Assembly: GCF_036924645.1 (NCBI RefSeq)
Contig: NZ_JAZHRX010000001.1
Span: 496,001 to 560,000, forward strand
DNA length: 64,000 nucleotides
Reading direction: 5' to 3'
Source: Bradyrhizobium sp. AZCC 2176
Lineage (GTDB): Bacteria; Pseudomonadota; Alphaproteobacteria; Rhizobiales; Xanthobacteraceae
In this document: one piece after another, positions 1-64,000 of the stretch
Numbering within the stretch: position 1 is the stretch's first letter
Layout: each line of letters begins with the position of its first letter
Made by a program: the position numbers and the translations under genes
The notes under the pieces: model-generated
What the model was told of the DNA's origin: nothing
Database searches by the model: none
Seen by the model: the letters and a program-made list of their open reading frames with translations, nothing else

Positions 1-372
1 TTCAGCGGCGCTTTGGAGGCGCGCCAATTCTGGAGGCGCGCCTCGGAGGTATGACGGCCACGGCGGACAATTTGCAAGCACCTGCTGAAGCGATTCCATG
101 TCCTTCGGCAGATGCGCGCCGCTATGGCGCGAGACGACCGTTTTCAACGCGCATCAAACGCGCTTGAACTCGGCTAAACGATCATTTCTCGCGTTTGCGC
201 ACCTAGGCGAGCTTCCTACGCCATCTTCCAAGTCAGGATCTGCGAGCGGAGTGGTGAAGATACTGCCCGGGCCGGCTTAATGGAGGCCTACTCCGGCTGG
301 CCGGTCTGATTATGCGAGGAACTATTTTTCCCAAGGCGACGTTTGTTATCCGTCTTCCAGGGAGAATACGCG
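1..372. other. Leader region without a supported gene
   Basis: No convincing coding sequence is visible; a 60-codon frame at 98-280 has no family resemblance and no ribosome-binding site. A 12-bp direct repeat TGGAGGCGCGCC occurs at 14-25 and 31-42. The last 20 bases carry the GGGAGA Shine-Dalgarno of the next gene. Confidence 0.5.
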
Positions 373-855
373 ATGTGCGACTATAGTCTTCACGCTGTCA
401 GATCTCGGGCCGCCAAGGCGGGCGACCGATTAATTTCAACCCGATTTCCAGGGACCGAAACGCGAGGCTTCGCGGCGGTCGGCGAGCCGGGAGTGGCGGT
501 ATGCCTTCTCCCGGGCACCGAACTCGTTTTCGAGCGCGAGATCGAGACCGTTCATGCCTTCGCTCCCCTCCTGCCGAGCTTCGGGTTTGGCATGCAAGGC
601 GAACGGCTTGCCCGGTTTCGATGGGTCGACCCCCGCCAGCCGCACGTACATCATGACGCCCTCGAGCTTGCCAACGGCAGGATCATCCTCGTGACGAGGC
701 TCAGAGAGGGTCAGCGCGCGAGCGTCCTGCAGCTACCGGCGAACTCGCAGACCGGCAAGGCGGACGAGGGTCACCATCAGTCGACAGATGAGATTGCTCG
801 TGCGACCGATGGTCGCCAGCAAGCACATAGGGTACGCGATATCGGGGTGGCGTAG
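373..855 (+). CDS. Conserved hypothetical protein (MCDYSLH family)
   Basis: A 160-residue cytoplasmic protein with no signal peptide or membrane segment. The first half (MCDYSLHAV..., then a block containing ETRGFAAVGEP and CLLPGTELVF) resembles a small conserved family I recall only as hypothetical in Bradyrhizobium relatives. The tail after about residue 110 is Gln/His/Arg-rich and looks less conserved, so the annotated 3' end may be an eroded or divergent C-terminus. I place the start at 373 rather than the in-frame codon at 343 because GGGAGA sits just upstream and MCDYSLH begins the conserved part. No function can be assigned. Confidence 0.55.
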   Translation: MCDYSLHAVRSRAAKAGDRLISTRFPGTETRGFAAVGEPGVAVCLLPGTELVFEREIETVHAFAPLLPSFGFGMQGERLARFRWVDPRQPHVHHDALELANGRIILVTRLREGQRASVLQLPANSQTGKADEGHHQSTDEIARATDGRQQAHRVRDIGVA

Positions 856-873
856 CCAACAACCGTCGGGTCG

Positions 874-1806
874 ATGGAGAATGTGAACGGTCGCATCCAG
901 ACAGATAAACTTGTCGTCGTGTTTGGCGGGACCGGCTTTCTTGGACGCCGAGCAGTCTGGCATCTACGCAGGCGCGAGTTTTCCGTTCGTGTTGCGTCGA
1001 GACGTCCCGATCGAGGCCGGGAGCTGTTTGGGTCCAACGATTCCCGTATTGAATCGATCGAAGCGAACATACACAGCGAGCCGTCAATCGCTAGAGTTGT
1101 TGCCGGCGCTTATGGCGTGGTGAATGCAGTTAGTCTTTATGTCGAGCGTGGACGGGAGACGTTCCATTCCGTACATGTCGAAGCTGCTCGCCGCATAGCG
1201 GCGCAGGCGCAACAAGCTGGAGTCGAGCGGCTCATACACATTTCTGGAATCGGCTCCGACGCGACCTCGTCATCGCTCTATATCCGCAAACGCGGCGAGG
1301 GCGAGGCGGCAGTCCGCGCAGCATTTGCCGGCGCGATCGTCGTTCGTCCGGCGGTAATGTTCGGCCCGGATGATACGTTCATTACCACTATAATCGCGCT
1401 CCTCCGGCGCTTCCCCGTTTATCCAGTGTTCGGGCAAGGACTGACGAGATTGCAGCCGGCCTACGTAGAGGACGTGGGAGAAGCCATTGCGCAGGTAATG
1501 CAAGGGTCTGAAACGGGTGCCACCTTCGAGTGCGGCGGCCCGCGCGTCTATTCTTACAAGGAGCTCGTCAGCACCCTCGCGCGCGAAGCCGGAGTTAAAC
1601 CTATGCTTCTTCCCGTTCCCTTCGCCGCATGGCATGCATTGTCGCGGATTTTGGCAATATTGCCGAGGCCGCCAATTACTCGTCATCAAGTAGCGCTTAT
1701 GCAAGTCGACAATCTGCAGTCGCCGGAGATGCCGGGATTTGAACAGCTTGGAATTTCACCGCGTGCGGTCGAGGAAATCATCCAGACCATGCTGAGAGGC
1801 CAGTAA
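874..1806 (+). CDS. NAD(P)-binding epimerase, complex I NDUFA9-like
   Basis: Extended short-chain dehydrogenase of the NDUFA9/YwnB-like branch, 310 residues. The Rossmann dinucleotide motif GGTGFLGRR is at about residues 18-26; a second strand with RVASRRPDR follows, then HISGIGSD and RKRGEGEAAV in the place of the usual catalytic Tyr/Lys region, and RPAVMFGPDD, typical of NDUFA9-type proteins. In mitochondria this family member is a structural NADPH-binding subunit of complex I; stand-alone bacterial copies are more often putative quinone or nucleotide-sugar reductases. It lies alone 18 bp after the previous gene, with no nuo genes nearby, so a complex I role is not supported by context. Family assignment is firm, substrate unknown. 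Confidence 0.8.
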   Translation: MENVNGRIQTDKLVVVFGGTGFLGRRAVWHLRRREFSVRVASRRPDRGRELFGSNDSRIESIEANIHSEPSIARVVAGAYGVVNAVSLYVERGRETFHSVHVEAARRIAAQAQQAGVERLIHISGIGSDATSSSLYIRKRGEGEAAVRAAFAGAIVVRPAVMFGPDDTFITTIIALLRRFPVYPVFGQGLTRLQPAYVEDVGEAIAQVMQGSETGATFECGGPRVYSYKELVSTLAREAGVKPMLLPVPFAAWHALSRILAILPRPPITRHQVALMQVDNLQSPEMPGFEQLGISPRAVEEIIQTMLRGQ

Positions 1807-1836
1807 ACGCGCCCGACCCCACATAACTTGCCGGGG

Positions 1837-2070
1837 CTAGATTCGGTCGCGTAGACCCTTAACGCCTTCGCCTTCGGCGCAATGCTCGCAACAATAAAAT
1901 GTGCCCCCCTTCTCCAGGCCATGCCCGACGATGCGGATTCCGCAATGATCGCAGGTTGGCGCGAGCGCATGAATGGCGCATTCGAAGCTATCAAAGGTAT
2001 GCGCCTTGCCGCTCATCGTGACCTGAAACGCCTTGTCGTAGTCGTTGCCGCAGGTTTCGCATGTAGCCAT
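1837..2070 (-). CDS. Small Cys-rich zinc-binding (metallothionein-like) protein
   Basis: A 77-residue protein with CxxC pairs: CETCGND near the N-terminus, C in FDSFECAIH, CDHCG mid-protein, and CCEHC near the C-terminus. The pattern matches small treble-clef/zinc-ribbon proteins that annotation pipelines often label prokaryotic metallothionein; the spacing looks more like two structural zinc sites than a true metal sponge. The start at 2070 is chosen because AAAGGTGG lies 6-7 bases upstream and family members begin MATCE.CGNDYDKAF; a longer frame to 2127 has no such support. It stands alone and convergent to the NDUFA9-like gene. Confidence 0.7.
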   Translation of the reverse strand: MATCETCGNDYDKAFQVTMSGKAHTFDSFECAIHALAPTCDHCGIRIVGHGLEKGGTFYCCEHCAEGEGVKGLRDRI

Positions 2071-2181
2071 GATGGTCCACCTTTTGCCGTTGTGTCGCAG
2101 ATGTATATTGAAGTCTGCAAACGGCATCCGGTTCCAACAGCGGGGACTGCCAAACTTCGGTCAGAGAACACAAAGACCATT

Positions 2182-2709
2182 TCAGCGTATCGGATGGTTA
2201 TATCCTGGAGGGCGTCTCCATTTCCGTGATCGATTTGGTTGATATGGGTCAGTCGGCGGGAAAGCGAATGTCGATCGGCTGCCCTGCGCCGGTTGGCCGA
2301 TCGGCGGATCGTGAGACATTTGTGAAGGGGGCTGACACAGCAATAAGCCGGCACCGGCCGCCGTGATGGAAGCCAAGAATTGAATATCCGGCCGTTGTGC
2401 AGGATCCTGCGCGACTGCTGCTGCCTCATATTGAAGTCTTGCATTGCAAGCGCAGCTCGGGAGAGCATTGAAGCGCCCGCACGCATCGTGACGCATACAG
2501 GCAGCGTCTAACGCATCAACAGGCCGAGTTCCTGGCCTACTACCCGGGCCACAATAATTCCCATGAAATAACAACCCGCCTTGATGGCCGTCGCCGGCAA
2601 CCGATTGCCTGGCATGAAATTCCCCAGATCGAGCATCCGCCACTGAGATCAGAACCACGCAGGCGCAAAGGACAAAAACCACGCACGAGCGTTCCAGCCG
2701 GAAATACAT
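2182..2709 (-). CDS. Secreted phospholipase A2-like protein
   Basis: About 175 residues. The N-terminus is basic then strongly hydrophobic (FVLCACVVLISVADA), a Sec-type signal peptide. The mature protein carries the PLA2 signature in order: NYCGPG (calcium-loop-like), then DALDAACMRHDACG, with the His-Asp pair of the secreted PLA2 active site and paired cysteines; CACNARL follows. This predicts a calcium-dependent, disulfide-bonded exported phospholipase or phospholipid-binding protein. The C-terminal 60 residues are Pro/Ser-rich and unlike the family. Start: ATG at 2709 has AAGG nine bases upstream; in-frame 2727 and TTG 2736 are alternatives. Activity is inferred from the motif alone. Confidence 0.65.
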   Translation of the reverse strand: MYFRLERSCVVFVLCACVVLISVADARSGEFHARQSVAGDGHQGGLLFHGNYCGPGSRPGTRPVDALDAACMRHDACGRFNALPSCACNARLQYEAAAVAQDPAQRPDIQFLASITAAGAGLLLCQPPSQMSHDPPIGQPAQGSRSTFAFPPTDPYQPNRSRKWRRPPGYNHPIR

Positions 2710-2954
2710 GGAATTAGACCTTGTCATGCGAGCCAACCAAAGTTGTGACCCGCTGGAAAATTCATTGAAGGCATAATGTTCAGGACGTGCACCAGTTCCA
2801 AATGCAGTGGAGCCAGCGGCAAGGCCGCCGATGATCTTTCCGACAGGTCGAGCCGCAGCTCCGGCATCTGATCGTAAACCCTGCGCAAGGCCGGCGTCAG
2901 GGGACCTTTTGCGAGGTACGGCGTTACTCTTGAGGGCACTATGGAGGAATAGTC

Positions 2955-3458
2955 ATGCCAGAGCGACGAACGGTGAAGAAAGCCCGGCAGGACAAGCGCG
3001 CGGGCAAATCAACCACCACTCAGGCGGGCGAATTCGTGCATGAGGAGATCCGCAAGGTTCGCCGCGGCGAACATGGGGCGAGGTCGCCGCAGCAGGCCAT
3101 TGCCATTGGCCTATCCAAAGCGAGGCGCGCAGGCGTTGCTCTTCGCCCGCCACGGAAAGGGAAGGCCAAGGCGAGCACCCGCAAGAGCGCCGAATACGCC
3201 TATGAGGCAGGCCAGGGCAAGCGAAAGCCCCGACGCAGGCCGCGCGTCTCGCGCGCCGTGTCGCGGGTCCTTAAGGGCGAACCGCGCAGCACGGCATCGC
3301 GCGCGGCGCTGTCGAAACAAACGCGGCGTGCCGCCTCGCGCCGCACTGCCTCTGCTCGTTCTGCCGCAGCCAAGAAAGCCGTAAAGACAAAAGGCACTGC
3401 TGGCCGCTCTGCCGCAGCCAAGAAGGCAGCGCGAACCAGAGCGCGTCGCCGACGATAG
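2955..3458 (+). CDS. DUF6496-type basic protein, histone H1-like tail
   Basis: 167 residues, extremely Lys/Arg/Ala-rich and lacking hydrophobic segments. The N-terminal 55 residues (MPERRTV.KKARQDKRAGKSTTTQAGEFVHEEIRKVRRGEHGARS.QQAIAIGLSKARRAGV) match the DUF6496 pattern common in rhizobia. The rest is low-complexity, with SAAAKKA repeated twice (about 122-128 and 137-145), like bacterial H1/HupN nucleoid proteins. A role in DNA or RNA binding is inferred from composition only. The ATG at 2955 follows AGGAATAGTC. Confidence 0.75.
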   Translation: MPERRTVKKARQDKRAGKSTTTQAGEFVHEEIRKVRRGEHGARSPQQAIAIGLSKARRAGVALRPPRKGKAKASTRKSAEYAYEAGQGKRKPRRRPRVSRAVSRVLKGEPRSTASRAALSKQTRRAASRRTASARSAAAKKAVKTKGTAGRSAAAKKAARTRARRRR

Positions 3459-3546
3459 CGTGAGCTGGCTTGGTCCTTGCCTGACCCTGTCGCGCGATAC
3501 TCCCTGGTGCACCATAAACACGCATCTCGGACGCATGCAGTGACGG

Positions 3547-4794
3547 TTACAGGTCCTTTTCGGCGAGCTCGCGAAACGCGTCGGGAACGGAACGAGACAT
3601 GCCCAGCGCCACCGAGCCGTATCCAATCGCATCCCATCCGAAGCGATCGCGGATCTTATCGACGGCACGGTCGGCGGCCGATCGTGCCATGCCTATCTTG
3701 GTGCCGGGACAGCGGCGTTCATCTTGAAGTCCAAGCGGAAGTTCAAGCTCCAGATCCCAGTGCTCTTCGAGATGCGATACAGAGATCGCCAGGAGCGAGA
3801 TGGTCGTCTCATCCGGATGTTCTGCGAGGACCGCGCGCACAAGATCTTCAGCAATCTCGGCGAGGATCACGGTCGCGGAAATCGGCGCGCCGAGCGTTAC
3901 CGACCGGGTGACCGAATTTAGATTGGCGAAGCGAACGCGGACCGTCACGGTTCGGCCAGGCCTGGATTTAGCGCGGAGCCGGCTGCCGATTCGGTCCGCG
4001 AGGTGGAACAGGGTTGGTCGAAAAACTTGCGCTTCTGCCGGCTTCCTGCCAATTGCCGATTGCGCTCCTGCCGATCGAGCCCGGCGGTGAGCCTTGATTT
4101 CTCGTCGATCGCGATTCCATGCCAGCGCTGCAAGTTTCTCTCCTGCCGCGGGACCGAGCAACCGCTCAAGCGACCATCCCGGTGTCTTTGCCAGTTGCCC
4201 GATAGTCAGCACGCCTATCTCGGCGAGCCGCGCCTTCGTGACCGGACCCACTCCCCACATCAGCTCGACGGGCAAGCGGTGAAGGAATTTCAGCTCGGTG
4301 TCGGGATCGACGACCACCAGCCCGTCGGGCTTGGCCACTTGCGAGGCAATTTTTGCCAGATGCTTGGTGCGCGCCACACCGACCGAGATCGGAAGGCCAA
4401 GCTCGGTGCGCACGCGCTGGCGGATTGCCCGCGCAATTTCGGCAGGCGCACCGAAGAGATGGGTGCAACCCGCAACGTCAGCAAAGGCCTCGTCAATGGA
4501 AATCCGTTCCACCAGCGGCGTGAAATCGCCGATCACTTTGATGGCGGCGTCGCCCAGCCGTTGGTATTCACTAAAATGCCCACCGACAAAGATGAGTTGC
4601 GGGCAGAGTTCGCACGCTTGCCGTCCCGGCATGCCGCCGCGGACCCCGAAGGCCTTGGCCTCGTAAGAAGCGGCAAGCACAACCCCACCACCGACGGCAA
4701 TGGGTTTGCCGCGCAACGAAGGGTCAAGCAACTGCTCGACCGAGGCATAGAAAGCATCCAGGTCCGCATGGAGGATGGTGGCCGTCGTTGCCAT
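3547..4794 (-). CDS. dinB: DNA polymerase IV (Y-family translesion polymerase)
   Basis: 415-residue Y-family polymerase that copies damaged template without proofreading. The palm carries the metal-binding Asp in HADLDAFYASVEQ at the extreme N-terminus and the Asp-Glu pair in ISIDEAFADV (about residue 100). The fingers follow, then helix-hairpin-helix GVGPVTKARLAEIGV and a little-finger domain to the end; length is normal. The C-terminus lacks an obvious beta-clamp motif. The start at 4794 is preferred to TTG 4854 because the SOS operator at 4838-4852 would otherwise lie inside the gene. It is divergent from the ATPase gene and probably LexA-repressed. Confidence 0.93.
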   Translation of the reverse strand: MATTATILHADLDAFYASVEQLLDPSLRGKPIAVGGGVVLAASYEAKAFGVRGGMPGRQACELCPQLIFVGGHFSEYQRLGDAAIKVIGDFTPLVERISIDEAFADVAGCTHLFGAPAEIARAIRQRVRTELGLPISVGVARTKHLAKIASQVAKPDGLVVVDPDTELKFLHRLPVELMWGVGPVTKARLAEIGVLTIGQLAKTPGWSLERLLGPAAGEKLAALAWNRDRREIKAHRRARSAGAQSAIGRKPAEAQVFRPTLFHLADRIGSRLRAKSRPGRTVTVRVRFANLNSVTRSVTLGAPISATVILAEIAEDLVRAVLAEHPDETTISLLAISVSHLEEHWDLELELPLGLQDERRCPGTKIGMARSAADRAVDKIRDRFGWDAIGYGSVALGMSRSVPDAFRELAEKDL

Positions 4795-4837
4795 CCCGAC
4801 CGTTCGCCCGTGGTGTTTCGAAGAGGTCTCGCTGAGA

Positions 4838-4852
4838 GAACATAATGAGAAC
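4838..4852. promoter_or_regulatory. LexA (SOS) box between dinB and the ATPase gene
   Basis: On the minus strand the sequence is GTTCTCATTATGTTC, an exact match to the alphaproteobacterial LexA operator GTTC-N7-GTTC (GAAC-N7-GAAC on plus). It lies 44 bp upstream of the dinB ATG and 30-117 bp upstream of the candidate starts of the divergent ATPase, so one operator could repress both. Exactness of the motif and its position next to dinB make this a strong call. Confidence 0.85.
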
Positions 4853-4968
4853 AAGAGCGGCGAGTGTCAAGAGATCGGGGAATGAATGCGCAGGTCGGCC
4901 ATGGGCGCTCGACGGGCTGCGATCAGGTTGTTAAGCCCGCCTCCGCTAAGGAGACTTTGAGTCGAGAC

Positions 4969-6477
4969 ATGACCGTTGCGATCGAGATGGGACACACGAC
5001 GGCAGGCGCTCCGGCTACTCTGGACCTTGAGGAACTGCTGGCGACGCGCCTGCTGGTGCAGGGCAATTCAGGCTCCGGCAAATCCCACCTGCTGCGCCGG
5101 CTGCTGGAACAAAGTGCCCCCTGGGTGCAGCAGACCATCATCGACCCCGAAGGCGACTTCGTGGCACTTGCGGACCGTTTCGGCCACCTGCTGATCGATG
5201 CCGAGGACCATACCGAGCGGGGCCTGCAGGTCGCCGGCGAGCGCGCGCGCATCCATCGCGTCTCCACGGTGCTCAACCTCGAGGGGCTCGACGCCGAGAA
5301 CCAGATGCGGCGCGCCGCCGCCTTCCTCGCCGGGCTTTTCGAGGTCGCCCGCGACCACTGGTACCCGATGCTGGTGGTGGTGGATGAGGCGCAGCTCTTC
5401 GCGCCGGCAGTCGCCGGCGAGGTTTCGGACGAGGCGCGCAAACTCTCGCTCGGCGCCATGACGAACCTGATGTGCCGTGGCCGCAAGCGCGGGCTGGCCG
5501 GGATCATCGCCACCCAGCGACTGGCAAAGCTCGCCAAGAACGTCGCGGCCGAGGCGTCCAATTTCCTCATGGGCCGAACCTTTCTGGATATCGACATGGC
5601 GCGCGCCGCCGACCTTCTGGGCATGGAGCGGCGACAGGCAGAGGCCTTCCGGGATCTGGAGCGCGGGCAATTCATGGCGCTGGGACCAGCCCTCTCCCGC
5701 CGTCCGCTGGGCCTGCGCATTGGTCCAACGGAGACCACGCCGCGCAATGCGACCCCGCGCCTGATGCCTCTGCCGGAAGCGACACCGGACGCGCGCGCCA
5801 TCATCCTGGCAGCGCCGCCGCCCGAGAATAATCGGCCCCAGCGCCGGTCGCCGCCAGACCTCCTCGGCCAGCTCATGGCGGCGAAGTCAGCGGCGCTGGA
5901 GGCCCGTCCCGAAACAGTCGAGCAGCCACTCAGCGCTGAGGAACTGGCAGAGCGGCGTGAGCGAGTGGACCGTATTCTGCGCGCCGTCATGGCGGAACCC
6001 GACGCGGGATTCCGCGCCATCGGCGTCCTCTATCAGGAGTTCGTGGTCCGCTGCCGAATTGAGGGCCTCGGTTCGGCCGTGCCGGACCTGGGTGACTTCC
6101 GTCGCATGCTGACACGCGCCCGCGCCGGGCTCGGCTCCGATATGGCAGAGAATGACGGGTGGCAGGATGTTTCGGTCCGCGCCTCACTTCTGCCGGAGGA
6201 TATGCAGGGCGTCTTCATGATGATCGCTCGCGCCGCGAAGGAAGGTTGGCCCTGCCCGGGCGATGCAGCGATTGCGCGCGCCTATGGCTCACATTCGTTG
6301 CGCCGTGCACGGCGTCTGCTGACCTACATTGAGGAACAGGGCCTCATCGTTTGCCAGCTTGACGGTGCCGGTCGGCGGATCGTGACGCTCGTCGAACTGG
6401 CCTGGGCGACGGCACCGGGCGACCCCAATGCCGAGGAACTGCCGGCGGAGCAAGGCTGCAGCAGTTCGGCTCCGTGA
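4969..6477 (+). CDS. HerA-type DUF87 ATPase
   Basis: About 502 residues. Walker A GNSGSGKSH is near residue 30, Walker B MLVVVDEAQLF near 135, followed by RGRKRGLAGIIATQRL, the sensor-like block of HerA/FtsK-superfamily ATPases. The last 200 residues form a separate helical region without a recognisable domain. HerA relatives translocate DNA and partner with nucleases such as NurA; no nuclease gene is adjacent. Sharing an SOS operator with dinB suggests a DNA-damage role (inference). The start is uncertain: GTG 4864 and ATG 4882 are in frame, but 4969 begins the conserved MTVAIEMGH segment and leaves room for a promoter after the LexA box. Confidence 0.75.
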   Translation: MTVAIEMGHTTAGAPATLDLEELLATRLLVQGNSGSGKSHLLRRLLEQSAPWVQQTIIDPEGDFVALADRFGHLLIDAEDHTERGLQVAGERARIHRVSTVLNLEGLDAENQMRRAAAFLAGLFEVARDHWYPMLVVVDEAQLFAPAVAGEVSDEARKLSLGAMTNLMCRGRKRGLAGIIATQRLAKLAKNVAAEASNFLMGRTFLDIDMARAADLLGMERRQAEAFRDLERGQFMALGPALSRRPLGLRIGPTETTPRNATPRLMPLPEATPDARAIILAAPPPENNRPQRRSPPDLLGQLMAAKSAALEARPETVEQPLSAEELAERRERVDRILRAVMAEPDAGFRAIGVLYQEFVVRCRIEGLGSAVPDLGDFRRMLTRARAGLGSDMAENDGWQDVSVRASLLPEDMQGVFMMIARAAKEGWPCPGDAAIARAYGSHSLRRARRLLTYIEEQGLIVCQLDGAGRRIVTLVELAWATAPGDPNAEELPAEQGCSSSAP

Positions 6478-6586
6478 TATATGATACGCAAAAGTCGCTG
6501 AGCGCTGCGCTACATTTCCTTTTGACGAGTCCGCGCTCTTGTCGCCGACCGCTTTTTGCATATCTCGCTTAAGAGGAGTTCTCAGC

Positions 6587-7069
6587 TTGAGCGTTGCATT
6601 CACCAAGGAAGATAGTGCCGAAACTGCGTCGGAGACTTTGCTTCCCGACCGCCCGGTTTCACCGCATCCGAACCTTGTTACGGAAGCGGGATTAAAGGCT
6701 CTGGAATTTCAGCTCCAGCAGGCTCGCGAGGCATACGAGACCGCGCAGACGATCGAAGACGTGAATGAACGACGGCGGCAAGCGGCTACCCCCTTGCGTG
6801 ATGCGCGCTACTTTGCGGCGAGAGTCCGGACGGCCCAGGTCATCCCCAATCCGACGTCGACTGACACTGTCGCCTTTGGCAACACGGTGACCTTCAGGCG
6901 CGACGATGGGCGCGTACAAAAATATCATATCGTTGGAGAAGACGAAGCGGACCCCAAGGCCGGTTCGATTTCCTTCGTATCACCGGTGGCAAGGCTTCTG
7001 ATGGGCAAAGCTGTTGGGGACCTCGTTGGTACGTCCGGTCAGGAGCTTGAGATCATTGCGATCTCCTAG
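6587..7069 (+). CDS. GreA/GreB-family transcription factor
   Basis: 160 residues. After a short variable head comes the Gre N-terminal coiled coil (VTEAGLKALEFQLQQAREAYETAQ...), then a C-terminal FKBP-like domain with VAFGNTVTFRRDDGR, YHIVGEDEADPKAGSISFVSPVARLLMGK and a final ELEII strand. Gre factors enter the RNA polymerase secondary channel and stimulate cleavage of backtracked RNA. This is the short-arm rhizobial paralogue rather than the housekeeping greA, which is usually unlinked. The start is TTG 6587, with AGAGGAG 9 bases upstream, rather than 6539 with no site. Confidence 0.85.
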   Translation: MSVAFTKEDSAETASETLLPDRPVSPHPNLVTEAGLKALEFQLQQAREAYETAQTIEDVNERRRQAATPLRDARYFAARVRTAQVIPNPTSTDTVAFGNTVTFRRDDGRVQKYHIVGEDEADPKAGSISFVSPVARLLMGKAVGDLVGTSGQELEIIAIS

Positions 7070-7275
7070 CACCCTTCCGCACCGGAATGGATCCGGGACC
7101 GGCTATTCGCCGAGCGGATTTACAAGACATTCCCTAAAATCGATTGGACGAACAGGCTGGGCGGCGCAAGCCAAATACAAGTCAAGTATCAGTTGCATCG
7201 GCGTCCCTTCCAGAAAGGTACAGGTTGCTGCAAGCTGCTTATGTTGCCCGCGATTCGTAGATCTCTTGAGGACCC

Positions 7276-7548
7276 ATGAACGAGACTTTGATATCCGCCT
7301 GTATGCTGTTTCTCGTTCCAGCAACGCTGTTGTTCGGCGCTTTAGGCGTCGCGAACTCGTCCTTCCTCAAGATGCTGGTCTGCCTGCTTGGCGTGGCCAC
7401 GACAGGAATATGGCTTTACCGGATATGGTGGTGGACAAACCTGTCTTTGATTGATCGCAGAACGGCGCTTGGTCTCGCAGGCATGTTTGCATGCGCCTGG
7501 CTGGTGACATTCCTGGTGCAGTTGAAGAATGTGTTCTCGCCGCGCTGA
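7276..7548 (+). CDS. Small inner-membrane protein
   Basis: 90 residues with three hydrophobic segments at about 5-27 (ACMLFLVPATLLFGALG), 31-52 (MLVCLLGVATTGIWLYRIWWW) and 63-83 (LGLAGMFACAWLVTFLVQL). It ends VFSPR, so the C-terminus is basic and probably cytoplasmic. GAGGA precedes the ATG by six bases, and codon use resembles neighbours, so it is likely real. I do not recognise a family. Confidence 0.6.
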   Translation: MNETLISACMLFLVPATLLFGALGVANSSFLKMLVCLLGVATTGIWLYRIWWWTNLSLIDRRTALGLAGMFACAWLVTFLVQLKNVFSPR

Positions 7549-7821
7549 CTGACTCCGTTTTGATGAAATCAGTCAGCTATCGGACTCTACTCCTGCTCAG
7601 CCACAAGGCGAATTCGCCCTGCCCCAAACAATTCAGCGGGACGGAGCACACCGTCCGAGATGTCGCCGGACTAATCTGACTTCGCGAGGCCCAGCGCTGC
7701 GCAGCGCAGAAGACCGCAACCTGCCGCAGGATTGGATGCTGCCGATTCCGGTCGGGCGCGCAAAGGCAATGAAGCCGACCGACCTGAGCGTCGCGAAACT
7801 CGACGCCCAGGTCTGTAAGCA
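7549..7821. other. Intergenic region with a palindrome
   Basis: This gap separates the small membrane protein from the end of the ABC operon. It contains the perfect 14-bp palindrome GCGCTGCGCAGCGC near 7694, which could serve as a transcription stop for the minus-strand operon, though no T-run follows. No gene is visible. Confidence 0.4.
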
Positions 7822-9387
7822 TCACTTCTTGGCGATGTTCCAATAGACCGGGACCGCCGCCTTCAAGATGCCGTCGACGTTGCTGCGCGCTGCCCGCACC
7901 AGGTAAAGCTGCGCCGCCGGCCAGTAGGGCACATACTCCACTGCCCGGAGTTGGAGTTCGGTCGCGATTTTCTTCTTCTGCTCGGGGTCGGTCGCCAGCG
8001 CGAAGTCGCTGCGCAGCTTCTCGATCTTCTCGTCGCAGGGCCAGCCGAACCATGCCTTCGCACAGTTGGCGCGAAGGCCGAGATGTCCCACCGGCTCGAA
8101 CATGTCCGCGCCCGTCGGCCCCGACATGAAAAGCGACCAGCCTCCCTTGTCGACAGTCTCCTTCGAGGCGCGGCGTCCGACCAGAGTGCCCCAGTCCATC
8201 GCCTGCGGTTCGACCTTGAGACCGATCTGCCGCATCAGCTGCTCGGCGACGAGGCTGAACGTATTGGTCGGGCCGCTTTCAGTGGCATGCAGCACCACGA
8301 CCGGCGTACCATCATATCCACTCTCGGCGATCAGCTTCTTGGCCTTCTCGATATCCGGCTTCACCCAGCCGTCTGCCGTGAAGTAGGGTGATGAGCACAT
8401 GAAGAAGCTCGGGCAGTTCTTGTAGAGTTTTGGATCGCTGACATAGGCCCGCGCGAACTTCTCCTGATCGGTCATGTAGCTGATCGCCTGACGGACCTTC
8501 TGGTTGTTGAAGGGCGGCACCGCGGTATTCATGCGGAACACCATCTGCATGCCCAACGTATCCTGCGGCATGGTCTTGATGTCGGGGTTGCCCGCGAGCG
8601 TCGGCAAGAAGTCCGGCGGAACCTCCTCGAAGAGATCGATCTCACCCGCCTGCAGTGCGTTGAGCGCGGTCTGCGCATCCGGAATGTAGTGCCATTCGAC
8701 GCGATCGACCTTGGCGATCTTGCCACCGGCCAGGCCGTTCGCCGGCTCCAGCCGCGGCTTGTAAGTCGGGTTCTTCACATAGACCACCTTGGAGCCCGGG
8801 GCCCACTCGTCCTTCTTCATGATGAAGGGACCCGACCCGGTCGCATCGGTGATCGCGGTATCGGCCGGCGCTGCGGCGATTGCCTTCGGCATGATGAACG
8901 GCACGTTGGAGCTCGGCTTGCTGAGCGCCTCGATCACCAGGCCCCACGGACGCTTGAGATTCAGCTCGAAAGTCTTGTCGTCCTTGGCGGTCAGGCTGTC
9001 GCTGACGGAGGCAAGCTGCTGGCCGAGGCCGTCGCGCTGCCACCAACGCTTCAACGAAGCGACCGCATCTTCCGAGGTCACCGGCTGACCGTCGCTGAAG
9101 GTCAGGCCACCGCGTAGCGTGAATATGTAGGTGAGCTGATCATTGCTGACTGACCACGCTTCAATCATCTGCGGCTGTGCGGCCAGTTGCTCGTCCAGCG
9201 AGAACAGCGTGTCGTAGACCATGTAGCCGTGGTTGCGCACCATATAGTCGGACGTGATGACGGGATCGATCTGCTTGAGATCACCGAACGGCCGGATCTT
9301 CAGAACCGTCTCGGCAAAGGCGGGCGACATGGCACCCAACAAGCCTGCCGCAACAACGACGGCAAACAGTCTATTCGGCGGTTTCAT
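7822..9387 (-). CDS. Peptide-type ABC transporter, periplasmic binding protein
   Basis: 521-residue family-5 (DppA/OppA-type) extracellular solute-binding protein. The signal peptide is MKPPNRLFAVVVAAGLLGAMSPAFA. The mature part begins with ETVLKIRPFGDLKQIDPVITSDYMVRNHGYMVYDTLF, typical of the family; LTYIFTLRGGLTFSDGQPVTSEDAVAS is the conserved domain-I block. It is the last gene of a five-gene operon; its ATG overlaps the preceding ATPase by 17 bp and has an AGGAG site. Substrate is unknown; the divergent amidase suggests an amide or peptide-like compound. Confidence 0.9.
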   Translation of the reverse strand: MKPPNRLFAVVVAAGLLGAMSPAFAETVLKIRPFGDLKQIDPVITSDYMVRNHGYMVYDTLFSLDEQLAAQPQMIEAWSVSNDQLTYIFTLRGGLTFSDGQPVTSEDAVASLKRWWQRDGLGQQLASVSDSLTAKDDKTFELNLKRPWGLVIEALSKPSSNVPFIMPKAIAAAPADTAITDATGSGPFIMKKDEWAPGSKVVYVKNPTYKPRLEPANGLAGGKIAKVDRVEWHYIPDAQTALNALQAGEIDLFEEVPPDFLPTLAGNPDIKTMPQDTLGMQMVFRMNTAVPPFNNQKVRQAISYMTDQEKFARAYVSDPKLYKNCPSFFMCSSPYFTADGWVKPDIEKAKKLIAESGYDGTPVVVLHATESGPTNTFSLVAEQLMRQIGLKVEPQAMDWGTLVGRRASKETVDKGGWSLFMSGPTGADMFEPVGHLGLRANCAKAWFGWPCDEKIEKLRSDFALATDPEQKKKIATELQLRAVEYVPYWPAAQLYLVRAARSNVDGILKAAVPVYWNIAKK

Positions 9388-10441
9388 TTTGGTACTCCTC
9401 CCGTTTCACTGTTTTTGAACGACTGCGATGTCTTCGGCCGCGCTGGAGCGCGAGACGTTCGGTGGCGGCAGTGATTGCGAATGATGGCAGGCGACGAAGT
9501 GGCTGGGGCGCGATCTCGGTCATCGGCGGCGCCTGCTGCGCGCAGATGTCCGTGGCGAAGGGACAGCGCGTCCGGAAACGGCAGCCCGAAGGCAACGCAG
9601 CAGCGCTCGGTATCTCCCCTTCGAGTGGCGAACGGCGGCGGCGATTGCGCGGATGGGTCACAGGCACGGAGTCGATCAGTGCGCGCGTATAAGGATGCGC
9701 AGGCGCGCCGAACATCGCCTCTGCCGGCGCCTGCTCAACGATGGCGCCGAGATACATCACCGCGACGTCGTCGGCGAGATAACGTACCACGGACAGATCG
9801 TGCGAGATGAAGAGATAGGAAATTCCGATCTCCCGCTGCACCTCCTTCAACAGATTGAGGATCTGCGAGCGGATCGATACGTCGAGCGCGGCGACGGCCT
9901 CGTCGGCGACGATCAGCGACGGCTCTGCCGCCAGCGCCCGGGCGATGCCGAGGCGCTGGCGTTGCCCGCCCGATAGATGATGCGGCAGACGGGAATGGAA
10001 ATGCTGCGGCAGACCGACCTGATCGAACAAGCGCAAGACCTTGCGCTGGCGCGAGGCGGCATTGCCGATGCTGAAGTTCAGGAGCGGCTCCTCGACGATC
10101 TCGGCGGCCGTCATGCGCGAATTGAGACAGGCGAACGGATCCTGGAATACCATCTGGATCTGCTGGCGCTTGCGCCGCAGCGTCTCGCCGGCCAGGTCAG
10201 CAAAATCCTCGCCGTTGACGCGGACAGAGCCGGCGGTCGGTTTCAAGAGACGCACGACCAGCCGGCCGATCGTCGTCTTGCCGCAGCCGCTCTCGCCGAC
10301 GAGACAGAACGTGCGGCCGCGTTCGACCACGAAGCTGACGTCGTCGACAGCCCGCAGTTCGCGTCGGCCGAAGAGTCCGAACGGACCTTTCTGCGATGTG
10401 AAGACCTGCGTCAGGCGGGAGACTTCCAGCACCGCGCTCAT
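9371..10441 (-). CDS. Peptide-type ABC transporter ATPase, OppF-like
   Basis: 356 residues, second ATPase of the importer. Walker A is GESGCGKTT, the ABC signature LSGGQRQRLGIARAL, Walker B LIVADEAVAALD, H-loop FISHDLSVV. After the ABC core comes the Opp/Dpp C-terminal extension with cysteines CRFRTRCPFATDICAQQAPP, which in characterised members binds a 4Fe-4S cluster. Its ATGA start overlaps the stop of the other ATPase. The last 30 residues overlap the binding-protein signal peptide coding in another frame. Confidence 0.92.
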   Translation of the reverse strand: MSAVLEVSRLTQVFTSQKGPFGLFGRRELRAVDDVSFVVERGRTFCLVGESGCGKTTIGRLVVRLLKPTAGSVRVNGEDFADLAGETLRRKRQQIQMVFQDPFACLNSRMTAAEIVEEPLLNFSIGNAASRQRKVLRLFDQVGLPQHFHSRLPHHLSGGQRQRLGIARALAAEPSLIVADEAVAALDVSIRSQILNLLKEVQREIGISYLFISHDLSVVRYLADDVAVMYLGAIVEQAPAEAMFGAPAHPYTRALIDSVPVTHPRNRRRRSPLEGEIPSAAALPSGCRFRTRCPFATDICAQQAPPMTEIAPQPLRRLPSFAITAATERLALQRGRRHRSRSKTVKREEYQNETAE

Positions 10442-11427
10442 GCCGTCATCTCCTCGTCAATCCTGCCAAGCCAGCAGGCCGCCTGATGCGGGCCTGCGCC
10501 AGCCAGCGGCGGTGTTTCAGAATGACAGACCGGCATGGCAGCGGCGCAGCGTTGACGGAAGGAGCAACCCGTTCCGAGCGACGCCGGACTCGGGACATTG
10601 CCCGGAATTTCCGCGAGACGATCCCGACTGCCGCTGTTGAGCTGCCGGATCGCGCCGAGCAGGCCGCGCGTATAGGGATGCGCCGCGCCGTCGAAGAGAT
10701 CGTTGACGCTTGCCTGCTCCACGACGCTGCCGGCGTAGAGCACGACGACCCGATCGGCCATTTCAGCGACCACGCCCAGATCATGCGTAATGAGCAGCAC
10801 CGACGTGCCGAACTCGCGTCGAAGATCGTCGATCAGCGTCAGGACCTGCGCCTGGATGGTGACGTCGAGCGCTGTCGTTGGTTCGTCGGCGATCAGCAAG
10901 GCCGGACGAAGCGCCAGCGCCATGGCGATCATCACCCGCTGCCGCATGCCGCCGGAGAGCTGGTGCGGAAACTCCTCCGCCCGCCGCCGCGCATCCGGAA
11001 TGCGTACGAGGTCGAGGAGTTGCAGCGCCTGCCGCAGCCCGTGGGCTTCTGAGACGCCGCGGTGTTCGACGATCACCTCGGCGATCTGCTGACCTATCCG
11101 CTGCAGCGGATTGAGCGATGTCATCGGCTCCTGGAACACCATGGCGACGCGGTCACCGCGCAGCCGCCGCATTTCTTCGGCGCGAAGCGAGACAAGATCA
11201 CGCCCCTCGAAAAGGATTCGGCCGGAGGAGACCTGCATGACCTTGCGGTTGAGCAGGCCGATGATGGACAGCGCCGTCAGACTCTTGCCGCAGCCGCTTT
11301 CACCGACCAGGCATAGCGTTTCGCCCGGATCGATTGAGAAGGAGACATTGCGGAGCAACGAAATTGGAACGGCTCCCGCATTGAGTGTGACCCCGAGATC
11401 CTCGACGGACAGAAGCGGAGCGCTCAT
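10438..11427 (-). CDS. Peptide-type ABC transporter ATPase, OppD-like
   Basis: 329 residues, first ATPase of the importer. Walker [13 protein letters not shown], signature [15 protein letters not shown], Walker [14 protein letters not shown]-loop LITHDLGVV, then the Opp/Dpp C-terminal domain with [15 protein letters not shown]. It pairs with the OppF-like subunit to energise transport. Its start overlaps the upstream permease stop (ATGA), indicating translational coupling along the operon. Confidence 0.92.
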
Positions 11428-12332
11428 CGCACTTCACCTGCCTGCAGGCTCGGGTCGAGCAGGTCGCGCAGCGCATCACCAAGGAGATTGGCGGCAAGCA
11501 CAGTGACGGCAAGCATCAGTGCGGGAAAGCCGAGAATCCACGGCGCTATTTGCAGGAACTGCCGTCCCTCTGACATCATGTTGCCCCAGCTCGGCACATC
11601 AGGCGGCGTACCCGCACCGAGGAAGGACAGGATCGATTCCAGGATCATCGCCGACGCAAAGACATAGGTCGTCTGCACTATGATCGGCCCCGCCGCGCCG
11701 GGCAGGATGTGCCGGCGAAGGATTGTCGTTGCGCGCCCACCGCACGTGATCGCCGCCTCGACATAGACGCGCTCGCGCAATGTCAGCACGCTCGCGCGCA
11801 CCACGCGCGCCATACGCGGAATTTCCGGCACGCTGATCGCGGTGACAATCACGAAGGGCGAGGCTCCGATCAATGCGACGAGCGCGATCGCGAGCAGGAT
11901 CGCAGGGATCGCCATGACGGCATCCATGACCCGCATGGCTACCGTGTCGACCGCGTGGAAATAGCCGGCGATGACACCGATGGTCACGCCGACGAGGGTT
12001 GTGACAACGGCAACGGCAATCCCGACCCAAAGCGACACGCGCGTTCCCCACAGCGCGCGGGCGAAAACCGAACGACCGGCCTGATCGGTGCCGAACGGCT
12101 GATCGAGCGATGGTGAGCTCAGCCGACCAAGCGGATCGAGCGCAGCCGGATCCGAGGTGATCCAGGGGCTCACCAGAGCGAGCGCGCCGAAGGCGAGAAG
12201 CAGGCCGCAACTCGCGGTCAACATCGGCTGGCGCAGCGGGAATCTTGCGATGCGGCCGAGCCGGTCGCTGCCGATATCCGGCTTCTCGAGCCCGCCTGCC
12301 GTCGAGGTGATTGTCATCTGCCGCTGTTCCAT
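11424..12332 (-). CDS. Peptide-type ABC transporter permease, OppC-like
   Basis: 302 residues with six predicted membrane segments. The N-terminal OppC segment (about 35-58) is followed by the conserved periplasmic GTDQAGRSVFARALWGTRVSL. The EAA loop that contacts the ATPase is EAAITCGGRATTILRRHILPG at about residues 195-215. The start and the stop of the preceding permease share bases (TGATG). It forms the translocation pore together with the OppB-like subunit. Confidence 0.9.
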   Translation of the reverse strand: MEQRQMTITSTAGGLEKPDIGSDRLGRIARFPLRQPMLTASCGLLLAFGALALVSPWITSDPAALDPLGRLSSPSLDQPFGTDQAGRSVFARALWGTRVSLWVGIAVAVVTTLVGVTIGVIAGYFHAVDTVAMRVMDAVMAIPAILLAIALVALIGASPFVIVTAISVPEIPRMARVVRASVLTLRERVYVEAAITCGGRATTILRRHILPGAAGPIIVQTTYVFASAMILESILSFLGAGTPPDVPSWGNMMSEGRQFLQIAPWILGFPALMLAVTVLAANLLGDALRDLLDPSLQAGEVR

Positions 12333-13273
12333 CAGTACCGGATCCGCGGATCGACGACGGCATAGAGGATGTCGACCGCGAGATTCACAACGACATAGAC
12401 CCCGGCGAAAAGCAGGATGAGCGCCTGCACCACAGGATAGTCGCGCCGAAGGATCGAGTCGGCGGTGAGCCGGCCGAGACCCGGAATGCTGAACACTGTT
12501 TCGGTGACGACGACGCCGCCGAGCAACGCCGCGAACCCAATGCCGACGACCGTGATGATCGGCACGGCGGCGTTGCTGAGCACGTATCGCGAAATGATCT
12601 TGCGCCCGGCGAGCCCCTTAGCGTGTGCGGTGCGAACATAGTCCTCGCGCAGGACTTCCAGCACCGCCGCGCGCGTAACCCGCGCGATCAATGCGATATA
12701 GAGGAAGGACAGGGAGATCGCCGGCAGCACGAGCGAGTGGAACGAGCCCAAGACGCCCTGGGACAGCGGCCTGTAACCCTGCACCGGAAACCAGTGCAGG
12801 CCGAGCGCCAGTGTGTAGACGAGAACAAACGCGACAACAAAGACAGGCACCGAGAAGCCGAGCACGGCGCCAGCCATTGTCAAGCGTGCAACGAACCCCT
12901 TAGGACGATAGGCAGCCACCAGACCGAGCGGGACCGCGACGAAAACCGCGATCGTAATCGTCATTAGCGAGAGGATCAGCGTCGGCTCGATGCGCTGCGC
13001 GACGAGCTGCGAAACCGGGATACGGCTGAACAGCGACAGGCCGAAATCACCGCTCAGCATGCGCCCCACCCAGGTAAGGAACCGCGGCAGCATCGGCAAA
13101 TTAAGCCCGAGCGCCTGGCGCACCGCCTCCACCTGCTGCGGCGAAGCAAAGTCACCGGCAATGAGCACCGCCGGGTCGCCGGGTGCCAGACTCAGCAACA
13201 GGAAGACGAACACCGCGACCGCGAGCAGCACGGGAACGGCTGCGAGCAACCGGCCCAGGACATAACCCGTCAC
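12332..13273 (-). CDS. Peptide-type ABC transporter permease, OppB-like
   Basis: 313 residues, first gene of the operon. The N-terminal membrane segment is followed by APGDPAVLIAGDFASPQQVEAVRQALGL, typical of DppB/OppB. The ATPase-contact loop is RTAHAKGLAGRKIISRYVLSNA. It starts with GTG and has GAGGGTG upstream. The 200 bp upstream of it contain two matching LacI-type operators shared with the divergent regulator. Confidence 0.9.
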   Translation of the reverse strand: MTGYVLGRLLAAVPVLLAVAVFVFLLLSLAPGDPAVLIAGDFASPQQVEAVRQALGLNLPMLPRFLTWVGRMLSGDFGLSLFSRIPVSQLVAQRIEPTLILSLMTITIAVFVAVPLGLVAAYRPKGFVARLTMAGAVLGFSVPVFVVAFVLVYTLALGLHWFPVQGYRPLSQGVLGSFHSLVLPAISLSFLYIALIARVTRAAVLEVLREDYVRTAHAKGLAGRKIISRYVLSNAAVPIITVVGIGFAALLGGVVVTETVFSIPGLGRLTADSILRRDYPVVQALILLFAGVYVVVNLAVDILYAVVDPRIRY

Positions 13274-13345
13274 GCCGCACCCTCAGGCCCGCAAATAGAG
13301 CCGAGCCGTCTCAAGCAAAGCCCGCTCCTCACCATTTCCTCCGTT

Positions 13346-13359
13346 GTTAAACGTTTTTT
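13346..13359. promoter_or_regulatory. LacI-type operator, proximal to the ABC operon
   Basis: GTTAAACGTTTTTT contains the palindrome AAACGTTT (13349-13356) with the central CG step usual for LacI-family operators. It is 73 bp upstream of the OppB-like start and is mirrored by the site at 13446-13457. Confidence 0.55.
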
Positions 13360-13445
13360 CAAGTAAGAAAGCCCTCATATCATTCGCGATGCCCTCCAGG
13401 CAAGCGGCAAAATCGGACTTGTCGGCTGCAAATTGAGCCGATAAG

Positions 13446-13457
13446 AAAACGTTTAAC
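13446..13457. promoter_or_regulatory. LacI-type operator, proximal to the regulator gene
   Basis: AAAACGTTTAAC is the reverse complement of the core of the first site (GTTAAACGTTTT). Its centre is 98 bp from the other, suitable for bending or looping, and it is 17 bp before the regulator start. Two copies of one 12-bp sequence in this divergent promoter make it the likely binding site of the LacI-family protein. Confidence 0.55.
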
Positions 13458-13473
13458 AGGAAAAGAGGAGCCG

Positions 13474-14514
13474 ATGTCCGCAGGGCCTTTGCCCACCATC
13501 CACGAGGTCGCGCGGCTGGCCGGCGTTTCAGTCGCCACAGTATCGAAGACGCTTAACCGCTCGGGCAAAGTGAGCGAGGTTCTGCAGGAACGCGTCAACG
13601 CCGCGGTGCAGAAGCTCGGTTATGCACCGCATGCCAGTGCGCGCAGCTTGCGGAGCGGCGCTACGCGCATCCTCGGCCTGCTCGTTGCGGACCTCGCCAA
13701 TCCCTATTTCTTGAGGCTGGTCGAGAACATCGAACGGCTTTCGAGCGCCGCCGGTTATTCGGTCATTCTCTGCAACAGCGCCGAAGATCCGGGACGGGAG
13801 GAGCGGCACTTGGCGATGCTGCTGTCGCAGCGTGCCGACGGCGCCATCGTCATTCCGACGCGCCGCGGCTGGAGCGGGCGCCTCGCTGCGCTATCGAGCC
13901 TGCCGATGCCCGGCATCCTCGTCGACCGGCGGATCGAGGGGCTCGATCTTGATTCAGTCACCACGGACAACGTTACGCTCGGGCGGCTGGCGGCGGAACA
14001 TCTCCACGATTTCGGCCATCGGCGCGTCGCCGTGATCATGGGTTCACCCGAGCATCAGATCGCACGCCATCGGTTGGATGGCTTTCGGACAGGGTTCGCC
14101 GAACGCGGCGTGACGCTGGACGAGCGGCTGATCGAGAAGAACAACTTTTCGGAAATGGCCGGCCATGCGGCTGCTCTTCGGCTGCTGTCGCGCTCCAAGC
14201 GGCCGACCGCGATCTTCGCGACGAACAACCATCTGGCTCTCGGGCTGCTGCGCGCCGTCGGCGAACGCGGCCTGTCCATTCCAGACGAGATTTCCGTCAT
14301 CGCCGTCGACGATCTGCCCTGGGCCGGCCTCGTGCGCCCTGGCATGACCGTCGTGACCCAGCCGTCCGAGGCAATCGCCGAGGCAACCGTTTCAACCCTC
14401 CTGAGACGGATTTCCGAAGGCCGGTCCGGCAAGGACGATAACGGGCGATCGATCCAATTGCAGCCGGCGCTCGTGGTGCGCGGCTCCACCGCCGCCATCC
14501 GGAAGCAGCCATGA
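13474..14514 (+). CDS. LacI-family transcriptional regulator of the ABC/amidase locus
   Basis: 346 residues. The helix-turn-helix and hinge are at about 6-60 (TIHEVARLAGVSVATVSKTLNRSGKVSE). A periplasmic-binding-protein-like ligand domain follows, with RILGLLVADLANPYF and HDFGHRRVAVIMGSPEH typical of the family. The ATG has GAGGAG upstream. It is divergent from the ABC operon and shares a 4-bp ATGA overlap with the amidase, so it probably controls both directions in response to the transported compound or its breakdown product. Confidence 0.9.
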   Translation: MSAGPLPTIHEVARLAGVSVATVSKTLNRSGKVSEVLQERVNAAVQKLGYAPHASARSLRSGATRILGLLVADLANPYFLRLVENIERLSSAAGYSVILCNSAEDPGREERHLAMLLSQRADGAIVIPTRRGWSGRLAALSSLPMPGILVDRRIEGLDLDSVTTDNVTLGRLAAEHLHDFGHRRVAVIMGSPEHQIARHRLDGFRTGFAERGVTLDERLIEKNNFSEMAGHAAALRLLSRSKRPTAIFATNNHLALGLLRAVGERGLSIPDEISVIAVDDLPWAGLVRPGMTVVTQPSEAIAEATVSTLLRRISEGRSGKDDNGRSIQLQPALVVRGSTAAIRKQP

Positions 14515-15926
14515 ACGATCTGTCCATTCCCGCGCCGTCCGTCGGCATTCTCGATCTGTCGGCCGTCGAGGCGATCGCGGAAATCCGCAAAGGCCATCTG
14601 TCGCCGCTCGACGTCGTCGACGCTGCTATCGACAGGATCGAGGCAACAGATGCTGCGATCAACGCGATACCCGTCCGCTGCTTCGATGCTGCCCGCTCCG
14701 CGGCGCGCCGCTTGATGGACAAGGCGGCTGGCGGTGAAGGCTGGCCTCTGCTTTGCGGACTGCCGCTTGCGGTAAAGGACAATGCGGATGTTGCCGGCGT
14801 GCCTACCAGTGGCGGCAGCCTACTGACCGCAGGTCGTGTCCCCGATGTCTCGGATCCGACCATCGACCGTCTGCAGCGCAACGGCGCGATCGTCATCGGC
14901 AAGAGCAATCTATCGGAACTCGGCGGCGCCAACACGACCAATGCCCTGTTCGGCGCGACCCGCAATCCGTTTTTCCCCGAGCTGACGTCGGGTGGTTCCT
15001 CCGGCGGCTCCGCGGCAGCCCTTGCGGCACATCAGGTCTATCTCGGCCACGGCAATGATGTCGGCGGCAGCCTGCGCACGCCGGCCGCCTTCTGTGGTGT
15101 GGCGGGTCTAAGGCCGACGCCTGGCCTCGTAGCGCGCAAGCCGCTGGCCGATCCCTTCGACACCATCTTCGTCGAGGGACCGATGGCCCGGACGATCGCC
15201 GATCTCGCATTGATGCTGGATGCGATGACCGGATTCCATGCCGCCGATCTCATATCGCGCGAGAAAAAGCATATGTCGTTCCAGAACGCGGCAGCACGAC
15301 CTAACTGGGCGGCACGGGTCGCGGTTTCCGAGGACCTTGATCTTCTCCCGGTCGCCGGTGACATCCGATCGGGCTTCGGCCGCGCGATCGACCGGCTGCG
15401 ACGCGCCGGTTGCGCGATGACCGAGGCTGCTCCCGACCTCTCCGGTGTGCCCGGTGTCATCCGCGCGCTCCGCGGCCTCGCCTACCTTGCGACCTGGGGC
15501 AAGCATTGGCCGCAATCGCGCGCGCGCTTCACGCCTGAGGTTGCCGGCGACATCGGCTATGGCGAAAACCTGTCCGCCGCTGACATTGCAGGCGCGATGG
15601 CGGACCGGGCGGCGCTGTATCGGCGCGCCATGAGCTTCTTTGCGGATTTCGATATCCTGATCTGTCCGACCACACAGGTCACGCCATTCCCCGTCGACGT
15701 CCGCTGGCCGACCGAGATCGATGGTCGGGCGTCCGAGACCTATATCGACTGGATCATGATCACTTACGTCTGGTCCATCCTTGGATGCCCCGCACTTGCA
15801 GTTCCGGCCGGCCGTGATCGAGATGGCATGCCGGTTTCGTTGCAGATCGTCGGATCTCCGCACAGCGAGGAGCGGCTTCTCTCCTTTGCCGCCCGCATCG
15901 AGCAGGAGTTCGACACTCGATCATGA
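14511..15926 (+). CDS. Amidase (amidase-signature family)
   Basis: 471-residue serine amidase related to GatA. The catalytic Lys is in LPLAVKDNADVAG (about residue 85). The Gly/Ser-rich signature TSGGSSGGSAAALAAHQVYLG supplies the cis-Ser, and the nucleophilic Ser is in GNDVGGSLRTPAAFCG. The usual GTD before GGS is GND here, a mild variant. No gatB or gatC is nearby, so it is a stand-alone hydrolase, not the tRNA amidotransferase. Translational coupling to the regulator and proximity to the peptide importer suggest catabolism of an imported amide or peptide derivative. Confidence 0.88.
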   Translation: MNDLSIPAPSVGILDLSAVEAIAEIRKGHLSPLDVVDAAIDRIEATDAAINAIPVRCFDAARSAARRLMDKAAGGEGWPLLCGLPLAVKDNADVAGVPTSGGSLLTAGRVPDVSDPTIDRLQRNGAIVIGKSNLSELGGANTTNALFGATRNPFFPELTSGGSSGGSAAALAAHQVYLGHGNDVGGSLRTPAAFCGVAGLRPTPGLVARKPLADPFDTIFVEGPMARTIADLALMLDAMTGFHAADLISREKKHMSFQNAAARPNWAARVAVSEDLDLLPVAGDIRSGFGRAIDRLRRAGCAMTEAAPDLSGVPGVIRALRGLAYLATWGKHWPQSRARFTPEVAGDIGYGENLSAADIAGAMADRAALYRRAMSFFADFDILICPTTQVTPFPVDVRWPTEIDGRASETYIDWIMITYVWSILGCPALAVPAGRDRDGMPVSLQIVGSPHSEERLLSFAARIEQEFDTRS

Positions 15927-15989
15927 CGATGAGCCCCTCTGCAAGCCGCGCACGCTTGGTTCCAATATCCTTCCGAGGCCGAAAATAGC

Positions 15990-16032
15990 ACTCCCTCCCC
16001 CGCAAGGCGACCGCAAGCGGGAGAGGGAGTGT
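15990..16032. terminator. Bidirectional hairpin between amidase and sugar-binding protein
   Basis: CACTCCCTC... pairs with ...GAGGGAGTG at the ends of this 43-base segment, and inner CCCGC pairs with GCGGG, a 14-15 bp stem. It lies between two convergent genes (amidase ending 15926, binding protein ending 16063), the expected place for a shared terminator. No long T-run follows on either side. Confidence 0.6.
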
Positions 16033-16062
16033 AGCGCAGGAACGTTGGGGCTGAGAACGTTC

Positions 16063-16995
16063 CTACTTCAACAGTTGAGCGACGTTGTCCTTGGTCACGA
16101 GATCAAGGCCGGTGTAGATGACCTCGGGAACCTTCTGGCCCTTCTTGATTGCCAGCAGGGCGTCCATCGCCTTCTCGCCCATCTCGAACGGGCGCTGTCC
16201 CGTAAGCGCGTTGGAGTAGCCGTCGCGCAGCAGTTCAAGCTGCATCTTCAGCGTGTCGGCGACGACGAGCGTGAACTTGCCAGCGTCGATGTCCTTCTTG
16301 TTCTTGTTGACGAAGGCCTTGTAGCCTTCGGGCGCGAACATCGGCCAGCCGCCAACCGGCACGATCGCCCCCAAGTCCGGCGTCGCGGTGCGCAGATCCG
16401 CCATCTGCTGGACCGCGAGTGCAGGATCGTCATTACAGAAGGTCGGCGAGCCCGCGACCTCGACCCACTTCGAGCCCTTGAGCGCCTCGCGCACGCCATC
16501 GACGCGCTCGGCGAGGTTCTTGGCGCCGGGACCACCGGAGACGACGGCATACTTGCCGCCCTCGGGCTTGAGCTGCAGCAATTGCTTGCCGAGCGCGAGG
16601 CCGAAGTCCTTGTTGTTGGTGCCGATATAGGCGATGCGCTTGGAGCCCGGCGCATCCGCATCGAAGGTGATGACGGGAATGCCGGCTGCGGTTGCCGCCT
16701 CGATCGACTTGGTCATCGCCGCGACATCCGCAACCGAGATCGCAAGACCATCCACCTTCTGCGTGACAAAGTCCTGGATGATCTGCGCCTGCGAGGCCGG
16801 CTCATGCTCGACCGGACCCTTGTAAATGCATTCGACGTTGCCAAGCTCCTTGGCGCGCTTCAGGCAGCCGTCGCGCGCCACGTCGAAGAACGGATTGTTC
16901 ATCGCCTTGGGCACGATCACGAACTTGTAGGTCTGGGCGAATGCCGGGGTCGCCATCATCGCGATGGCCATCCCGGCGAGAAGTATCTTCCTCAT
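16063..16995 (-). CDS. CUT2 sugar ABC transporter, periplasmic binding protein
   Basis: 310 residues with signal peptide MRKILLAGMAIAMMATPAFA, then an RbsB/FrcB-type fold: YKFVIVPKAMNNPFFDVARDGCLKRAKELG, QKVDGLAISVADVAAMTKSIEAA, GIPVITFDADAPGSKRIAYIGTNNKDFG. The ATG at 16995 has GGAGGG five bases upstream, so the GTG at 17010 is not used. It is the last gene of the xylose cluster, 91 bp after the permease. Xylose is the likely ligand by context; fructose or ribose cannot be excluded. Confidence 0.88.
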   Translation of the reverse strand: MRKILLAGMAIAMMATPAFAQTYKFVIVPKAMNNPFFDVARDGCLKRAKELGNVECIYKGPVEHEPASQAQIIQDFVTQKVDGLAISVADVAAMTKSIEAATAAGIPVITFDADAPGSKRIAYIGTNNKDFGLALGKQLLQLKPEGGKYAVVSGGPGAKNLAERVDGVREALKGSKWVEVAGSPTFCNDDPALAVQQMADLRTATPDLGAIVPVGGWPMFAPEGYKAFVNKNKKDIDAGKFTLVVADTLKMQLELLRDGYSNALTGQRPFEMGEKAMDALLAIKKGQKVPEVIYTGLDLVTKDNVAQLLK

Positions 16996-17086
16996 TGGTT
17001 CCCTCCACACTTTTGTGCCTATCCTTTTGAATTGAATGCTTCAGAAGGCGGATAGACGGCGCGTTCGTTGCCCTCCCGAAGTAACC

Positions 17087-18169
17087 TCAATTGATGCGTG
17101 AGCGTATGCGGTCGACCAGCACGGCCAGGATGATGATCACGCCCACGAGCGTCTGCTGCCAGTAGGAGCTGACCTGCGCGAGCACGAGGCCGTTGCGGAT
17201 CACTTCGAGCAGCACGCAGCCGACGATGGCCCCAAGCGGGCCGCCGACGCCACCCGCGAGATTGGCGCCGCCGATGACCGCCGCTGCGATCACGTTGAGC
17301 TCGTAGGATGTCGCCATGTTCGCGGGCGCGGACCCCAGCCAGCCCGAGACGATGATGCCCTGTAGCCCTGCGGCCAGCGCGCAGATCACGTAGACTTCGA
17401 TCTTGACCCGCACGACCGGGATGCCGGTCAACTCCGCCGCCTTCTCGTTGCCGCCGAGCGCGAAGACGTGACGGCCGAAGCTCGTGTGATGCAGCACGAT
17501 CGCCATTACCGCCGCGAGGATTACGAGATAGATGAACGGCGCCGGTACGCCGAACAGATCGCCCGAGGTCAGCGCGTAGAAATAGTCGGCGTCCGGTCCG
17601 CCCGGAAAGCTGCCGCGCCCGTTGGAGACGACATAGCCGAGACCGCGGACGATCGAGAGCATGCCGAGCGTGGTGACGAAAGGCGACAGCCCGAGCACAG
17701 CGATGCAGAAGCCGTTGACTAGGCCGACGATCAGCGCGGTGACAAGTCCCGCCAAGATCGAGACAAGCAGAATCAGCCCCGGTAGGTTGGCGACCACAGT
17801 CTTGCCGTCCGCGGCCAGATGCACGAACAGTGACGCGCCGGGCATGCCCGGCGTCGACAGGCCCGACATCACCATGGACGTGATCATGGCGGAGAAGCAC
17901 ATCATCGATCCCACCGAGAGATCGATGCCGCCGGTGATGATCACGAAGGTGACGCCGAGGGTGGCGATGGCGATGAAGGAAAAGTTCTTCGCCACATTCT
18001 GCATGTTGCCCTGCGTGAAGAAGTAGGGGCTGGCAAAATGCATCGCGATCAGCAGCCCCATGAGCGCCAGCAGAACGTAACCGGTCTGGGACGCGAAGAG
18101 GCCGCGCTGCCACCATCTGATACGGCCGACATTGGTGAAGGAGATCGGGGATTCCAGGGGCATAGCCAT
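17087..18169 (-). CDS. CUT2 sugar ABC transporter permease
   Basis: 360-residue RbsC/FrcC-like permease, about 8-10 membrane segments. Landmarks are IATLGVTFVIITGGIDLSVGSMMC near the N-terminus, GLSPFVTTLGMLSIVRGLGYVVSNGRG mid-protein and VIAAAVIGGANLAGGVGGPLGAIVGCVLL near the C-terminus, all family hallmarks. It overlaps the ATPase stop (TGATG). A single permease gene implies a homodimeric pore. Confidence 0.9.
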   Translation of the reverse strand: MAMPLESPISFTNVGRIRWWQRGLFASQTGYVLLALMGLLIAMHFASPYFFTQGNMQNVAKNFSFIAIATLGVTFVIITGGIDLSVGSMMCFSAMITSMVMSGLSTPGMPGASLFVHLAADGKTVVANLPGLILLVSILAGLVTALIVGLVNGFCIAVLGLSPFVTTLGMLSIVRGLGYVVSNGRGSFPGGPDADYFYALTSGDLFGVPAPFIYLVILAAVMAIVLHHTSFGRHVFALGGNEKAAELTGIPVVRVKIEVYVICALAAGLQGIIVSGWLGSAPANMATSYELNVIAAAVIGGANLAGGVGGPLGAIVGCVLLEVIRNGLVLAQVSSYWQQTLVGVIIILAVLVDRIRSRIN

Positions 18170-18933
18170 CACGCAGCCTCCTTTGCGCCGGTGATCAGGG
18201 CGGTGACTTCCTCGGGACTGGTATCGCGGATCGACTTATCCGCCCGCTTCTCGCCGCGGCGCATGACGACGACGCGGTCGCAGACCGCGAAGACGTCGGG
18301 CATGCGGTGGGAGATCAGCATGACGGCCACGCCCTGCTCTTTCAGCCGATGGATCAGGCCCAGGACCTGCTCGACCTGGCGGACCGAGATCGCCGCAGTC
18401 GGCTCGTCCATCATCACGAGCTTGGCGTTCGACAGGCGGGTGCGTGCGATCGCAACCGCCTGGCGCTGACCGCCGGACATCTGCTTGACGAGATCATGCG
18501 GTCTCGTCTCGGAGCGCAACTCGCCGAACAGCTCCAGCGCGCGCGTCGCCATCGCATTGTGATCGAGGAAGGCGAACGGACCGAACTTGCGCTTGAGCTC
18601 GCGGCCGAGGAAGACGTTGTCCGCCGCCGTGAGATTGTCGGCAAGCGCGAGGTCCTGATAGACGACCTCGATCCCGACCGCGCGGGCATCGATGGGACGG
18701 TGGAAATGCACCGCGTTGCCGTCGAAGCGGACCTCGCCGTGGGTGGGGCGGAAATTGCCGGCGATGATCTTCACGAGCGTCGACTTGCCCGCGCCGTTGT
18801 CGCCCATCAGGCCGACTACCTCGCCGGGGAAGACCTGCATGTCGACGCCATGCAGCGCGCGGATCGCGCCGAACTCCTTGCCGATCCCTGTCAATTCCAG
18901 AACCGGTTGCCCGGCTACACCTGCGGTTTCCAT
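18169..18933 (-). CDS. CUT2 sugar ABC transporter ATPase, single-domain FrcA type
   Basis: 254 residues with one nucleotide-binding domain: Walker A GDNGAGKST, signature MSGGQRQAVAIARTRL, Walker B LVMMDEPTAAIS, H-loop LISHRMPDV. Classical XylG/RbsA proteins have two tandem domains and about 500 residues; this half-size form matches FrcA of the Sinorhizobium fructose/xylose/ribose importer. The switch Ala-Ile-Ser in place of Ala-Leu-Ser/Asp after Walker B is typical of that branch. It follows xylA by 12 bp. Confidence 0.9.
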   Translation of the reverse strand: METAGVAGQPVLELTGIGKEFGAIRALHGVDMQVFPGEVVGLMGDNGAGKSTLVKIIAGNFRPTHGEVRFDGNAVHFHRPIDARAVGIEVVYQDLALADNLTAADNVFLGRELKRKFGPFAFLDHNAMATRALELFGELRSETRPHDLVKQMSGGQRQAVAIARTRLSNAKLVMMDEPTAAISVRQVEQVLGLIHRLKEQGVAVMLISHRMPDVFAVCDRVVVMRRGEKRADKSIRDTSPEEVTALITGAKEAA

Positions 18934-18945
18934 GCTCGGCCTCGC

Positions 18946-20268
18946 TCAGACATACCGGTTGACTAGTGATTCCAGATATTCCTGACGGCCCGAACGTGGC
19001 TGCGGGTCGAACCCGGATGCCAGCGCGCGGTCGGCGAGATCGGCAAGCGAACGCTGGCCAGCGAGGATCGCGCGTCCCTCGGCATCAGCCCATCCGGCGT
19101 AACGTTCCGCAAGCGGCGTGGTCAGCGCCTCGTCATCGAGCATGTCGGCGGCGGCAAGAAACGCCCGCGCGCAGGTGTCCATCGAGCCGACATGGGCGTG
19201 GATCAGATCGTCCGGATCGATCGATTGCCGTCTGATCTTGGCGTCGAAATTGAGACCGCCCGTCGTGAAGCCGCCGGCCTTCAAGATGTCGTGGAACGCC
19301 AGCGCCAACTCCGGCACGTTCATCGCGAACTGGTCGGTGTCCCAGCCGAGCAGATCGTCGCCGCGGTTGATGTCGAGCGAGCCGAACACGCCGAGCGCCT
19401 GGGCCAGCGCGATCTCGTGCTGGAACGAATGGCCGGCAAGGATGGCGTGGTTCTGTTCGATGTTGAGCTTGACGTCTTTCAGAAGGTCATAGCGCTGGAG
19501 GAACCCGTAGCACGTGGCGACGTCGAAATCATATTGATGCTTGGTCGGCTCCTTCGGCTTCGGCTCGATCAGGATCGGTCCCCTGAAACCGATCTTGTGC
19601 TTGTGCTCGACGACCAGCGAGACGAAGCGGCCGAGCTGGTCGAGCTCGCGCTTGATGTCGGTGTTGAGCAGCGTCTCGTAGCCTTCGCGTCCGCCCCAGA
19701 GCACATAGTTCTGCCCGCCCAAACGGTGAGTCACCTCGAGCGCGGCCCGTACCTGGCCGGCGGCATAGGTGAAAATGTCCGGATCCGGATTGGTCGCGGC
19801 GCCGGCCATGTAGCGGCGATGCGTGAACAGATTGGCCGTACCCCAGAGTAGACGCACCTTGGAAGACGCTATCTTCTGTTCGAAGAGATCGGCAACGGCG
19901 TTGAGGTTGGCGACCGATTCGGCGAGCGAGGCGCCTTCCGGCGCCGCATCGACGTCGTGGAAGGTGAAGAAGGGCACATCGAGCAGGCGGAACAGTTCGA
20001 AGGCGATATCGGCCTTGGCGCGCGCCAGCGCCATCGCATCCGTCCCATGGTGCCAGGGCCGCAGGAATGTCTCGCCGCCGAACGGATCGCCGCCGGGCCA
20101 GCAGAACGAATGCCAATAGCAGACCGCGAAACGCAAATGATCCTCGAGCCGCCGTCCGCGCACGACGCGATCCTTGTCGTACCAACGGAAGGCGAGCGGG
20201 CTTTTGGCGTCCTTGCCGCCATAGGCGACCGGCGTGGCCGGCCCGAAGAATTTGGGTGACGCGTTCAC
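18946..20268 (-). CDS. xylA: Xylose isomerase
   Basis: 440-residue class II xylose isomerase, converting D-xylose to D-xylulose. Visible landmarks are the catalytic His in [13 protein letters not shown], Trp-containing WGGREGYE, metal-binding [31 protein letters not shown] and [20 protein letters not shown] place the start at GTG 20268: it overlaps the xylB stop as GTGA and has AAGGAG eight bases upstream. The longer frame to 20307 lies inside xylB and adds residues foreign to the family. Confidence 0.95.
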
Positions 20269-21722
20269 AGGGAAAACTCCTTCAGCGCGGGATATAGCTT
20301 TCGCCACTGGTGATAGGCTTCATCGTAGGCGGCCGTGGCGGACGCACGCGGCGTGAAGCTCGCAAGCCGCCGCGGACGCGTGCAGACCTGCGCCGAATCT
20401 TCGCCTGTAACGGCGAGCCTGCCGAGCCGCGCGGCACCGAGCGCTGCGCCGACCTCGCCCTCCTCGACGCGGTGGACGGGAATGGCGAGAACGTCGGCGC
20501 AGATCTGGGCCCACAGTGCCGAGCGCGAGCCGCCGCCGACGAGATCGACCTCCGTGATCGCTGAACTCGCGCTGCCGAGCGCCACGAGATTGTCGCGCGC
20601 GGCGAAGGCCACGCCCTCGAGGACGGCCTGGACGATTTGATCGCGTCCTGTCGCACCGCGCAGGCCGACGAAGGCGCCGCTGGCGGCGGCGTCGTTGTGC
20701 GGCGTGCGCTCGCCATCGAGATAGGGAAGGAACTGGACCGGGCTCGGTCCGCGGACGGTCTCGCCGAGCGGCGCCAGCAGCGCGGCGGCAGGCGTCGCCA
20801 TGAGGCCCGAAAGCCAGGCGAGCGAGGCGGCCGCCGCCAGCATCACGCCCATCTGGTGCCAGAGACCCGGAAGCGCATGACAGAAGGCGTGCACAGCCGC
20901 CGCTGGCGCCGGTACAAAACTATCAGTGACACGAAACACGACGCCTGAAGTTCCCAGCGACAGGAACGCATCGCCGGGCGTGATGGCGCCGAGCCCGATC
21001 GCGCTCGCGGCGCAATCTCCCGCACCGCCGGCAACCACGACATCTTTCGCCATGCCCCAGCGCTTCGAAAATTCGGGGGCAAGTGCTGCGCTGATCTCGC
21101 TGCCTTCGACCAGGCGCGGCATGTGGTGAAGATCGAGCCCGGTGGCATGTAGCAGCAACGCAGACCAGCGGCGCTGATCGACATCGAGCCAGAGCGTGCC
21201 GGCGGCGTCCGACATGTCCTCGACCATCTCGCCGGTCAGGCGGTAGCGCACGTAGGCCTTTGGCAGCAGCACTTTTGCCACCCGATCGAAAATCTCGGGC
21301 TCGTGGCGGGCCACCCAGAGCAGCTTTGGCGCGGTGAAGCCTGGCATCGCGAGATTGCCGGCGATGGCGTGGAGCGAGGGACAGCGCTCCTCGAGCCTCT
21401 CGCATTCGGCATGGGACCGGCCATCATTCCACAGGATGGCCGGACGCAGCGGACGACCGTCGTTGCCGAGCAAGGTAGCGCCGTGCATCTGGCCGGAGAG
21501 ACCGATGCCATGCACCTGCGCGACGTCGCGCGGATGAGCGGACGCGAGGTCATCGACGGCGCCGATCGCCGCATCAACCCAGGCGTCCGGATCCTGCTCG
21601 GACCACAGCGGTGCGGGATGCGAGAGCGCAAGCTCGCGCGCCGCTGTCGCGACGATCGCGCCAGCCTCGTTCACGAGCACCGCCTTCACACCGGACGTGC
21701 CGATGTCCATCCCGAGATACAC
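20265..21722 (-). CDS. xylB: Xylulokinase
   Basis: 485-residue FGGY-family kinase phosphorylating D-xylulose to xylulose 5-phosphate. The N-terminal [18 protein letters not shown] is the first ATPase-fold motif, followed by [15 protein letters not shown] and [11 protein letters not shown] typical of XylB, and [13 protein letters not shown] plus [17 protein letters not shown] in the C-terminal domain. The start is GTG 21722, preceded by GGGGAGG; the frame to 21791 lacks a site. Its stop overlaps xylA. Confidence 0.94.
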
Positions 21723-21804
21723 GTCGTCGTCCTCCCCTTCCGGCCCAGTTGGCGATCTTCGTCGCCTTTCCCATATCGGGCCGTCCTGCAATCAGCTCTG
21801 CGGG

Positions 21805-22848
21805 CTACGGCAGATTGTCCCGCATCACGATGTCGATCCGGATCTTCTCCTGTTCACTCAGGATCGGCTCGCCGCGGGCGAGCGCGAGCAGCACGCGCAC
21901 GGCGGCGCGGGCCTCATGTCCCGGGTTCTGCGAGATCGCCGCGTCCATCACGCCCTGCAACAAGAGCTTGCGCGTCAGCACGGTGACGTCGTGCCCGACA
22001 AACACCACCTGCTGCTCGCGACCGGAACCGACGAGGGCCTTGGCGACGCCTTGCGTACCGGCGCCGACATTGTAGAGGCCGACGATGTCAGGATGCTTGC
22101 CGAGCAGCTGCGACATGAGCTGCTCCGAGCGCTCGTCCTCGTCGCGTCCTTCGAGCACGGGCAGCACGTTAAGCGCAGGAAACTCCGACGCCATCACCTG
22201 ATTGAAGCCGAAGATGCGCTCGGCATGGTCGCGCAGGCCTTGCGAGCCGGCGACGATCGCGACCTTGCCGGATCGCGGGCCAACGAGGCGGCCGACCAGC
22301 GCGCCGGCGGTGCGCCCGGCGGCGATATTGTCGATGCCGACATAATGATGGCGGCGCGACGACGGCACATCAGAGACCAGCGTCACCACCTTGGCGCCGC
22401 CATCGACGAGATCGTTGATGGCGGCCCGCACGCTCGGATGATCGAGCGCGACGACCGCGACGCCGTCATACTCGCCGGCAAGCGCCTCCAGCGAGCTCGC
22501 GAGAACAGAGACGTCGAACACGTCGGTCGCGACCATCTCCACCGCGACGCGGCGGGCCGACAACCAGCCCGACATCTCGCCGAGATAAGACTGGATCTGC
22601 TGCATGAACAGGTTCGGCCCCGACGGCATCACGAAGGCGAAGCGCCGGGTACGGCCACGGGCGAGCTCGGCGCCGGCCACAAGCGGCTGGAAGGAGTTGC
22701 GCGCGATCGTCTCCTTGACGCGGCGGACCGTGTCCGGCCGCACGCCGGGGCGGTTGTGCAGGACGCGATCGACCGTCGCAAGGCTGACGCCAGCCTGGCG
22801 GGCGATGTCCCTGAGCGTGAGAGGGCTGTTGGCGTCCGGCTCCTTCAT
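21805..22848 (-). CDS. LacI-family regulator of the xylose operon
   Basis: 347 residues. HTH and hinge are at about 10-60 (LTLRDIARQAGVSLATVDRVLHNRPGVRPDTVRRVKETI), with the VDRVLH variant seen in regulators that bind sugars through RbsB-like domains. The ligand domain has FAFVMPSGPNLFMQQIQSYL and GLYNVGAGTQGVAKAL. It is the first gene of the xylose cluster, on the same strand and 82 bp before xylB, so it may be co-transcribed or have its own promoter. ATG 22848 is chosen over a start at 22902 by family length. Confidence 0.85.
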   Translation of the reverse strand: MKEPDANSPLTLRDIARQAGVSLATVDRVLHNRPGVRPDTVRRVKETIARNSFQPLVAGAELARGRTRRFAFVMPSGPNLFMQQIQSYLGEMSGWLSARRVAVEMVATDVFDVSVLASSLEALAGEYDGVAVVALDHPSVRAAINDLVDGGAKVVTLVSDVPSSRRHHYVGIDNIAAGRTAGALVGRLVGPRSGKVAIVAGSQGLRDHAERIFGFNQVMASEFPALNVLPVLEGRDEDERSEQLMSQLLGKHPDIVGLYNVGAGTQGVAKALVGSGREQQVVFVGHDVTVLTRKLLLQGVMDAAISQNPGHEARAAVRVLLALARGEPILSEQEKIRIDIVMRDNLP

Positions 22849-22998
22849 GGGCTGAAGGCTAGCAGAGGTTATTTGAGGTACGCAACTCATTTTGAGGAAC
22901 ACGACGGCGCGCCGAGCATTAGAGCTTCACTTCCAATCGCGCCCAAACAGCCGGGCGGGAATAGAGCCGCCAATATAACGAACTCAGCAGCTTAAGTG

Positions 22999-23027
22999 CT
23001 GGCTGGGGCGGGAGGGATCGAACCTCC
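22999..23027. repeat. Direct repeat: 3' fragment of tRNA-Gln (putative att site, left)
   Basis: These 29 bases are identical to 41266-41294. On the minus strand they read as the T-arm (GGAGGTTCGATCCCTCC), the 3' acceptor strand CGCCCCA, G and CCA of tRNA-Gln. The rest of the cloverleaf is absent: beyond 23027 the sequence diverges and no matching 5' acceptor strand is found. A detached tRNA 3' end is the classic scar of site-specific integration into a tRNA gene. Confidence 0.75.
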
Positions 23028-23069
23028 ATGCAGTGGGGCTGCATCCCAGAAGGCTGAACTGCGCCATCG

Positions 23070-23672
23070 TCAACGTTTCGTCGACTGTTCCTCGAAAACT
23101 TTGACGGATACGCTCGCCACTTGGCGCAGTGCTTCGCGATCGGCGCCCGACGATGCCATCACGCCCATGCCGGCGGATACCGCCGAGAGATAGCGCGCCA
23201 GCGCGGCAGCGTCGGCGGTCCGTTTCAGATCGCCCTCCTTCTTCGCTCTGGCGAAGCGTTCGCGGAGCTGATCTTCGGTCAATGCACGGCGCGCTGCGAG
23301 CTCGAAGGGAACGTTCTCCGAACCGGTACCGCAGGCAAGGCCGCCTTGCACGAGCAGGCAACCGGGCGGATTGTCGGGATCGGTTTGGATGTCCGCGGTC
23401 TCCATGAGCATCCGCTCCGCGACGTCGCGGGCGGTCGGCGCGCTCAAGACCCCCTCCATCCAGGCCGCACGTTTGGCGGTGTACCGGTCGAGGGCAGCCT
23501 TCAGGAGACCTTCCTTGTTTCCAAATGCCGCATAGAGACTGGGCGGGTTAATGCCCATCACCTCGGTCAACTGCGCAATGGTTGCGCCCTCATAGCCATG
23601 TCTCCAGAAGACTTCCATCGCCTGATCCAACGCGGCATCGGCGTCGAATTCTCTCGGGCGTCCCATGGCCAT
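23070..23672 (-). CDS. TetR-family regulator of the MexEF-like efflux operon
   Basis: 200 residues. The N-terminal HTH is MGRPREFDADAALDQAMEVFWRHGYEGATIAQLTEVMGINPPSLYAAFGNKEGLL; the DPDNPPGCLLVQGGLACG block is found in the TetR branch that often controls efflux genes. The start at 23672 has AAGGGAG eight bases upstream; a much longer frame extends to 24020 but runs into the divergent MFP gene and has no site. Divergent arrangement with a 203-bp shared promoter region suggests it represses the efflux operon. Confidence 0.88.
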   Translation of the reverse strand: MAMGRPREFDADAALDQAMEVFWRHGYEGATIAQLTEVMGINPPSLYAAFGNKEGLLKAALDRYTAKRAAWMEGVLSAPTARDVAERMLMETADIQTDPDNPPGCLLVQGGLACGTGSENVPFELAARRALTEDQLRERFARAKKEGDLKRTADAAALARYLSAVSAGMGVMASSGADREALRQVASVSVKVFEEQSTKR

Positions 23673-23844
23673 TCGCGTTACTCCCTTGAGGCGGACGCCG
23701 TTGTGCGTTTGGCGTTTCAAGCCTCTAACCTTCTGATTTATTGTGGTTCTTTTATTTGATTTCCAGTCTTGCGGCTTGCGACATAATATTTTCGTAGTGG
23801 ATGGTACATAAGTATCTTGCAGACTGCCGTCCAGCTCCACATCT

Positions 23845-23858
23845 GTAGCGAACACTAC
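23845..23858. promoter_or_regulatory. Candidate TetR operator upstream of the MFP gene
   Basis: GTAGCGAACACTAC is an imperfect palindrome (GTAGnGnnCnCTAC) 17 bp before the MFP start. A related half GTAGTG occurs further upstream near 23792. Position fits a repressor site, but the motif is short and only weakly supported. Confidence 0.3.
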
Positions 23859-23875
23859 ATTTATGGAGCGCGCAA

Positions 23876-25117
23876 ATGCCCCCATCTGCCAATACCTCCC
23901 GTTCCGGCCGATTCCGACGCGTTGTCGGCGGCGTTGCCGTGATCGGCGTCCTCGCGGCGGCCGGTTCGATCGCGAGCGGCCGCTATTTTCATGCGGCCCA
24001 GGCGACCACAGGCACCGCACCCGAGCAGGCCATCTCCGTCACGATCGCGGTGATCGAGCCGCGTCGGACCGCGCTGTGGGATGACTTCTCTGGACGTCTC
24101 GAAGCCGTCAACCGCGTCGAGCTTCGCCCACGCGTCGCTGGCGCGATCCTGTCGGCCAACTTTGCCGAGGGCGCGTTGGTGAAAGCTGGCGATGTCCTGT
24201 TCAAGATTGATCCCGCGCCCTACGCCGCCGAAGTGGATAAGGCGAGCGCGCAGCTCGAGGCAGCAAGAGCGCGTGCGATCTTCACTGCGGGCGAAGTCGA
24301 GCGTGGCGCACAGCTCGTCGGCAACGCCGTCGTCACGCGGCGAGATTTCGATCAGCGCGAGAACGCCAATCGCGAAGCGATCGCCAATGTGAAGGCGGCC
24401 GAGGCGACGCTGCAGACTGCAAAGCTCAATCTGGACTACACCGAGGTCCGCGCACCCGTCGATGGCCGCGTCGGCAAGGTCGAGGTGACCGTCGGAAATC
24501 TCGTGGCCGCAGGGACTGCCTCCCCGGTCCTGACCTCTCTGGTCTCTGTCAACCCGATCTATGTAAGTTTCGATGCGGACGAAGAGATCGTGCTGCGGGC
24601 GCTGAATTCCATTGCAGATAGTTCGGGCAAGCGCGGCAATCTTGATCAAATACCCGTCGAGATGACCACCTCTGGCGGCACATCGGCCAAAGGTCATATC
24701 CAGTTGATCGACAACCAGGTCAATGGCCAGAGCGGCACGATACGCGTCCGCGCGGTATTCCAGAACGAGGATGGACGCCTCATCCCCGGCCAGTTCGCGC
24801 GGGTGCGGATGGGCCAGCCTCAGCAACAGACACTGGTGATGATCGACGAGCGAGCCATCGGCACCGATCAGGATAAGAAGTTCGTTATGGTGGTCAGCGA
24901 CGACAACCGCGCGGTCTATCGCGGAATAACGCTCGGCGGCGCCGTCGACGGGCTCCGCATCGTGACGGGTGGCCTAAAATCCGGTGACCGCATCGTCGTG
25001 AACGGCCTACAGCGGGTACGCCCGGGCGCGCTCCTGAAGACCGAAATTGCGGAGATGGGCTCGCGCGGACCGCAGCAAGCATCGAACGCCGGCAGCCGGC
25101 AAATCGTGCAGCGCTAA
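23876..25117 (+). CDS. RND efflux periplasmic adaptor (MexE-like)
   Basis: 413-residue membrane-fusion protein. It has an N-terminal uncleaved anchor or signal (VVGGVAVIGVLAAAGSIAS), a lipoyl-type barrel RVELRPRVAGAILSANFAEGALVKAGDVLFKIDP, an alpha-hairpin, and second lipoyl half LDYTEVRAPVDGRVGKVEVTVGNLV, then a beta-barrel and membrane-proximal domain (NGLQRVRPGALLKTE). No lipobox Cys follows the signal. It links the inner-membrane pump to an outer-membrane channel; the pump gene follows after 26 bp. Confidence 0.92.
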   Translation: MPPSANTSRSGRFRRVVGGVAVIGVLAAAGSIASGRYFHAAQATTGTAPEQAISVTIAVIEPRRTALWDDFSGRLEAVNRVELRPRVAGAILSANFAEGALVKAGDVLFKIDPAPYAAEVDKASAQLEAARARAIFTAGEVERGAQLVGNAVVTRRDFDQRENANREAIANVKAAEATLQTAKLNLDYTEVRAPVDGRVGKVEVTVGNLVAAGTASPVLTSLVSVNPIYVSFDADEEIVLRALNSIADSSGKRGNLDQIPVEMTTSGGTSAKGHIQLIDNQVNGQSGTIRVRAVFQNEDGRLIPGQFARVRMGQPQQQTLVMIDERAIGTDQDKKFVMVVSDDNRAVYRGITLGGAVDGLRIVTGGLKSGDRIVVNGLQRVRPGALLKTEIAEMGSRGPQQASNAGSRQIVQR

Positions 25118-25143
25118 CGACCGTCAGCGCTTGGGGCATAGCA

Positions 25144-28100
25144 ATGAATCTCTCAAAGTTCTTCATCGATCGGCCGATTTTTGCCGGTGTGCTTTCGATC
25201 GTGATCTTCCTGGCCGGCCTGATCTCGCTCTTTGCCATGCCGATCTCGGAGTATCCGGACGTCGTGCCGCCCTCCGTAGTGGTACGGGCGACCTACCCCG
25301 GCGCCAATCCGAAGGTGATCGCGGAGACAGTGGCAACGCCGATCGAGGAGCAGATCAACGGCGTCGAGAACATGCTCTATATGAGCAGCCAGGCAACCAC
25401 CGACGGGGCGATGACGCTGACAGTGACGTTCCGCCTCGGCACCGATCCCGACAAGGCGACGCAGCTTGTGCAGAACCGCGTGCAGCAGGCCGAGCCGCGC
25501 CTGCCGGCGGTAGTTCGCCAGCTCGGCATTATCACCAAGAAGAGTTCGCCCGACCTCACCATGGTCGTGCACCTGCTGTCGCCAAACAACCGCTATGACA
25601 TGACGTATCTCCGCAACTACGCGGTGCTGAACGTCAAGGACCGCCTTGCGCGGATCGACGGCGTTGGTGATGTCCAGCTCTACGGTGCCGGCGACTACTC
25701 GATGCGCGTCTGGGTCGACCCGCAGAAGGCCGCCGAGCACGGCCTGACCGCAAGCGACATCGTGAGGGCGATCCAGGCGCAGAACGTCGAGGCGGCCGCC
25801 GGCGTGGTCGGCTCCTCGCCGAGCGTCAAGGGCATCGACCTTCAGATGTCGGTCAACGCCGAAGGTCGGCTCGCGAGTGAGGAACAGTTCGGCGACATCG
25901 TGGTCAAGACCGGTTCGCGCGGCGAGGTGGTGCGGCTGCGCGACGTCGCGCGCATCGAATTAGGTGCGTCCGCGTACGGCCTGCGCTCGCTGCTCGACAA
26001 CAAACAGGCGGTGGCGATCCCGATCTTCCAGGCGCCGGGCTCCAACGCGCTCGAGATATCCGACCACGTCCGCGCCACCATGGCCGAGATCAGGAAGAAC
26101 ATGCCCGAGGGCGTATCCTACCAGATCGTCTACGACCCCACACAGTTCGTGCGCTCGTCGATCGAGGCGGTGATCCACACGTTGCTGGAAGCGATCGCGC
26201 TGGTGGTGCTGGTGGTCATCCTGTTCCTCCAAACCTGGCGGGCTTCCATCATTCCGCTCCTGGCCGTGCCGGTGTCGATCGTCGGCACATTCGCCGTGAT
26301 GCACGTGTTCGGCTTCTCCATCAATGCGCTCAGCCTGTTCGGCCTGGTGCTCGCGATCGGCATCGTCGTCGACGACGCTATCGTCGTGGTCGAGAACGTC
26401 GAGCGCAACATCGAGGCCGGACTGTCGCCGCGAGACGCCACCTACCAGGCAATGCGGGAAGTTTCCGGCCCCATCATCGCGATCGCACTGGTCTTGATTG
26501 CGGTATTCGTTCCCCTCGCCTTCATCTCCGGCCTCACCGGGCAATTCTACAAGCAGTTCGCGCTAACGATCGCGATCTCGACCGTGATCTCCGCAGTCAA
26601 CTCCCTCACGCTGTCACCGGCATTGTCGGCGTTGCTGCTCAAGGGCCACAATGAACCCAAGGACAGGCTGACCCTCATTCTGGAAAAAGGTTTCGGCTGG
26701 TTCTTCCGCGGCTTCAACCGAGCCTTCGCGCGCTCCTCGGAGAATTATAGCGGCAGCGTCTCCAAAGTGATCTCCGGCAAGGCGGCGGTAATGGGTCTCT
26801 ATGTGCTCCTGGTCGGACTGACCGCCCTGCTGTTCCAGCAGGTGCCGAGCGGCTTCGTCCCCGGCCAGGACAAGCAGTACCTCGTCGGCTTCGCACGCCT
26901 GCCCGACGGCGCCACGCTCGACCGCACCGAAGAGGTCATCCGCAAGATGAGCGAAATTGCGCTGACGCAACCCGGCGTCGAGAGTTCGGTGGCGTTTCCC
27001 GGCCTGTCGATCTCCGGTTTCACCAATTCCTCGAGCGCCGGCATCGTGTTCTCTACGTTGAAGCCGTTCGACGATCGCAAGGATCCGGTGCTGAGCGGCT
27101 CTGCGATCGCGGCCGAGCTGAACAAGAAATATGCCGGGATTCAGGAAGCCTTCATCGCCATGTTTCCGCCGCCGCCCGTCAACGGACTAGGAACCATCGG
27201 CGGCTTCAAGCTCCAGATCGAGGATCGCGCCGGCCTTGGCTACGACGCGTTGAACGAGGCGACCAAGGCGTTCATGGCCGCGATGCAGAAGGCACCGGAA
27301 ATCGCCGGCGTCTTCTCGAGCTTCCAGGTCAACGTGCCACAACTGTTCGCGGACATCGATCGCACCAAGGCCCTCCAGCTTGGCGTTCCGGTAACGGAGG
27401 TATTCAACACGCTGCAAATCTATCTGGGCTCATACTACGTCAACGACTTCAACAAGTTCGGGCGCACCTATTCGGTCTATGTCCAGGCTGACGCGCCGTT
27501 CCGTGCGCGGGCCGACGATATCAGGCAGTTGAAGGTGCGCTCTGCGTCCGGCGACATGATCCCGCTCTCGGCGCTCTTGAAGATTCGCCAGAGCGCCGGG
27601 CCCGAACGCGCGATCCGTTACAACGGTTTCTTGTCCTCCGACATCAACGCCGCGGCAGCGCCCGGCTACTCCTCCGGCCAGGCCCAGGAAGCGGCCACGC
27701 GCATCGCCGCCGAAGTGCTACCGCCTGGCTTCGCCTTTGAATGGACCGACCTGACCTATCAGGAGTTCATCGCCGGCAACTCCGGCATCTGGGTTTTTCC
27801 ACTCGCGATCCTCCTCGTGTTCCTGGTGCTGGCTGCGCTCTATGAGAGCCTGACCCTGCCTCTGTCGATCATCATGATCGTGCCAATGGGGTTGCTTGCC
27901 GCGATGTTCGGCGTCTGGATCTCGAAGGGCGACAATAACGTCTTCACCCAGATCGGGTTGATCGTGCTGGTGGGATTATCTGCCAAGAACGCGATCCTTA
28001 TCGTCGAATTCGCGCGCGAACTGGAGTTCGCAGGTCGTTCGCCGATTCGTGCCGCGATCGAGGCGAGCCGCCTGCGGCTGCGCCCGATCCTGATGACTTC

Positions 28101-28332
28101 GATGGCATTCATCATGGGGGTCTTGCCCCTGGTGCTCTCGACCGGTGCCGGTTCGGAGATGCGCCGAGCCATGGGTGTCGCTGTCTTCTCTGGCATGATC
28201 GGCGTCACGGTGTTTGGCCTGTTCCTGACACCCGTGTTCTACGTTCTATTGCGCACCGTCACGGGACTGAAGCCACTGACCAACCATTCCGCCAGTGTAG
28301 CGACCGGTCGCGCGCCGGAGCCGGGGCGCTAA
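25144..28332 (+). CDS. RND efflux pump permease (MexF-like, HAE1)
   Basis: 1062-residue proton-driven multidrug exporter of the HAE1 family with 12 membrane segments and two large periplasmic loops. It begins MNLSKFFIDRPIFAGVLS and contains ISEYPDVVPPSVVVRATYPGANP. The proton-relay Asp pair is in GIVVDDAIVVVENVERN in TM4, and the relay Lys in GLSAKNAILIVEF in TM10, so the pump should be active. Close resemblance is to MexF-type pumps. No outer-membrane factor gene follows; a TolC-like channel must be elsewhere. Confidence 0.94.
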   Translation: MNLSKFFIDRPIFAGVLSIVIFLAGLISLFAMPISEYPDVVPPSVVVRATYPGANPKVIAETVATPIEEQINGVENMLYMSSQATTDGAMTLTVTFRLGTDPDKATQLVQNRVQQAEPRLPAVVRQLGIITKKSSPDLTMVVHLLSPNNRYDMTYLRNYAVLNVKDRLARIDGVGDVQLYGAGDYSMRVWVDPQKAAEHGLTASDIVRAIQAQNVEAAAGVVGSSPSVKGIDLQMSVNAEGRLASEEQFGDIVVKTGSRGEVVRLRDVARIELGASAYGLRSLLDNKQAVAIPIFQAPGSNALEISDHVRATMAEIRKNMPEGVSYQIVYDPTQFVRSSIEAVIHTLLEAIALVVLVVILFLQTWRASIIPLLAVPVSIVGTFAVMHVFGFSINALSLFGLVLAIGIVVDDAIVVVENVERNIEAGLSPRDATYQAMREVSGPIIAIALVLIAVFVPLAFISGLTGQFYKQFALTIAISTVISAVNSLTLSPALSALLLKGHNEPKDRLTLILEKGFGWFFRGFNRAFARSSENYSGSVSKVISGKAAVMGLYVLLVGLTALLFQQVPSGFVPGQDKQYLVGFARLPDGATLDRTEEVIRKMSEIALTQPGVESSVAFPGLSISGFTNSSSAGIVFSTLKPFDDRKDPVLSGSAIAAELNKKYAGIQEAFIAMFPPPPVNGLGTIGGFKLQIEDRAGLGYDALNEATKAFMAAMQKAPEIAGVFSSFQVNVPQLFADIDRTKALQLGVPVTEVFNTLQIYLGSYYVNDFNKFGRTYSVYVQADAPFRARADDIRQLKVRSASGDMIPLSALLKIRQSAGPERAIRYNGFLSSDINAAAAPGYSSGQAQEAATRIAAEVLPPGFAFEWTDLTYQEFIAGNSGIWVFPLAILLVFLVLAALYESLTLPLSIIMIVPMGLLAAMFGVWISKGDNNVFTQIGLIVLVGLSAKNAILIVEFARELEFAGRSPIRAAIEASRLRLRPILMTSMAFIMGVLPLVLSTGAGSEMRRAMGVAVFSGMIGVTVFGLFLTPVFYVLLRTVTGLKPLTNHSASVATGRAPEPGR

Positions 28333-28500
28333 TGCTCGGCACGCTGATCGAACGACGTACAGTGGTTGGCCGCGGCCAAACCTCGAGCAGACCCGCCGTG
28401 TGTGCTCGCAGTAGACTTGCGACTGCGGCGAACTGCTTGCATCGACATTTCGGGGGCGCCAGCGGGCTGCAACCGTGACCGTCTGAATGCGGCAGACGAC
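28333..28500. terminator. Convergent intergenic region with palindrome
   Basis: The gap between the MexF-like gene (plus) and a TetR gene (minus) holds the perfect 14-bp palindrome TTGGCCGCGGCCAA near 28364, which may terminate both transcripts. No T-run accompanies it, so confidence is low. Confidence 0.3.
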
Positions 28501-29115
28501 TTAGCCAGACTTGCCGAGAGCCTTCAGGATAAAGCGAATCTGGTCGCGCAAGTCTGCCTCCATATCTTCGCCTTGTTGAACGCAGTGCTCGATCAGAATC
28601 GGATGGAAGAATGGCATGAATGCGGACTTGACCGCTCGCGCGGCTTCCGCGGCATCTTCGACTTCGAACTCGTCCGCTTCGATGCCCTCGCGTATGATCG
28701 CCTCGAAGATCGTCACCATCCGCTCGACGTGCGCCTTGATGATCGCCCAGTTCTCCTGCATGGCGGCGACAATCAGGTCGTGCATGTGCTTTTCCTCGAC
28801 CAGCCTCACCTTCTTGTGGTGGTAAACGGCGGTCAGCAACTGGTCGAGTTTCTCCATGGCCGGCGCGTTCGTGCGTGCGATCACAAACGCGATGTCAGCA
28901 ACCTCGTTCAAAACCCGCCCGCAGATGGACTCGTTGATCGCATCCCTGGAGGGAAAGAAACGGTAGACATTCGCCGGGCTCATCCCGAGTTCGGAGGCGA
29001 TGTCGGCCACCCGCGTCTTATGGTAACCGATGCGGCGAAAGTGCTCCTCCGCCACCTCGAGGATGCGCGCGCGCGTCTCATCTGGATCAGTTCCCGATCG
29101 AACCGGACGATTCAT
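28501..29115 (-). CDS. TetR-family regulator, distal gene of the second efflux operon
   Basis: 204 residues. HTH: TRARILEVAEEHFRRIGYHKTRVADIASELGMSPANVYRFFPSRDAINESI. The C-terminal part is all-helical, typical of AcrR-like ligand domains. It starts 15 bp after the second RND permease on the same strand, so it is probably the last gene of that operon and may feed back on it or on another target. A different TetR gene sits divergently at the other end of the operon. Confidence 0.88.
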   Translation of the reverse strand: MNRPVRSGTDPDETRARILEVAEEHFRRIGYHKTRVADIASELGMSPANVYRFFPSRDAINESICGRVLNEVADIAFVIARTNAPAMEKLDQLLTAVYHHKKVRLVEEKHMHDLIVAAMQENWAIIKAHVERMVTIFEAIIREGIEADEFEVEDAAEAARAVKSAFMPFFHPILIEHCVQQGEDMEADLRDQIRFILKALGKSG

Positions 29116-29130
29116 GGGTACAACAGAGCC

Positions 29131-32100
29131 CTACTCGGCAGCCATCGCTGTTCGCCATTCCGGCTCCTCCTTCGAATCCTCATGGATCTCATCTGTCGTC
29201 GGCTTGATCCGAAACCACGCGGCGTAAAGCGCGGGCAGGAACAGCAGTATCAGCACCGTGCCGACTGCCGTGCCGCCGATCAGCGTGTAGGCCATCGATC
29301 CCCAGAACACGGAATGCGTGAGCGGGATGAAAGCCAGCACGGCGGCAAGTGCGGTCAGGATCACCGGCCTCGTGCGCTGCACGGTTGCCTCGATGACGGC
29401 GTGATAGTCATCAAGGCCGGCAGCTCGGTTCTCCTTGATTTGTTCGGTCAGGATCAGCGTGTTGCGCATCAGGATGCCCGCCAGTCCTATCAGGCCCAGA
29501 ATGGCGTTGAATCCGAAGGGCTGGTTAAAGGTGAGCAACATCGGCACGACGCCGACGAGGCCAAGCGGTCCCGTCAGCACGACCATGGCCATCGTCGAGA
29601 AGGATCGCACCTGCAGCATGATGACGATCAGCATGGCGGCGATCATGGCAGGAAAGACCGTCGCCAACGCGTCGTTGGCCTTGGTTGCCTCCTCGATCGA
29701 TCCGCCCAGTTCGATGCGATAGCCGGCCGGAAGGGATGCGATCAGCGGCTGAAGGGCGGTCTTGATCTCCTTGGAGACCTCCGGAGGCTGGGTCGCCTCA
29801 TTGATATCAGAGCGAACCGTGACGACAGGCGTGCGATCACGGCGCTTCAGAATCGGCTCTTCCAGACGGATTTCCGAATGGCCGACCTGATCGAGCGGGA
29901 TCGGGCGGCCGTCCCGGCTCATCAGTGAGAAATCCGCCAGACGCGTCGGATCCAGCCGCTCGCCGCCGGCGCTGCGTGCGACGATGGGGACATTGCGGAT
30001 GTCCTCGCGGACCTGCGTAACGGCGACGCCCGTAAGGAGGAACTGCAACTGCCGGCCCACCTCCGCTGGCGAGAGGCCGATGAGGTTCAGTCGATCCTGA
30101 TCCGGGACGAAGCGAAGCACGGGTGTGCGATTACCCCAATCACGGTTCGCTTGCCGCACATCGGAAACGCCACGCATGATATCGAGCGCTTTTTCAGAGA
30201 TAGCGTACAATTGCGCGGGGTCAGGCCCCATGACCCGGAACTCGACCGGAAACGGCGTGTAGGGTCCGAACACAAGCTGAGTGACGCGCACATTGGCCTC
30301 AGGTGCAAGCCCATCTGACACGGCCTGTCGGAGCCGGTGCTTCAAAGTTTCGCGCGCCTCCTCATCCGGCGTAAGCACGACGATCTTGGCGAAGGCCGGA
30401 TCAGGCAGCTCCGGCGCCATCGCGAAGAAGAATCGGGGAGCGCCCTGACCGACATAGCTCGTGACGATCTTGGCCTCCGACTGCTGGTCCAGCCAGTGTT
30501 CGAGCTTCTCGACTGTGGCGGTCGTCGTCTCAATGCTGGTGCCTTCCGGCAGGCGAACCTCCACCAGCACTTCCGGGCGGTCGGACGTCGGGAAGAACTG
30601 CTGTTTGAGGGCGCCCATGCCGACGACGGAAAGCGCGAAGGCGATGGCGACGATGCTGCTGGTTACGAACTTGTGGCGCACGGCGAAGGTGATGAGCCCT
30701 CTCAGGCGCCGATAGTTCGGCGTGCCGTAAATCGCGTGGTGACCGCCTTCGATCGGCTTGATCGCCGGCAGCATCTTGACGCCAAGATAGGGCGTGAAGA
30801 CCACCGCGACGATCCAGGAGACGATGAGGGCGAACCCCACGACCCAGAAAATGTTGCCGGCGTATTCACCGGCCGTCGAGCGCGCGAAGCCCACCGGCAG
30901 GAATCCGGCGACCGTCACGAGCGTGCCCGATAACATTGGCGCCGCCGTGTGGCTCCACGCGTAGGCCGCCGCCTTGATGCGGTCCATGCCCTCTTCCATT
31001 TTCACTACCATCACCTCGATGGCGATAATGGCGTCGTCCACGAGAAGACCAAGCGCCAGGATGAGGGCGCCGAGCGTGATGCGGTCGAAGAACCGACCGG
31101 TTTCCAGCATGATGAGGAACACGACGGCAAGCGTCAGAGGGACGGCAGCCGCCACGACGATGCCGACGCGCCAGCCGAGGCTGAGCAGGCTCACCAGCAG
31201 CACCACGCCGAGCGCCATCGCAAACTTCATCATGAATTCGTCAACCGCCGAGGTGATGTTGACGGCCTGGTCGCTGACCTTGGCCAGAGTCATCCCGAGT
31301 GGCAGCGTCCGAGCGATAGCGGCGGACCTCTCCTCCAGCGCCTTGCCGAGCGCGAGGCCATCCCAGCCCTCTTGCATAACCGCCGCGAGCATGACGGCGG
31401 GCTCACCCTGGTGTCGAATGAGGTAAGTGGGAGGGTCCTCGTAGCCGCGGCGGACTTCGGCGATGTCGGAGAGTTTCAGCGTCCGCCCCGCAGCGACGAT
31501 CGGCGTGTCGGCGATCGCCTGGACGCTGTCATAAGCGCCGTCGACCCGGATGAAGACCTGCGGCCCCTTGGTGTCGATCGAGCCTGCCGGTGTGACCGTG
31601 TTCTGCCGCTGCAAGGCGGCAACGATATCCTGTGCCGACACGCCAAGCGTTGACAGTTTGGCATAGGAAAACTCGATGAATATCTGTTCGGGACGTTCAC
31701 CGAGGATGTTGATCTTCTTGACGCCGGGCACGTGCAGGAGGTCCTGGCGAATGGTCTCGGCTTGCCTGGCGAGTTCCCGCATCGGCATGCCCTTCGCCTT
31801 GAGGGCATAAAGGGCAAAGCTCACGTCGGAGTATTCGTCGTTGACGAACGGGCCGAGCACACCAGAGGGCAGCTTGCGCGCTTCATCCCCAAGCTTCTTG
31901 CGGGCCTGGTAGAACTCCTCCTGCACGCTCGATGGCGGTGTGCTGTCCTTCAGCGTAACCGTCATGTACGCATAACCTGGCCGTGTGGTCGTCTCCACCC
32001 GGTCGTACCAGGTCAGCTCCTGAATCCGCTTCTCCAACGGTTCGGCGACCTGGTCCTGCATCTCGCGCGCCGTCGCGCCTGGCCATACGGTCGTGACCGT

Positions 32101-32244
32101 CAGGGTCTTGATGGTGAAGGAGGGGTCCTCCGCACGCCCGAGCATGAGGAAGGCGTAGGCGCCTGCGGCCGCCAGCAGGATGATGAAGAACAGGGTTACG
32201 GCCCGTTCGCGAACGGCGATCGCGGAAAGATTGAAATTCATCAT
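29131..32244 (-). CDS. RND efflux pump permease (second system)
   Basis: 1037 residues, RND fold with 12 membrane segments. It begins MMNFNLSAIAVRERAVTLFF and has AEDPSFTIKTLTVTTVWPGA, unlike MexF. The TM4 Asp pair is in LGLLVDDAIIAIEVMV. At the TM10 position where AcrB has the relay Lys (GLSAKN in the MexF-like protein) this pump reads AGILMRNTLIL, with Arg; a subset of RND pumps has this. Its ATG overlaps, as ATGA, the stop of a remnant MFP reading frame rather than a complete gene. Substrate unknown. Confidence 0.92.
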   Translation of the reverse strand: MMNFNLSAIAVRERAVTLFFIILLAAAGAYAFLMLGRAEDPSFTIKTLTVTTVWPGATAREMQDQVAEPLEKRIQELTWYDRVETTTRPGYAYMTVTLKDSTPPSSVQEEFYQARKKLGDEARKLPSGVLGPFVNDEYSDVSFALYALKAKGMPMRELARQAETIRQDLLHVPGVKKINILGERPEQIFIEFSYAKLSTLGVSAQDIVAALQRQNTVTPAGSIDTKGPQVFIRVDGAYDSVQAIADTPIVAAGRTLKLSDIAEVRRGYEDPPTYLIRHQGEPAVMLAAVMQEGWDGLALGKALEERSAAIARTLPLGMTLAKVSDQAVNITSAVDEFMMKFAMALGVVLLVSLLSLGWRVGIVVAAAVPLTLAVVFLIMLETGRFFDRITLGALILALGLLVDDAIIAIEVMVVKMEEGMDRIKAAAYAWSHTAAPMLSGTLVTVAGFLPVGFARSTAGEYAGNIFWVVGFALIVSWIVAVVFTPYLGVKMLPAIKPIEGGHHAIYGTPNYRRLRGLITFAVRHKFVTSSIVAIAFALSVVGMGALKQQFFPTSDRPEVLVEVRLPEGTSIETTTATVEKLEHWLDQQSEAKIVTSYVGQGAPRFFFAMAPELPDPAFAKIVVLTPDEEARETLKHRLRQAVSDGLAPEANVRVTQLVFGPYTPFPVEFRVMGPDPAQLYAISEKALDIMRGVSDVRQANRDWGNRTPVLRFVPDQDRLNLIGLSPAEVGRQLQFLLTGVAVTQVREDIRNVPIVARSAGGERLDPTRLADFSLMSRDGRPIPLDQVGHSEIRLEEPILKRRDRTPVVTVRSDINEATQPPEVSKEIKTALQPLIASLPAGYRIELGGSIEEATKANDALATVFPAMIAAMLIVIMLQVRSFSTMAMVVLTGPLGLVGVVPMLLTFNQPFGFNAILGLIGLAGILMRNTLILTEQIKENRAAGLDDYHAVIEATVQRTRPVILTALAAVLAFIPLTHSVFWGSMAYTLIGGTAVGTVLILLFLPALYAAWFRIKPTTDEIHEDSKEEPEWRTAMAAE

Positions 32245-32318
32245 TTGGCCACTCCTATTTCCTCGACGTTCGTCCTGACGCTCGCGCCGTCCTGCAGCAG
32301 GTGGGCGCCGAGTGAACC
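32241..32318 (-). pseudogene. Remnant: C-terminus of a second MFP gene
   Basis: In the frame ending TGA at 32241-32243, the minus strand encodes GSLGAHLLQDGASVRTNVEE..., about 25 codons. This aligns with the last residues of the complete adaptor at 32857-33969 (VSLGAHLLHEGARVRTASE...). It has no start and is cut off at about 32318 by the end of the SnoaL-like gene. The sequence differs from the intact copy at several codons, so it derives from a paralogue rather than a fresh duplication. Confidence 0.8.
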
Positions 32319-32326
32319 GCGCTTAT

Positions 32327-32815
32327 CTAAAAAGCGCGGCCTCTGACTGCGCTTCTGCTACTTACAATTGGTTCGGCGACAGCTTCTTTGAGGCCAGCTG
32401 CCGCTTGGGCGGCAAGCCCACGGGCCGCTTCCTGCGAATCTTGAAATTCCTCGAGTGCATAGACTCTACCCCACCGCAGGGTGAACACGTGGAGACCACG
32501 GTTGACGTACGACGCGTCGCCGTTGAGCAGCGTTGCGGTGGCGTCCCATTGAGCAAACACGGTGGTGTTCCACGGCCAGCCCTTCACCCAGATGTTGTTG
32601 ACCGTGAGATGGAGAGTGGGCAGGACGCGGCCGAGGCGCTCAAACCAGCGGCGCAGGGCTTCTTTGTCGTGGCGCTCACCACCAAGCGCGTGGGCGCCGG
32701 AAACGCGGTGGTGGACATTGGGCGCGACCGCTTTTACCGCGTCATCCCAGCGATGGTTGTTGACGTGGTCGAAGGTCTTTCGGATTTCTTTCTTGACGAT
32801 GTAGCTGTATAGCAT
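32327..32815 (-). CDS. SnoaL/NTF2-like protein inserted in the efflux operon
   Basis: 162 residues, NTF2-fold: an N-terminal helix (IRKTFDHVNNHRWDDAVKAVAPNVHHRVSG), then GGERHDKEALRRWFERLGRVLPTLHLTVNNIWVKGWPWNTTVFAQWDATA and NRGLHVFTLRWGRVYALEEF. SnoaL-like proteins are small cyclases, isomerases or ligand-binding proteins; no catalytic set can be named here. The ATG has GGAGGA five bases before it. It lies between remnants of an RND gene (upstream) and an MFP gene (downstream), so it entered or survived an operon rearrangement. Confidence 0.7.
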   Translation of the reverse strand: MLYSYIVKKEIRKTFDHVNNHRWDDAVKAVAPNVHHRVSGAHALGGERHDKEALRRWFERLGRVLPTLHLTVNNIWVKGWPWNTTVFAQWDATATLLNGDASYVNRGLHVFTLRWGRVYALEEFQDSQEAARGLAAQAAAGLKEAVAEPIVSSRSAVRGRAF

Positions 32816-32826
32816 TTGCCGTCCTC

Positions 32827-32858
32827 CGACGGTGATCGCGGAAAGATTGAAGCTCGTT
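32827..32858 (-). pseudogene. Remnant: N-terminus of a second RND permease gene
   Basis: Directly after the stop of the complete adaptor gene the minus strand reads ACG AGC TTC AAT CTT TCC GCG ATC ACC GTC, i.e. xSFNLSAITV. This matches the start of the intact permease (MNFNLSAIAV); 18 bases are identical between 32834-32851 and 32218-32235. The expected ATG is ACG here. About ten codons remain before the SnoaL-like gene's ribosome-binding site. Confidence 0.75.
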
Positions 32859-33969
32859 AGTTTCCGTTGTTTTCAGATGCAGTCCTGACGCGCGCACCCT
32901 CGTGCAGGAGGTGAGCGCCGAGGGAAACAATCGGATCACCGGAGCTCAACCCAGAGATCACGGCGGTTTCGCTGCTCACCCGAACAAGCTTGACCGGCTG
33001 AAAGCGAACGGTTGAGTTGGCGCTATCCAGGACCCACACACCGGTCTTCCGGCCGTCATCGAGCACGGCTCCCAGCGGCACCTGAACTTCCGGCTGACTC
33101 GCTTGGCTTGCCAGCCGAATGGTTACCGTGGCGCCAAGCGGTGCCGCCGCGGCCTCACCGTCGAGCACATAACGCGCCTCATAGGTACGGGTCTGAGCAT
33201 CGGCGGAATCCGACAACTGCCGCAGATGCGCCGTGTAGCGCCGTCCATCGGCCGCCCCATACACGCTGGCCTCGGCCACGGAGCCGATCGCTGGCCGGAT
33301 CGTTTCGGGAAGCGCGACCACCGCTTCGCGGGGGCCGGCCTTTGCGATCCGAATGACTGTCTGGCCGGCAGAGACGACCTGCCCGGGCTCGCCAAGCGTT
33401 TCGACCACCGTTCCGTCCGCATCCGCTAACAGGACCGAGTAGGTCGCCTCATTCTCGGCGACCCGCGCATCTGCTTCGGCGGTGGCGAGTTGCGCCTCGG
33501 CCGTATCCAACGCGGCCTTCGCTTGCTCGTAGCGCTGTCGGGAAGCCCATCCGTTGCTCACCAACTTTGCGTATCGCTGTTCATCCGCGTCGGTCTGCAC
33601 GACAGATGCACGCGCTGCGGCAACGGCGTTGCGCTTTGCCGTGACCGCAAGGCGAAGGTCGGTTTCGTCGATCCGCATCAGCGGTTCACCGGCTTTGACC
33701 TGCTGACCGGTATTCACCAGCCGTTCCACGATCTTGCCGGCGACGCGAAAGCCGAGGTTGCTCTGCACCCTCGCCCCGATGACGCCCGTGAAGCCGCGTT
33801 CGGATCCGTTCACCCGCGCTGCCGTCGCCAGTCTGACCATCGGCGGTTCCTGCCTCGGGTCACGCGCCGCGGAAGCTTCTTGGGCGGGAATAGCAAGAGT
33901 AGCGAAGACGGCCGCTCCGGACGCCACGATCAGGACACCTGCCAAGACCAAAAGTCTGCTCTTTCTCAT
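32857..33969 (-). CDS. RND efflux periplasmic adaptor (second system)
   Basis: 370-residue membrane-fusion protein. N-terminal hydrophobic signal/anchor LLVLAGVLIVASGAAVFATLA, lipoyl motif VQSNLGFRVAGKIVERLVNTGQQVKAGEPLMRIDETDL, alpha-hairpin rich in Ala/Glu (RQRYEQAKAALDTAEAQLATAEADARVAENEA), second half TYSVLLADADGTVVETLGEPGQVVSAGQTVIRIA, then the barrel domains. ATG 33969 has TTGGAG six bases upstream; ATG 33975 and TTG 33981 are alternatives. First gene of the operon, divergent from a TetR gene with long palindromes between. Confidence 0.9.
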   Translation of the reverse strand: MRKSRLLVLAGVLIVASGAAVFATLAIPAQEASAARDPRQEPPMVRLATAARVNGSERGFTGVIGARVQSNLGFRVAGKIVERLVNTGQQVKAGEPLMRIDETDLRLAVTAKRNAVAAARASVVQTDADEQRYAKLVSNGWASRQRYEQAKAALDTAEAQLATAEADARVAENEATYSVLLADADGTVVETLGEPGQVVSAGQTVIRIAKAGPREAVVALPETIRPAIGSVAEASVYGAADGRRYTAHLRQLSDSADAQTRTYEARYVLDGEAAAAPLGATVTIRLASQASQPEVQVPLGAVLDDGRKTGVWVLDSANSTVRFQPVKLVRVSSETAVISGLSSGDPIVSLGAHLLHEGARVRTASENNGN

Positions 33970-33988
33970 TGCCATCTCCAAGCCACTT

Positions 33989-34035
33989 AGATTTCATTCG
34001 AACTCTATAATCACATTAGAGTTCGATCGCAATCT
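33989..34035. promoter_or_regulatory. Palindromic operator, MFP-proximal
   Basis: TCGAACTCTA (33998-34007) and its exact reverse complement TAGAGTTCGA (34017-34026) are separated by nine bases. The match extends outward (AGATTTCAT on the left, GATCGCAATCT on the right), giving half-sites of about 19 bp. The same design recurs at 34123-34169. It lies about 30 bp upstream of the second adaptor gene. Confidence 0.7.
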
Positions 34036-34122
34036 AAATTGGAGCGTTGACGAAAACGTGATCCCGCGAAATAGGCCACTTCGACCCCCGGGAGCCTCAG
34101 ATTCCGCCATACCCCACTTGAT

Positions 34123-34169
34123 AGATTGCGTTCGCACTCTATCTGAGCTATAGAGTTCGACCGAAATCC
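34123..34169. promoter_or_regulatory. Palindromic operator, TetR-proximal
   Basis: TCGCACTCTA (34132-34141) and TAGAGTTCGA (34151-34160) are separated by nine bases, the same geometry as the first palindrome with one base changed. Outer matches (AGATTGCG left, CCGAAATCC right) again extend each arm to about 19 bp. It lies 24 bp before the TetR start, so the TetR protein probably represses both itself and the efflux operon. Confidence 0.7.
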
Positions 34170-34184
34170 AAATGGAGGTCCACG

Positions 34185-34763
34185 ATGCGGGTGAGTCGCA
34201 TTCAAGCCGCGGAGAACCGCCAAACCGTGATCAATGTGGCGAGTCGCCTCTTCAGGAAGCGCGGCTTTGACGGTATCGGGCTCAAGGATCTGATGGAGGG
34301 GGCCGGGCTAACCCAGGGCGCCTTCTACAAGCAATTCGCCTCAAAAGAGGATTTGGCGGTAGAGGCGTCCAGGCGGGCATTGGAGAGCGCCTCCGGCCGA
34401 TGGTCGGACGCGGCCGCTCAGAATCCTGATGATCCGCTTGGCGCGGTGATCGCGTTTTACCTCAGCGGCGACCATCGTGAAGAAAAGATGGACGGCTGCC
34501 CGATCGTGGCACTCGGCTCAGATGCCGCCCGACAGGGCGCCGACGTGAAGGCGGAATTCGAAGCGGGAATCAAAGCGCATCTCGACGTGCTCGGCCGCTT
34601 CATCGCCGGGACCGGCGATGAGGCCTCCCGCGGCAAGGCTATGGCCATTCTCGCGACGATGGTCGGCGCGGTGACGCTATCGCGCGTCGTCAACGACCCT
34701 GATCTGGCTCAGGCGCTTTTGGATGCCGCGACCGAACAGGTCCGCGACGCCGCTGCCGCTTGA
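34185..34763 (+). CDS. TetR-family regulator divergent from the second efflux operon
   Basis: 192 residues. HTH: RQTVINVASRLFRKRGFDGIGLKDLMEGAGLTQGAFYKQFASKEDLAVEA, of the NemR/YxaF-like TetR_C branch; the C-terminal part includes DGCPIVALGSDAARQG, typical of that branch. The ATG has TGGAGG six bases upstream. Two matching inverted repeats occupy the shared promoter region. The downstream hydrolase is 30 bp away on the same strand. Confidence 0.9.
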   Translation: MRVSRIQAAENRQTVINVASRLFRKRGFDGIGLKDLMEGAGLTQGAFYKQFASKEDLAVEASRRALESASGRWSDAAAQNPDDPLGAVIAFYLSGDHREEKMDGCPIVALGSDAARQGADVKAEFEAGIKAHLDVLGRFIAGTGDEASRGKAMAILATMVGAVTLSRVVNDPDLAQALLDAATEQVRDAAAA

Positions 34764-34793
34764 AAGCGCCCCCTCAAAACACGGAGAGACCGA

Positions 34794-35654
34794 ATGCTCA
34801 GCATGACTGAAGCCAAACCAAGTTTGCTGAAGATATCGGATAAGCTAAGCGTACGTTTTCAAAAGATCGGCAGCGGGCCTCCGTTACTCCTCATACATAC
34901 GATCCGGACGCAGCTCGAATATTTCCGCAGCCTGGCGCCCCTCCTCGCGACATCGCACACGGTGTACACCATTGACCTCCCAGGCCATGGACACTCACCA
35001 ATAGATCCAAGCGCGAGCTTCGACGAACCCTACTTCAGGCAGGCCGTCATTCGCTTCATCGAGGAGCTCAATCTCTCGGACGTCACGATCGTCGGCGAGT
35101 CGATCGGCGGCGCATTGGCCCTCACCGTGGCGGCGGCGCTTCCGCAGCGGGTGGAGCGGGTCTATGCGATCAACCCCTACGACTACGAGACCCGCTACGG
35201 GGACGGTATTCGACGCGGCAACTGGTTCGCGAATTTTATCATCGGAAGTTTGCAGATCCCGGTACTCGGCGCGATGAATGCATCGCTCGAAAACAAGATG
35301 GTTCTCGGCAAGATCATGGGCGGCGGATATCACGACCCGCGCAAACTGCCGGCCGATTTGCTTGCTGAGTTCGATGAAGTAGCCCACCGCCCGGGATACA
35401 AGCGGATCGCACGCAAGGTGCTGGCAGGCTGGCGATCCTGGAGCAAGGCACGCGATTACTATCGGCAGATCTCGGCGCCTGTGACGCTCATTTATGGCGA
35501 TAGCGATTGGTCTCGGCCAAATGAACGCGAACGCACACGGTCGCTGATTCCTGCCTCGCAGATGGTGACGCTCAAAAATACCGGCCACTTCTCAGCTGTT
35601 GAGAATCCGTCGGAGCTGGCTCGCGTGATAATGGGGACGGAATGGCCGCAATGA
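34794..35654 (+). CDS. Alpha/beta-fold hydrolase
   Basis: 286 residues. The oxyanion region is LLLIHTIRTQLEYF (the usual HG is HT here), and the cap begins after DLPGHGHSP. The nucleophile elbow is GESIGG (Ser at about residue 103); the acid is probably the Asp in IYGDSDWSRP, and the catalytic His is in NTGHFSAVENP near the C-terminus. Co-directional with the TetR gene 30 bp upstream, so likely co-regulated with it and the efflux operon. It may modify or detoxify the same compound (inference). Confidence 0.85.
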   Translation: MLSMTEAKPSLLKISDKLSVRFQKIGSGPPLLLIHTIRTQLEYFRSLAPLLATSHTVYTIDLPGHGHSPIDPSASFDEPYFRQAVIRFIEELNLSDVTIVGESIGGALALTVAAALPQRVERVYAINPYDYETRYGDGIRRGNWFANFIIGSLQIPVLGAMNASLENKMVLGKIMGGGYHDPRKLPADLLAEFDEVAHRPGYKRIARKVLAGWRSWSKARDYYRQISAPVTLIYGDSDWSRPNERERTRSLIPASQMVTLKNTGHFSAVENPSELARVIMGTEWPQ

Positions 35655-36163
35655 TTAAACACAGGAGTGTGCAACTATGTTCAAGCGCTTCTGGCAGAGC
35701 TTGAATTACTGGGTTGGGTGCTAGGCGCGGCGAGTACATCTTTAGGCGGAAGAATCGCGCCGTTCAGAATGAAGCCCCGAGAAGGCGATTTAGGTAAGTA
35801 ATATCAACTGGCTGACCACGAAGGGATCGAACTCCGACATTCCCGATTGGAAATGGGCCTTTGAAATGCCTTGAGAATTTCGCCTCATCCGCCCCGTTTC
35901 CAGCCCGGGAGACTTTTCGCGGTTCAAGCCGCGAATTTGGAGGCCGGGAGACGCTACAATTTCGAGAGCCGACATTCGAGACCAGTGGGAGCCACGCCAC
36001 GCAGTCTGCTTCGCTCACCGGATTTGGCCGATCTAGATCGTGTAAAGTCCGCTACGGGTGCCATAACCGCCCTTAATGCGTCGGCCCTGGGAAGCCTGCC
36101 CTTCGAAGATCTGCCACCACCAAATGCACAACTACAAGGCGATGGTCGCGATATCTTGAAAGA
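35655..36163. other. Intergenic region, possibly decayed
   Basis: About 500 bases without a supportable gene. It contains a hairpin TTCGCGG-TTCAAG-CCGCGAA at about 35917-35936. Short frames on both strands have biased composition but no ribosome-binding site or family resemblance. A tRNA-3'-end-like stretch near 35810-35835 does not fold. Confidence 0.45.
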
Positions 36164-36816
36164 TTGAAATATCGGAGATTCTCCTTAAGCTGCCGATTCT
36201 GGTTCAGGAATTGGTTATCGATGATTTTCGATCAAGCGCAGTGCGTCGTCGAGAAGCAGGACCGGTCGGCTGAACGGCGTTCCGGCCTGGGCAGGCTTTT
36301 CGCCATATTCGAAGCAAGCTTTCCGTCGGTACATTACCGCCTCCTGGACTCGGTGACTGCTGTCAATGCACAGGCATCGTCGACCAACGACTCCCGCCTG
36401 GTGGATGTTTTCGGCGGACTGGCCTTTCATCCGGCGATTGGCCACGACGCTCTGGTCTTTATGCTGCTTCATGAAACCGGTCACCATTTGGGCAAGGGGT
36501 GCAAATTGCCCTTTGCCCAACTCGCGTGCGAATGCTCCGCTGACAGCTGGGCGACAGCCGAGGGACGCAGGAAGCTGCAGGCGGACGGCGTAGATTTTCG
36601 GCTGCCCGCGGCCGTGCAAGAGATTGAGCACGCCCTGCGTTTTCAGATGCGGGGGGTTTCGTCGACATCAGCATCACGGAAACGTTGCTGGGCAATGAAT
36701 TGGCGAGAACGACGGCAGGCGTTGCTCGAAGGCCGGACGATGCGTTTGAAAACCTGTCAAATTTCGCGTGCTATCACTCATTCCCAATCGAGAGGTTTAC
36801 TATATGGGCGGACTGA
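36164..36816 (+). pseudogene. HExxH zinc-metallopeptidase-like protein, apparent frameshift
   Basis: The frame from 36164 (or ATG 36221) encodes FVDVFGGLAFHPAIG-like sequence, then LVFMLLHETGHHLGKG, a zinc-peptidase HExxH helix, followed by CECSADSWATAEGRR, which offers a third ligand as in ExxADxWA metallopeptidases. At the G6 run 36651-36656 the original frame becomes Arg-rich junk to 36823, whereas a -1 shift continues as GGFVDISITETLLGNELA...AFENLSNFACYHSFPIERFTIWAD and stops at 36816. This indicates a one-base loss, or slippage, in the G run. No signal peptide is visible. Function unknown beyond the motif. Confidence 0.6.
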
Positions 36817-37403
36817 TTCCTAACGGCAACGATGCCGAAGTCATTGACAAGCTGAACACGACATTTCAGGGAGCCAAGCTGGCGAATTTACGAAGGCACA
36901 TCGCCGACAATGCTGACGATTTTTTCGCCAACACCCGACACCTGCACCGGATCTCCCATCGGCTGAGAATCTTTCCAACTTCGGGCCCGCGGCCGAAGGG
37001 CCGATGGTACGTCTTCCTGCGCGATCTCATCGGCGATGCGAACCGAATTCAAATCCTGCAAGCACTCAGGGATTCCGTCGGCGACCCCGATTGCGTTGGC
37101 ATCCATTTCTGGGCTCGCTTCAATACGAAGCCCAATCCGCCCGATTATGAAGTGGAGATTTCCCCAAAACATCCTGACGCTAATGGCAAGTTCTGGATGA
37201 CGATCACGCTGTTATGCGACCACGAAATTGACGCAGGCATTCCGGGCGACCCCAGCGATCCTCCTGCAGATGGCGGTGAGCACGGACCTGTGCACCCTAG
37301 GCTTCTTCGTCCCACGAAACGAAAGTCGGCGAAAAAGTACGCGAAGAAAGCCGTCAAAAAAGCGCCAAAGAAGGCCGTCCGGAAGGGCGCGAAAAAGAAA
37401 TAG
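36804..37403 (+). CDS. Unknown protein with lysine-rich tail
   Basis: 199 residues, starting at ATG 36804 with GAGAGG upstream and overlapping the HExxH gene by 13 bp, so probably the second gene of a pair. The first 150 residues (GGLIPNGNDAEVIDKLNTTF..., RWYVFLRDLIGDANRIQILQALRDSVGDPD, GIHFWARFN) are mixed alpha/beta with no family I recognise. The C-terminal 28 residues are repeated KKA/PKK motifs, which suggests nucleic-acid or membrane-surface binding. A longer start at 36768 is less likely. Confidence 0.55.
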   Translation: MGGLIPNGNDAEVIDKLNTTFQGAKLANLRRHIADNADDFFANTRHLHRISHRLRIFPTSGPRPKGRWYVFLRDLIGDANRIQILQALRDSVGDPDCVGIHFWARFNTKPNPPDYEVEISPKHPDANGKFWMTITLLCDHEIDAGIPGDPSDPPADGGEHGPVHPRLLRPTKRKSAKKYAKKAVKKAPKKAVRKGAKKK

Positions 37404-37724
37404 AAATAGGAGCACCAGGCAATAAATTTAAGTCAAAGTGCGCTGACGAAAACAGTGCAGTCGAATGCCGACGGCACTGTGCCATTGTGCTCGGGCCACC
37501 GGGGGCGCTGCCTGACCGGCCGTGACATCCCCCGATTGGGGGATTCCACGGGATAATCGGCAGCGGTCAACGATACTTCCTCGCCGCCGCCTCAAGACGA
37601 CTTATTCGATCCGAAGATACTCGTCCTTAATACTGGCCGACATTGCAAAGCAGCATAGAATTGACCTGCTTATAGAGTTATAACCGCTTGCGGATGCAGT
37701 GTTTCCGCTTCCAAGGGGCGTTCG
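37404..37724. promoter_or_regulatory. Upstream region of the cyclase gene with a perfect hairpin
   Basis: No gene is visible. ATCCCCC-GATT-GGGGGAT (37527-37544) is a perfect 7-bp stem with a 4-base loop, about 200 bp before the cyclase start. The sequence nearer the gene is AT-richer (TTGACC, then TATAGAGTTATAAC at 37663-37685), a plausible promoter area without a clean -35/-10 spacing. Confidence 0.4.
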
Positions 37725-40700
37725 ATGCAATGTTTGCGTTGCGGTTGCCAGAACAAGGCTACCAATGAATATTGCGAAGGATGCGGCGCTACCCTTGGAT
37801 CAAGGTGCAGCGCCTGCGGCCATCTGAACGGACAGACGGCCCGTTTTTGCGGGCGATGCAGCGCTGCCTTGAAGCCGATCGCTTCAGAGACACCCAATCA
37901 GTCGTGGCAGCATGTTCTGAAATCGCTGAATGCCAAGGGCGGAGAGCGCAAGCGGGTCACGATCCTGTTTGCGGATATTCGAAATTCAACGAGCCTTATT
38001 GACAGTTTGGGTGATCCAGAGCTGGGCATGCGACGTTTGCAGCCTGTTCTTGACCTCATGAACGAAGCTGTTGTGCGCTACGATGGCGTTGTCAACAAAT
38101 CCCAGGGCGACGGAATCATGGCGTTGTTTGGAGCGCCACAGCCTCATGAAGATCATGCGGTCCGTGGCTGCCTGGCGGCGCTGGCGATGCAGGATGGGGT
38201 GGAGCGCTTTGGGGATCCGGATTTGCAGATCCGTGTAGGCGTGCACACCGGTGAAGTTGTCGTTCAAGCGATCGAGCACGGAATTTACCAGACATATGAT
38301 GCCGCTGGCGCAAATGTGCACCTCGCCAATCGCATGGAGCAACTGGCTGACGCAGGCACTATCCTCGTTTCAAAGGAAACCTACACGGCAGCCAGGCAGT
38401 TCGTGGAAGTCGAGACGCTTGGCCTGCAGACTGTTCGCGGCATCGCGGCACCCGTCGAGGTGTTCAGACTTAGGGGGCTTCAACATGCCCCTTCAAGCGG
38501 AGTCTTCCGAAGCGGGCGACGGCTAAGTCCGCTCACGGGAAGAACCGAGCAGTTCTCCGCTCTCTCGCAAGAACTCGAGAATACGATGAAAGGAGAAGGC
38601 CGCGTCGTCGGTGTCGTCGGCGAGGCCGGCATTGGCAAGAGCCGCCTGTGTTTCGAGTTTGCGGAAAGTTGCCGGGGAAAAGGCATCCGGGTTTTTGAAG
38701 CGCGCGTGCTGGCACATGGCAGGGCAACGCCGTTTCAGCCGGTATTGGAGCTGCTGCGCGATTATTTTGGCCTTCGCGTCAAGGAAGCGGCCGACGCTTC
38801 CCGGCGTCGTGTCCTCGATCGGTTGGCGGCTCTCTCTATCTCCGAGCAGACGTCCTTCGTTCTGCTGGAGTTTTTGGGCCTTGCTGATCCGCTGCAAGCA
38901 ACGATCAAGCTCGATCCAAAGGCACGAAAGGCGCTACTGCTCGATTTTGTGAGAACGCTGCCCCGTTCAGGCACTCCGGATGCCACCACGATTGTAATCA
39001 TCGAGGATTTGCATTGGATCGACGCAGCAAGCGAAGAGTTCGTGGAAGCCCTGACCGATGCCGTAGTTAGCACCACCACCCTTCTGGTCGTCAATTTCAG
39101 GCCGGGATTTGTTGCACCCCTGATGCAGCGAACACATTATCGGCAAATCAACATGCCGCCGCTGCCGGCAGCACAATCAGCCATCTTGCTGCAGGATCAT
39201 TTTGGCAAAGACCCTTCGCTGGCGTTGCTGAGCAGGAACATCATTGAACGCGCGCAAGGAAATCCGTTCTTCCTCGAAGAACTTGTCAATGCCCTCGTGG
39301 AAAGGGGGGATTTTGAAGGCGAGAAAGGCGCATATCGGTTGAAGGGAGGCATCGAGGCAATTCCACTGCCCTCGACCGTGCAAGCCGTTATTGCCGCTCG
39401 TATCGACCGTCTGGAAGTGAATGCCAAGAAGGTTCTCGAGATTGCTTCGGTAGTTGGTCGCGAAATTTCGACATCAATTCTGGATTCAGTAGCCGGCTTG
39501 GATCCGGCCGAGGTGTCGGAAGCGACGCAGCATTTGCGGCAAGCTGAACTGCTTTACGATGTGCCCCCCTTCGAACAGCGTCTTCTTGCATTTCGTCACC
39601 CGCTTATCCAGGAGGTTGCCTATCGGTCGCTGCTGCACGAACGCCGCCGTGAGCTCCATTCAAAAGTGGCGCAAGCAATTGAGACCCTCTTCAAGGATCG
39701 CGCCGAAGAACGGGCATCTCTCCTAGCGTATCACTACGAGCAAGCCGGTGAAAATCTGAAAGCCGCCCAACAGAACATGCGTGCAGCGGTCTGGATCGGT
39801 ACCAATGATCCAAGTCAGGCCCTGAGAAGCTGGAAGAAGGTCCGCGAGCTCCTGCAAGACGTGCCGGCGTCTCACCCGATCAATTACCTGAAGATGATGG
39901 CTTCCGGTCAGATCGTGAACTTTGCCTGGCGTGAAGGAATCTCGGCGCAAGAGGCCCTTCCCTACTTCGAGGAAGCCAAGCAACTGGCGCTGGAATTGAA
40001 GGACATCAGAGCCAATGCCCTTATTCACGCAGCTTACGGAAGGATGTTGGCAAACGGCGGCTCGGCAGACGAATATGTTGAAAAAATCCGGGAGGCCATT
40101 GCGATTGCCGATCAAGGCAACGATCCAAGCGTCGAAGTCACGCTAAAGGCTGTACTGTGTCATGCACTGCGGCTCTCGGGCCGCATGATCGAAGCACTGC
40201 AGATGAACATCGAGGCAATGGACCGGGCGCACGAGATCGGTAAATTTGACAGACAGACGCTCGGCTTCGACATTGACATATGGCTGACGGTGATGCGCGG
40301 CCAAACCCTGGTGATGCTTGGTCGTGGGGAGGAAGCGCGTCCCTATCTCGATCGAATTATCCAAATGGAAAGTAGCCAGGTTGATGCTATCAATTACGGC
40401 ATTCCGAGTTGGGCGTATGTCGATCTCGCTTGGGCAGAGGGAGATATCGGACTAGCTCAGGAACATGCTGACCGAGCGTTCTCTATCGCGATAAAGGCCG
40501 GCAACCCGTACCTGCGAGTCTATGCCCAAGCCCTTCGTGGCGTTTCACATGTCGTTGCAGGCAGATTCGCTTCAGCCATAGAAGACTTGTCCGACGCCCT
40601 CAGCTTCGCCCGATCGCGAAAGGCCGGGCTGGAAAACGAATCGCGCATTCTGGCTGATTTGGCGAACGCCTACAGGCTAAAGGGCGATACTGCAGCAGCT

Positions 40701-40952
40701 CTCAGTATTGTTCACGAGGCGATAAAGGTTGCGACCGAGCGTCATGCCCGCGTCCCTGAATGCCTTGCTCGTATCGTTCGCGCTGATCTACTTCTCCGAT
40801 CTGCAGCCAGCGATCAAAAAGCTGAAGGAAGGCAAGAGATGGAGCGCGCGAGAGCGCTGATGCGAGAGACCGGGGCCATGCTCTTTGAAGCCTTCATCGA
40901 TGCATTAGATGTCGACCTTAGCAGTCGCCAGGTTTCGACCAAAGTTAGTTGA
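37725..40952 (+). CDS. Zinc-ribbon / class III cyclase / AAA ATPase / TPR protein
   Basis: 1075 residues. Two N-terminal zinc ribbons: CLRCGCQNKATNEYCEGCG and CSACGHLNGQTARFCGRC (residues 3-45). A class III nucleotidyl cyclase domain follows at about 75-250, with KRVTILFADIRNSTSLIDS (metal Asp) and VVNKSQGDGIMALFG (second Asp). Then an AAA_16-type ATPase: Walker A GEAGIGKSR, Walker B IVIIEDLHWID. The last 400 residues are helical TPR-like repeats. This architecture is frequent in Bradyrhizobium, often in many copies; substrate (ATP or GTP) and signal are unknown. Codon use seems less GC-biased than the core genes. Confidence 0.9.
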   Translation: MQCLRCGCQNKATNEYCEGCGATLGSRCSACGHLNGQTARFCGRCSAALKPIASETPNQSWQHVLKSLNAKGGERKRVTILFADIRNSTSLIDSLGDPELGMRRLQPVLDLMNEAVVRYDGVVNKSQGDGIMALFGAPQPHEDHAVRGCLAALAMQDGVERFGDPDLQIRVGVHTGEVVVQAIEHGIYQTYDAAGANVHLANRMEQLADAGTILVSKETYTAARQFVEVETLGLQTVRGIAAPVEVFRLRGLQHAPSSGVFRSGRRLSPLTGRTEQFSALSQELENTMKGEGRVVGVVGEAGIGKSRLCFEFAESCRGKGIRVFEARVLAHGRATPFQPVLELLRDYFGLRVKEAADASRRRVLDRLAALSISEQTSFVLLEFLGLADPLQATIKLDPKARKALLLDFVRTLPRSGTPDATTIVIIEDLHWIDAASEEFVEALTDAVVSTTTLLVVNFRPGFVAPLMQRTHYRQINMPPLPAAQSAILLQDHFGKDPSLALLSRNIIERAQGNPFFLEELVNALVERGDFEGEKGAYRLKGGIEAIPLPSTVQAVIAARIDRLEVNAKKVLEIASVVGREISTSILDSVAGLDPAEVSEATQHLRQAELLYDVPPFEQRLLAFRHPLIQEVAYRSLLHERRRELHSKVAQAIETLFKDRAEERASLLAYHYEQAGENLKAAQQNMRAAVWIGTNDPSQALRSWKKVRELLQDVPASHPINYLKMMASGQIVNFAWREGISAQEALPYFEEAKQLALELKDIRANALIHAAYGRMLANGGSADEYVEKIREAIAIADQGNDPSVEVTLKAVLCHALRLSGRMIEALQMNIEAMDRAHEIGKFDRQTLGFDIDIWLTVMRGQTLVMLGRGEEARPYLDRIIQMESSQVDAINYGIPSWAYVDLAWAEGDIGLAQEHADRAFSIAIKAGNPYLRVYAQALRGVSHVVAGRFASAIEDLSDALSFARSRKAGLENESRILADLANAYRLKGDTAAALSIVHEAIKVATERHARVPECLARIVRADLLLRSAASDQKAEGRQEMERARALMRETGAMLFEAFIDALDVDLSSRQVSTKVS

Positions 40953-41265
40953 CAAGACTAGTGGAAGCAGAGCGGGCGTCAGCGCGAGCGATCCTGCGGG
41001 AGCCAAACAGGAGGCCCGTGCGCGTCCTAGGATGGGCAAAGGTGATTTACCTGTCAGCCCTATCGCGCAGTGGGATCGAAATTTGTCTCCGCAACAAGTC
41101 TCCGACGAAACGGGAATTTCTGCGGTCGGGGCTGGAGACTTTCGGGAGATTCTCGCCAAAGTTGCTGACTTTGGATTTTTGGAGACCAGATGCGATATGC
41201 AAAATCCCCAGCAATTGCAGGTGTTTCGCGCATAAATTGGCCACAATCTTAGGTCGAGGGAGTGT
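40953..41265. other. Gap between the cyclase gene and tRNA-Gln
   Basis: No supportable gene; overlapping frames here run on through the tRNA and have no family resemblance. An integrase would be expected at this end of an island but is absent. Confidence 0.5.
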
Positions 41266-41294
41266 CTGGCTGGGGCGGGAGGGATCGAACCTCC
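41266..41294. repeat. Direct repeat: tRNA-Gln 3' end (putative att site, right)
   Basis: The 29 bases including the tRNA 3' end are identical to 22999-23027. The intact gene lies at this end, so the element would have inserted on the lower-coordinate side, restoring the tRNA with its own copy of the 3' end. Confidence 0.75.
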
Positions 41295-41341
41295 GAATGG
41301 CGGAATCAAAATCCGCTGCCTTACCGCTTGGCTACGCCCCA
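41267..41341 (-). tRNA. tRNA-Gln (anticodon TTG)
   Basis: 75 bases on the minus strand with CCA encoded. The 7-bp acceptor pairs TGGGGCG with CGCCCCA; the anticodon arm is GCGGA-TTTTGAT-TCCGC with anticodon TTG; the T-arm is GGAGG-TTCGATC-CCTCC. The last 28 bases of the gene are repeated at 23000-23027, marking it as the likely integration target. Confidence 0.95.
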
Positions 41342-41620
41342 ACAGTCCGGGCCGGAACATGGGATCGACCAGCGCGACCTTTTCCGACACCGCCGGTCTA
41401 TAGAGGGAGCCACGCCATTTCAACAGGCTGGAATCTCGAATTTCACCCGAAATCCGCTCCCGGAAGCGTGAGCCTTTATATTAGGGATTAGGGCCGGCTA
41501 CGCGAAGATCCGCGGCCGGTTTCGCGGCCCGGCGCGAATACCGCCGGTGGAGAGTTGAGAGAACCCCGGTTTCGTGGGAAGACGGCGGCAGTTTATTACC
41601 CCAGAAGCGAGATTATCGTC

Positions 41621-43402
41621 ATGACTTACCGCGCGCCGATCTCCGACATCCTGCTCGCGCTCAACCACGGCGCAGGTCTGCAGGCGGCCGTGAAGGCCGG
41701 CCATTACGGCGACTTCGACGGCGACATCACCGCCGTCGTGCTGGAGGAAGCCGGCAAATTCGCCGGCGACGTGCTCGCCCCGCTGAACCGGGTGGGTGAC
41801 GAACACGGCATCAAGCTCGCCGACAACAAGGTGACGACCGCGCCCGGCTGGCCCGATGCCTATCAGCGCTGGATCGCGGCCGGGTGGAACGCGGTGTCGG
41901 GCCCGGAAGCTTTTGGCGGCCAGGGCCTGCCGATGGCGATCAATGCGGCCTGCACCGAAATCTGGAGCGCGTCGAACATCGCCTTCGGCCTTTGCCCCCT
42001 GCTCACGCTCTCGGCGATCGAGGCGCTGGACGCCCACGGCAGTGACGAGCTGAAGAATATCTATCTGGAAAAACTCGTGTCCGGCGAATGGACCGGCACG
42101 ATGCAGCTCACCGAGCCGCAGGCAGGCTCCGACGTCGGCGCGCTGCGCACCCGCGCCGAGCGCGCTGACGACGGCACCTATCGCATCAAGGGCACCAAAA
42201 TCTTCATCACCTATGGCGACCACGACATGACCGACAACATCGTGCATTTCGTGCTGGCCCGGCTGCCCGACGCGCCTGCGGGCACCAAGGGGATTTCGCT
42301 GTTCCTGATTCCGAAATTCATGGTCAACGCCGACGGCTCGCTCGGCGCGCGCAACGACATCTTTCCATCCGGCGTCGAGCACAAGCTCGGCATGCACGCC
42401 TCCCCCACCTGCACCATGACGATGGGCGATCACGGCGGCGCGATCGGCTACCTGATCGGCGAGGAAAATCGCGGCATGCTCTGCATGTTCACGATGATGA
42501 ACCAGGCTCGCCTCGGCGTCGGGCTGGAAGGCGTCGGCATTGCCGACCGCGCCTACCAGCAGGCGCTGGCCTTTGCCCAGGAACGCAAGCAGGGCCGCGC
42601 CGTCGGCAGACAAGGCGACGGGCTCGATCCCATCATCGTGCATCCCGACGTCAAGCGGATGCTGCTGCAGATGCGCGCCATGACGGCCGCGGCGCGCTCG
42701 ATCTGCTATGCCACCGCGGTCGCGCTCGATGTTTCCATCCGCGCCAAGGATGCCAAGGTGCGGGCCGATGCCGCCGCGCGCGGCGCGCTGCTGACGCCGA
42801 TTGCAAAGGCCTTCTCCACCGATATCGGCAACGAGGTGGCGTATCTCGGCGTGCAGATCCACGGCGGCATGGGCTTCATCGAGGAAACCGGCGCCGCGCA
42901 GCATTACCGCGACGCGCGCATCACCTCGATCTATGAGGGCACCAACGGCATCCAGTCGATCGACCTCGTGACGCGCAAGCTCGCGGCGAACGGCGGCGCG
43001 TCGGTGTGGGCGCTGCTCGATGAGCTGGGCGGCATCGTCAAGCAGGTCGAAGCCTCGAACGATCCCGCCTTTGGCACCACCGGCGCCAAGCTGCGCGACG
43101 CGCTCGGCTCGCTCGAACGCGCGAGCAAGTGGCTGCTGGAACGCGTGGCATCCGCGCCGAACGATGCGCTGGCGGGCGCCACGCCATATTTGCGACTGTT
43201 CGGCTCCACGCTCGGCGGCTGCATGCTGGCCGGCGAAGCGCTGGCCGCCAAAAGCAATGGGGAGGCCGGCGATCCGCAGCGCTACGTGACGGTGGCGCGG
43301 TTCTTTGCCGAGAACATCACCGTGCAGGCGGGATCGCTGGAGAAGACCGTGACCGACTCGGCCGATGCCGTGAACGGCGCGGATGCGGTGTTGCTGGGGT
43401 GA
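41621..43402 (+). CDS. Acyl-CoA dehydrogenase, long form
   Basis: 593 residues, FAD-dependent desaturation of an acyl-CoA. The N-terminal extension MTYRAPISDILLALNHGAGL is typical of the approximately 600-residue branch. FAD/substrate motifs are MQLTEPQAGSDVGALRTRA and KIFITYGDHDM; the C-terminal helical domain has GVQIHGGMGFIEETGAAQHYRDARITSIYEGTNGIQSIDLVTRKL, with the catalytic Glu in YEGTNG. The last 120 residues form the extra C-terminal domain of this branch. The start at 41621 is the family N-terminus. Chain-length preference cannot be read from sequence. Confidence 0.92.
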   Translation: MTYRAPISDILLALNHGAGLQAAVKAGHYGDFDGDITAVVLEEAGKFAGDVLAPLNRVGDEHGIKLADNKVTTAPGWPDAYQRWIAAGWNAVSGPEAFGGQGLPMAINAACTEIWSASNIAFGLCPLLTLSAIEALDAHGSDELKNIYLEKLVSGEWTGTMQLTEPQAGSDVGALRTRAERADDGTYRIKGTKIFITYGDHDMTDNIVHFVLARLPDAPAGTKGISLFLIPKFMVNADGSLGARNDIFPSGVEHKLGMHASPTCTMTMGDHGGAIGYLIGEENRGMLCMFTMMNQARLGVGLEGVGIADRAYQQALAFAQERKQGRAVGRQGDGLDPIIVHPDVKRMLLQMRAMTAAARSICYATAVALDVSIRAKDAKVRADAAARGALLTPIAKAFSTDIGNEVAYLGVQIHGGMGFIEETGAAQHYRDARITSIYEGTNGIQSIDLVTRKLAANGGASVWALLDELGGIVKQVEASNDPAFGTTGAKLRDALGSLERASKWLLERVASAPNDALAGATPYLRLFGSTLGGCMLAGEALAAKSNGEAGDPQRYVTVARFFAENITVQAGSLEKTVTDSADAVNGADAVLLG

Positions 43403-43579
43403 CAGACCATGGCGGCGCATCTAGCGGTAGTGCAAACGCACTACGCCGCCCATCGGCATAGGTCGTGCAATTGGCTTCACCAACGGGAACAACAGTCCAC
43501 AATTTGTCCAAATCGGACTCTGTCATTGCTAAGATTTTCCCAAATCCAAATCGGCGCATATCGACTTGGAAAAGCCCGT
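43403..43579. other. Intergenic region after the acyl-CoA dehydrogenase
   Basis: No gene supported. Overlapping short frames on both strands are low-quality. Confidence 0.5.
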
Positions 43580-43675
43580 TCAGCTAAACGCCAGGGCGAG
43601 CAAGCCAGAACCGAGCAGGAAAAGGCCGGCGACGGTAACCGCAAGGAACGCATTGGAGGCAAACTCGTCACGCAT
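43580..43675 (-). CDS. 31-residue single-membrane-segment peptide
   Basis: The minus strand encodes a 31-residue peptide starting MRDEFASNAFLAV and ending LALAFS before TGA. Residues 9-30 are a continuous hydrophobic helix after an acidic/basic N-terminus, so it would be a small inner-membrane protein. The only upstream site is a weak GGGA. The composition is so membrane-like that chance is unlikely, and I recall similar short peptides in Bradyrhizobium, but no function is known. Confidence 0.45.
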   Translation of the reverse strand: MRDEFASNAFLAVTVAGLFLLGSGLLALAFS

Positions 43676-44171
43676 TGTCTTATCCCACGCGAGCGCCATT
43701 ACGCGTCACGCGGTCCTTCCGAAGTTGCATCTGCGGATTTCAGCCATCCGTGCCCGGCAATATTCGCGGTAAAGCACGCTGAGAAGTAACACATGATCGC
43801 ACCCCGTTGTTTGATCGGGGGACTTCATATCAGGCCTCCGTTTCGCGCTGTCTTCGCGGGCTTCGAAAAACGGTTTCGCGCACATTGCAGCACCATTTCG
43901 TGCGGGACATGGTGACGCGCCTCACGCAATCGAAGCCACGGCTCCTGTCGAATGGCCCACCAGCCCGATCTTCTGTTGTCCAGCGCACACACGTCGCAGA
44001 ATGGCACAGCAAGTTCCATGCATCGCCCGTGACATTGAAGCAACATCTTTAAAAAAATCGCCGATCCCGTAGTCTCCGGCCGTTGCGCATTCATTTCGCA
44101 GTGCGAACAATGAGCGTCGTCGCGTGCTTGGCTGTGTAATGGGCTCATGCGGAGCCTGGGGAGGCCTGATC
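43676..44171. other. Intergenic region
   Basis: About 500 bases with no supportable gene. A small hairpin CCCCG...CGGGG lies at 43802-43820. Frames on either strand lack ribosome-binding sites. Confidence 0.45.
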
Positions 44172-45527
44172 ATGGACCCATGGCGATTGGCGACCAAGGC
44201 GCAACGCCGAATCAACGCTTTCGCGAGCTTGGCTCTCGCAAGTTGTGTTCTCGCCTGGCTCGCAGGCTTCGGCTCGGCTTCGACCGAGCATATCGGCGCT
44301 TCCATCGAGAACGCCGGCGCGAAGTCAATCGTGGCACGCCACGAACCATCTCTCGTCGCAAGCACCGAGCCCACGGTCGTACCGCCGGCGACCGTCGTCG
44401 CGAGCGCCGCCATCGGCGATGTTGAGACGGCAACGGCCGCCGAAGCCACGCCACAGAAAGCCACCGACACGACGGCAAGCCTGGATGAGCCGAAACCTTT
44501 TGTCGTCGCCGCGCTGCCGGATTCGTCGCAGGTGTTCCCGCCCGAAGGACCATCCGCCGAAGGTGCGCAGGCGAGCACGCCTGATTCCGCGCCGGAGAAA
44601 GCCGCCGACACGACGGCTAGCCTGGATGAGCCGAAACCTCTTGTCGTCGCCTCGTTAACCGATTCCTCGCAGGTGATTCCACTCGAGGAAGTCACAACGG
44701 CGCCCGACACTGCCGTGCCGGCCGTGAGCATCATCGAAATCAACGAGGAATGCCTGGTCGCGGAGATCTGCATCGACCGGTACCTGTGGACGCTCTACGA
44801 ACGGGCGCCCAAGATCGACGCCATCAAGGTGCATGAGCAGAGGAAAGTGACGATCAGGAGGAAGGGCAAGACGGTGACCGTCACCAGGACCTTCACCAGG
44901 CGTGTCGACGAGGAGTTTGGCTGGAAGGACCCGAAGGCGGCGGAAAAAGCCGGCATGACGATGATGGACTACGTGATCGGAGGCATGGATCGCACTTTCA
45001 AGCTAAAGCTCTTTCATACGCTCCACGCGGCGGAGCAGGCCGGGCTGTCGCCCGGCATCACCAGCGCGTTCCGCGATGACTACCGTCAGTCGATCGCAAC
45101 CGGGCTGAAGGCTGCAACCGATAGGTCCTACCATGGCGGGAGTTCCCGTGGCGGATATGGCCGCGGGCTTGCGGCCGATATCGTGAGCGTCAAGGGCGCG
45201 ACCCGGGCGCAGCGATGGGTCTCCACCGAAAAGCTCTGGAAATGGATCGACGAACGCGGCAAGGAGTTCGGAATCGGGCGCCCCTACCTCGATAGGGATC
45301 CGCCGCACGTCGCGCCGATCGATGGAAAGGAATACGCCTCTCGCCGCGGCGGAGCGAAAACGCAAGTGGCGGAAGCCAAAATCAAAACTCGCGTAGCGGA
45401 AGCGACTGTCAAGAAGGGCAAGCGGCTGGCTGCTCGAGGCGACCATAGCGCGGCCAAACGCGCGCGAACCGTAAAATTGTCCAAAGGCGCGAAAACCGCA
45501 AAACTGTCCAAAGGCAGGACCATGTAA
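44172..45527 (+). CDS. Exported protein with M15 peptidase-like C-terminal domain
   Basis: 451 residues. N-terminal signal or anchor (INAFASLALASCVLAWLAGFGSAS). Residues 40-200 are a Thr/Ala/Pro-rich linker with an imperfect duplicated block: TDTTASLDEPKPFVVAALPD and ADTTASLDEPKPLVVASLTD. The folded domain (about 215-400) has SAFRDDYRQSIATG, SYHGGSSRGGYGRGLAADIV and DRDPPHVAP, resembling the S-x-x-R, HxxGxAxDI and DxxHV motifs of VanY/M15 peptidases, so it may act on peptidoglycan. The tail is Lys/Ala-rich with LSKGAKTAK repeats. ATG 44172 has GGGGAGG upstream. Confidence 0.65.
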   Translation: MDPWRLATKAQRRINAFASLALASCVLAWLAGFGSASTEHIGASIENAGAKSIVARHEPSLVASTEPTVVPPATVVASAAIGDVETATAAEATPQKATDTTASLDEPKPFVVAALPDSSQVFPPEGPSAEGAQASTPDSAPEKAADTTASLDEPKPLVVASLTDSSQVIPLEEVTTAPDTAVPAVSIIEINEECLVAEICIDRYLWTLYERAPKIDAIKVHEQRKVTIRRKGKTVTVTRTFTRRVDEEFGWKDPKAAEKAGMTMMDYVIGGMDRTFKLKLFHTLHAAEQAGLSPGITSAFRDDYRQSIATGLKAATDRSYHGGSSRGGYGRGLAADIVSVKGATRAQRWVSTEKLWKWIDERGKEFGIGRPYLDRDPPHVAPIDGKEYASRRGGAKTQVAEAKIKTRVAEATVKKGKRLAARGDHSAAKRARTVKLSKGAKTAKLSKGRTM

Positions 45528-45603
45528 GCGGTCCGAGCACGCCCTTCCCGCCCATGGCGGGATGGCTGCAACCGCAATCCTCTCGAGTGCGCAGCAGTCA
45601 GAG

Positions 45604-45933
45604 TCAGCCTGTATTCCTGACCGCATTGGCCAGCATGGCGTAAAGCTCACGCTTGGTGAATTCCCTGGTCTGCTTCGCGACCGGCTTCTGCGTAGACACC
45701 ACCCGATCCACCGGCCGGGCGCAGGCTGCCGCGAGCGCCGGCTTTCGCGTCGGCGCGGCCACGATCCTGGGGTTGGCCGTTGGTGGCTTGTGACCCCGCT
45801 TGTGGCCCATGCGCTTCAGCTTGGCGCTCACAGCGTTGCGGCTATGGCCCAGCCGACTTGCGATCTGACCGGCACTGTAGCCCGCGGCCCAGAGTTCTTT
45901 GAGCAGTGCTACGTCTTTCGCATCCCAACTCAT
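45604..45933 (-). CDS. GcrA-family cell-cycle regulator-like protein
   Basis: 109 residues. The N-terminal DNA-binding helix-turn-helix MSWDAKDVALLKELWAAGYSAGQIASRLGHSRNAVSAKLKRMGHKRG is the GcrA signature. GcrA binds sigma-70 and activates promoters methylated by CcrM. The rest is a basic linker and a short conserved tail (FTKRELYAMLANAVRN). It is shorter than Caulobacter GcrA and SRNAVSAKLKRMG replaces TRNAVIGKVHRLG, so this is probably a paralogue rather than the master regulator. Confidence 0.8.
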   Translation of the reverse strand: MSWDAKDVALLKELWAAGYSAGQIASRLGHSRNAVSAKLKRMGHKRGHKPPTANPRIVAAPTRKPALAAACARPVDRVVSTQKPVAKQTREFTKRELYAMLANAVRNTG

Positions 45934-46058
45934 GGGAGACACTTATACGCCGAATATGCGCCACAGGCGAGTCGTTGCTGATGGTGCTTCGGCCGATGGT
46001 TCATCTCGTCGTTAATGCAGCCATCACCAGCTTGGAGGATGGCTACAGCGGTCGGCTC

Positions 46059-47201
46059 CTACCTCGAGTCTCTAGCTCGCGAACCAGCCGCCGCGACCGT
46101 CAAGGCGATCGCGGCGGGATCGCAGCAGAGCACCATCAACAATATCAGCCATCGAACGGCGGCCTCGGGCGCGGCGCCGACCATCATCGCAAGATACTGG
46201 ATCGGGCCTGCGGACGCCTCGATGCGGGAACGTTCGCCGGCCAGCGCCGCGCGTTGCGCCTGCAGATCGACCAGCGTTGCGGTTGCCGCCTGCCGCTGCG
46301 TATCCAACCCGTCCCGCATCAGGCGCTGTTGCGTCGCGATGTTGATGGCCCGCGTCACCCGGCCGCGCCGCGTGGATTCGTCCACCGCCCGGTCGATTTG
46401 CGCAATGCGGCTGTCCAGGTCGGCAACGGCAGCCGATTGCGCGGCGACGCGGGCGTCGAGCGCCTCGATGCGCTCGGTGACGCCAGAACGCGACGAGGCC
46501 GCAACGCTGACATGCGCCTCGACCAGCTTGCCGAACACGCCGGCGGCGTTGATCAGCGCAAGGCCGGCAACCAGGGTCACCATAACGACGCGCATCTTCC
46601 AGTTGGTCCGGCGCCAATGCGCGGCCAGCCATCCGGCGATCACGAGCTTGCCGGCTTCCATCGTGGCGGCGAGCACCATGACGGCAACCGGCGCGCCGGG
46701 AAATATCTCGGCCATGCCCGCGACTGAAAAATAGGCAGCAACCGCCGCCAGCGCGAGCGCTGCCACAAGGGCAAAGGCCCTGCTGGTGCGTGCGCGTTCC
46801 GGCGCGGCGGGAGCAGCCTCCGGCACGGCGGGTGCCGTGGAAACCACCAGCGGTTCGAGCGACACGTCGGGCGCCTCTGGCTCGCTGTCGGCCCCGGTTG
46901 TCTTGGCTTCGATCGTCTTGGCCTCGATCGTCTTGGCCCTGGTTGTCTTGGCTGCCTTCCTGGGTCCCTTGGCTGCCTTGGTGCGACTGGATGCCGGCGA
47001 GGCGCGGCTGCGTTTCGTCGCCGGCAAGGGCGCCTCGCCAGATGATTCAACGCCGATGTCCACCGGTGTCGCCACCAATCGAGGCGTGCGATTTGAGGCA
47101 TTGGCCCAGGCGTCAAGCTGATGCCTGATGCGCACAGCATCGCTGTCGCCTTCCGCCGGTTCGGTCGCGGAGATCGCTTGCGTGGTTGCGCGGCCTGTCA
47201 T
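46059..47201 (-). CDS. Membrane protein with coiled coil, unknown function
   Basis: 380 residues. Residues 1-135 are a basic and Ala/Pro/Thr-rich cytoplasmic-like region with AKTIEAKTIEAK repeats. Three membrane segments lie at about 140-165, 168-195 and 205-228; a coiled coil of Arg/Asp/Ala heptads (EALDARVAAQSAAVADLDSRIAQIDRAVDES) follows to about 335; a last segment WLILLMVLCCDPAAIALTVA is near the C-terminus. I do not recognise a named family, though similar TM-coil-TM proteins occur in rhizobia and in phages. Its start overlaps the small upstream gene (ATGA). Confidence 0.6.
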   Translation of the reverse strand: MTGRATTQAISATEPAEGDSDAVRIRHQLDAWANASNRTPRLVATPVDIGVESSGEAPLPATKRSRASPASSRTKAAKGPRKAAKTTRAKTIEAKTIEAKTTGADSEPEAPDVSLEPLVVSTAPAVPEAAPAAPERARTSRAFALVAALALAAVAAYFSVAGMAEIFPGAPVAVMVLAATMEAGKLVIAGWLAAHWRRTNWKMRVVMVTLVAGLALINAAGVFGKLVEAHVSVAASSRSGVTERIEALDARVAAQSAAVADLDSRIAQIDRAVDESTRRGRVTRAINIATQQRLMRDGLDTQRQAATATLVDLQAQRAALAGERSRIEASAGPIQYLAMMVGAAPEAAVRWLILLMVLCCDPAAIALTVAAAGSRARDSR

Positions 47202-47389
47202 GTGGCCCCCTGCCTCGTAACGGCAAAAGCCAGCTTCTCCTCGGCGAAGAACTGGAGTGTGCCGTAACCTTCGGTGTCGACGGCATACCTGAAGCTTCCG
47301 TCAACGGTCGGAAACACCGCGACAACCGTGCCCGACTCGTGGTCGTTGGCCACGTTTTCGACTTGCTCGCCAATCGCAAACTTCGCCAT
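47198..47389 (-). CDS. Small conserved protein, SH3-like barrel candidate
   Basis: 63 residues: MAKFAIGEQVENVANDHESGTVVAVFPTV, then DGSFRYAVDTEGYGTLQFFAEEKLAFA. The alternating beta pattern with GTVVAV and YAVDTEGYG resembles small KOW/SH3-like proteins. The stop overlaps the start of the coiled-coil membrane gene by four bases, so the two are probably co-translated. Function unknown. Confidence 0.6.
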   Translation of the reverse strand: MAKFAIGEQVENVANDHESGTVVAVFPTVDGSFRYAVDTEGYGTLQFFAEEKLAFAVTRQGAT

Positions 47390-47872
47390 CGAAAACTCCT
47401 TTTGGATTCGTCGACGCGATTATATCTGCACAAGCACGCGGTAGCTTCTTAACGATGCGCCTTCCGGAATTTCGGACGAAGGTTGTTGCACGAATGTCTC
47501 ATCCTGCTGTCGGGAGGGAACCGCTCTGCACGGGGCGCGCGAAACCAACACGGCGCAATGTCCGGATTGAGTCTGAAATGCGCAAGCGTGGCAATCAGAA
47601 ACTGTTGCAACGTTAAGACAGTCATGGCCATTCCGGCGCGGTCCCGTAGTTCTACGCTTTGCGAATCGTCCACGCCCGCCCCTACTCTCAGTGCAGTTCG
47701 CATTCCCCGGCGTTGCCGGTATCCGTCCCGCGCAAAAAAGCACGGCTACGGAAGAGTGTATTTTGCCGGGCAATTCGCCTAAGGGGCGTCCAAAAAAACG
47801 GCGTGCACCAATGTTGGCATGAACCCTGCATCGGCTGAACGAACTGGATATTCCTTATCAACGAAGGTCACC
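47390..47872. other. Intergenic region
   Basis: About 480 bases between divergent genes. A minus-strand frame at 47449-47703 (84 codons, with AMTVLTLQQFLIATLAHFRLNP) has a plausible helix but no ribosome-binding site or family, so it is not called. Confidence 0.4.
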
Positions 47873-48088
47873 ATGCTCGTCACTCTCGTCGCCGTTCTCT
47901 GCAATAGCCAGCTCTGTCTGGAGAAAGTCGTCACCACCAGTGACCAGTCCGGCATCACCATGAGCGCCTGCGCGGTCAACGCGCAGATCGGAATTGCCGA
48001 CTGGCTCGCCAAGGGGCCGTATCGCGAATGGCGATTGCAGCGCTACAAATGCGTGCTCGGAAAATACGTTCCGAAGAACGAAGCCTGA
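47873..48088 (+). CDS. Small conserved hypothetical protein
   Basis: 71 residues: MLVTLVAVLCNSQLCLEKVVTTSDQSGITMSACAVNAQIGIADWLAKGPYREWRLQRYKCVLGKYV. It has four cysteines and a mildly hydrophobic N-terminus. I recall near-identical short proteins in Bradyrhizobium relatives but no function. GAAGGT lies before the ATG; the longer frame to 47819 lacks a site. Confidence 0.6.
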   Translation: MLVTLVAVLCNSQLCLEKVVTTSDQSGITMSACAVNAQIGIADWLAKGPYREWRLQRYKCVLGKYVPKNEA

Positions 48089-48224
48089 GGCATCGCAAGC
48101 TACCTCACGCTGGCGCGGCTCTTTGCCGGGCATAGCGAATTCGTTTGCGTCAACGTTCGTAAACATGACCTCACCTTCTCGCGGCGCGATGCGCCCGAGG
48201 TTTGCATGAAGCTTTCCCCTCAAA

Positions 48225-48700
48225 CAGAGGGAGCAGGGAATGCCGGGTGCTTGCTGCACCCGCGGTCTCGTGTGCAATGGTGTAGAGAGTTGCGCACACG
48301 AGCATACAGGTACAGCCGGAGCACTCCGGCATTCCCTGCGCAATGGTTTGACGGCTTATGCCGCGCTCTCCCTGGAGACGAATTCGTCTTGCCTCCATCG
48401 CTGCCGGCTTGATGGCGAAATCGATCCGGTTGGATCGAAGTCACCACCGGCAGCTTGGCATCAGCCACGGATGCCAGGACCACACGGTTTTGCCGTACGC
48501 TTCAGCGCCGTACGTCCTGCGCGCCGTGCTCGCTCACGGATAACCGCCCTGCGAACACCTTCACGCGCCCGACGCTGCTGCGTCCACCGCATCCCACCCC
48601 GCGTCCGTGACGATCGCGATCCGCCCCTCGTGAGGGATGAGACGGCGGGAGTCTTAGTGCTGATTTGGGGTGGCCGAGAAGCGAATTGTTTTTGCGCGAG
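48225..48700. repeat. Complex dispersed repeat with multibranched fold
   Basis: The first 107 bases (48233-48339) fold on themselves: outer arms GCAGGGAATGCCGG (48233-48246) and CCGGCATTCCCTGC (48326-48339) pair perfectly; inside are GGGTGC-TTGCT-GCACCC, CTCGTGTGC...GCACACGAG and CCGGAG-CA-CTCCGG. Further on are GACGAATTCGTC, CTGCCGG...CCGGCAG and TGGCATC-AGCCACG-GATGCCA. Translated frames (AGALRHSLRNGLTAYAALS) resemble spurious proteins I recall repeatedly from Bradyrhizobium genomes, so this is probably a dispersed element, not a gene. Confidence 0.6.
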
Positions 48701-48899
48701 GGGCTGGACGGGGCAAATCACGTTGAATTGGCGGGAGAAATTGCTGTTTGCAAGCAAGCCCCAAGGGCGCAGGAGAATGACTTTGCGCTGTCAAGGTAGC
48801 CGCAAAATTGCTTCCGCCTCTACTGGCATGAGCGGCACCAGTCGCTTGGCGGGACTCCGGGTACGAATGTTATGGAATACGTCGGTCAACTGATAAGCT

Positions 48900-49703
48900 T
48901 TGTGTAATTTTCTCATCAGTCCGCGGCAAATCCCTTTTGCCATTGCTTTGCCATCGCTTATCTCAACCAGGAGTATAACCCTGCTTTCGAAGGTTGGGAA
49001 TCATGCGGCCCTGTTTGACGTAGATAAGCTGCCCCACGGCACGCCCATCCAATGGGCGCAGGCCGTCAATACCGCTGTCGTCAAACTTAAGGCCCGTAAG
49101 GTTACGGTTATCCCTACCGACGAACCGACACACATTGGCTTCTGTTGTCGTTGGGTCAGCATTTTTCTGCAAGGCCACATACGACGCGGATTGTCTTTGT
49201 TGGAGAGTGGCGCGCGCGAGATCAGGCAGGGTCGGCCGCTGGTCGCTGCGCTTTGTTCCCGGGCATTGCTGGAAGACGCTGCAGTGTTGTGGGGATTTAA
49301 CCGGCAGATGCTGCCCCTGCTGGAAGCCCGCGATGTTGACGAGATCGACACGCTGGTTTTTCCGAAGGTATTCGCCTCACGCCGCCCGAAGGACATCGAA
49401 GAACTCGGCGAAGAAGTTCGAGCTCGCAATATCCTAACCGCGATCGACAAGATGAACGTGGACCATCCCAACATTCGCGCCGTGTACGATGAACTGTCGG
49501 AAGTCTGTCACCCAAACTCGCTGGGAGTGTTTTCTCATTTCGCAGACCTCTTCGACGACAAGCGTGCTGTGTTCGACGATGGTCAGGACATGTCCGATGC
49601 CGCGCTACATCACCTTATTTTTTGTGGTCTGATGTTCGGCGCCGAGGAAACAATAATCGGGCAAATGCACATCGCTATTGATGCGATCCTCAAACCCACC
49701 TGA
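48900..49703 (+). CDS. Unknown accessory protein (267 residues)
   Basis: Frame 48900-49703 starts with TTG and has no good site; AGGAG at about 48969 suggests the true start may be nearer 48975-48990. The protein is mainly helical: SRALLEDAAVLWGFNRQMLPLL, VRARNILTAIDKMNVDHPNIRAVYDELSEVCHPNSLGVFSHFADLF and LIFCGLMFGAEETIIGQMHIAIDAIL. The LSEVCHPNSLG segment resembles uncharacterised proteins that carry a conserved E/H pair. No membrane segment. It is followed after 5 bp by another unknown gene, suggesting a two-gene unit. Confidence 0.55.
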   Translation: MCNFLISPRQIPFAIALPSLISTRSITLLSKVGNHAALFDVDKLPHGTPIQWAQAVNTAVVKLKARKVTVIPTDEPTHIGFCCRWVSIFLQGHIRRGLSLLESGAREIRQGRPLVAALCSRALLEDAAVLWGFNRQMLPLLEARDVDEIDTLVFPKVFASRRPKDIEELGEEVRARNILTAIDKMNVDHPNIRAVYDELSEVCHPNSLGVFSHFADLFDDKRAVFDDGQDMSDAALHHLIFCGLMFGAEETIIGQMHIAIDAILKPT

Positions 49704-49708
49704 GCACC

Positions 49709-50406
49709 ATGCCGCACATCCGTGAACTAAAGCGCAAGCTTCGATTCAAGCTGCTTAAGCTCGAAGAGGCGAAATTCGATGCTTACGTCAAGGCTTTCCG
49801 GCTCATTCGAAACAAAATATTGGACGATTCAGACACTGACGACAAACCCGGCAAGAGAGCTCAGTTCGAGGCCGAGGACGCGGAGGCTGGCGCTAAGACC
49901 GCCGCAGACAGGCTCTTTTCACGCAAGTCGGCAGAGCGCTTTCGTCGTGGGCGGCGCTTGAGGAGATTATGGTCGCCGTAGCGTCCTTGCTCCTCTCAAA
50001 CTCCATTCAAAAGGCCGGTGTAGTGATGTACTCGATCATCAACTTCGGTACTTGGTTGAATATCATCTCCGAGCTGTTTCCCCACGAGGACCTGTACGCT
50101 CATCTCAAGCCGAAATGGGATAAGCTCAACAGCAGGCTTCGCGCACTCAAGGACATTCGGGATAGGCTTGCATACCACAGCGCCTTCAAGTCTGATATTC
50201 CCGCTGCGATCTTCAAAGTCACGTCCATAGCGCCCAGCCCTTACGACGGGCGCGCCAAGTCTATAAAATATCAACCACTGACGTTGCTTGAAATAGCAGA
50301 ATTTGGCAGCGCTGTGCTCGACATGATGAGAGATCTGACGGCTAGCGAACGAAATGGAGGCCATCAAGAAGGCACACATCGATTATCTAGATGCCGAAAT
50401 CGATAA
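49709..50406 (+). pseudogene. Unknown accessory gene with apparent -1 frameshift
   Basis: The frame from ATG 49709 encodes MPHIRELKRKLRFKLLKLEEAK... to DAEAGAKTAADRLF, then degenerates to Arg-rich residues at 49981. From the T4 run at 49916-49919, the -1 frame continues sensibly as TQVGRALSSWAALEEIM, LLLSNSIQKAGVVMYSIINF, LNSRLRALKDIRDRLAYHS and stops at 50406. That segment resembles small helical proteins of unknown role seen next to defence or regulatory loci. One base has probably been lost in the T run. Whether the gene is dead or is read by a shifted frame cannot be decided. Confidence 0.5.
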
Positions 50407-50563
50407 GCTGTCTGAGCCTGGAGCATACGATAAAGCTATTGCCGCGAACAAGGAGGGGTCAGCCAATGCCCCCTTCGACAACGCCGAAGTAGGACCGCTC
50501 ATCACGCCCCACTGTGCGCACAACATTTGTTATGATTGCAACACGCATAATCGCCCAAGGTGA
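50354..50563 (+). CDS. Small hypothetical ORF overlapping the previous gene
   Basis: 69 codons: MEAIKKAHIDYLDAEIDKLSEPGAYDKAIAANKEG then a region with CAHNICYDCN. The first 35 codons look like a genuine helix; the rest is less so. It could be a separate gene or the true C-terminus of the frameshifted gene after another shift, since it starts 53 bp before that stop. Confidence 0.3.
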   Translation: MEAIKKAHIDYLDAEIDKLSEPGAYDKAIAANKEGSANAPFDNAEVGPLITPHCAHNICYDCNTHNRPR

Positions 50564-50633
50564 GCTTCACGTTTGCAGCATCAGAAATTGCAGTCCAGTC
50601 CACTTAACTAGCGTATCGCATCTTCACCGGCAT

Positions 50634-51025
50634 TCACACCTGCGCCAGCATTTCGATCAGCCCCAAATACCGCGCCATGGGCCGGAAATCACCGTCGTTG
50701 TGGAGCAACGCCTTGCGGTTCTCGATGCACCAGGTACCGATCAAGAGATCCATGGTCTTGCGAACCGTGATGCCGCGCCGGCGCAAGGAGCGGAAATTGC
50801 GGGCGGCGGCGACGGCGATCGCGTCGCCGGCCATCGGCACGATCTCGAAGCGGCGCAGCAGACCCTCGACCTCCCCGCCCGCTCGCTGTCGAGGCCTTGC
50901 AGCACCTCGCAAAGCATCAGTCGCCCACGACGATCTCTTCCGAGTAGCGCACGGAGCCGCCGGACGTGCGGCTGGTTGCGGCCGTTGAGGAAGTCGATCC
51001 AGACGCTGCTGTCGACGACGATCAC
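50634..51025 (-). pseudogene. vapC: vapC toxin gene, frameshifted
   Basis: PIN-domain RNase of a type II toxin-antitoxin pair. The start GTG overlaps the vapB stop (GTGA). Sequence begins VIVVDSSVWIDFLNGRNQPHV (catalytic Asp), then loses the frame: GEEIVVGD is only readable in another frame before LMLCEVLQGL returns (Glu), and a further one-base shift at the GGGCGGGGAGG run is needed to reach GEVEGLLRRFEIVP...KTMDLLIGTWCIENRKALLHNDGDFRPM (last Asp residues) and the stop. The span of 392 bases is not a multiple of three. All catalytic residues survive, so decay is recent. Confidence 0.75.
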
Positions 51026-51225
51026 CCGGCCCCTCGTCCCCTGCGACTGCGGGCGAGGTTGCCGCGCCAGCGGTATTTGCCGAACGCCCCGCCGACCTCC
51101 TGCTGACCCCGCAGCCTGATCATCAAACGGAGTGCCTGCTCCACCGTCTTCTTCTTGGTTTGCTGTCCGGAGGCTTTCTGCGCTTCCGCCATCAGCGCGT
51201 CGTCGATCTCGATATTGGTGCGCAC
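51022..51225 (-). CDS. vapB: VapB antitoxin
   Basis: 67 residues: VRTNIEIDDALMAEAQKASGQQTKKKTVEQALRLMIRLRGQQEVGGAFGKYRWRGNLARSRR, an AbrB/RHH-class antitoxin of the VapB (DUF2191) type with a C-terminal toxin-binding tail. It starts with GTG 51225, preceded by GGAG; its stop overlaps the start of vapC. The antitoxin is intact while the toxin is broken. Confidence 0.8.
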   Translation of the reverse strand: MRTNIEIDDALMAEAQKASGQQTKKKTVEQALRLMIRLRGQQEVGGAFGKYRWRGNLARSRRGRGAG

Positions 51226-51321
51226 GGCCAGCGCTCCGTTGTGATGTGTATGGATTGATATTACGATACACATCCGGCGCTACAACAGGCGGCACGGATT
51301 CTTCGAAATCGGCTTTGGAAA

Positions 51322-51412
51322 TCGTAGGGTGGGCAAAGGCGCACCGCGCCGTGCCCACAATTGACACTCCCGCCCGGGATGGTGGGCCCGCTGCGCTTTG
51401 CCCACTCTACGA
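51322..51412. repeat. Palindromic dispersed repeat
   Basis: TCGTAGGGTGGGCAAAG (51322-51338) faces CTTTGCCCACTCTACGA (51396-51412), one mismatch; inside, GTGCCCAC and GTGGGCCC form smaller arms. It lies between vapB and the VOC gene. I recall the same motif in many Bradyrhizobium intergenic regions. Confidence 0.7.
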
Positions 51413-51423
51413 GACTGCGCCTC

Positions 51424-52377
51424 CTACGTAATCGGCTTCAGCCCTGCCTCGATCGCCGCCCTTCGCGGCTCCAGGAACGGCGGCAGCGCCAACCTCTCAC
51501 CCAGCGTCTCCATCGGTTCATCCGTCGCAAATCCTGGTCCATCGGTGGCGATCTCGAACAATATTCCGTTGGGCTCGCGGAAATAGAGGCTGCGGAAGTA
51601 GAAGCGGTCAATCTCGCCGCTGTTGGGGACGCGAAGCTCGTTCAGGCGCTGCGTCCAGGCGTGGTACTGCGCCTCGTCGGGGGTGCGGAACGCGACGTGG
51701 TGGACGCCGCCGGCGCCCTGCCGCGCCATTGGCGAATCCTTGTCTTCGAGCACGTGCAGTTCGGCGGCGGGGCTACTCTGTCCCTTTGCCTCGCCCATCT
51801 CGAACACATGAATCTGCGCGCCGTGGGCGGCATAGTCGCGCACGCGGTGCATGTTCATGACTTCGGTCAGCACGAAGGCGGTGCGCGACAGCTCCTGCAC
51901 GGTCAGCACGATCGGACCGAGGCCGCGGATCTGGTGCTCTGCCGGCACCGGGCTGCGTTCCCACGGCGAGGCTGCGCCAGCGCCGCCGTCGTCGACCAGC
52001 ACCAGCCGCTGGCCCTCGCCGTCCTCGAACGGCAGCGTCAGCCGGCCGTCGACTTCGACGATATCGCGGGCCGCGGTGCCGGCCTTCTTAAGGCGATCCC
52101 GCCAGTAGCCGAGGCTCTTCTCGCCCGCGACGCGCAGGCCGGTGCGCGAGATCGAATTGGTTCCGCGCCGCTCGGGCGCGGCGGGAAAATCGAAGAAGGT
52201 GAGATCGGTGCCGGGATTGGCTTTGCCGTCGGCGTAGAACAGGTGATAGGCGCTGACGTCGTCCTGGTTGACGGTCTTCTTGACCAGCCGCATGCCCAGC
52301 AGGCCGGTGTAAAAGGCCAAGTTCTCCCGCGGCTTCGCCGAGATCGCGGTCAAATGATGAATTCCGCCTAGCTGCAT
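51424..52377 (-). CDS. VOC-family ring-cleaving dioxygenase (MhqO/PcpA-like)
   Basis: 317 residues, two glyoxalase-fold modules. Metal ligands are the His in [10 protein letters not shown] at the N-terminus, the His in [13 protein letters not shown] (about residue 225) and the Glu in [13 protein letters not shown] (about 275). [19 protein letters not shown] and [10 protein letters not shown] are strongly conserved in the MhqO-like branch, which acts on hydroquinones. It is single and divergent from the enoyl-CoA hydratase gene; the substrate here is unknown. Confidence 0.88.
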
Positions 52378-52505
52378 GCGTTATCCTCGTAGTCACATCC
52401 CCTGAAAAACCGCAGGGAGTTGTTGGGGCTTTTGCCGGATCATGTAGGATGTATGTGGATGATTGACCAGCGGCACCGTCGCCGCCCGCTTTTAGGGGCA
52501 AGTTC

Positions 52506-53270
52506 ATGACCGAACACCTCATTGTGTCGGACGAAGATGCGACGCGCGTGATCAAGCTGCGGCGGCCGGAGAAAAAGAACGCGTTCACCCAGGAGATGTA
52601 TCGCGGGATGAGCGATGCGATCGACAGGGCGCAGAACAACCCCGATATCCGCTGCATCATCATAACCGGCGGTTCGGGCGTGTTTACCGCCGGCAACGAT
52701 CTCGAGGATTTTCTTAAAGAGAGCACCTCGAATACCGATGCGCCGCGCGGCGCCTCCAACGCCGTAAAACTGCTTTATTCGCTGGCGCACAACGTCAAGC
52801 CGATCATCGCCGCCGTCGACGGCGTCGCAATCGGCATCGGCACCACGATGCTGTTTCATTGCGACTATGTGCTCGCCAGCACGACCGCTACCTTTTCGAC
52901 GCCGTTCATCAATCTCGGACTGGTGCCGGAAGGCGCCTCCAGCCTGTTGATGCCGCGCACCATGGGCCACCAGCGCGCCTTCGCCATGCTCGTGATGGGG
53001 CGCAAGTTTTCCGCCGACGAGGCGCGTGAAGCGGGCTTCGTCAACGTGGTGGTGGCGCCCGGACACACCGAAGCCGAGGCGCGCAAGGTGGCCCGCGAGA
53101 TCTGCGCGTTGCCGGCCGAAGCGGTCGCGATCTCGCGAAAACTGCTGAAGCTGCCGCCGGAGGACATGACGCGGCGGATCGACCAGGAGAGCCATCTGTT
53201 CGGCGAACGGATGCACTCGAAGGAAGCGGTGGCGTCGTTCCAGGCGTTCTTTGCGCGGAAGAAGGGGTAA
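52506..53270 (+). CDS. Enoyl-CoA hydratase/isomerase family protein
   Basis: 254-residue crotonase. Oxyanion-hole residues are in the TGGSGVFTAGNDLEDF (about 52-67) and VDGVAIGIGTTMLFHCDYVLAS (about 99-120) blocks. FSTPFINLGLVPEGASSLLMPRTMG carries the region that usually has the catalytic Glu (VPEG), one of the two Glu of classical hydratases; the other position (DLEDF) has Asp/Glu nearby, so hydratase versus isomerase activity is open. Fatty-acid or aromatic degradation is likely. Normal length. Confidence 0.88.
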   Translation: MTEHLIVSDEDATRVIKLRRPEKKNAFTQEMYRGMSDAIDRAQNNPDIRCIIITGGSGVFTAGNDLEDFLKESTSNTDAPRGASNAVKLLYSLAHNVKPIIAAVDGVAIGIGTTMLFHCDYVLASTTATFSTPFINLGLVPEGASSLLMPRTMGHQRAFAMLVMGRKFSADEAREAGFVNVVVAPGHTEAEARKVAREICALPAEAVAISRKLLKLPPEDMTRRIDQESHLFGERMHSKEAVASFQAFFARKKG

Positions 53271-53287
53271 GGACGCATTCTCCTCAC

Positions 53288-53372
53288 CGTCATTGCGAGC
53301 GAAGCGAAGCAATCCATCGCGCCGCATCAAGAAAGAATGGATTGCTTCGTCGCTGCGCTTCTCGCAATGACG
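53288..53372. repeat. Palindromic dispersed repeat
   Basis: CGTCATTGCGAGCGAAGCGA at the left pairs with the right end (CGCTGCGCTTCTCGCAATGACG, given as its two parts CGCTGCGCTT and CTCGCAATGACG); inner CAATCCAT and ATGGATTG also pair. It follows the enoyl-CoA hydratase and precedes the nucleotidase. I recall the motif as very common in Bradyrhizobium. Confidence 0.75.
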
Positions 53373-53401
53373 CTGAAATAGTCATCTGCTATGTCAACGC
53401 C

Positions 53402-55069
53402 ATGAGAATTCCCCTTCGCCCGATCCTTCCCGCATTCGCGATCATGATGGCGCTTGCCGCATCATCGCTCGCCCAAACCGCCGCCCCGATTGATCTGCGC
53501 ATTCTCGCGATCAATGATTTTCACGGCTACCTGCGCCCGCCGCCGGGCGGGATCACGATCACCGATCCCGAGGAAAGGACGAAGAAAATCGCCATCCCTG
53601 CCGGCGGCGCCGAGCACATGGCGACGCTGGTCAGCCAGCTCCGCGAAGGCCACAAGAACACGATCTTCGTCGCGGCCGGCGATTTGATCGGCGCCAGCCC
53701 GTTTCTGTCGGCGATGTTCCATGACGAGCCGACGGTCGAGGCGCTGTCGATGATGGGACTGGATATTTCCTCGGTCGGCAATCACGAATTCGACGAGGGC
53801 AAGGAGGAATTGCTGCGCATGCAGCATGGCGGCTGCCATCCGCTCGACCAATGCCAGGGGCCGCACCCGTTTACGGGCGCGAGATTCCGCTATCTCGCCG
53901 CCAGCACGTTCGAGAAGAGCAGCGGCAAGACGGTGTTTCCCGCCTACGACATCAGGCAGTTCGACGGCGTCCCGGTCGCCTTCATCGGCCTGACCTTGAA
54001 GGGCACCCCTGGCCTCGTCTCGCCGGTTGGCATTGCCGACCTCGAATTCCGCGACGAAGCCGGTACGGTGAATGCGCTGATCCCGGAACTGAAGGCGCGC
54101 GGCGTCGAGGCCATCGTCGTCCTGATCCATGAAGGCGGATTGCCGACGGGCGACTACAACGAATGCCCTGGCGTTTCGGGCCCGATCGTCGACATCGTCA
54201 AGAAGTTCGATCGCGCGGTGGACGTCGTGGTCTCCGGCCACACCCACCGCGCCTATGTCTGCGAGATCGACGGCCGGCTCGTCACGTCAGGCGACAAATA
54301 CGGCACGCTCGTCACTGCGATCGACCTCAAGCTTGATCCGACGACCCGCGATGTCGTCAGCGCCAAAGCCGACAACACCATCGTTCGATCAGCAACGCTC
54401 GCGAAGGACGTCCGGCAAACCGCGCTGATCGAATCCTACGACAGGCTGGCCGCGCCGATCGGGAGCCGCCCGGCCGGTTCGGTGACGGCAACGCTGTCGC
54501 GCGTGCCCAACACCGCCGGCGAAAGTCCGCTCGGCGACATCATCGCCGACGCGCAACTCGCCGCGACCAGCAGCGAGGCGAAAGGCGGCGCGGTCATCGC
54601 CTTCACCAATCCCGGCGGCGTGCGCGCCGACGTGGCGCACAAGGAGAACGGCGGGGTGACCTATGCCGACCTGTTCGCCAGCCAGCCGTTCCGCAACCAA
54701 CTGGTGACGATCACGCTGACGGGAAAACAGATCAAGGACATGCTGGAGCAGCAATGGCTCGATCCGAAGCGGCCAAGGATCCTGCAGGTCTCCAAAGGCT
54801 TCAGCTATGCATGGGACGGATCGAAGCCGGACGGCGAACGCGTGCTAGCGGAACGCATGTCGCTGAACGGACAACCGGTCGATCCCGCCGCGAGCTATCG
54901 TGTCACCGTCAACAACTTCCTGTTTGTCGGCGGCGACGGTTTTACCGTGCTCGCCCAGGGAACCGCGCCGCAGACCGGCATCTACGACGTTGACGCGCTG
55001 AACAGCTATTTTCTGACCAACAGCCCGATCGGTCCAACCGCCGCCGATCGCATCGTCAGGGTCAACTGA
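53402..55069 (+). CDS. Exported 5'-nucleotidase / metallophosphatase (UshA-like)
   Basis: 555 residues with a Sec signal (ILPAFAIMMALAASSLAQT). The N-terminal metallophosphatase has LRILAINDFHGYL, GDLIGASPFLSAMFHDE, VGNHEFDEG and VSGHTHRAY, the full dinuclear metal set. The C-terminal 5'-nucleotidase domain has NTAGESPLGDIIADAQLAA, FTNPGGVRADV, DLFASQPFRNQLVTITLTGKQI and VGGDGFTV. It should hydrolyse periplasmic nucleotides or 2',3'-cyclic nucleotides. ATG 53402 gives the signal peptide; the longer frame would run into the repeat. Confidence 0.9.
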   Translation: MRIPLRPILPAFAIMMALAASSLAQTAAPIDLRILAINDFHGYLRPPPGGITITDPEERTKKIAIPAGGAEHMATLVSQLREGHKNTIFVAAGDLIGASPFLSAMFHDEPTVEALSMMGLDISSVGNHEFDEGKEELLRMQHGGCHPLDQCQGPHPFTGARFRYLAASTFEKSSGKTVFPAYDIRQFDGVPVAFIGLTLKGTPGLVSPVGIADLEFRDEAGTVNALIPELKARGVEAIVVLIHEGGLPTGDYNECPGVSGPIVDIVKKFDRAVDVVVSGHTHRAYVCEIDGRLVTSGDKYGTLVTAIDLKLDPTTRDVVSAKADNTIVRSATLAKDVRQTALIESYDRLAAPIGSRPAGSVTATLSRVPNTAGESPLGDIIADAQLAATSSEAKGGAVIAFTNPGGVRADVAHKENGGVTYADLFASQPFRNQLVTITLTGKQIKDMLEQQWLDPKRPRILQVSKGFSYAWDGSKPDGERVLAERMSLNGQPVDPAASYRVTVNNFLFVGGDGFTVLAQGTAPQTGIYDVDALNSYFLTNSPIGPTAADRIVRVN

Positions 55070-55159
55070 ACGGAAAGGCCGTAGGCCTTTCCGAGCGGCC
55101 CCTGACCGCCTAGATTAGCCGATCCCTTGCCGGCGCGCGCCTTAACGCCAGGATTTTGC

Positions 55160-56086
55160 ATGACGCTCCTTCTGACGCACACCGCCTGTCTCGACCATGT
55201 CACGCCCCCCGGGCATCCGGAGCGTCCCGACCGGCTGCGCGCGGTCGCCGAGGTGCTTGGAGAAGACCGCTTCAAGCCGCTGACGCGCAGCGAGGCGCCG
55301 GAAGGCAGTCTGGATTCCGTCACGCTGTGCCATGGCGAGCATTATATCGGCGAGCTCCGGCACATCGCCCCGCAAAGCGGCATGATCTATATCGACGGCG
55401 ACACCTCGATGTCGCCGGGCACCTGGGAAGCTGTCATGCGCGGCGTCGGCGGCGCGGTCGCCGCGACCGACGCGGTCATGTCCGGCGCCCATCCAAATGC
55501 GTTCGTTGCCGTCCGCCCGCCCGGCCATCATGCCGAGGTCTCGAAGCCGATGGGCTTCTGCTTCTTCGACAATGTCGCCATTGCCGCGCGTCACGCCCAG
55601 CGCACATACGGCATCGGCCGTGCGGCGATCGTCGATTTCGACGTCCATCACGGCAACGGCACCCAGGACATCTTCTGGCACGATCCGACCGTGATGTATT
55701 GCTCGACGCATCAGATGCCGCTGTTTCCGGGTACCGGCGCCAGCGGCGAGCGCGGCGAGCACGACACCATCGTCAATGCGCCGCTGGCTTCCGAAGACGG
55801 CAGCGCCAAGTTTCGCTCCGCGTTCGAAAACCTGATCCTGCCGCAATTGCAGAAATTCTCGCCGGAACTGATCATCGTCTCCGCCGGCTTCGACGCGCAT
55901 TACCGCGATCCGCTGGCCTCAATCAATCTGAAGGCCGATGATTTCGGCTGGGTCACGCGCAAGCTGATGGAGCAGGCTGAAGCAAGCGCAGGTGGCCGCC
56001 TTGTCTCGGTGCTGGAGGGCGGCTACGACCTGCAGGGGTTGAAGGAGTCGGTTGCGGCGCATGTCACTGCATTGATGGGCGGGTAA
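55160..56086 (+). CDS. HDAC-family deacetylase (AcuC/acetylpolyamine amidohydrolase-like)
   Basis: 308 residues, zinc hydrolase of the class II histone-deacetylase type. N-terminus TLLLTHTACLDHVTPPGHPERPDRL is the family signature. Catalytic His pair is in VRPPGHHAE, zinc ligands in FDVHHGNGTQDIFW and SAGFDAHYRDP. Bacterial members deacetylate proteins, acetylpolyamines or acetoin-related substrates. The start 55160 matches the family; the longer frame is unlikely. It is 128 bp before xseB, the usual alphaproteobacterial order. Confidence 0.9.
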   Translation: MTLLLTHTACLDHVTPPGHPERPDRLRAVAEVLGEDRFKPLTRSEAPEGSLDSVTLCHGEHYIGELRHIAPQSGMIYIDGDTSMSPGTWEAVMRGVGGAVAATDAVMSGAHPNAFVAVRPPGHHAEVSKPMGFCFFDNVAIAARHAQRTYGIGRAAIVDFDVHHGNGTQDIFWHDPTVMYCSTHQMPLFPGTGASGERGEHDTIVNAPLASEDGSAKFRSAFENLILPQLQKFSPELIIVSAGFDAHYRDPLASINLKADDFGWVTRKLMEQAEASAGGRLVSVLEGGYDLQGLKESVAAHVTALMGG

Positions 56087-56114
56087 ATCCCCGCCACAAT
56101 AGGCCCCTAAAACC

Positions 56115-56175
56115 TTTGTTTTGACGCGTTTTCTTCACGCGAACCGGTACCCACTTCGCTCGAAAACGCTATAGT
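56115..56175. repeat. Rhizobiales intergenic palindromic repeat
   Basis: GCGTTTTC (56126-56133) and GAAAACGC (56162-56169) bracket ACGCGAACCGGTACCCACTT. I recall this motif from many Rhizobiales intergenic regions. It lies in the HDAC/xseB gap. Confidence 0.65.
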
Positions 56176-56214
56176 TTTGATTCTGCGCTCTTAGGGCGCA
56201 TTCGGGAACTCTAT

Positions 56215-56466
56215 ATGGCCGAAAATACCCAAATGGACGTCAAAAAACTCTCGTTCGAGCGTGCGATCGAGGAGCTCGAATCGATCGTGAAACGGCTGGA
56301 GGACGGCAAGGTGCCGCTCGAAGAATCGGTTGCGATCTATGAGCGCGGCGAGGCGCTGAAGCGCCGCTGCGAAGAACTGCTGCGGCAGGCCGAGGCCCGC
56401 GTCGACAAGATTACCACCGATGCCAACGGCCAGGTCACCGGGAACGAGCCGCTCGACGTGCAGTGA
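56215..56466 (+). CDS. xseB: Exodeoxyribonuclease VII small subunit
   Basis: 83 residues. SFERAIEELESIVKRLEDGKVPLEESVAIYERGEALKRRCEELLRQAEARV is the diagnostic helical hairpin of XseB, which binds the large subunit XseA for single-strand DNA degradation and mismatch repair. XseA is not in the window. Normal length. Confidence 0.93.
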   Translation: MAENTQMDVKKLSFERAIEELESIVKRLEDGKVPLEESVAIYERGEALKRRCEELLRQAEARVDKITTDANGQVTGNEPLDVQ

Positions 56467-56533
56467 TCCGGCCGGCGGGAATATCGGCCCCGCCCCACTC
56501 GAAACGCCGAATACCGCCCAATTTGGTGGCCTG

Positions 56534-56563
56534 ATTAGTCGCCTTATTAGTCGCCTTATTAGT
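56534..56563. repeat. Tandem 12-bp repeat
   Basis: ATTAGTCGCCTT occurs at 56534-56545 and 56546-56557, followed by ATTAGT, 2.5 copies. It lies in the xseB / membrane hydrolase gap. No known function. Confidence 0.8.
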
Positions 56564-56615
56564 TCTTGGCGCCCTGCCCAGCCTGTTATAGTCGGCCATC
56601 ATCCGGGGACAGTAC

Positions 56616-57914
56616 GTGCGCGTTCAGCACCGCCATATCATCTATATACAGGGCTACGATCCGCGCGGGCTGGCGCAATATTACCGCATGTTCCGGACCG
56701 AGCTGCGCAAATTCAGCCGGCTTTACCAGCTCCAGGCCACCATCAGCCGGCCCAAGGTCGCATCCGACGACGAGATCGCGTCCTGGACCATCGATACCAA
56801 GGCAGAGGACTGGCAGACCCGCACCGCCTACGATTTCCTCCGGTTCGAGGACTTCATCCAGCAGGATCTGGCGTCGCCGATCTGGCGCACCGTCTTCAGC
56901 GCGGTGTGGATCTACTGGCGCCTGGTCTTCGCCGGCACCATCGGCCGTTTCGGCAAGGCGAACTGGCGTTTCGCGACCTTCATCACCTACCCGCATTTGA
57001 TGCTGCTGCTCGAGGCCGCGTGTGCCGCCGCCATCGCCTTCGTTTTCGAGAAGGGCCTGAACGCCATCGGCATTTCCGACGCGTTCAGCATCGCGGCCGC
57101 AACCGCCATCTTCGTGGCGCTGCTCGGGACCGTGCTGAAATACACCGAGAATGCCACTTACGTGCTCTATCTCCTGTGCGACACGATCTGGACCTGGGAG
57201 TTCTCGCACCGCGAGCGCCCCGAATGGGATGAGCGCATCGACCGCTTCGCGCAGCATCTGGTCAAGACAGCCAAGAGCAGCGACGCCGAAGAAATCGTCA
57301 TCGTCGGCCATAGCTCCGGATCGTTCCTGTCGACGGAAATGCTGGCGCGCGCGCTGAAGCTCGATCCTGCGCTCGGCCGTCACGGTCCGCGGATCGTGCT
57401 GCTGACGATCGGCGGCAATTTCCCGATCGTCGGCTATCACGCGGTATCGAAGCCATTCCGCGACCATCTGCGGCAGCTCGCGATCGAGCCGTCGATCGAC
57501 TGGATCGACTGCCAGGCCCGCAAGGACGTGATGAACTTCTACCAATTCGATCCGATCACGAGCCACGGCATCGACGTCGGCGCCTTAAGGCGCAACCCGA
57601 AGATCGTGCCGGTCCGCTTCCGTGACATCATCCGGCCCGAACACTACGAAAAATTTCGCTGGCAGTTCTTTCGCGTGCATTTCCAGTTCGTGATGGCCAA
57701 CGAACGGCCCAACGCCTACGACTTCTTCATGATCGTCTGCGGACCGGTCCCGCTCAGTGGGCGCATGGCCGCCCCCGACGCCGCGCTTGATGTCGCCACC
57801 GGCGATTCCGGCGTGCGCGATCGGGCCTGGAAACGCATCGAAGCAGCCACGACGGCGACCGCAAGTGCCGCCGATTTGAGCAAGCAGGAACCATCTGCGC
57901 GCCGCAGCGGTTGA
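56616..57914 (+). CDS. Membrane-associated alpha/beta hydrolase-like protein
   Basis: 432 residues. The N-terminal part (HRHIIYIQGYDPRGLAQYY) resembles the first strand/loop of alpha/beta hydrolases; two membrane segments are at about 128-150 (MLLLEAACAAAIAFVF) and 158-185 (AAATAIFVALLGTVLKY). The nucleophile elbow is VIVGHSSGSFLS (Ser at about 233), and a late His is in RPEHYEKF or RVHFQF. The fold order is split by the membrane insert. GTG start has GGGGAC upstream. The gene sits between xseB and dxs as in related genomes; function unknown. Confidence 0.7.
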   Translation: MRVQHRHIIYIQGYDPRGLAQYYRMFRTELRKFSRLYQLQATISRPKVASDDEIASWTIDTKAEDWQTRTAYDFLRFEDFIQQDLASPIWRTVFSAVWIYWRLVFAGTIGRFGKANWRFATFITYPHLMLLLEAACAAAIAFVFEKGLNAIGISDAFSIAAATAIFVALLGTVLKYTENATYVLYLLCDTIWTWEFSHRERPEWDERIDRFAQHLVKTAKSSDAEEIVIVGHSSGSFLSTEMLARALKLDPALGRHGPRIVLLTIGGNFPIVGYHAVSKPFRDHLRQLAIEPSIDWIDCQARKDVMNFYQFDPITSHGIDVGALRRNPKIVPVRFRDIIRPEHYEKFRWQFFRVHFQFVMANERPNAYDFFMIVCGPVPLSGRMAAPDAALDVATGDSGVRDRAWKRIEAATTATASAADLSKQEPSARRSG

Positions 57915-58265
57915 AAAATCGAGTTCTTTCCGGCTCGCGCCACGGAACCGAATAGGCCCTCCGGGTTGGCTTTGGCGGCGGCTTTGGTGTAAAGGTTGCG
58001 GTTCTATGGGCTGGGAAGAGCAGCCTGCCGCCGAATTCTGACGGCTGCAAGCGCTTAAAATGACTGAGGAAACTGAACCGGGAAGGGTTTAGAAGCTACT
58101 AACGTGATGCATATCACATGGTTTAGGCCAGAGTGCATCTAGGCTTTCAAATCAGGTACCGGCCCGCCGCGATGGCACCGGGGTCTGGATTTTCGCGGCG
58201 CGGTTAACGCGCTTCCCGTCTCGCGTCAGGCCTTTGGCCCTGACATGCAAAATTGGAATATCGCT
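57915..58265. promoter_or_regulatory. dxs upstream region with Crp/Fnr-like site
   Basis: CGTGATGCATATCACA (58104-58119) is an inverted repeat GTGAT-N4-ATCAC, close to Crp (TGTGA-N6-TCACA) and Fnr/FixK (TTGAT-N4-ATCAA) sites, about 150 bp before the dxs start. No gene is visible in the rest of the gap. Confidence 0.45.
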
Positions 58266-60191
58266 GTGACCACATTTAGTAAAACGCCGCTTCTGGATAC
58301 CATTCGCACGCCCGACGACCTTCGCAAGCTCAAGATCGAGCAGGTGCGGCAGGTCGCCGACGAACTCCGCCAGGAAACCATCGACGCCGTGTCGGTGACC
58401 GGCGGCCACTTCGGCGCCGGCCTCGGCGTCGTGGAACTGACCACCGCGATCCACTACACCTTCGACACGCCGCGCGACCGCCTGATCTGGGATGTCGGCC
58501 ACCAGGCCTACCCGCACAAGATCCTGACCGGCCGCCGCGACCGCATCCGCACGCTGCGCACTGGCGGCGGCCTCTCCGGCTTCACCAAGCGCACCGAGAG
58601 CGATTACGACCCGTTCGGCGCAGCGCATTCCTCGACCTCGATCTCCGCCGGTCTCGGCATGGCGGTGGCGCGCGACCTCTCCGGCGGCAAGAACAACGTT
58701 ATCGCGGTGATCGGTGACGGCGCGATGTCAGCCGGCATGGCCTATGAGGCCATGAACAATGCGGGCGCCATGAACTCGCGCCTGATCGTCATCCTCAACG
58801 ACAACGACATGTCGATTGCGCCGCCGGTCGGCGCGATGAGCGCCTACCTGTCCCGCCTCTACTCCGGCAAGACCTACCGCACGCTGCGCGACGCCGCCAA
58901 GCAGATCAACAAGCGCCTGCCGAAAATCCTCGCCAACCGCGCCAACCGCGTCGAAGAATATTCCCGCGGCTTCATGATGGACGGCGGCACGCTGTTCGAG
59001 GAACTCGGCTTCTACTATGTCGGCCCGATCGACGGCCATAACCTCGACCATCTGCTGCCCGTGCTGAAGAACGTCCGCGACATGGAAACCGGCCCGATCC
59101 TGGTCCACGTCGTGACGCAGAAGGGCAAGGGCTACGGCCCGGCGGAAGCTTCCGCCGACAAGTATCACGCCGTGGTCAAGTTCGACGTCGCCACTGGCGC
59201 CCAGGCGAAAGCAAAACCGAACGCCCCGGCCTACCAGAACGTGTTCGGCCAGAGCCTCGTCAAGGAAGCGGAGAAGGACGACAAGGTCGTTGCCATTACG
59301 GCCGCGATGCCGTCCGGCACCGGCGTCGACATCTTCAACAAGGCCTTCCCGGACCGCACCTTCGACGTCGGCATCGCCGAGCAGCATGCGGTGACGTTTG
59401 CGGCCGGCCTCGCCACCGAAGGCTACAAGCCGTTCTGCGCGATCTACTCGACCTTCCTGCAGCGCGGCTACGACCAGGTGGTCCACGACGTCGCGATCCA
59501 GAGCCTCCCGGTACGTTTTGCGATCGACCGTGCCGGCCTGGTCGGCGCTGACGGCGCGACCCATGCAGGCTCCTTCGACAACGCCTATCTCGGCTGTCTG
59601 CCGAACTTCGTCATCATGGCGGCGTCCGACGAGGCTGAACTGGTGCATATGGTTGCCACGCAAGTTGCGATCAATGACCGGCCGAGCGCGGTGCGTTATC
59701 CGCGCGGCGAAGGCCGCGGCGTCGAAATGCCCGAGGTCGGCATTCCCCTCGAAATCGGCAAGGGCCGCATCGTCCGCCAGGGCACCAAGATCGCCCTGCT
59801 CTCGTTCGGCACGCGGATGGCCGAATGCGAAAAGGCGGCCGACGAACTCGCTGCCCACGGCCTCTCCACCACCATCGCCGATGCACGCTTCATGAAGCCG
59901 CTCGACGTCGATCTGGTGCTGAAGCTGGCGCGCGACCATGAGGTGCTGCTTACCATCGAGGAAGGCTCGATCGGCGGCTTCGGCTCGCACGTGATGCAGA
60001 CGCTGTCCGACCACGGCATGCTCGATGGCGGTTTGCGGATGCGCGCGATGATCCTGCCCGACGAGTTCATCGACCATGACTCGCCGACCGCGATGTATGC
60101 CCATGCCGGCCTCGACGCCAAGGGCATCGTCGCCAAGGTGTTCGACGCGCTCGGCAAGGACTACAAGACCGAGACGGTCAAGCTCGCCTGA
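58266..60191 (+). CDS. dxs: 1-deoxy-D-xylulose-5-phosphate synthase
   Basis: 641-residue thiamine-diphosphate enzyme, condensing pyruvate and glyceraldehyde 3-phosphate in the first step of the MEP isoprenoid pathway. TPP-binding is [18 protein letters not shown]...NDNDMSI; the activating Glu is in [44 protein letters not shown] and the transketolase C-terminal domain are all present. I start at GTG 58266 ([13 protein letters not shown] in relatives), with GGAATA before it. Confidence 0.96.
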
Positions 60192-60203
60192 GGCATAATC
60201 TTG

Positions 60204-60346
60204 CGTCATTCCGGGGCGGCGCGAAGCGACGAACCCGGAATCCATAACCACCATCGAGAGTATGGATTCCCTGATGTGCAATTGCACATCACGGCCTGTC
60301 GCCTCAGGTCGGCGACGGCCGACCGAGGACGCAACCCGGAATGACG
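60204..60346. repeat. Palindromic dispersed repeat overlapping a start codon
   Basis: CGTCATTCCGGG (60204-60215) pairs perfectly with CCCGGAATGACG (60335-60346). Inside lies the 18-bp palindrome GATGTGCAATTGCACATC (60273-60290). The right arm contains the ATG of the next gene. This arm sequence is a common Bradyrhizobium intergenic motif in my recollection. Confidence 0.75.
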
Positions 60347-60907
60347 AAAATTTACCTCGCAGGTCCCGATGTGTTCCTGCCGGACGCCATCGAGATTGGG
60401 CGCCGCAAGACCGCGATCTGCGCCCGCCATGGCGTGAGCGGGCTCTATCCGCTCGACAACGCGATCGATCTTTCGTCCGCCGATGCTTCGCTTGCGATCT
60501 TCAAGGGCAACGAGGCCATGATGGACGCGGCGGATGCGATCATTGCCAACCTTACGCCGTTTCGTGGCCCCAGTGCCGACGCCGGCACCGTCTATGAACT
60601 CGGCTACATGGCCGGGCGCGGCAAGCTCTGCTTCGCCTACAGCAACGATCCCGCCGACTATGCCGAGCGGGTTGCGCTATCCTTTGTGGTCACGAAAGCC
60701 AGTGACGGCCATCTGATCGACGATGACGGACTGACGGTCGAGGATTTCGGACTGCCCGACAATCTCATGATGATCCACACGCTCGATCTGCATGGTGCTA
60801 AACTGGTGACGCCGCAGCAGCGGCCTGCGGACATCTGGCACGATCTCACCTCGTTCGAGGCCTGCGTCGCGCTTGCGGCGGATCGCGCCACCCGCAAATC
60901 GGACTGA
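60341..60907 (+). CDS. Nucleoside 2-deoxyribosyltransferase family protein
   Basis: 188 residues. TKIYLAGPDVFLPDAIEIGRRK and GPSADAGTVYELGYMAGRGK (nucleophilic Glu) are the signature motifs; ADAIIANLTPFRGP lies between. The family exchanges or hydrolyses deoxynucleoside bases. The C-terminal region is longer than in lactobacillar enzymes. The start codon lies within the right arm of a dispersed repeat, with no independent Shine-Dalgarno beyond GGA. Confidence 0.85.
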   Translation: MTKIYLAGPDVFLPDAIEIGRRKTAICARHGVSGLYPLDNAIDLSSADASLAIFKGNEAMMDAADAIIANLTPFRGPSADAGTVYELGYMAGRGKLCFAYSNDPADYAERVALSFVVTKASDGHLIDDDGLTVEDFGLPDNLMMIHTLDLHGAKLVTPQQRPADIWHDLTSFEACVALAADRATRKSD

Positions 60908-60922
60908 GGCAAATCGGACTGA
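60894..60922. repeat. 15-bp tandem duplication at the gene junction
   Basis: GCAAATCGGACTGA occurs at 60894-60907, ending at the stop of the previous gene, and again at 60909-60922, so the stop codon region is duplicated in tandem with a 15-bp period. Confidence 0.85.
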
Positions 60923-60924
60923 CC

Positions 60925-61680
60925 TTGGCGAAGAAGAGCAACAGCGAAATCTCTCCCCGCAAGCGCGCGGACGTGCTGCTGGTCGAGCGCGGCCTGTTCG
61001 AAAGCCGCGCCCGCGCCCGCGCCGCGGTCGACGCCGGCGGCGTGACGGCCGACGGGCGGCCAGTGTTGAAAGCGTCGGAGATGATCGCCGCCGACGCCGA
61101 ATTGTCCGCGCAGCCGGCGCACCCCTACGTCTCGCGCGGCGGCGTCAAGCTCGCCGGCGCCCTGGAACTGTATCCGATCGAGATCGAGGGCCATGTCTGC
61201 CTCGACGTCGGCGCTTCCACCGGCGGCTTCACCGAGGTGCTGCTGGCGAACGGCGCCAGCCTGGTGTTCGCCATCGACGTCGGGCACGGCCAGTTGCATC
61301 CCTCGCTGCGCGACCATCCCCGTATCGTGTCGATGGAAGAAACCGACATCCGCAAATTCGAGGGCAAGCGCCTGCCCGCGCGGCCCGATATCGTCGTCAT
61401 CGACGTCAGCTTCATTTCATTGAAGGCGGTGCTGCCGGTGGCGCTGTCGCTGGCGGCCGCGCCGATGCATCTGCTCGCGCTAATCAAGCCGCAATTCGAG
61501 GCGGAGCGGAAACATTCCAAGCACGGCATCATCCGCAATGCGATGGTGCATCAGGAAATCTGCGACGATATTTCGGCATTCGCCGCTTCGCTGGGCTGCA
61601 CCGATATCCAGGTGTTTCCGTCGTCTATCAAAGGCGGCGACGGCAATATCGAATTCTTCATGGGCGCGCGCCGTGGCTGA
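60925..61680 (+). CDS. tlyA: TlyA-family rRNA 2'-O-methyltransferase
   Basis: 251 residues. An N-terminal S4 RNA-binding domain ([32 protein letters not shown]) is followed by a FtsJ-like methyltransferase with [19 protein letters not shown] (SAM), [28 protein letters not shown] and [11 protein letters not shown]. TlyA proteins modify 16S and 23S rRNA in characterised bacteria; whether both here is unknown. TTG start follows the 15-bp duplication, with no clear site. The stop overlaps the next gene by 8 bp. Confidence 0.9.
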
Positions 61681-62920
61681 CGGCGAGCGCCTCGTCATCG
61701 ACCATGTCGGCCATCACGGCGACGGCGTCGCCATCGCCGGCGGCGGCAACATCTATGTGCCGTACACGCTGGGCGGCGAGATAGTCGAGGTCGCGCCTGT
61801 TGCCGGCCACCATCCCGACCGCCGGCGATTGCTCAAGGTCGAGGCTGCAAGCGCGGAGCGGATCTCGCCGTTCTGTCCGCATTTCGGTGTCTGCGGCGGC
61901 TGCGCGATCCAGCACTGGGATGCCGCCCCCTATCGCGCCTGGAAGCGCGAGCTCGTGGTGACGACGCTGTCGCAGGCGGGAATCGATTGCGACGTGGCGC
62001 CTTTGGTCGATGCCCATGGCGCGGGCCGCCGGCGCATCACCCTGCATGCACGAATGGGAACGCACGATGTGCTCAAGGTCGGCTATGCGGCGGCCGGTTC
62101 GCACGACATCATTCCGATCGACCGCTGCCCGATCCTCGACCCGCAACTCGGCGGCGCGATCGAAGCAGCCTGGGCCGTCGCCGAGCCGCTGATCTCGATG
62201 AGCAAGCCGCTCGACATCCAGGTCACTGCGACCAATAGCGGGTTGGACATCGATGTACGCGGCTCCGGCCGGCTGTCGACCGCCTTGATCACAAACCTGT
62301 CGCGCATCGCCGAACAGCATCGGCTGGCGCGGCTGACGCGGCACGGCGAGCTGGTCTTGATGCGAACGCCGCCCACAATTTCGATCGGCGCCGCGCAGGT
62401 GGCGCTGCCGCCCGGCTCGTTCCTGCAGGCAACGGTCGCCGGTGAGGAGGCGCTGGCGGCGCTGGTGTCCGACCACTGCAAGCGCGGCAAACATATCGCC
62501 GATCTATTTTGCGGGGTCGGCCCGTTCACGCTGCGGCTTGCGGCGAAGTCGCGTATCGCCGCCTTCGACAGCGACGCCGGCGCGGTCGCCGCATTGCAGA
62601 AGGCCGCGACTTCGACGCCAGGACTGAAGCCGGTCAAGGCGGAGGCACGCGACCTGTTTCGCCGACCGCTGATGCCGCAGGAACTGCGGGACTACGACAT
62701 GGTGGTGTTCGACCCGCCGCGCCAGGGCGCGCAGGCGCAGGCGATACAGCTCGCGGCCAGCAAGGTGCCGACGGTGGTTGCGGTATCGTGCAACGTCACG
62801 ACATTCGCGCGCGACGCAAAAATCCTGATCGACGGCGGCTACAAGATCGACGGCGTCACCCCGGTCGACCAATTCCGCCACACGCCGCATGTCGAATTGG
62901 TGGCAAGGTTCAGGCGGTAG
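61673..62920 (+). CDS. TRAM-domain RNA m5U methyltransferase (TrmA/RlmD family)
   Basis: 415 residues. TRAM-like N-terminus ([30 protein letters not shown]), a 4Fe-4S cysteine set [28 protein letters not shown] motif [27 protein letters not shown] and the catalytic Cys in [13 protein letters not shown]. It methylates uridine C5 in 23S rRNA or tRNA; the exact site cannot be read. GTG 61673 overlaps the tlyA stop, so the pair is coupled; the frame extends upstream to 61538 inside tlyA. Confidence 0.9.
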
Positions 62921-62926
62921 CAGACG

Positions 62927-63052
62927 CTCGTAGCCCAGATGGAGCGCAGCGCAATCCGGGGGCAACATTGTCGCTTGTGGAATCCCGGATTGCGCGGAGC
63001 CTGTCATCGGGCGCGCATTCGCGCGACCCGTTGGCTCCGTCCGGGCTACGAG
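62927..63052. repeat. Palindromic dispersed repeat at a convergent junction
   Basis: CTCGTAGCCC (62927-62936) pairs with GGGCTACGAG (63043-63052); AATCCGGG and CCCGGATT inside also pair. It lies between two convergent genes and may also stop transcription. The motif is a common Bradyrhizobium repeat in my recollection. Confidence 0.75.
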
Positions 63053-63056
63053 GTAG

Positions 63057-63920
63057 CTACCTTCCCCACCGGTCCTGCCAGATCTTCTCGCCGATCATGC
63101 AGTTGACGCGCGGCTCACGGCCGGCGGCTGGTACGACCGGGCGTTCGGGGGTACGGCCCGCGATCTCGAGCAGCAACTTGGTGCGGATCGCTTCCTTGAA
63201 CTTGTCGCGGTCCTTGATCGTGACGACGAAGGAGCCGGGGCCGCCGATGACGCAGTCCTCGTAATAGAGATCGAGGTTGTCGATATCCATGGTGGAATAG
63301 GACGGCTCCTTCACCATGATCGGCAGGCCGTTGATGACGATGCCCTTTTCCACCGCGGCATCGCGTGCGATGACGACGGGCGCACCGTTGTTGTTCGGGC
63401 CATCGCCGGAAATATCGATCACGCGCCGCAGGCCGCGGTGCGGGTTCTCGTCGAAAAGCGGCATCGCGAAGTTGATCGCACCCGAAATCGAGGTGCGCGA
63501 CGCCCGGCGGATCGGGGTCTTGATGATTTCATTGGCGACGGCATCGGCCGTCTCGGGCCCGTCGATCAGGCGCCACGGGATGATGATCTTCTGGTCAGTG
63601 GAGGCTGCCCATTCGAAATAGGTTACCGCGATCCTGCCGTTCGGGCCGCTCTTCAGCGCCTGCAGGAACTCCTTGGAGACGATCGCCTGCGCATAGCCCT
63701 CGCGCTGCAGCGCGAGTTCGTCCATGTCCATCGAATAGGAGACGTCGACGGCGAGGACGAGTTCGACGTCGACGGTCGGATTGGCTTCCTTGTCGGCCAG
63801 TTGACGGCCATCGGCGCTGGGTTGGTGGCCCAGCCGGTTCGGCGCGGCAAAACCCGCCACATCGCCGCCGGCGAGTACGCCCGCTACAAGCACGACCCCG
63901 ATCGAGACATACCAGCGCAT
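63057..63920 (-). CDS. DUF1194 protein with von Willebrand A-like domain, exported
   Basis: 287 residues. Signal peptide MRWYVSIGVVLVAGVLAGGDVAGFA; the mature part has a MIDAS DVSYSMD (DxSxS) and DISGDGPNNNGAPVV, the hallmarks of DUF1194. ALKSGPNGRIAVTYFEWAASTDQKIIIPW is also conserved. A periplasmic metal-dependent adhesion or assembly role is inferred from the fold. ATG 63920 has GGGAGGG; longer starts at 63956 and 63974 are possible. The start lies within the window. Confidence 0.85.
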   Translation of the reverse strand: MRWYVSIGVVLVAGVLAGGDVAGFAAPNRLGHQPSADGRQLADKEANPTVDVELVLAVDVSYSMDMDELALQREGYAQAIVSKEFLQALKSGPNGRIAVTYFEWAASTDQKIIIPWRLIDGPETADAVANEIIKTPIRRASRTSISGAINFAMPLFDENPHRGLRRVIDISGDGPNNNGAPVVIARDAAVEKGIVINGLPIMVKEPSYSTMDIDNLDLYYEDCVIGGPGSFVVTIKDRDKFKEAIRTKLLLEIAGRTPERPVVPAAGREPRVNCMIGEKIWQDRWGR

Positions 63921-64000
63921 TGCGGCCCTCCCGTCGAACGACAGTAATCGTGACATGCAAAGCGGCCGACGCAAAGCGCTGAAATCATTTGTCCTTCACA
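63921..64000. other. Window end
   Basis: Only the upstream region of the DUF1194 gene is present; no further feature is visible. Confidence 0.5.

Follow-up and report, generated by a model that had tools for sequence, protein, structure and literature searches.

The window, a stretch of 64,000 nucleotides from Bradyrhizobium sp. AZCC 2176, carries on its minus strand, in this order, the gene of a periplasmic adaptor, a remnant of a pump start, a SnoaL-like gene (hereafter S), a remnant of an adaptor end, and the gene of an RND pump (Table 1). An earlier note, made from the letters alone, had described the three middle elements between the complete adaptor and the complete pump, and this description is confirmed: the two repeat stretches align with a local score of 45.5, and none of 1,784 background windows taken from these 64 kb scores above 17.

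Table 1. Features of the locus in window coordinates; those of the remnants were counted by eye on the window sequence.
Feature	Position	Strand	Basis
RND pump, intact, 1037 codons, begins ATG ATG	29131..32244	-	Pfam ACR_tran 466.6 bits
Adaptor C-terminus remnant, 24 codons SLGAHLLQDGASVRTNVEEIGVAK + TGA overlapping the pump start (ATGA)	32241..32315	-	Sequence, repeat alignment
S 3' flank with G+C-rich hairpin, adjoins the adaptor remnant	32315..32341	-	Resembles the 3' flank of S in Mesorhizobium, by eye
S, SnoaL-like (NTF2-fold) gene, 162 codons	32327..32815	-	Pfam SnoaL_2 52.2 bits, cut-off 27; alignments; model pLDDT 90.8
Putative ribosome-binding leader of S, GGAGGACGGCAA, 5' end of S-derived DNA	32816..32827	-	Outline like Mesorhizobium S leader, by eye
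Pump-start remnant, ten codons (ACG AGC TTC AAT CTT TCC GCG ATC ACC GTC), overlaps adaptor stop codon	32828..32857	-	Sequence; real pump start there in empty loci
Periplasmic adaptor (RND membrane fusion protein), intact	32857..33981	-	NCBIfam RND_mfp TIGR01730 201.3 bits, cut-off 94.9; Pfam HlyD_3, HlyD_D23
tetR/adaptor intergenic region, partly palindromic operator-like stretch	33982..34184	.	Matching stretch u604-668 of the reference unit also matches inverted
Divergent TetR-family gene of the module (putative repressor)	34185..34763	+	Pfam TetR_N 45.8 bits, cut-off 24

The Pfam scan covered seven proteins of the window. Judging from its TetR_N domain, which scores above the cut-off, the gene next to the operon may be taken as a candidate repressor of the TetR family. 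A divergent tetR is present in the relatives too, and the tetR stretch was matched in the window and in the 15 named Bradyrhizobium S loci that were mapped. RNA folding of the 101-nt scar stretch is no better than that of shuffled sequences (z = -1.18).

S lies above the curated cut-off of the SnoaL_2 family (PF12680) and below that of the SnoaL polyketide cyclase proper (PF07366; 24.4 bits versus 28.4). Its relatives mostly end at about 152 codons; the window S is one base short at the old stop and is thereby extended by ten residues. No solved relative was found by sequence at E 0.001. The predicted fold resembles those of SnoaL_2/NTF2-like enzymes, namely limonene-epoxide hydrolase (5aii), TerC (6d34) and the soil cassette protein Bal32a (1tuh), with a Foldseek probability of 1.00, although the sequence identity to these three is 17-18%. 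S is under purifying selection: it is intact in 23 of the 26 Bradyrhizobium loci that carry it (codon-aligned), with a median dN/dS of 0.19 (251 of 253 pairs). Relatives of S are found on 8 of 72,556 plasmids, five of them at 80-90% (Rhizobium, Phyllobacterium).

The border repeat and the empty loci

Among the 70 Bradyrhizobium loci fetched, 26 carry S at the adaptor/pump joint and 44 are empty. In all 44 empty loci the adaptor stands directly before the pump, which starts 0-13 nt beyond the adaptor match (for one locus, L160, the second match was used).

In the window, adaptor end and pump start form an imperfect direct repeat of about 105 bp, one copy on each side of S; blastn between the S flanks gives 72% over 105 nt (E 6.6e-10). 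As the earlier note had stated, both remnants differ in sequence from the intact copies. The pump-start remnant reads T-S-F-N-L-S-A-I-T-V, with ACG where ATG would be expected. The change of ATG to ACG claimed for it is borne out, because seven of the 26 carriers still have ATG at that position (upstream column read by eye); 40 of the 44 empty loci show the TGATG overlap of adaptor and pump at this place. This remnant is little decayed, 16 of the 18 compared differing by 1-3 mismatches out of 23 from native starts, which were taken from 12 empty loci; the slight decay counts against a tandem origin.

In the adaptor-end remnant, 8 of 45 bases depart from the intact ends, seven of them at third codon positions, as if it had diverged while coding. 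Among 17 such remnants the variable sites number 4, 8 and 9 by codon position (Fisher p 0.044). This codon signal is weak, however, because native adaptor ends likewise vary mostly at third positions and each majority base of the 45-base remnant is present in some of 79 coding ends. The comparison included 52 native ends, and the 17 remnants are those left after the exclusion of ten carriers (L036, L045, L053, L059, L062, L145, L158, L161, L172 and L094) in which the adaptor remnant is absent or too altered.

The tail of the remnant, TNVEEIGVAK, occurs in none of the 52 native ends. An intact adaptor with this tail was sought as its 26 bases with up to three mismatches, and none was found in the genomes of the order or of the genus: among 397 genomes of the order only three gave hits (that of the window, that of one carrier, and L174, where it lies in an unrelated gene), and among 265 of the genus eight did, all of them carriers. 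The remnant is common to Bradyrhizobium and Mesorhizobium alhagi (L108, where 8 of 45 bases depart from the majority, one of them among the 26 of the tail), and this favours a single origin. The possibility that the tail before the pump serves as a second S leader was also considered and dropped; five of 20 S leaders outscored every one of 104 control leaders, but equally high scores were reached by native adaptor ends.

Second module copies in Mesorhizobium and Rhizobium

Eroded second copies of the module are found outside Bradyrhizobium, and none in the 70 Bradyrhizobium loci. In 14 of 31 distinct Mesorhizobium/Rhizobium S loci a second copy of the tetR 5' part and operator lies to the right of S, followed in seven of them (L100, L101, L103, L110, L114, L128 and L185) by adaptor and pump. 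In L095/L192, tetR1, operator and an adaptor stretch (residues 13-160) lie to the left of S, and a second tetR 5' part and operator to the right. The nearest thing to an intact tandem is L193, with three module copies in one locus: a tetR remnant with adaptor and pump, then tetR1 and S, then a tetR2 pseudogene. Fragments of adaptor or pump lie to the right of S in L098, L126, L179 and L111; L098 also has adaptor traces to the left of S, but weak ones (E 0.002 each). Two loci, L115 and L125, have an adaptor fragment (u1477-1528) between S and tetR2, which is outside the order of the tandem model, and several Mesorhizobium loci (e.g. L180, L184, L186, L188 and L190) consist of tetR and S with no trace of a second copy.

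Matches of at least 40 nt were absent from 50 shuffled regions and from the distal stretches of the 12 loci counted. Border traces just upstream of S were sought in 22 loci without the adaptor-S-pump order; the best p values were 0.003 (L190) and 0.03 (L126), the rest being at least 0.07, and these are taken as no evidence.

Origin of the joint

The locus is best described as a tetR/adaptor/RND-pump module of MexL-MexJK type in which S lies where two partial copies of the module itself meet, and these copies probably, though by no means certainly, derive from a tandem of one module that was eroded differently by lineage. This reading is supported because S in Mesorhizobium and Rhizobium often lies between two differently eroded module copies. 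The ancestor would have had two tandem copies (tetR1-op1-A1-P1 and tetR2-op2-A2-P2, where op is the operator, A the adaptor and P the pump) with S at the joint, and the redundant parts adjoining S would have been deleted, differently in each lineage. In the lineage of the window, the deletions would have removed P1 beyond codon 10 and all of tetR2-op2-A2 except the last 25 codons of A2, leaving the upstream adaptor and the downstream pump. In Mesorhizobium, A1 and P1 would have disappeared and tetR2 would have decayed, leaving the adaptor and pump of the downstream copy. The allele with S may then have spread among strains, and been lost from some, by homologous recombination in the genes on either side. 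At present the divergent TetR would probably control a common transcript of adaptor, S and pump, and S may act in the cytoplasm on a compound that is exported by the pump or that de-represses TetR.

The earlier note had proposed that tandem MFP-RND pairs collapsed around the SnoaL gene. The collapse agrees with the eroded second copies and the third-position differences; that the pairs belonged to different paralogous systems is not supported (see below). The intact MFP-RND-SnoaL-MFP-RND arrangement that it expected in relatives was seen in none of the 70 Bradyrhizobium and 31 Mesorhizobium/Rhizobium loci (about 1.5-8 kb of flank per locus). A tandem second adaptor/pump pair was likewise absent from the 70 Bradyrhizobium loci, and a search for a second adaptor in 16 genomes returned at most one orthologue in each.

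A possible, though not likely, alternative is that S, with a leader of about 16 nt and a 3' flank of about 60 nt, entered a lone operon at its adaptor/pump border in one insertion, and that repair of the break, which was staggered or replicated, duplicated about 105 bp (from codon -25 of the adaptor to codon 10 of the pump). There would then never have been a second operon, and the Mesorhizobium loci would be separate events of the same kind next to tetR. Such an insertion calls for one event versus three; the 44 one-pump loci are its empty sites; the S-derived DNA appears by eye to be short on both sides; a direct repeat of the target stands on either side of S, as after target-site duplication; no extant tandem was found in the loci and genomes searched; and L062, L145, L158, L161 and L091-L094 have just a pump-start repeat of about 30 bp. 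One-pump relatives and a border-duplicating insertion are what the earlier note had named as speaking against its tandem, and they fit the Bradyrhizobium data as well as the tandem does. However, S would have to arrive repeatedly at the duplication joint of the same module, the repeats are of very unequal extent, from 30-105 bp up to several hundred bp of tetR-operator, and the remnant adaptor end is, by the third-position differences and the tail given above, probably no copy of the neighbouring one. A more speculative generalization, which is rather doubtful, is that in Rhizobiales S comes up time and again where copies of a duplicated tetR-adaptor-pump module join, either because its arrival makes the duplication or because joints capture and then protect S, the redundant adaptor being resolved oppositely in two genera.

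It is improbable that S arrived on a Mesorhizobium-like S-adaptor-pump segment that entered a resident adaptor-pump operon by recombination, either homologous or one-sided (homology-assisted), with S joined to pump codon 10 on the left and the incoming adaptor then deleted once. The order S-tetR2-adaptor-pump does exist in Mesorhizobium, and both groups have loci with adaptor-S (L094, L108 and L116), but the window pump groups with the Bradyrhizobium pumps, outside the Mesorhizobium clade (100*), and the Mesorhizobium adaptor ends that were read lack the remnant tail. Moreover, the adaptor-S-pump loci are not nested within the tetR-S clade in the S tree (52 rows, with duplicate records and L181, L123, L129, L130, L132 and L133 left out).

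The adaptor and pump trees bear on the claim that the adaptor and the pump seen today stem from different systems. The adaptor tree covers 80 of 82 loci, without L160 and L113, whose matches were too short; the pump tree covers 79 of 82, without L122, L116 and L173. The AU tests used the 77 rows common to both genes. The window has largely the same neighbours in both trees: its closest relative by adaptor is L040, an empty locus, which by pump ranks first among its neighbours in one tree and third in another. The grouping of the window with L040 is supported by the data of one gene and allowed by those of the other, and neither gene's data reject the core clade of the other (p-AU 0.512 and 0.176). 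Since adaptor and pump of the window thus share close kin, the claim of different systems is unsupported, and the predicted disagreement of the two phylogenies is absent for the window; it is seen for other carriers (L054, L061, L134, L158 and L161). A hybrid pair left by two paralogous, different RND systems in tandem is therefore very improbable and was rejected for the window, despite the differences between remnants and intact copies and the discordant trees of those five carriers; carrier adaptors and pumps are intermixed with those of empty loci, and the own-genome paralogues are only 49% (pump) and 35% (adaptor) identical.

Relation to known systems

The window pump falls in the MexK branch (phmmer: MexK 9xwg, E 6.6e-264, and 6vej, E 3.6e-229; next chain group, 6.1e-56), and MexK is its best relative of known structure. 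The available part of one account describes MexJK of Pseudomonas aeruginosa with the TetR-family repressor MexL and the partner outer-membrane proteins OprM or OpmH, and in that part no SnoaL-like gene is mentioned (PMC9323910). The window module is like MexL-MexJK in combining a TetR repressor, an adaptor and an RND pump, and differs from it in that the adaptor/pump border is duplicated and split by S. A literature search for SnoaL with efflux RND and TetR, or with MexJ, returned no paper in the library searched, and the titles listed for tandem RND collapse included nothing on point.

The finding is evolutionarily neat and biochemically ordinary. It links a conserved SnoaL-like protein to a MexJK-like pump, and it offers a readable case of operon remodelling: two genera have apparently resolved one duplicated efflux module in opposite ways about a shared additional gene, and loci at the empty, half-eroded and collapsed stages can all be found in the databases today. 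Tandem duplication followed by deletion is the classical remodelling by gene amplification, in which two copies arise, the inner redundancy is lost, and scars are left at the joints. The window locus differs from this classical course in that an unrelated gene lies at the joint and in that two genera appear to keep opposite adaptors.

Organization of the locus and of the scar around S

In the window, an adaptor gene, a SnoaL-like gene (S) and an RND pump gene follow one another on the minus strand. A ten-codon remnant of a pump start, with ACG replacing ATG, lies directly 3' of the adaptor stop, and an adaptor remnant of 24 codons plus TGA lies directly 5' of the pump, its TGA overlapping the pump start as ATGA. 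Together the remnants form a direct repeat of ~105 bp with a local score of 45.5, against at most 17 in 1,784 background windows. Every tested detail of this scar, as the earlier note had described it, was correct.

Features of the locus in the window
Feature	Position	Strand
Second, distant RND pump, adjoining the module	25144-28332	+
Further TetR gene, located between the pumps	28501-29115	-
RND pump gene	32244-29131	-
SnoaL-like gene S	32815-32327	-
Adaptor gene	33981-32857	-
TetR-family gene, divergent from adaptor	34185-34763	+

An RND match of some sort is found in all 265 genomes of the genus, and the orthologous pump (at least 90%) at about 70 loci. The locus sample comprised 70 fetched loci, the window counted in; G418, whose contig ends there, is outside it, and the genomes G472 and G491 are seen through their S loci only (L082, L083), in which remains of adaptor or pump are present. 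S stands between adaptor and pump in 26 of the 70 loci (carriers) and is absent there in 44 (empty loci). The adaptor adjoins the pump in all 44, including L160, where an apparent gap of 413 is a split match whose second part reaches the pump; 40 have TGATG at the pump start. Four carriers (L062, L145, L158, L161) have no adaptor remnant, S directly preceding the pump, and in one (L173) only the pump end is left. No tandem adaptor-pump pair was seen within the fetched stretches of the 70 loci; the two or three orthologous pumps of G474, G475, G476 and G478 are far apart or on separate contigs.

In the empty loci, the genuine pump start occupies the position of the pump-start remnant. This remnant keeps its ATG in seven of the 26 carriers (L045, L053, L054, L061, L143, L152, L172) and shows 1-3 mismatches in 23 nt to native pump starts in 16 of 18 carriers. 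The adaptor-end remnant stays similar as far from the window as M. alhagi, which speaks for a single origin; in that species (L108), 8 of 45 bases depart from the majority, and in the tail 1 of 26. Its tail, TNVEEIGVAK, occurs in none of 52 native adaptor ends, which typically read TASE.RSN or similar. Compared with the majority of intact ends, the remnant has eight differing bases in 15 codons, seven of them third positions. When 79 coding ends (52 native, 27 upstream) were compared with 17 remnants, the variable sites among the remnants numbered 4, 8 and 9 at codon positions 1, 2 and 3 (Fisher p 0.044). Each base of the remnant majority is found in some of the coding ends; therefore, that part lies within the family range. 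These comparisons lean weakly toward divergence of the remnant while it was coding.

Phylogenies of adaptor and pump

In the adaptor tree (80 rows), the sister of the window is L040, an empty locus (98, marked support), and the two lie inside a marked set of 13 carriers plus L040. The pump tree (79 rows) also places L040 nearest to the window (83), and the enclosing set (88) holds all 14 of these rows and two more carriers. On the 77 rows common to both data sets, AU tests did not reject the adaptor core by the pump data (p-AU 0.512) or the pump core by the adaptor data (0.176); the adaptor tree supports the pairing of the window with L040 (99, marked), and the pump data permit it (0.811). With these rows, L040 ranks third by path from the window in the pump tree, and the 14-row adaptor set loses its mark, the next marked set having 22 rows. 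Therefore, a hybrid of adaptor and pump from two different systems, as the earlier note had proposed, is unsupported for the window.

Because neither tree unites the carriers overall in a single clade (7 and 8 changes) and several of them (L054, L061, L134, L158, L161) are placed differently in the two, recombination has probably carried the S allele between strains or removed it. The position of L040 (genome G300) in the adaptor tree, empty among carriers, implies that the insert was either cleanly lost there or lately gained.

S loci in Mesorhizobium and Rhizobium and the origin of the scar

A scan of the species-genome collection gave 45 S loci, and S is present in 27 of 146 genomes of M. 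amorphae's genus (E 1e-40). The order adaptor-S-pump is found in L094, L108 and, up to its contig end, L116; the remaining Mesorhizobium and Rhizobium S genes mostly follow a divergent tetR. Relatives of S with 80-90% identity lie on large Rhizobium and Phyllobacterium plasmids (NZ_CP064188.1, NZ_CP092346.1, NZ_CP121642.1, NZ_CP017942.1, NZ_CP104971.1).

The 31 distinct Mesorhizobium/Rhizobium loci, duplicate records counted once, were mapped on the intact tetR-operator-adaptor-pump unit of L194 (u-coordinates). A second tetR-5'/operator copy, its tetR broken or shortened, lies right of S in 14 (L095, L099, L100, L101, L103, L104, L110, L113, L114, L115, L125, L128, L179, L185). Adaptor and pump then follow in seven (L100, L101, L103, L110, L114, L128, L185), the pump being complete or open up to the locus end. 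L095 (extended as L192) retains, to the left of S, tetR1, the operator and residues 13-160 of the adaptor; to the right of S are the 5' part of tetR2 and an operator. L113 (extended as L193, G921:C95:40000-58563) reads tetR remnant-adaptor-pump, then tetR1-S-tetR2 pseudogene, so that three module copies (tetR/operator) are present: the first has adaptor and pump, the second precedes S, and the third, after S, is a pseudogene. Right of S there is also an adaptor fragment in L098 and L126 and a pump fragment (u4105-4297) in L111; L179 has an adaptor fragment beyond tetR2. In control searches, no match of at least 40 nt was found in 50 shuffled regions; 58 distal regions were also scanned, and the count, which covered 12 loci, was zero.

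The tree of S (52 rows) brings the Bradyrhizobium genes together (93/92, unmarked), one long foreign row (L121) included. A clade (98/97, marked) unites the tetR-S genes of Mesorhizobium, with L094 as its weakly supported sister (87/80), and L095, L108, L112, L116 and L177 fall outside both groups. Judged from this branching, adaptor-S-pump does not seem to have been derived late from tetR-S.

What these loci have in common is that S stands where two partial copies of a single module meet. An ancestor tetR1-op1-A1-P1-S-tetR2-op2-A2-P2 (op, operator; A, adaptor; P, pump) would have kept A1 and P2 in Bradyrhizobium, and A2 and P2 in Mesorhizobium. Such a tandem origin is, in our judgment, somewhat probable; in its simple form it is at odds with L115 and L125, where an adaptor fragment (u1477-1528) precedes tetR2 out of simple-tandem order, 0.63-0.68 kb after the S start, and with tetR-S loci lacking any trace of a second copy (e.g. 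L180, L184, L186, L188, L190). A single insertion of S that duplicated ~105 bp of the adaptor/pump border, the less probable alternative, would require fewer steps in Bradyrhizobium, but S would then have had to land repeatedly at duplication joints of the same module.

Possible role of S and known systems

Of the 26 Bradyrhizobium carriers, 23 have an intact S, and the gene is subject to purifying selection (pairwise dN/dS with a median of 0.19, 251 of 253 pairs). In L038, L039 and L053 it is broken by an early stop or frameshift beside an adaptor and pump still matched over the fetched length, which suggests that some strains can do without S. In the window, at 32327-32365, the ancestral stop (AGT-TAG in relatives) is lost through a one-base deletion, which adds ten residues (SRSAVRGRAF) running into the scar spacer.

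S has a SnoaL_2 domain, and its structure is predicted with confidence (pLDDT 90.8) to be an NTF2-like fold close to limonene-epoxide hydrolases and TerC; no solved structure related by sequence was found. Since a far relative in Hyphomicrobium (L117) stands near tetR-like, hydrolase and glutathione-transferase genes, it is plausible that S converts small hydrophobic compounds sensed or exported by the module. Another operon (pyridine-nucleotide oxidoreductase, unknown, SnoaL-like, methyltransferase; L085, 1-3468) contains a second SnoaL-like gene with about 61-64% identity; in three genomes (G466, G467, G475) this gene is found downstream of the orthologous pump, at a distance of a few kb.

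Novelty is claimed only relative to the literature searched, in which no paper joined SnoaL with 'efflux RND' and TetR or with MexJ, and the papers listed for tandem duplication of RND operons and for remnants included no matching case. Among known pumps, that of the window is nearest to MexK; next comes 6vej, whose entry names a probable RND efflux transporter and which we take to be TriC. MexJK is described with the repressor MexL and partner outer-membrane proteins (PMC9323910).
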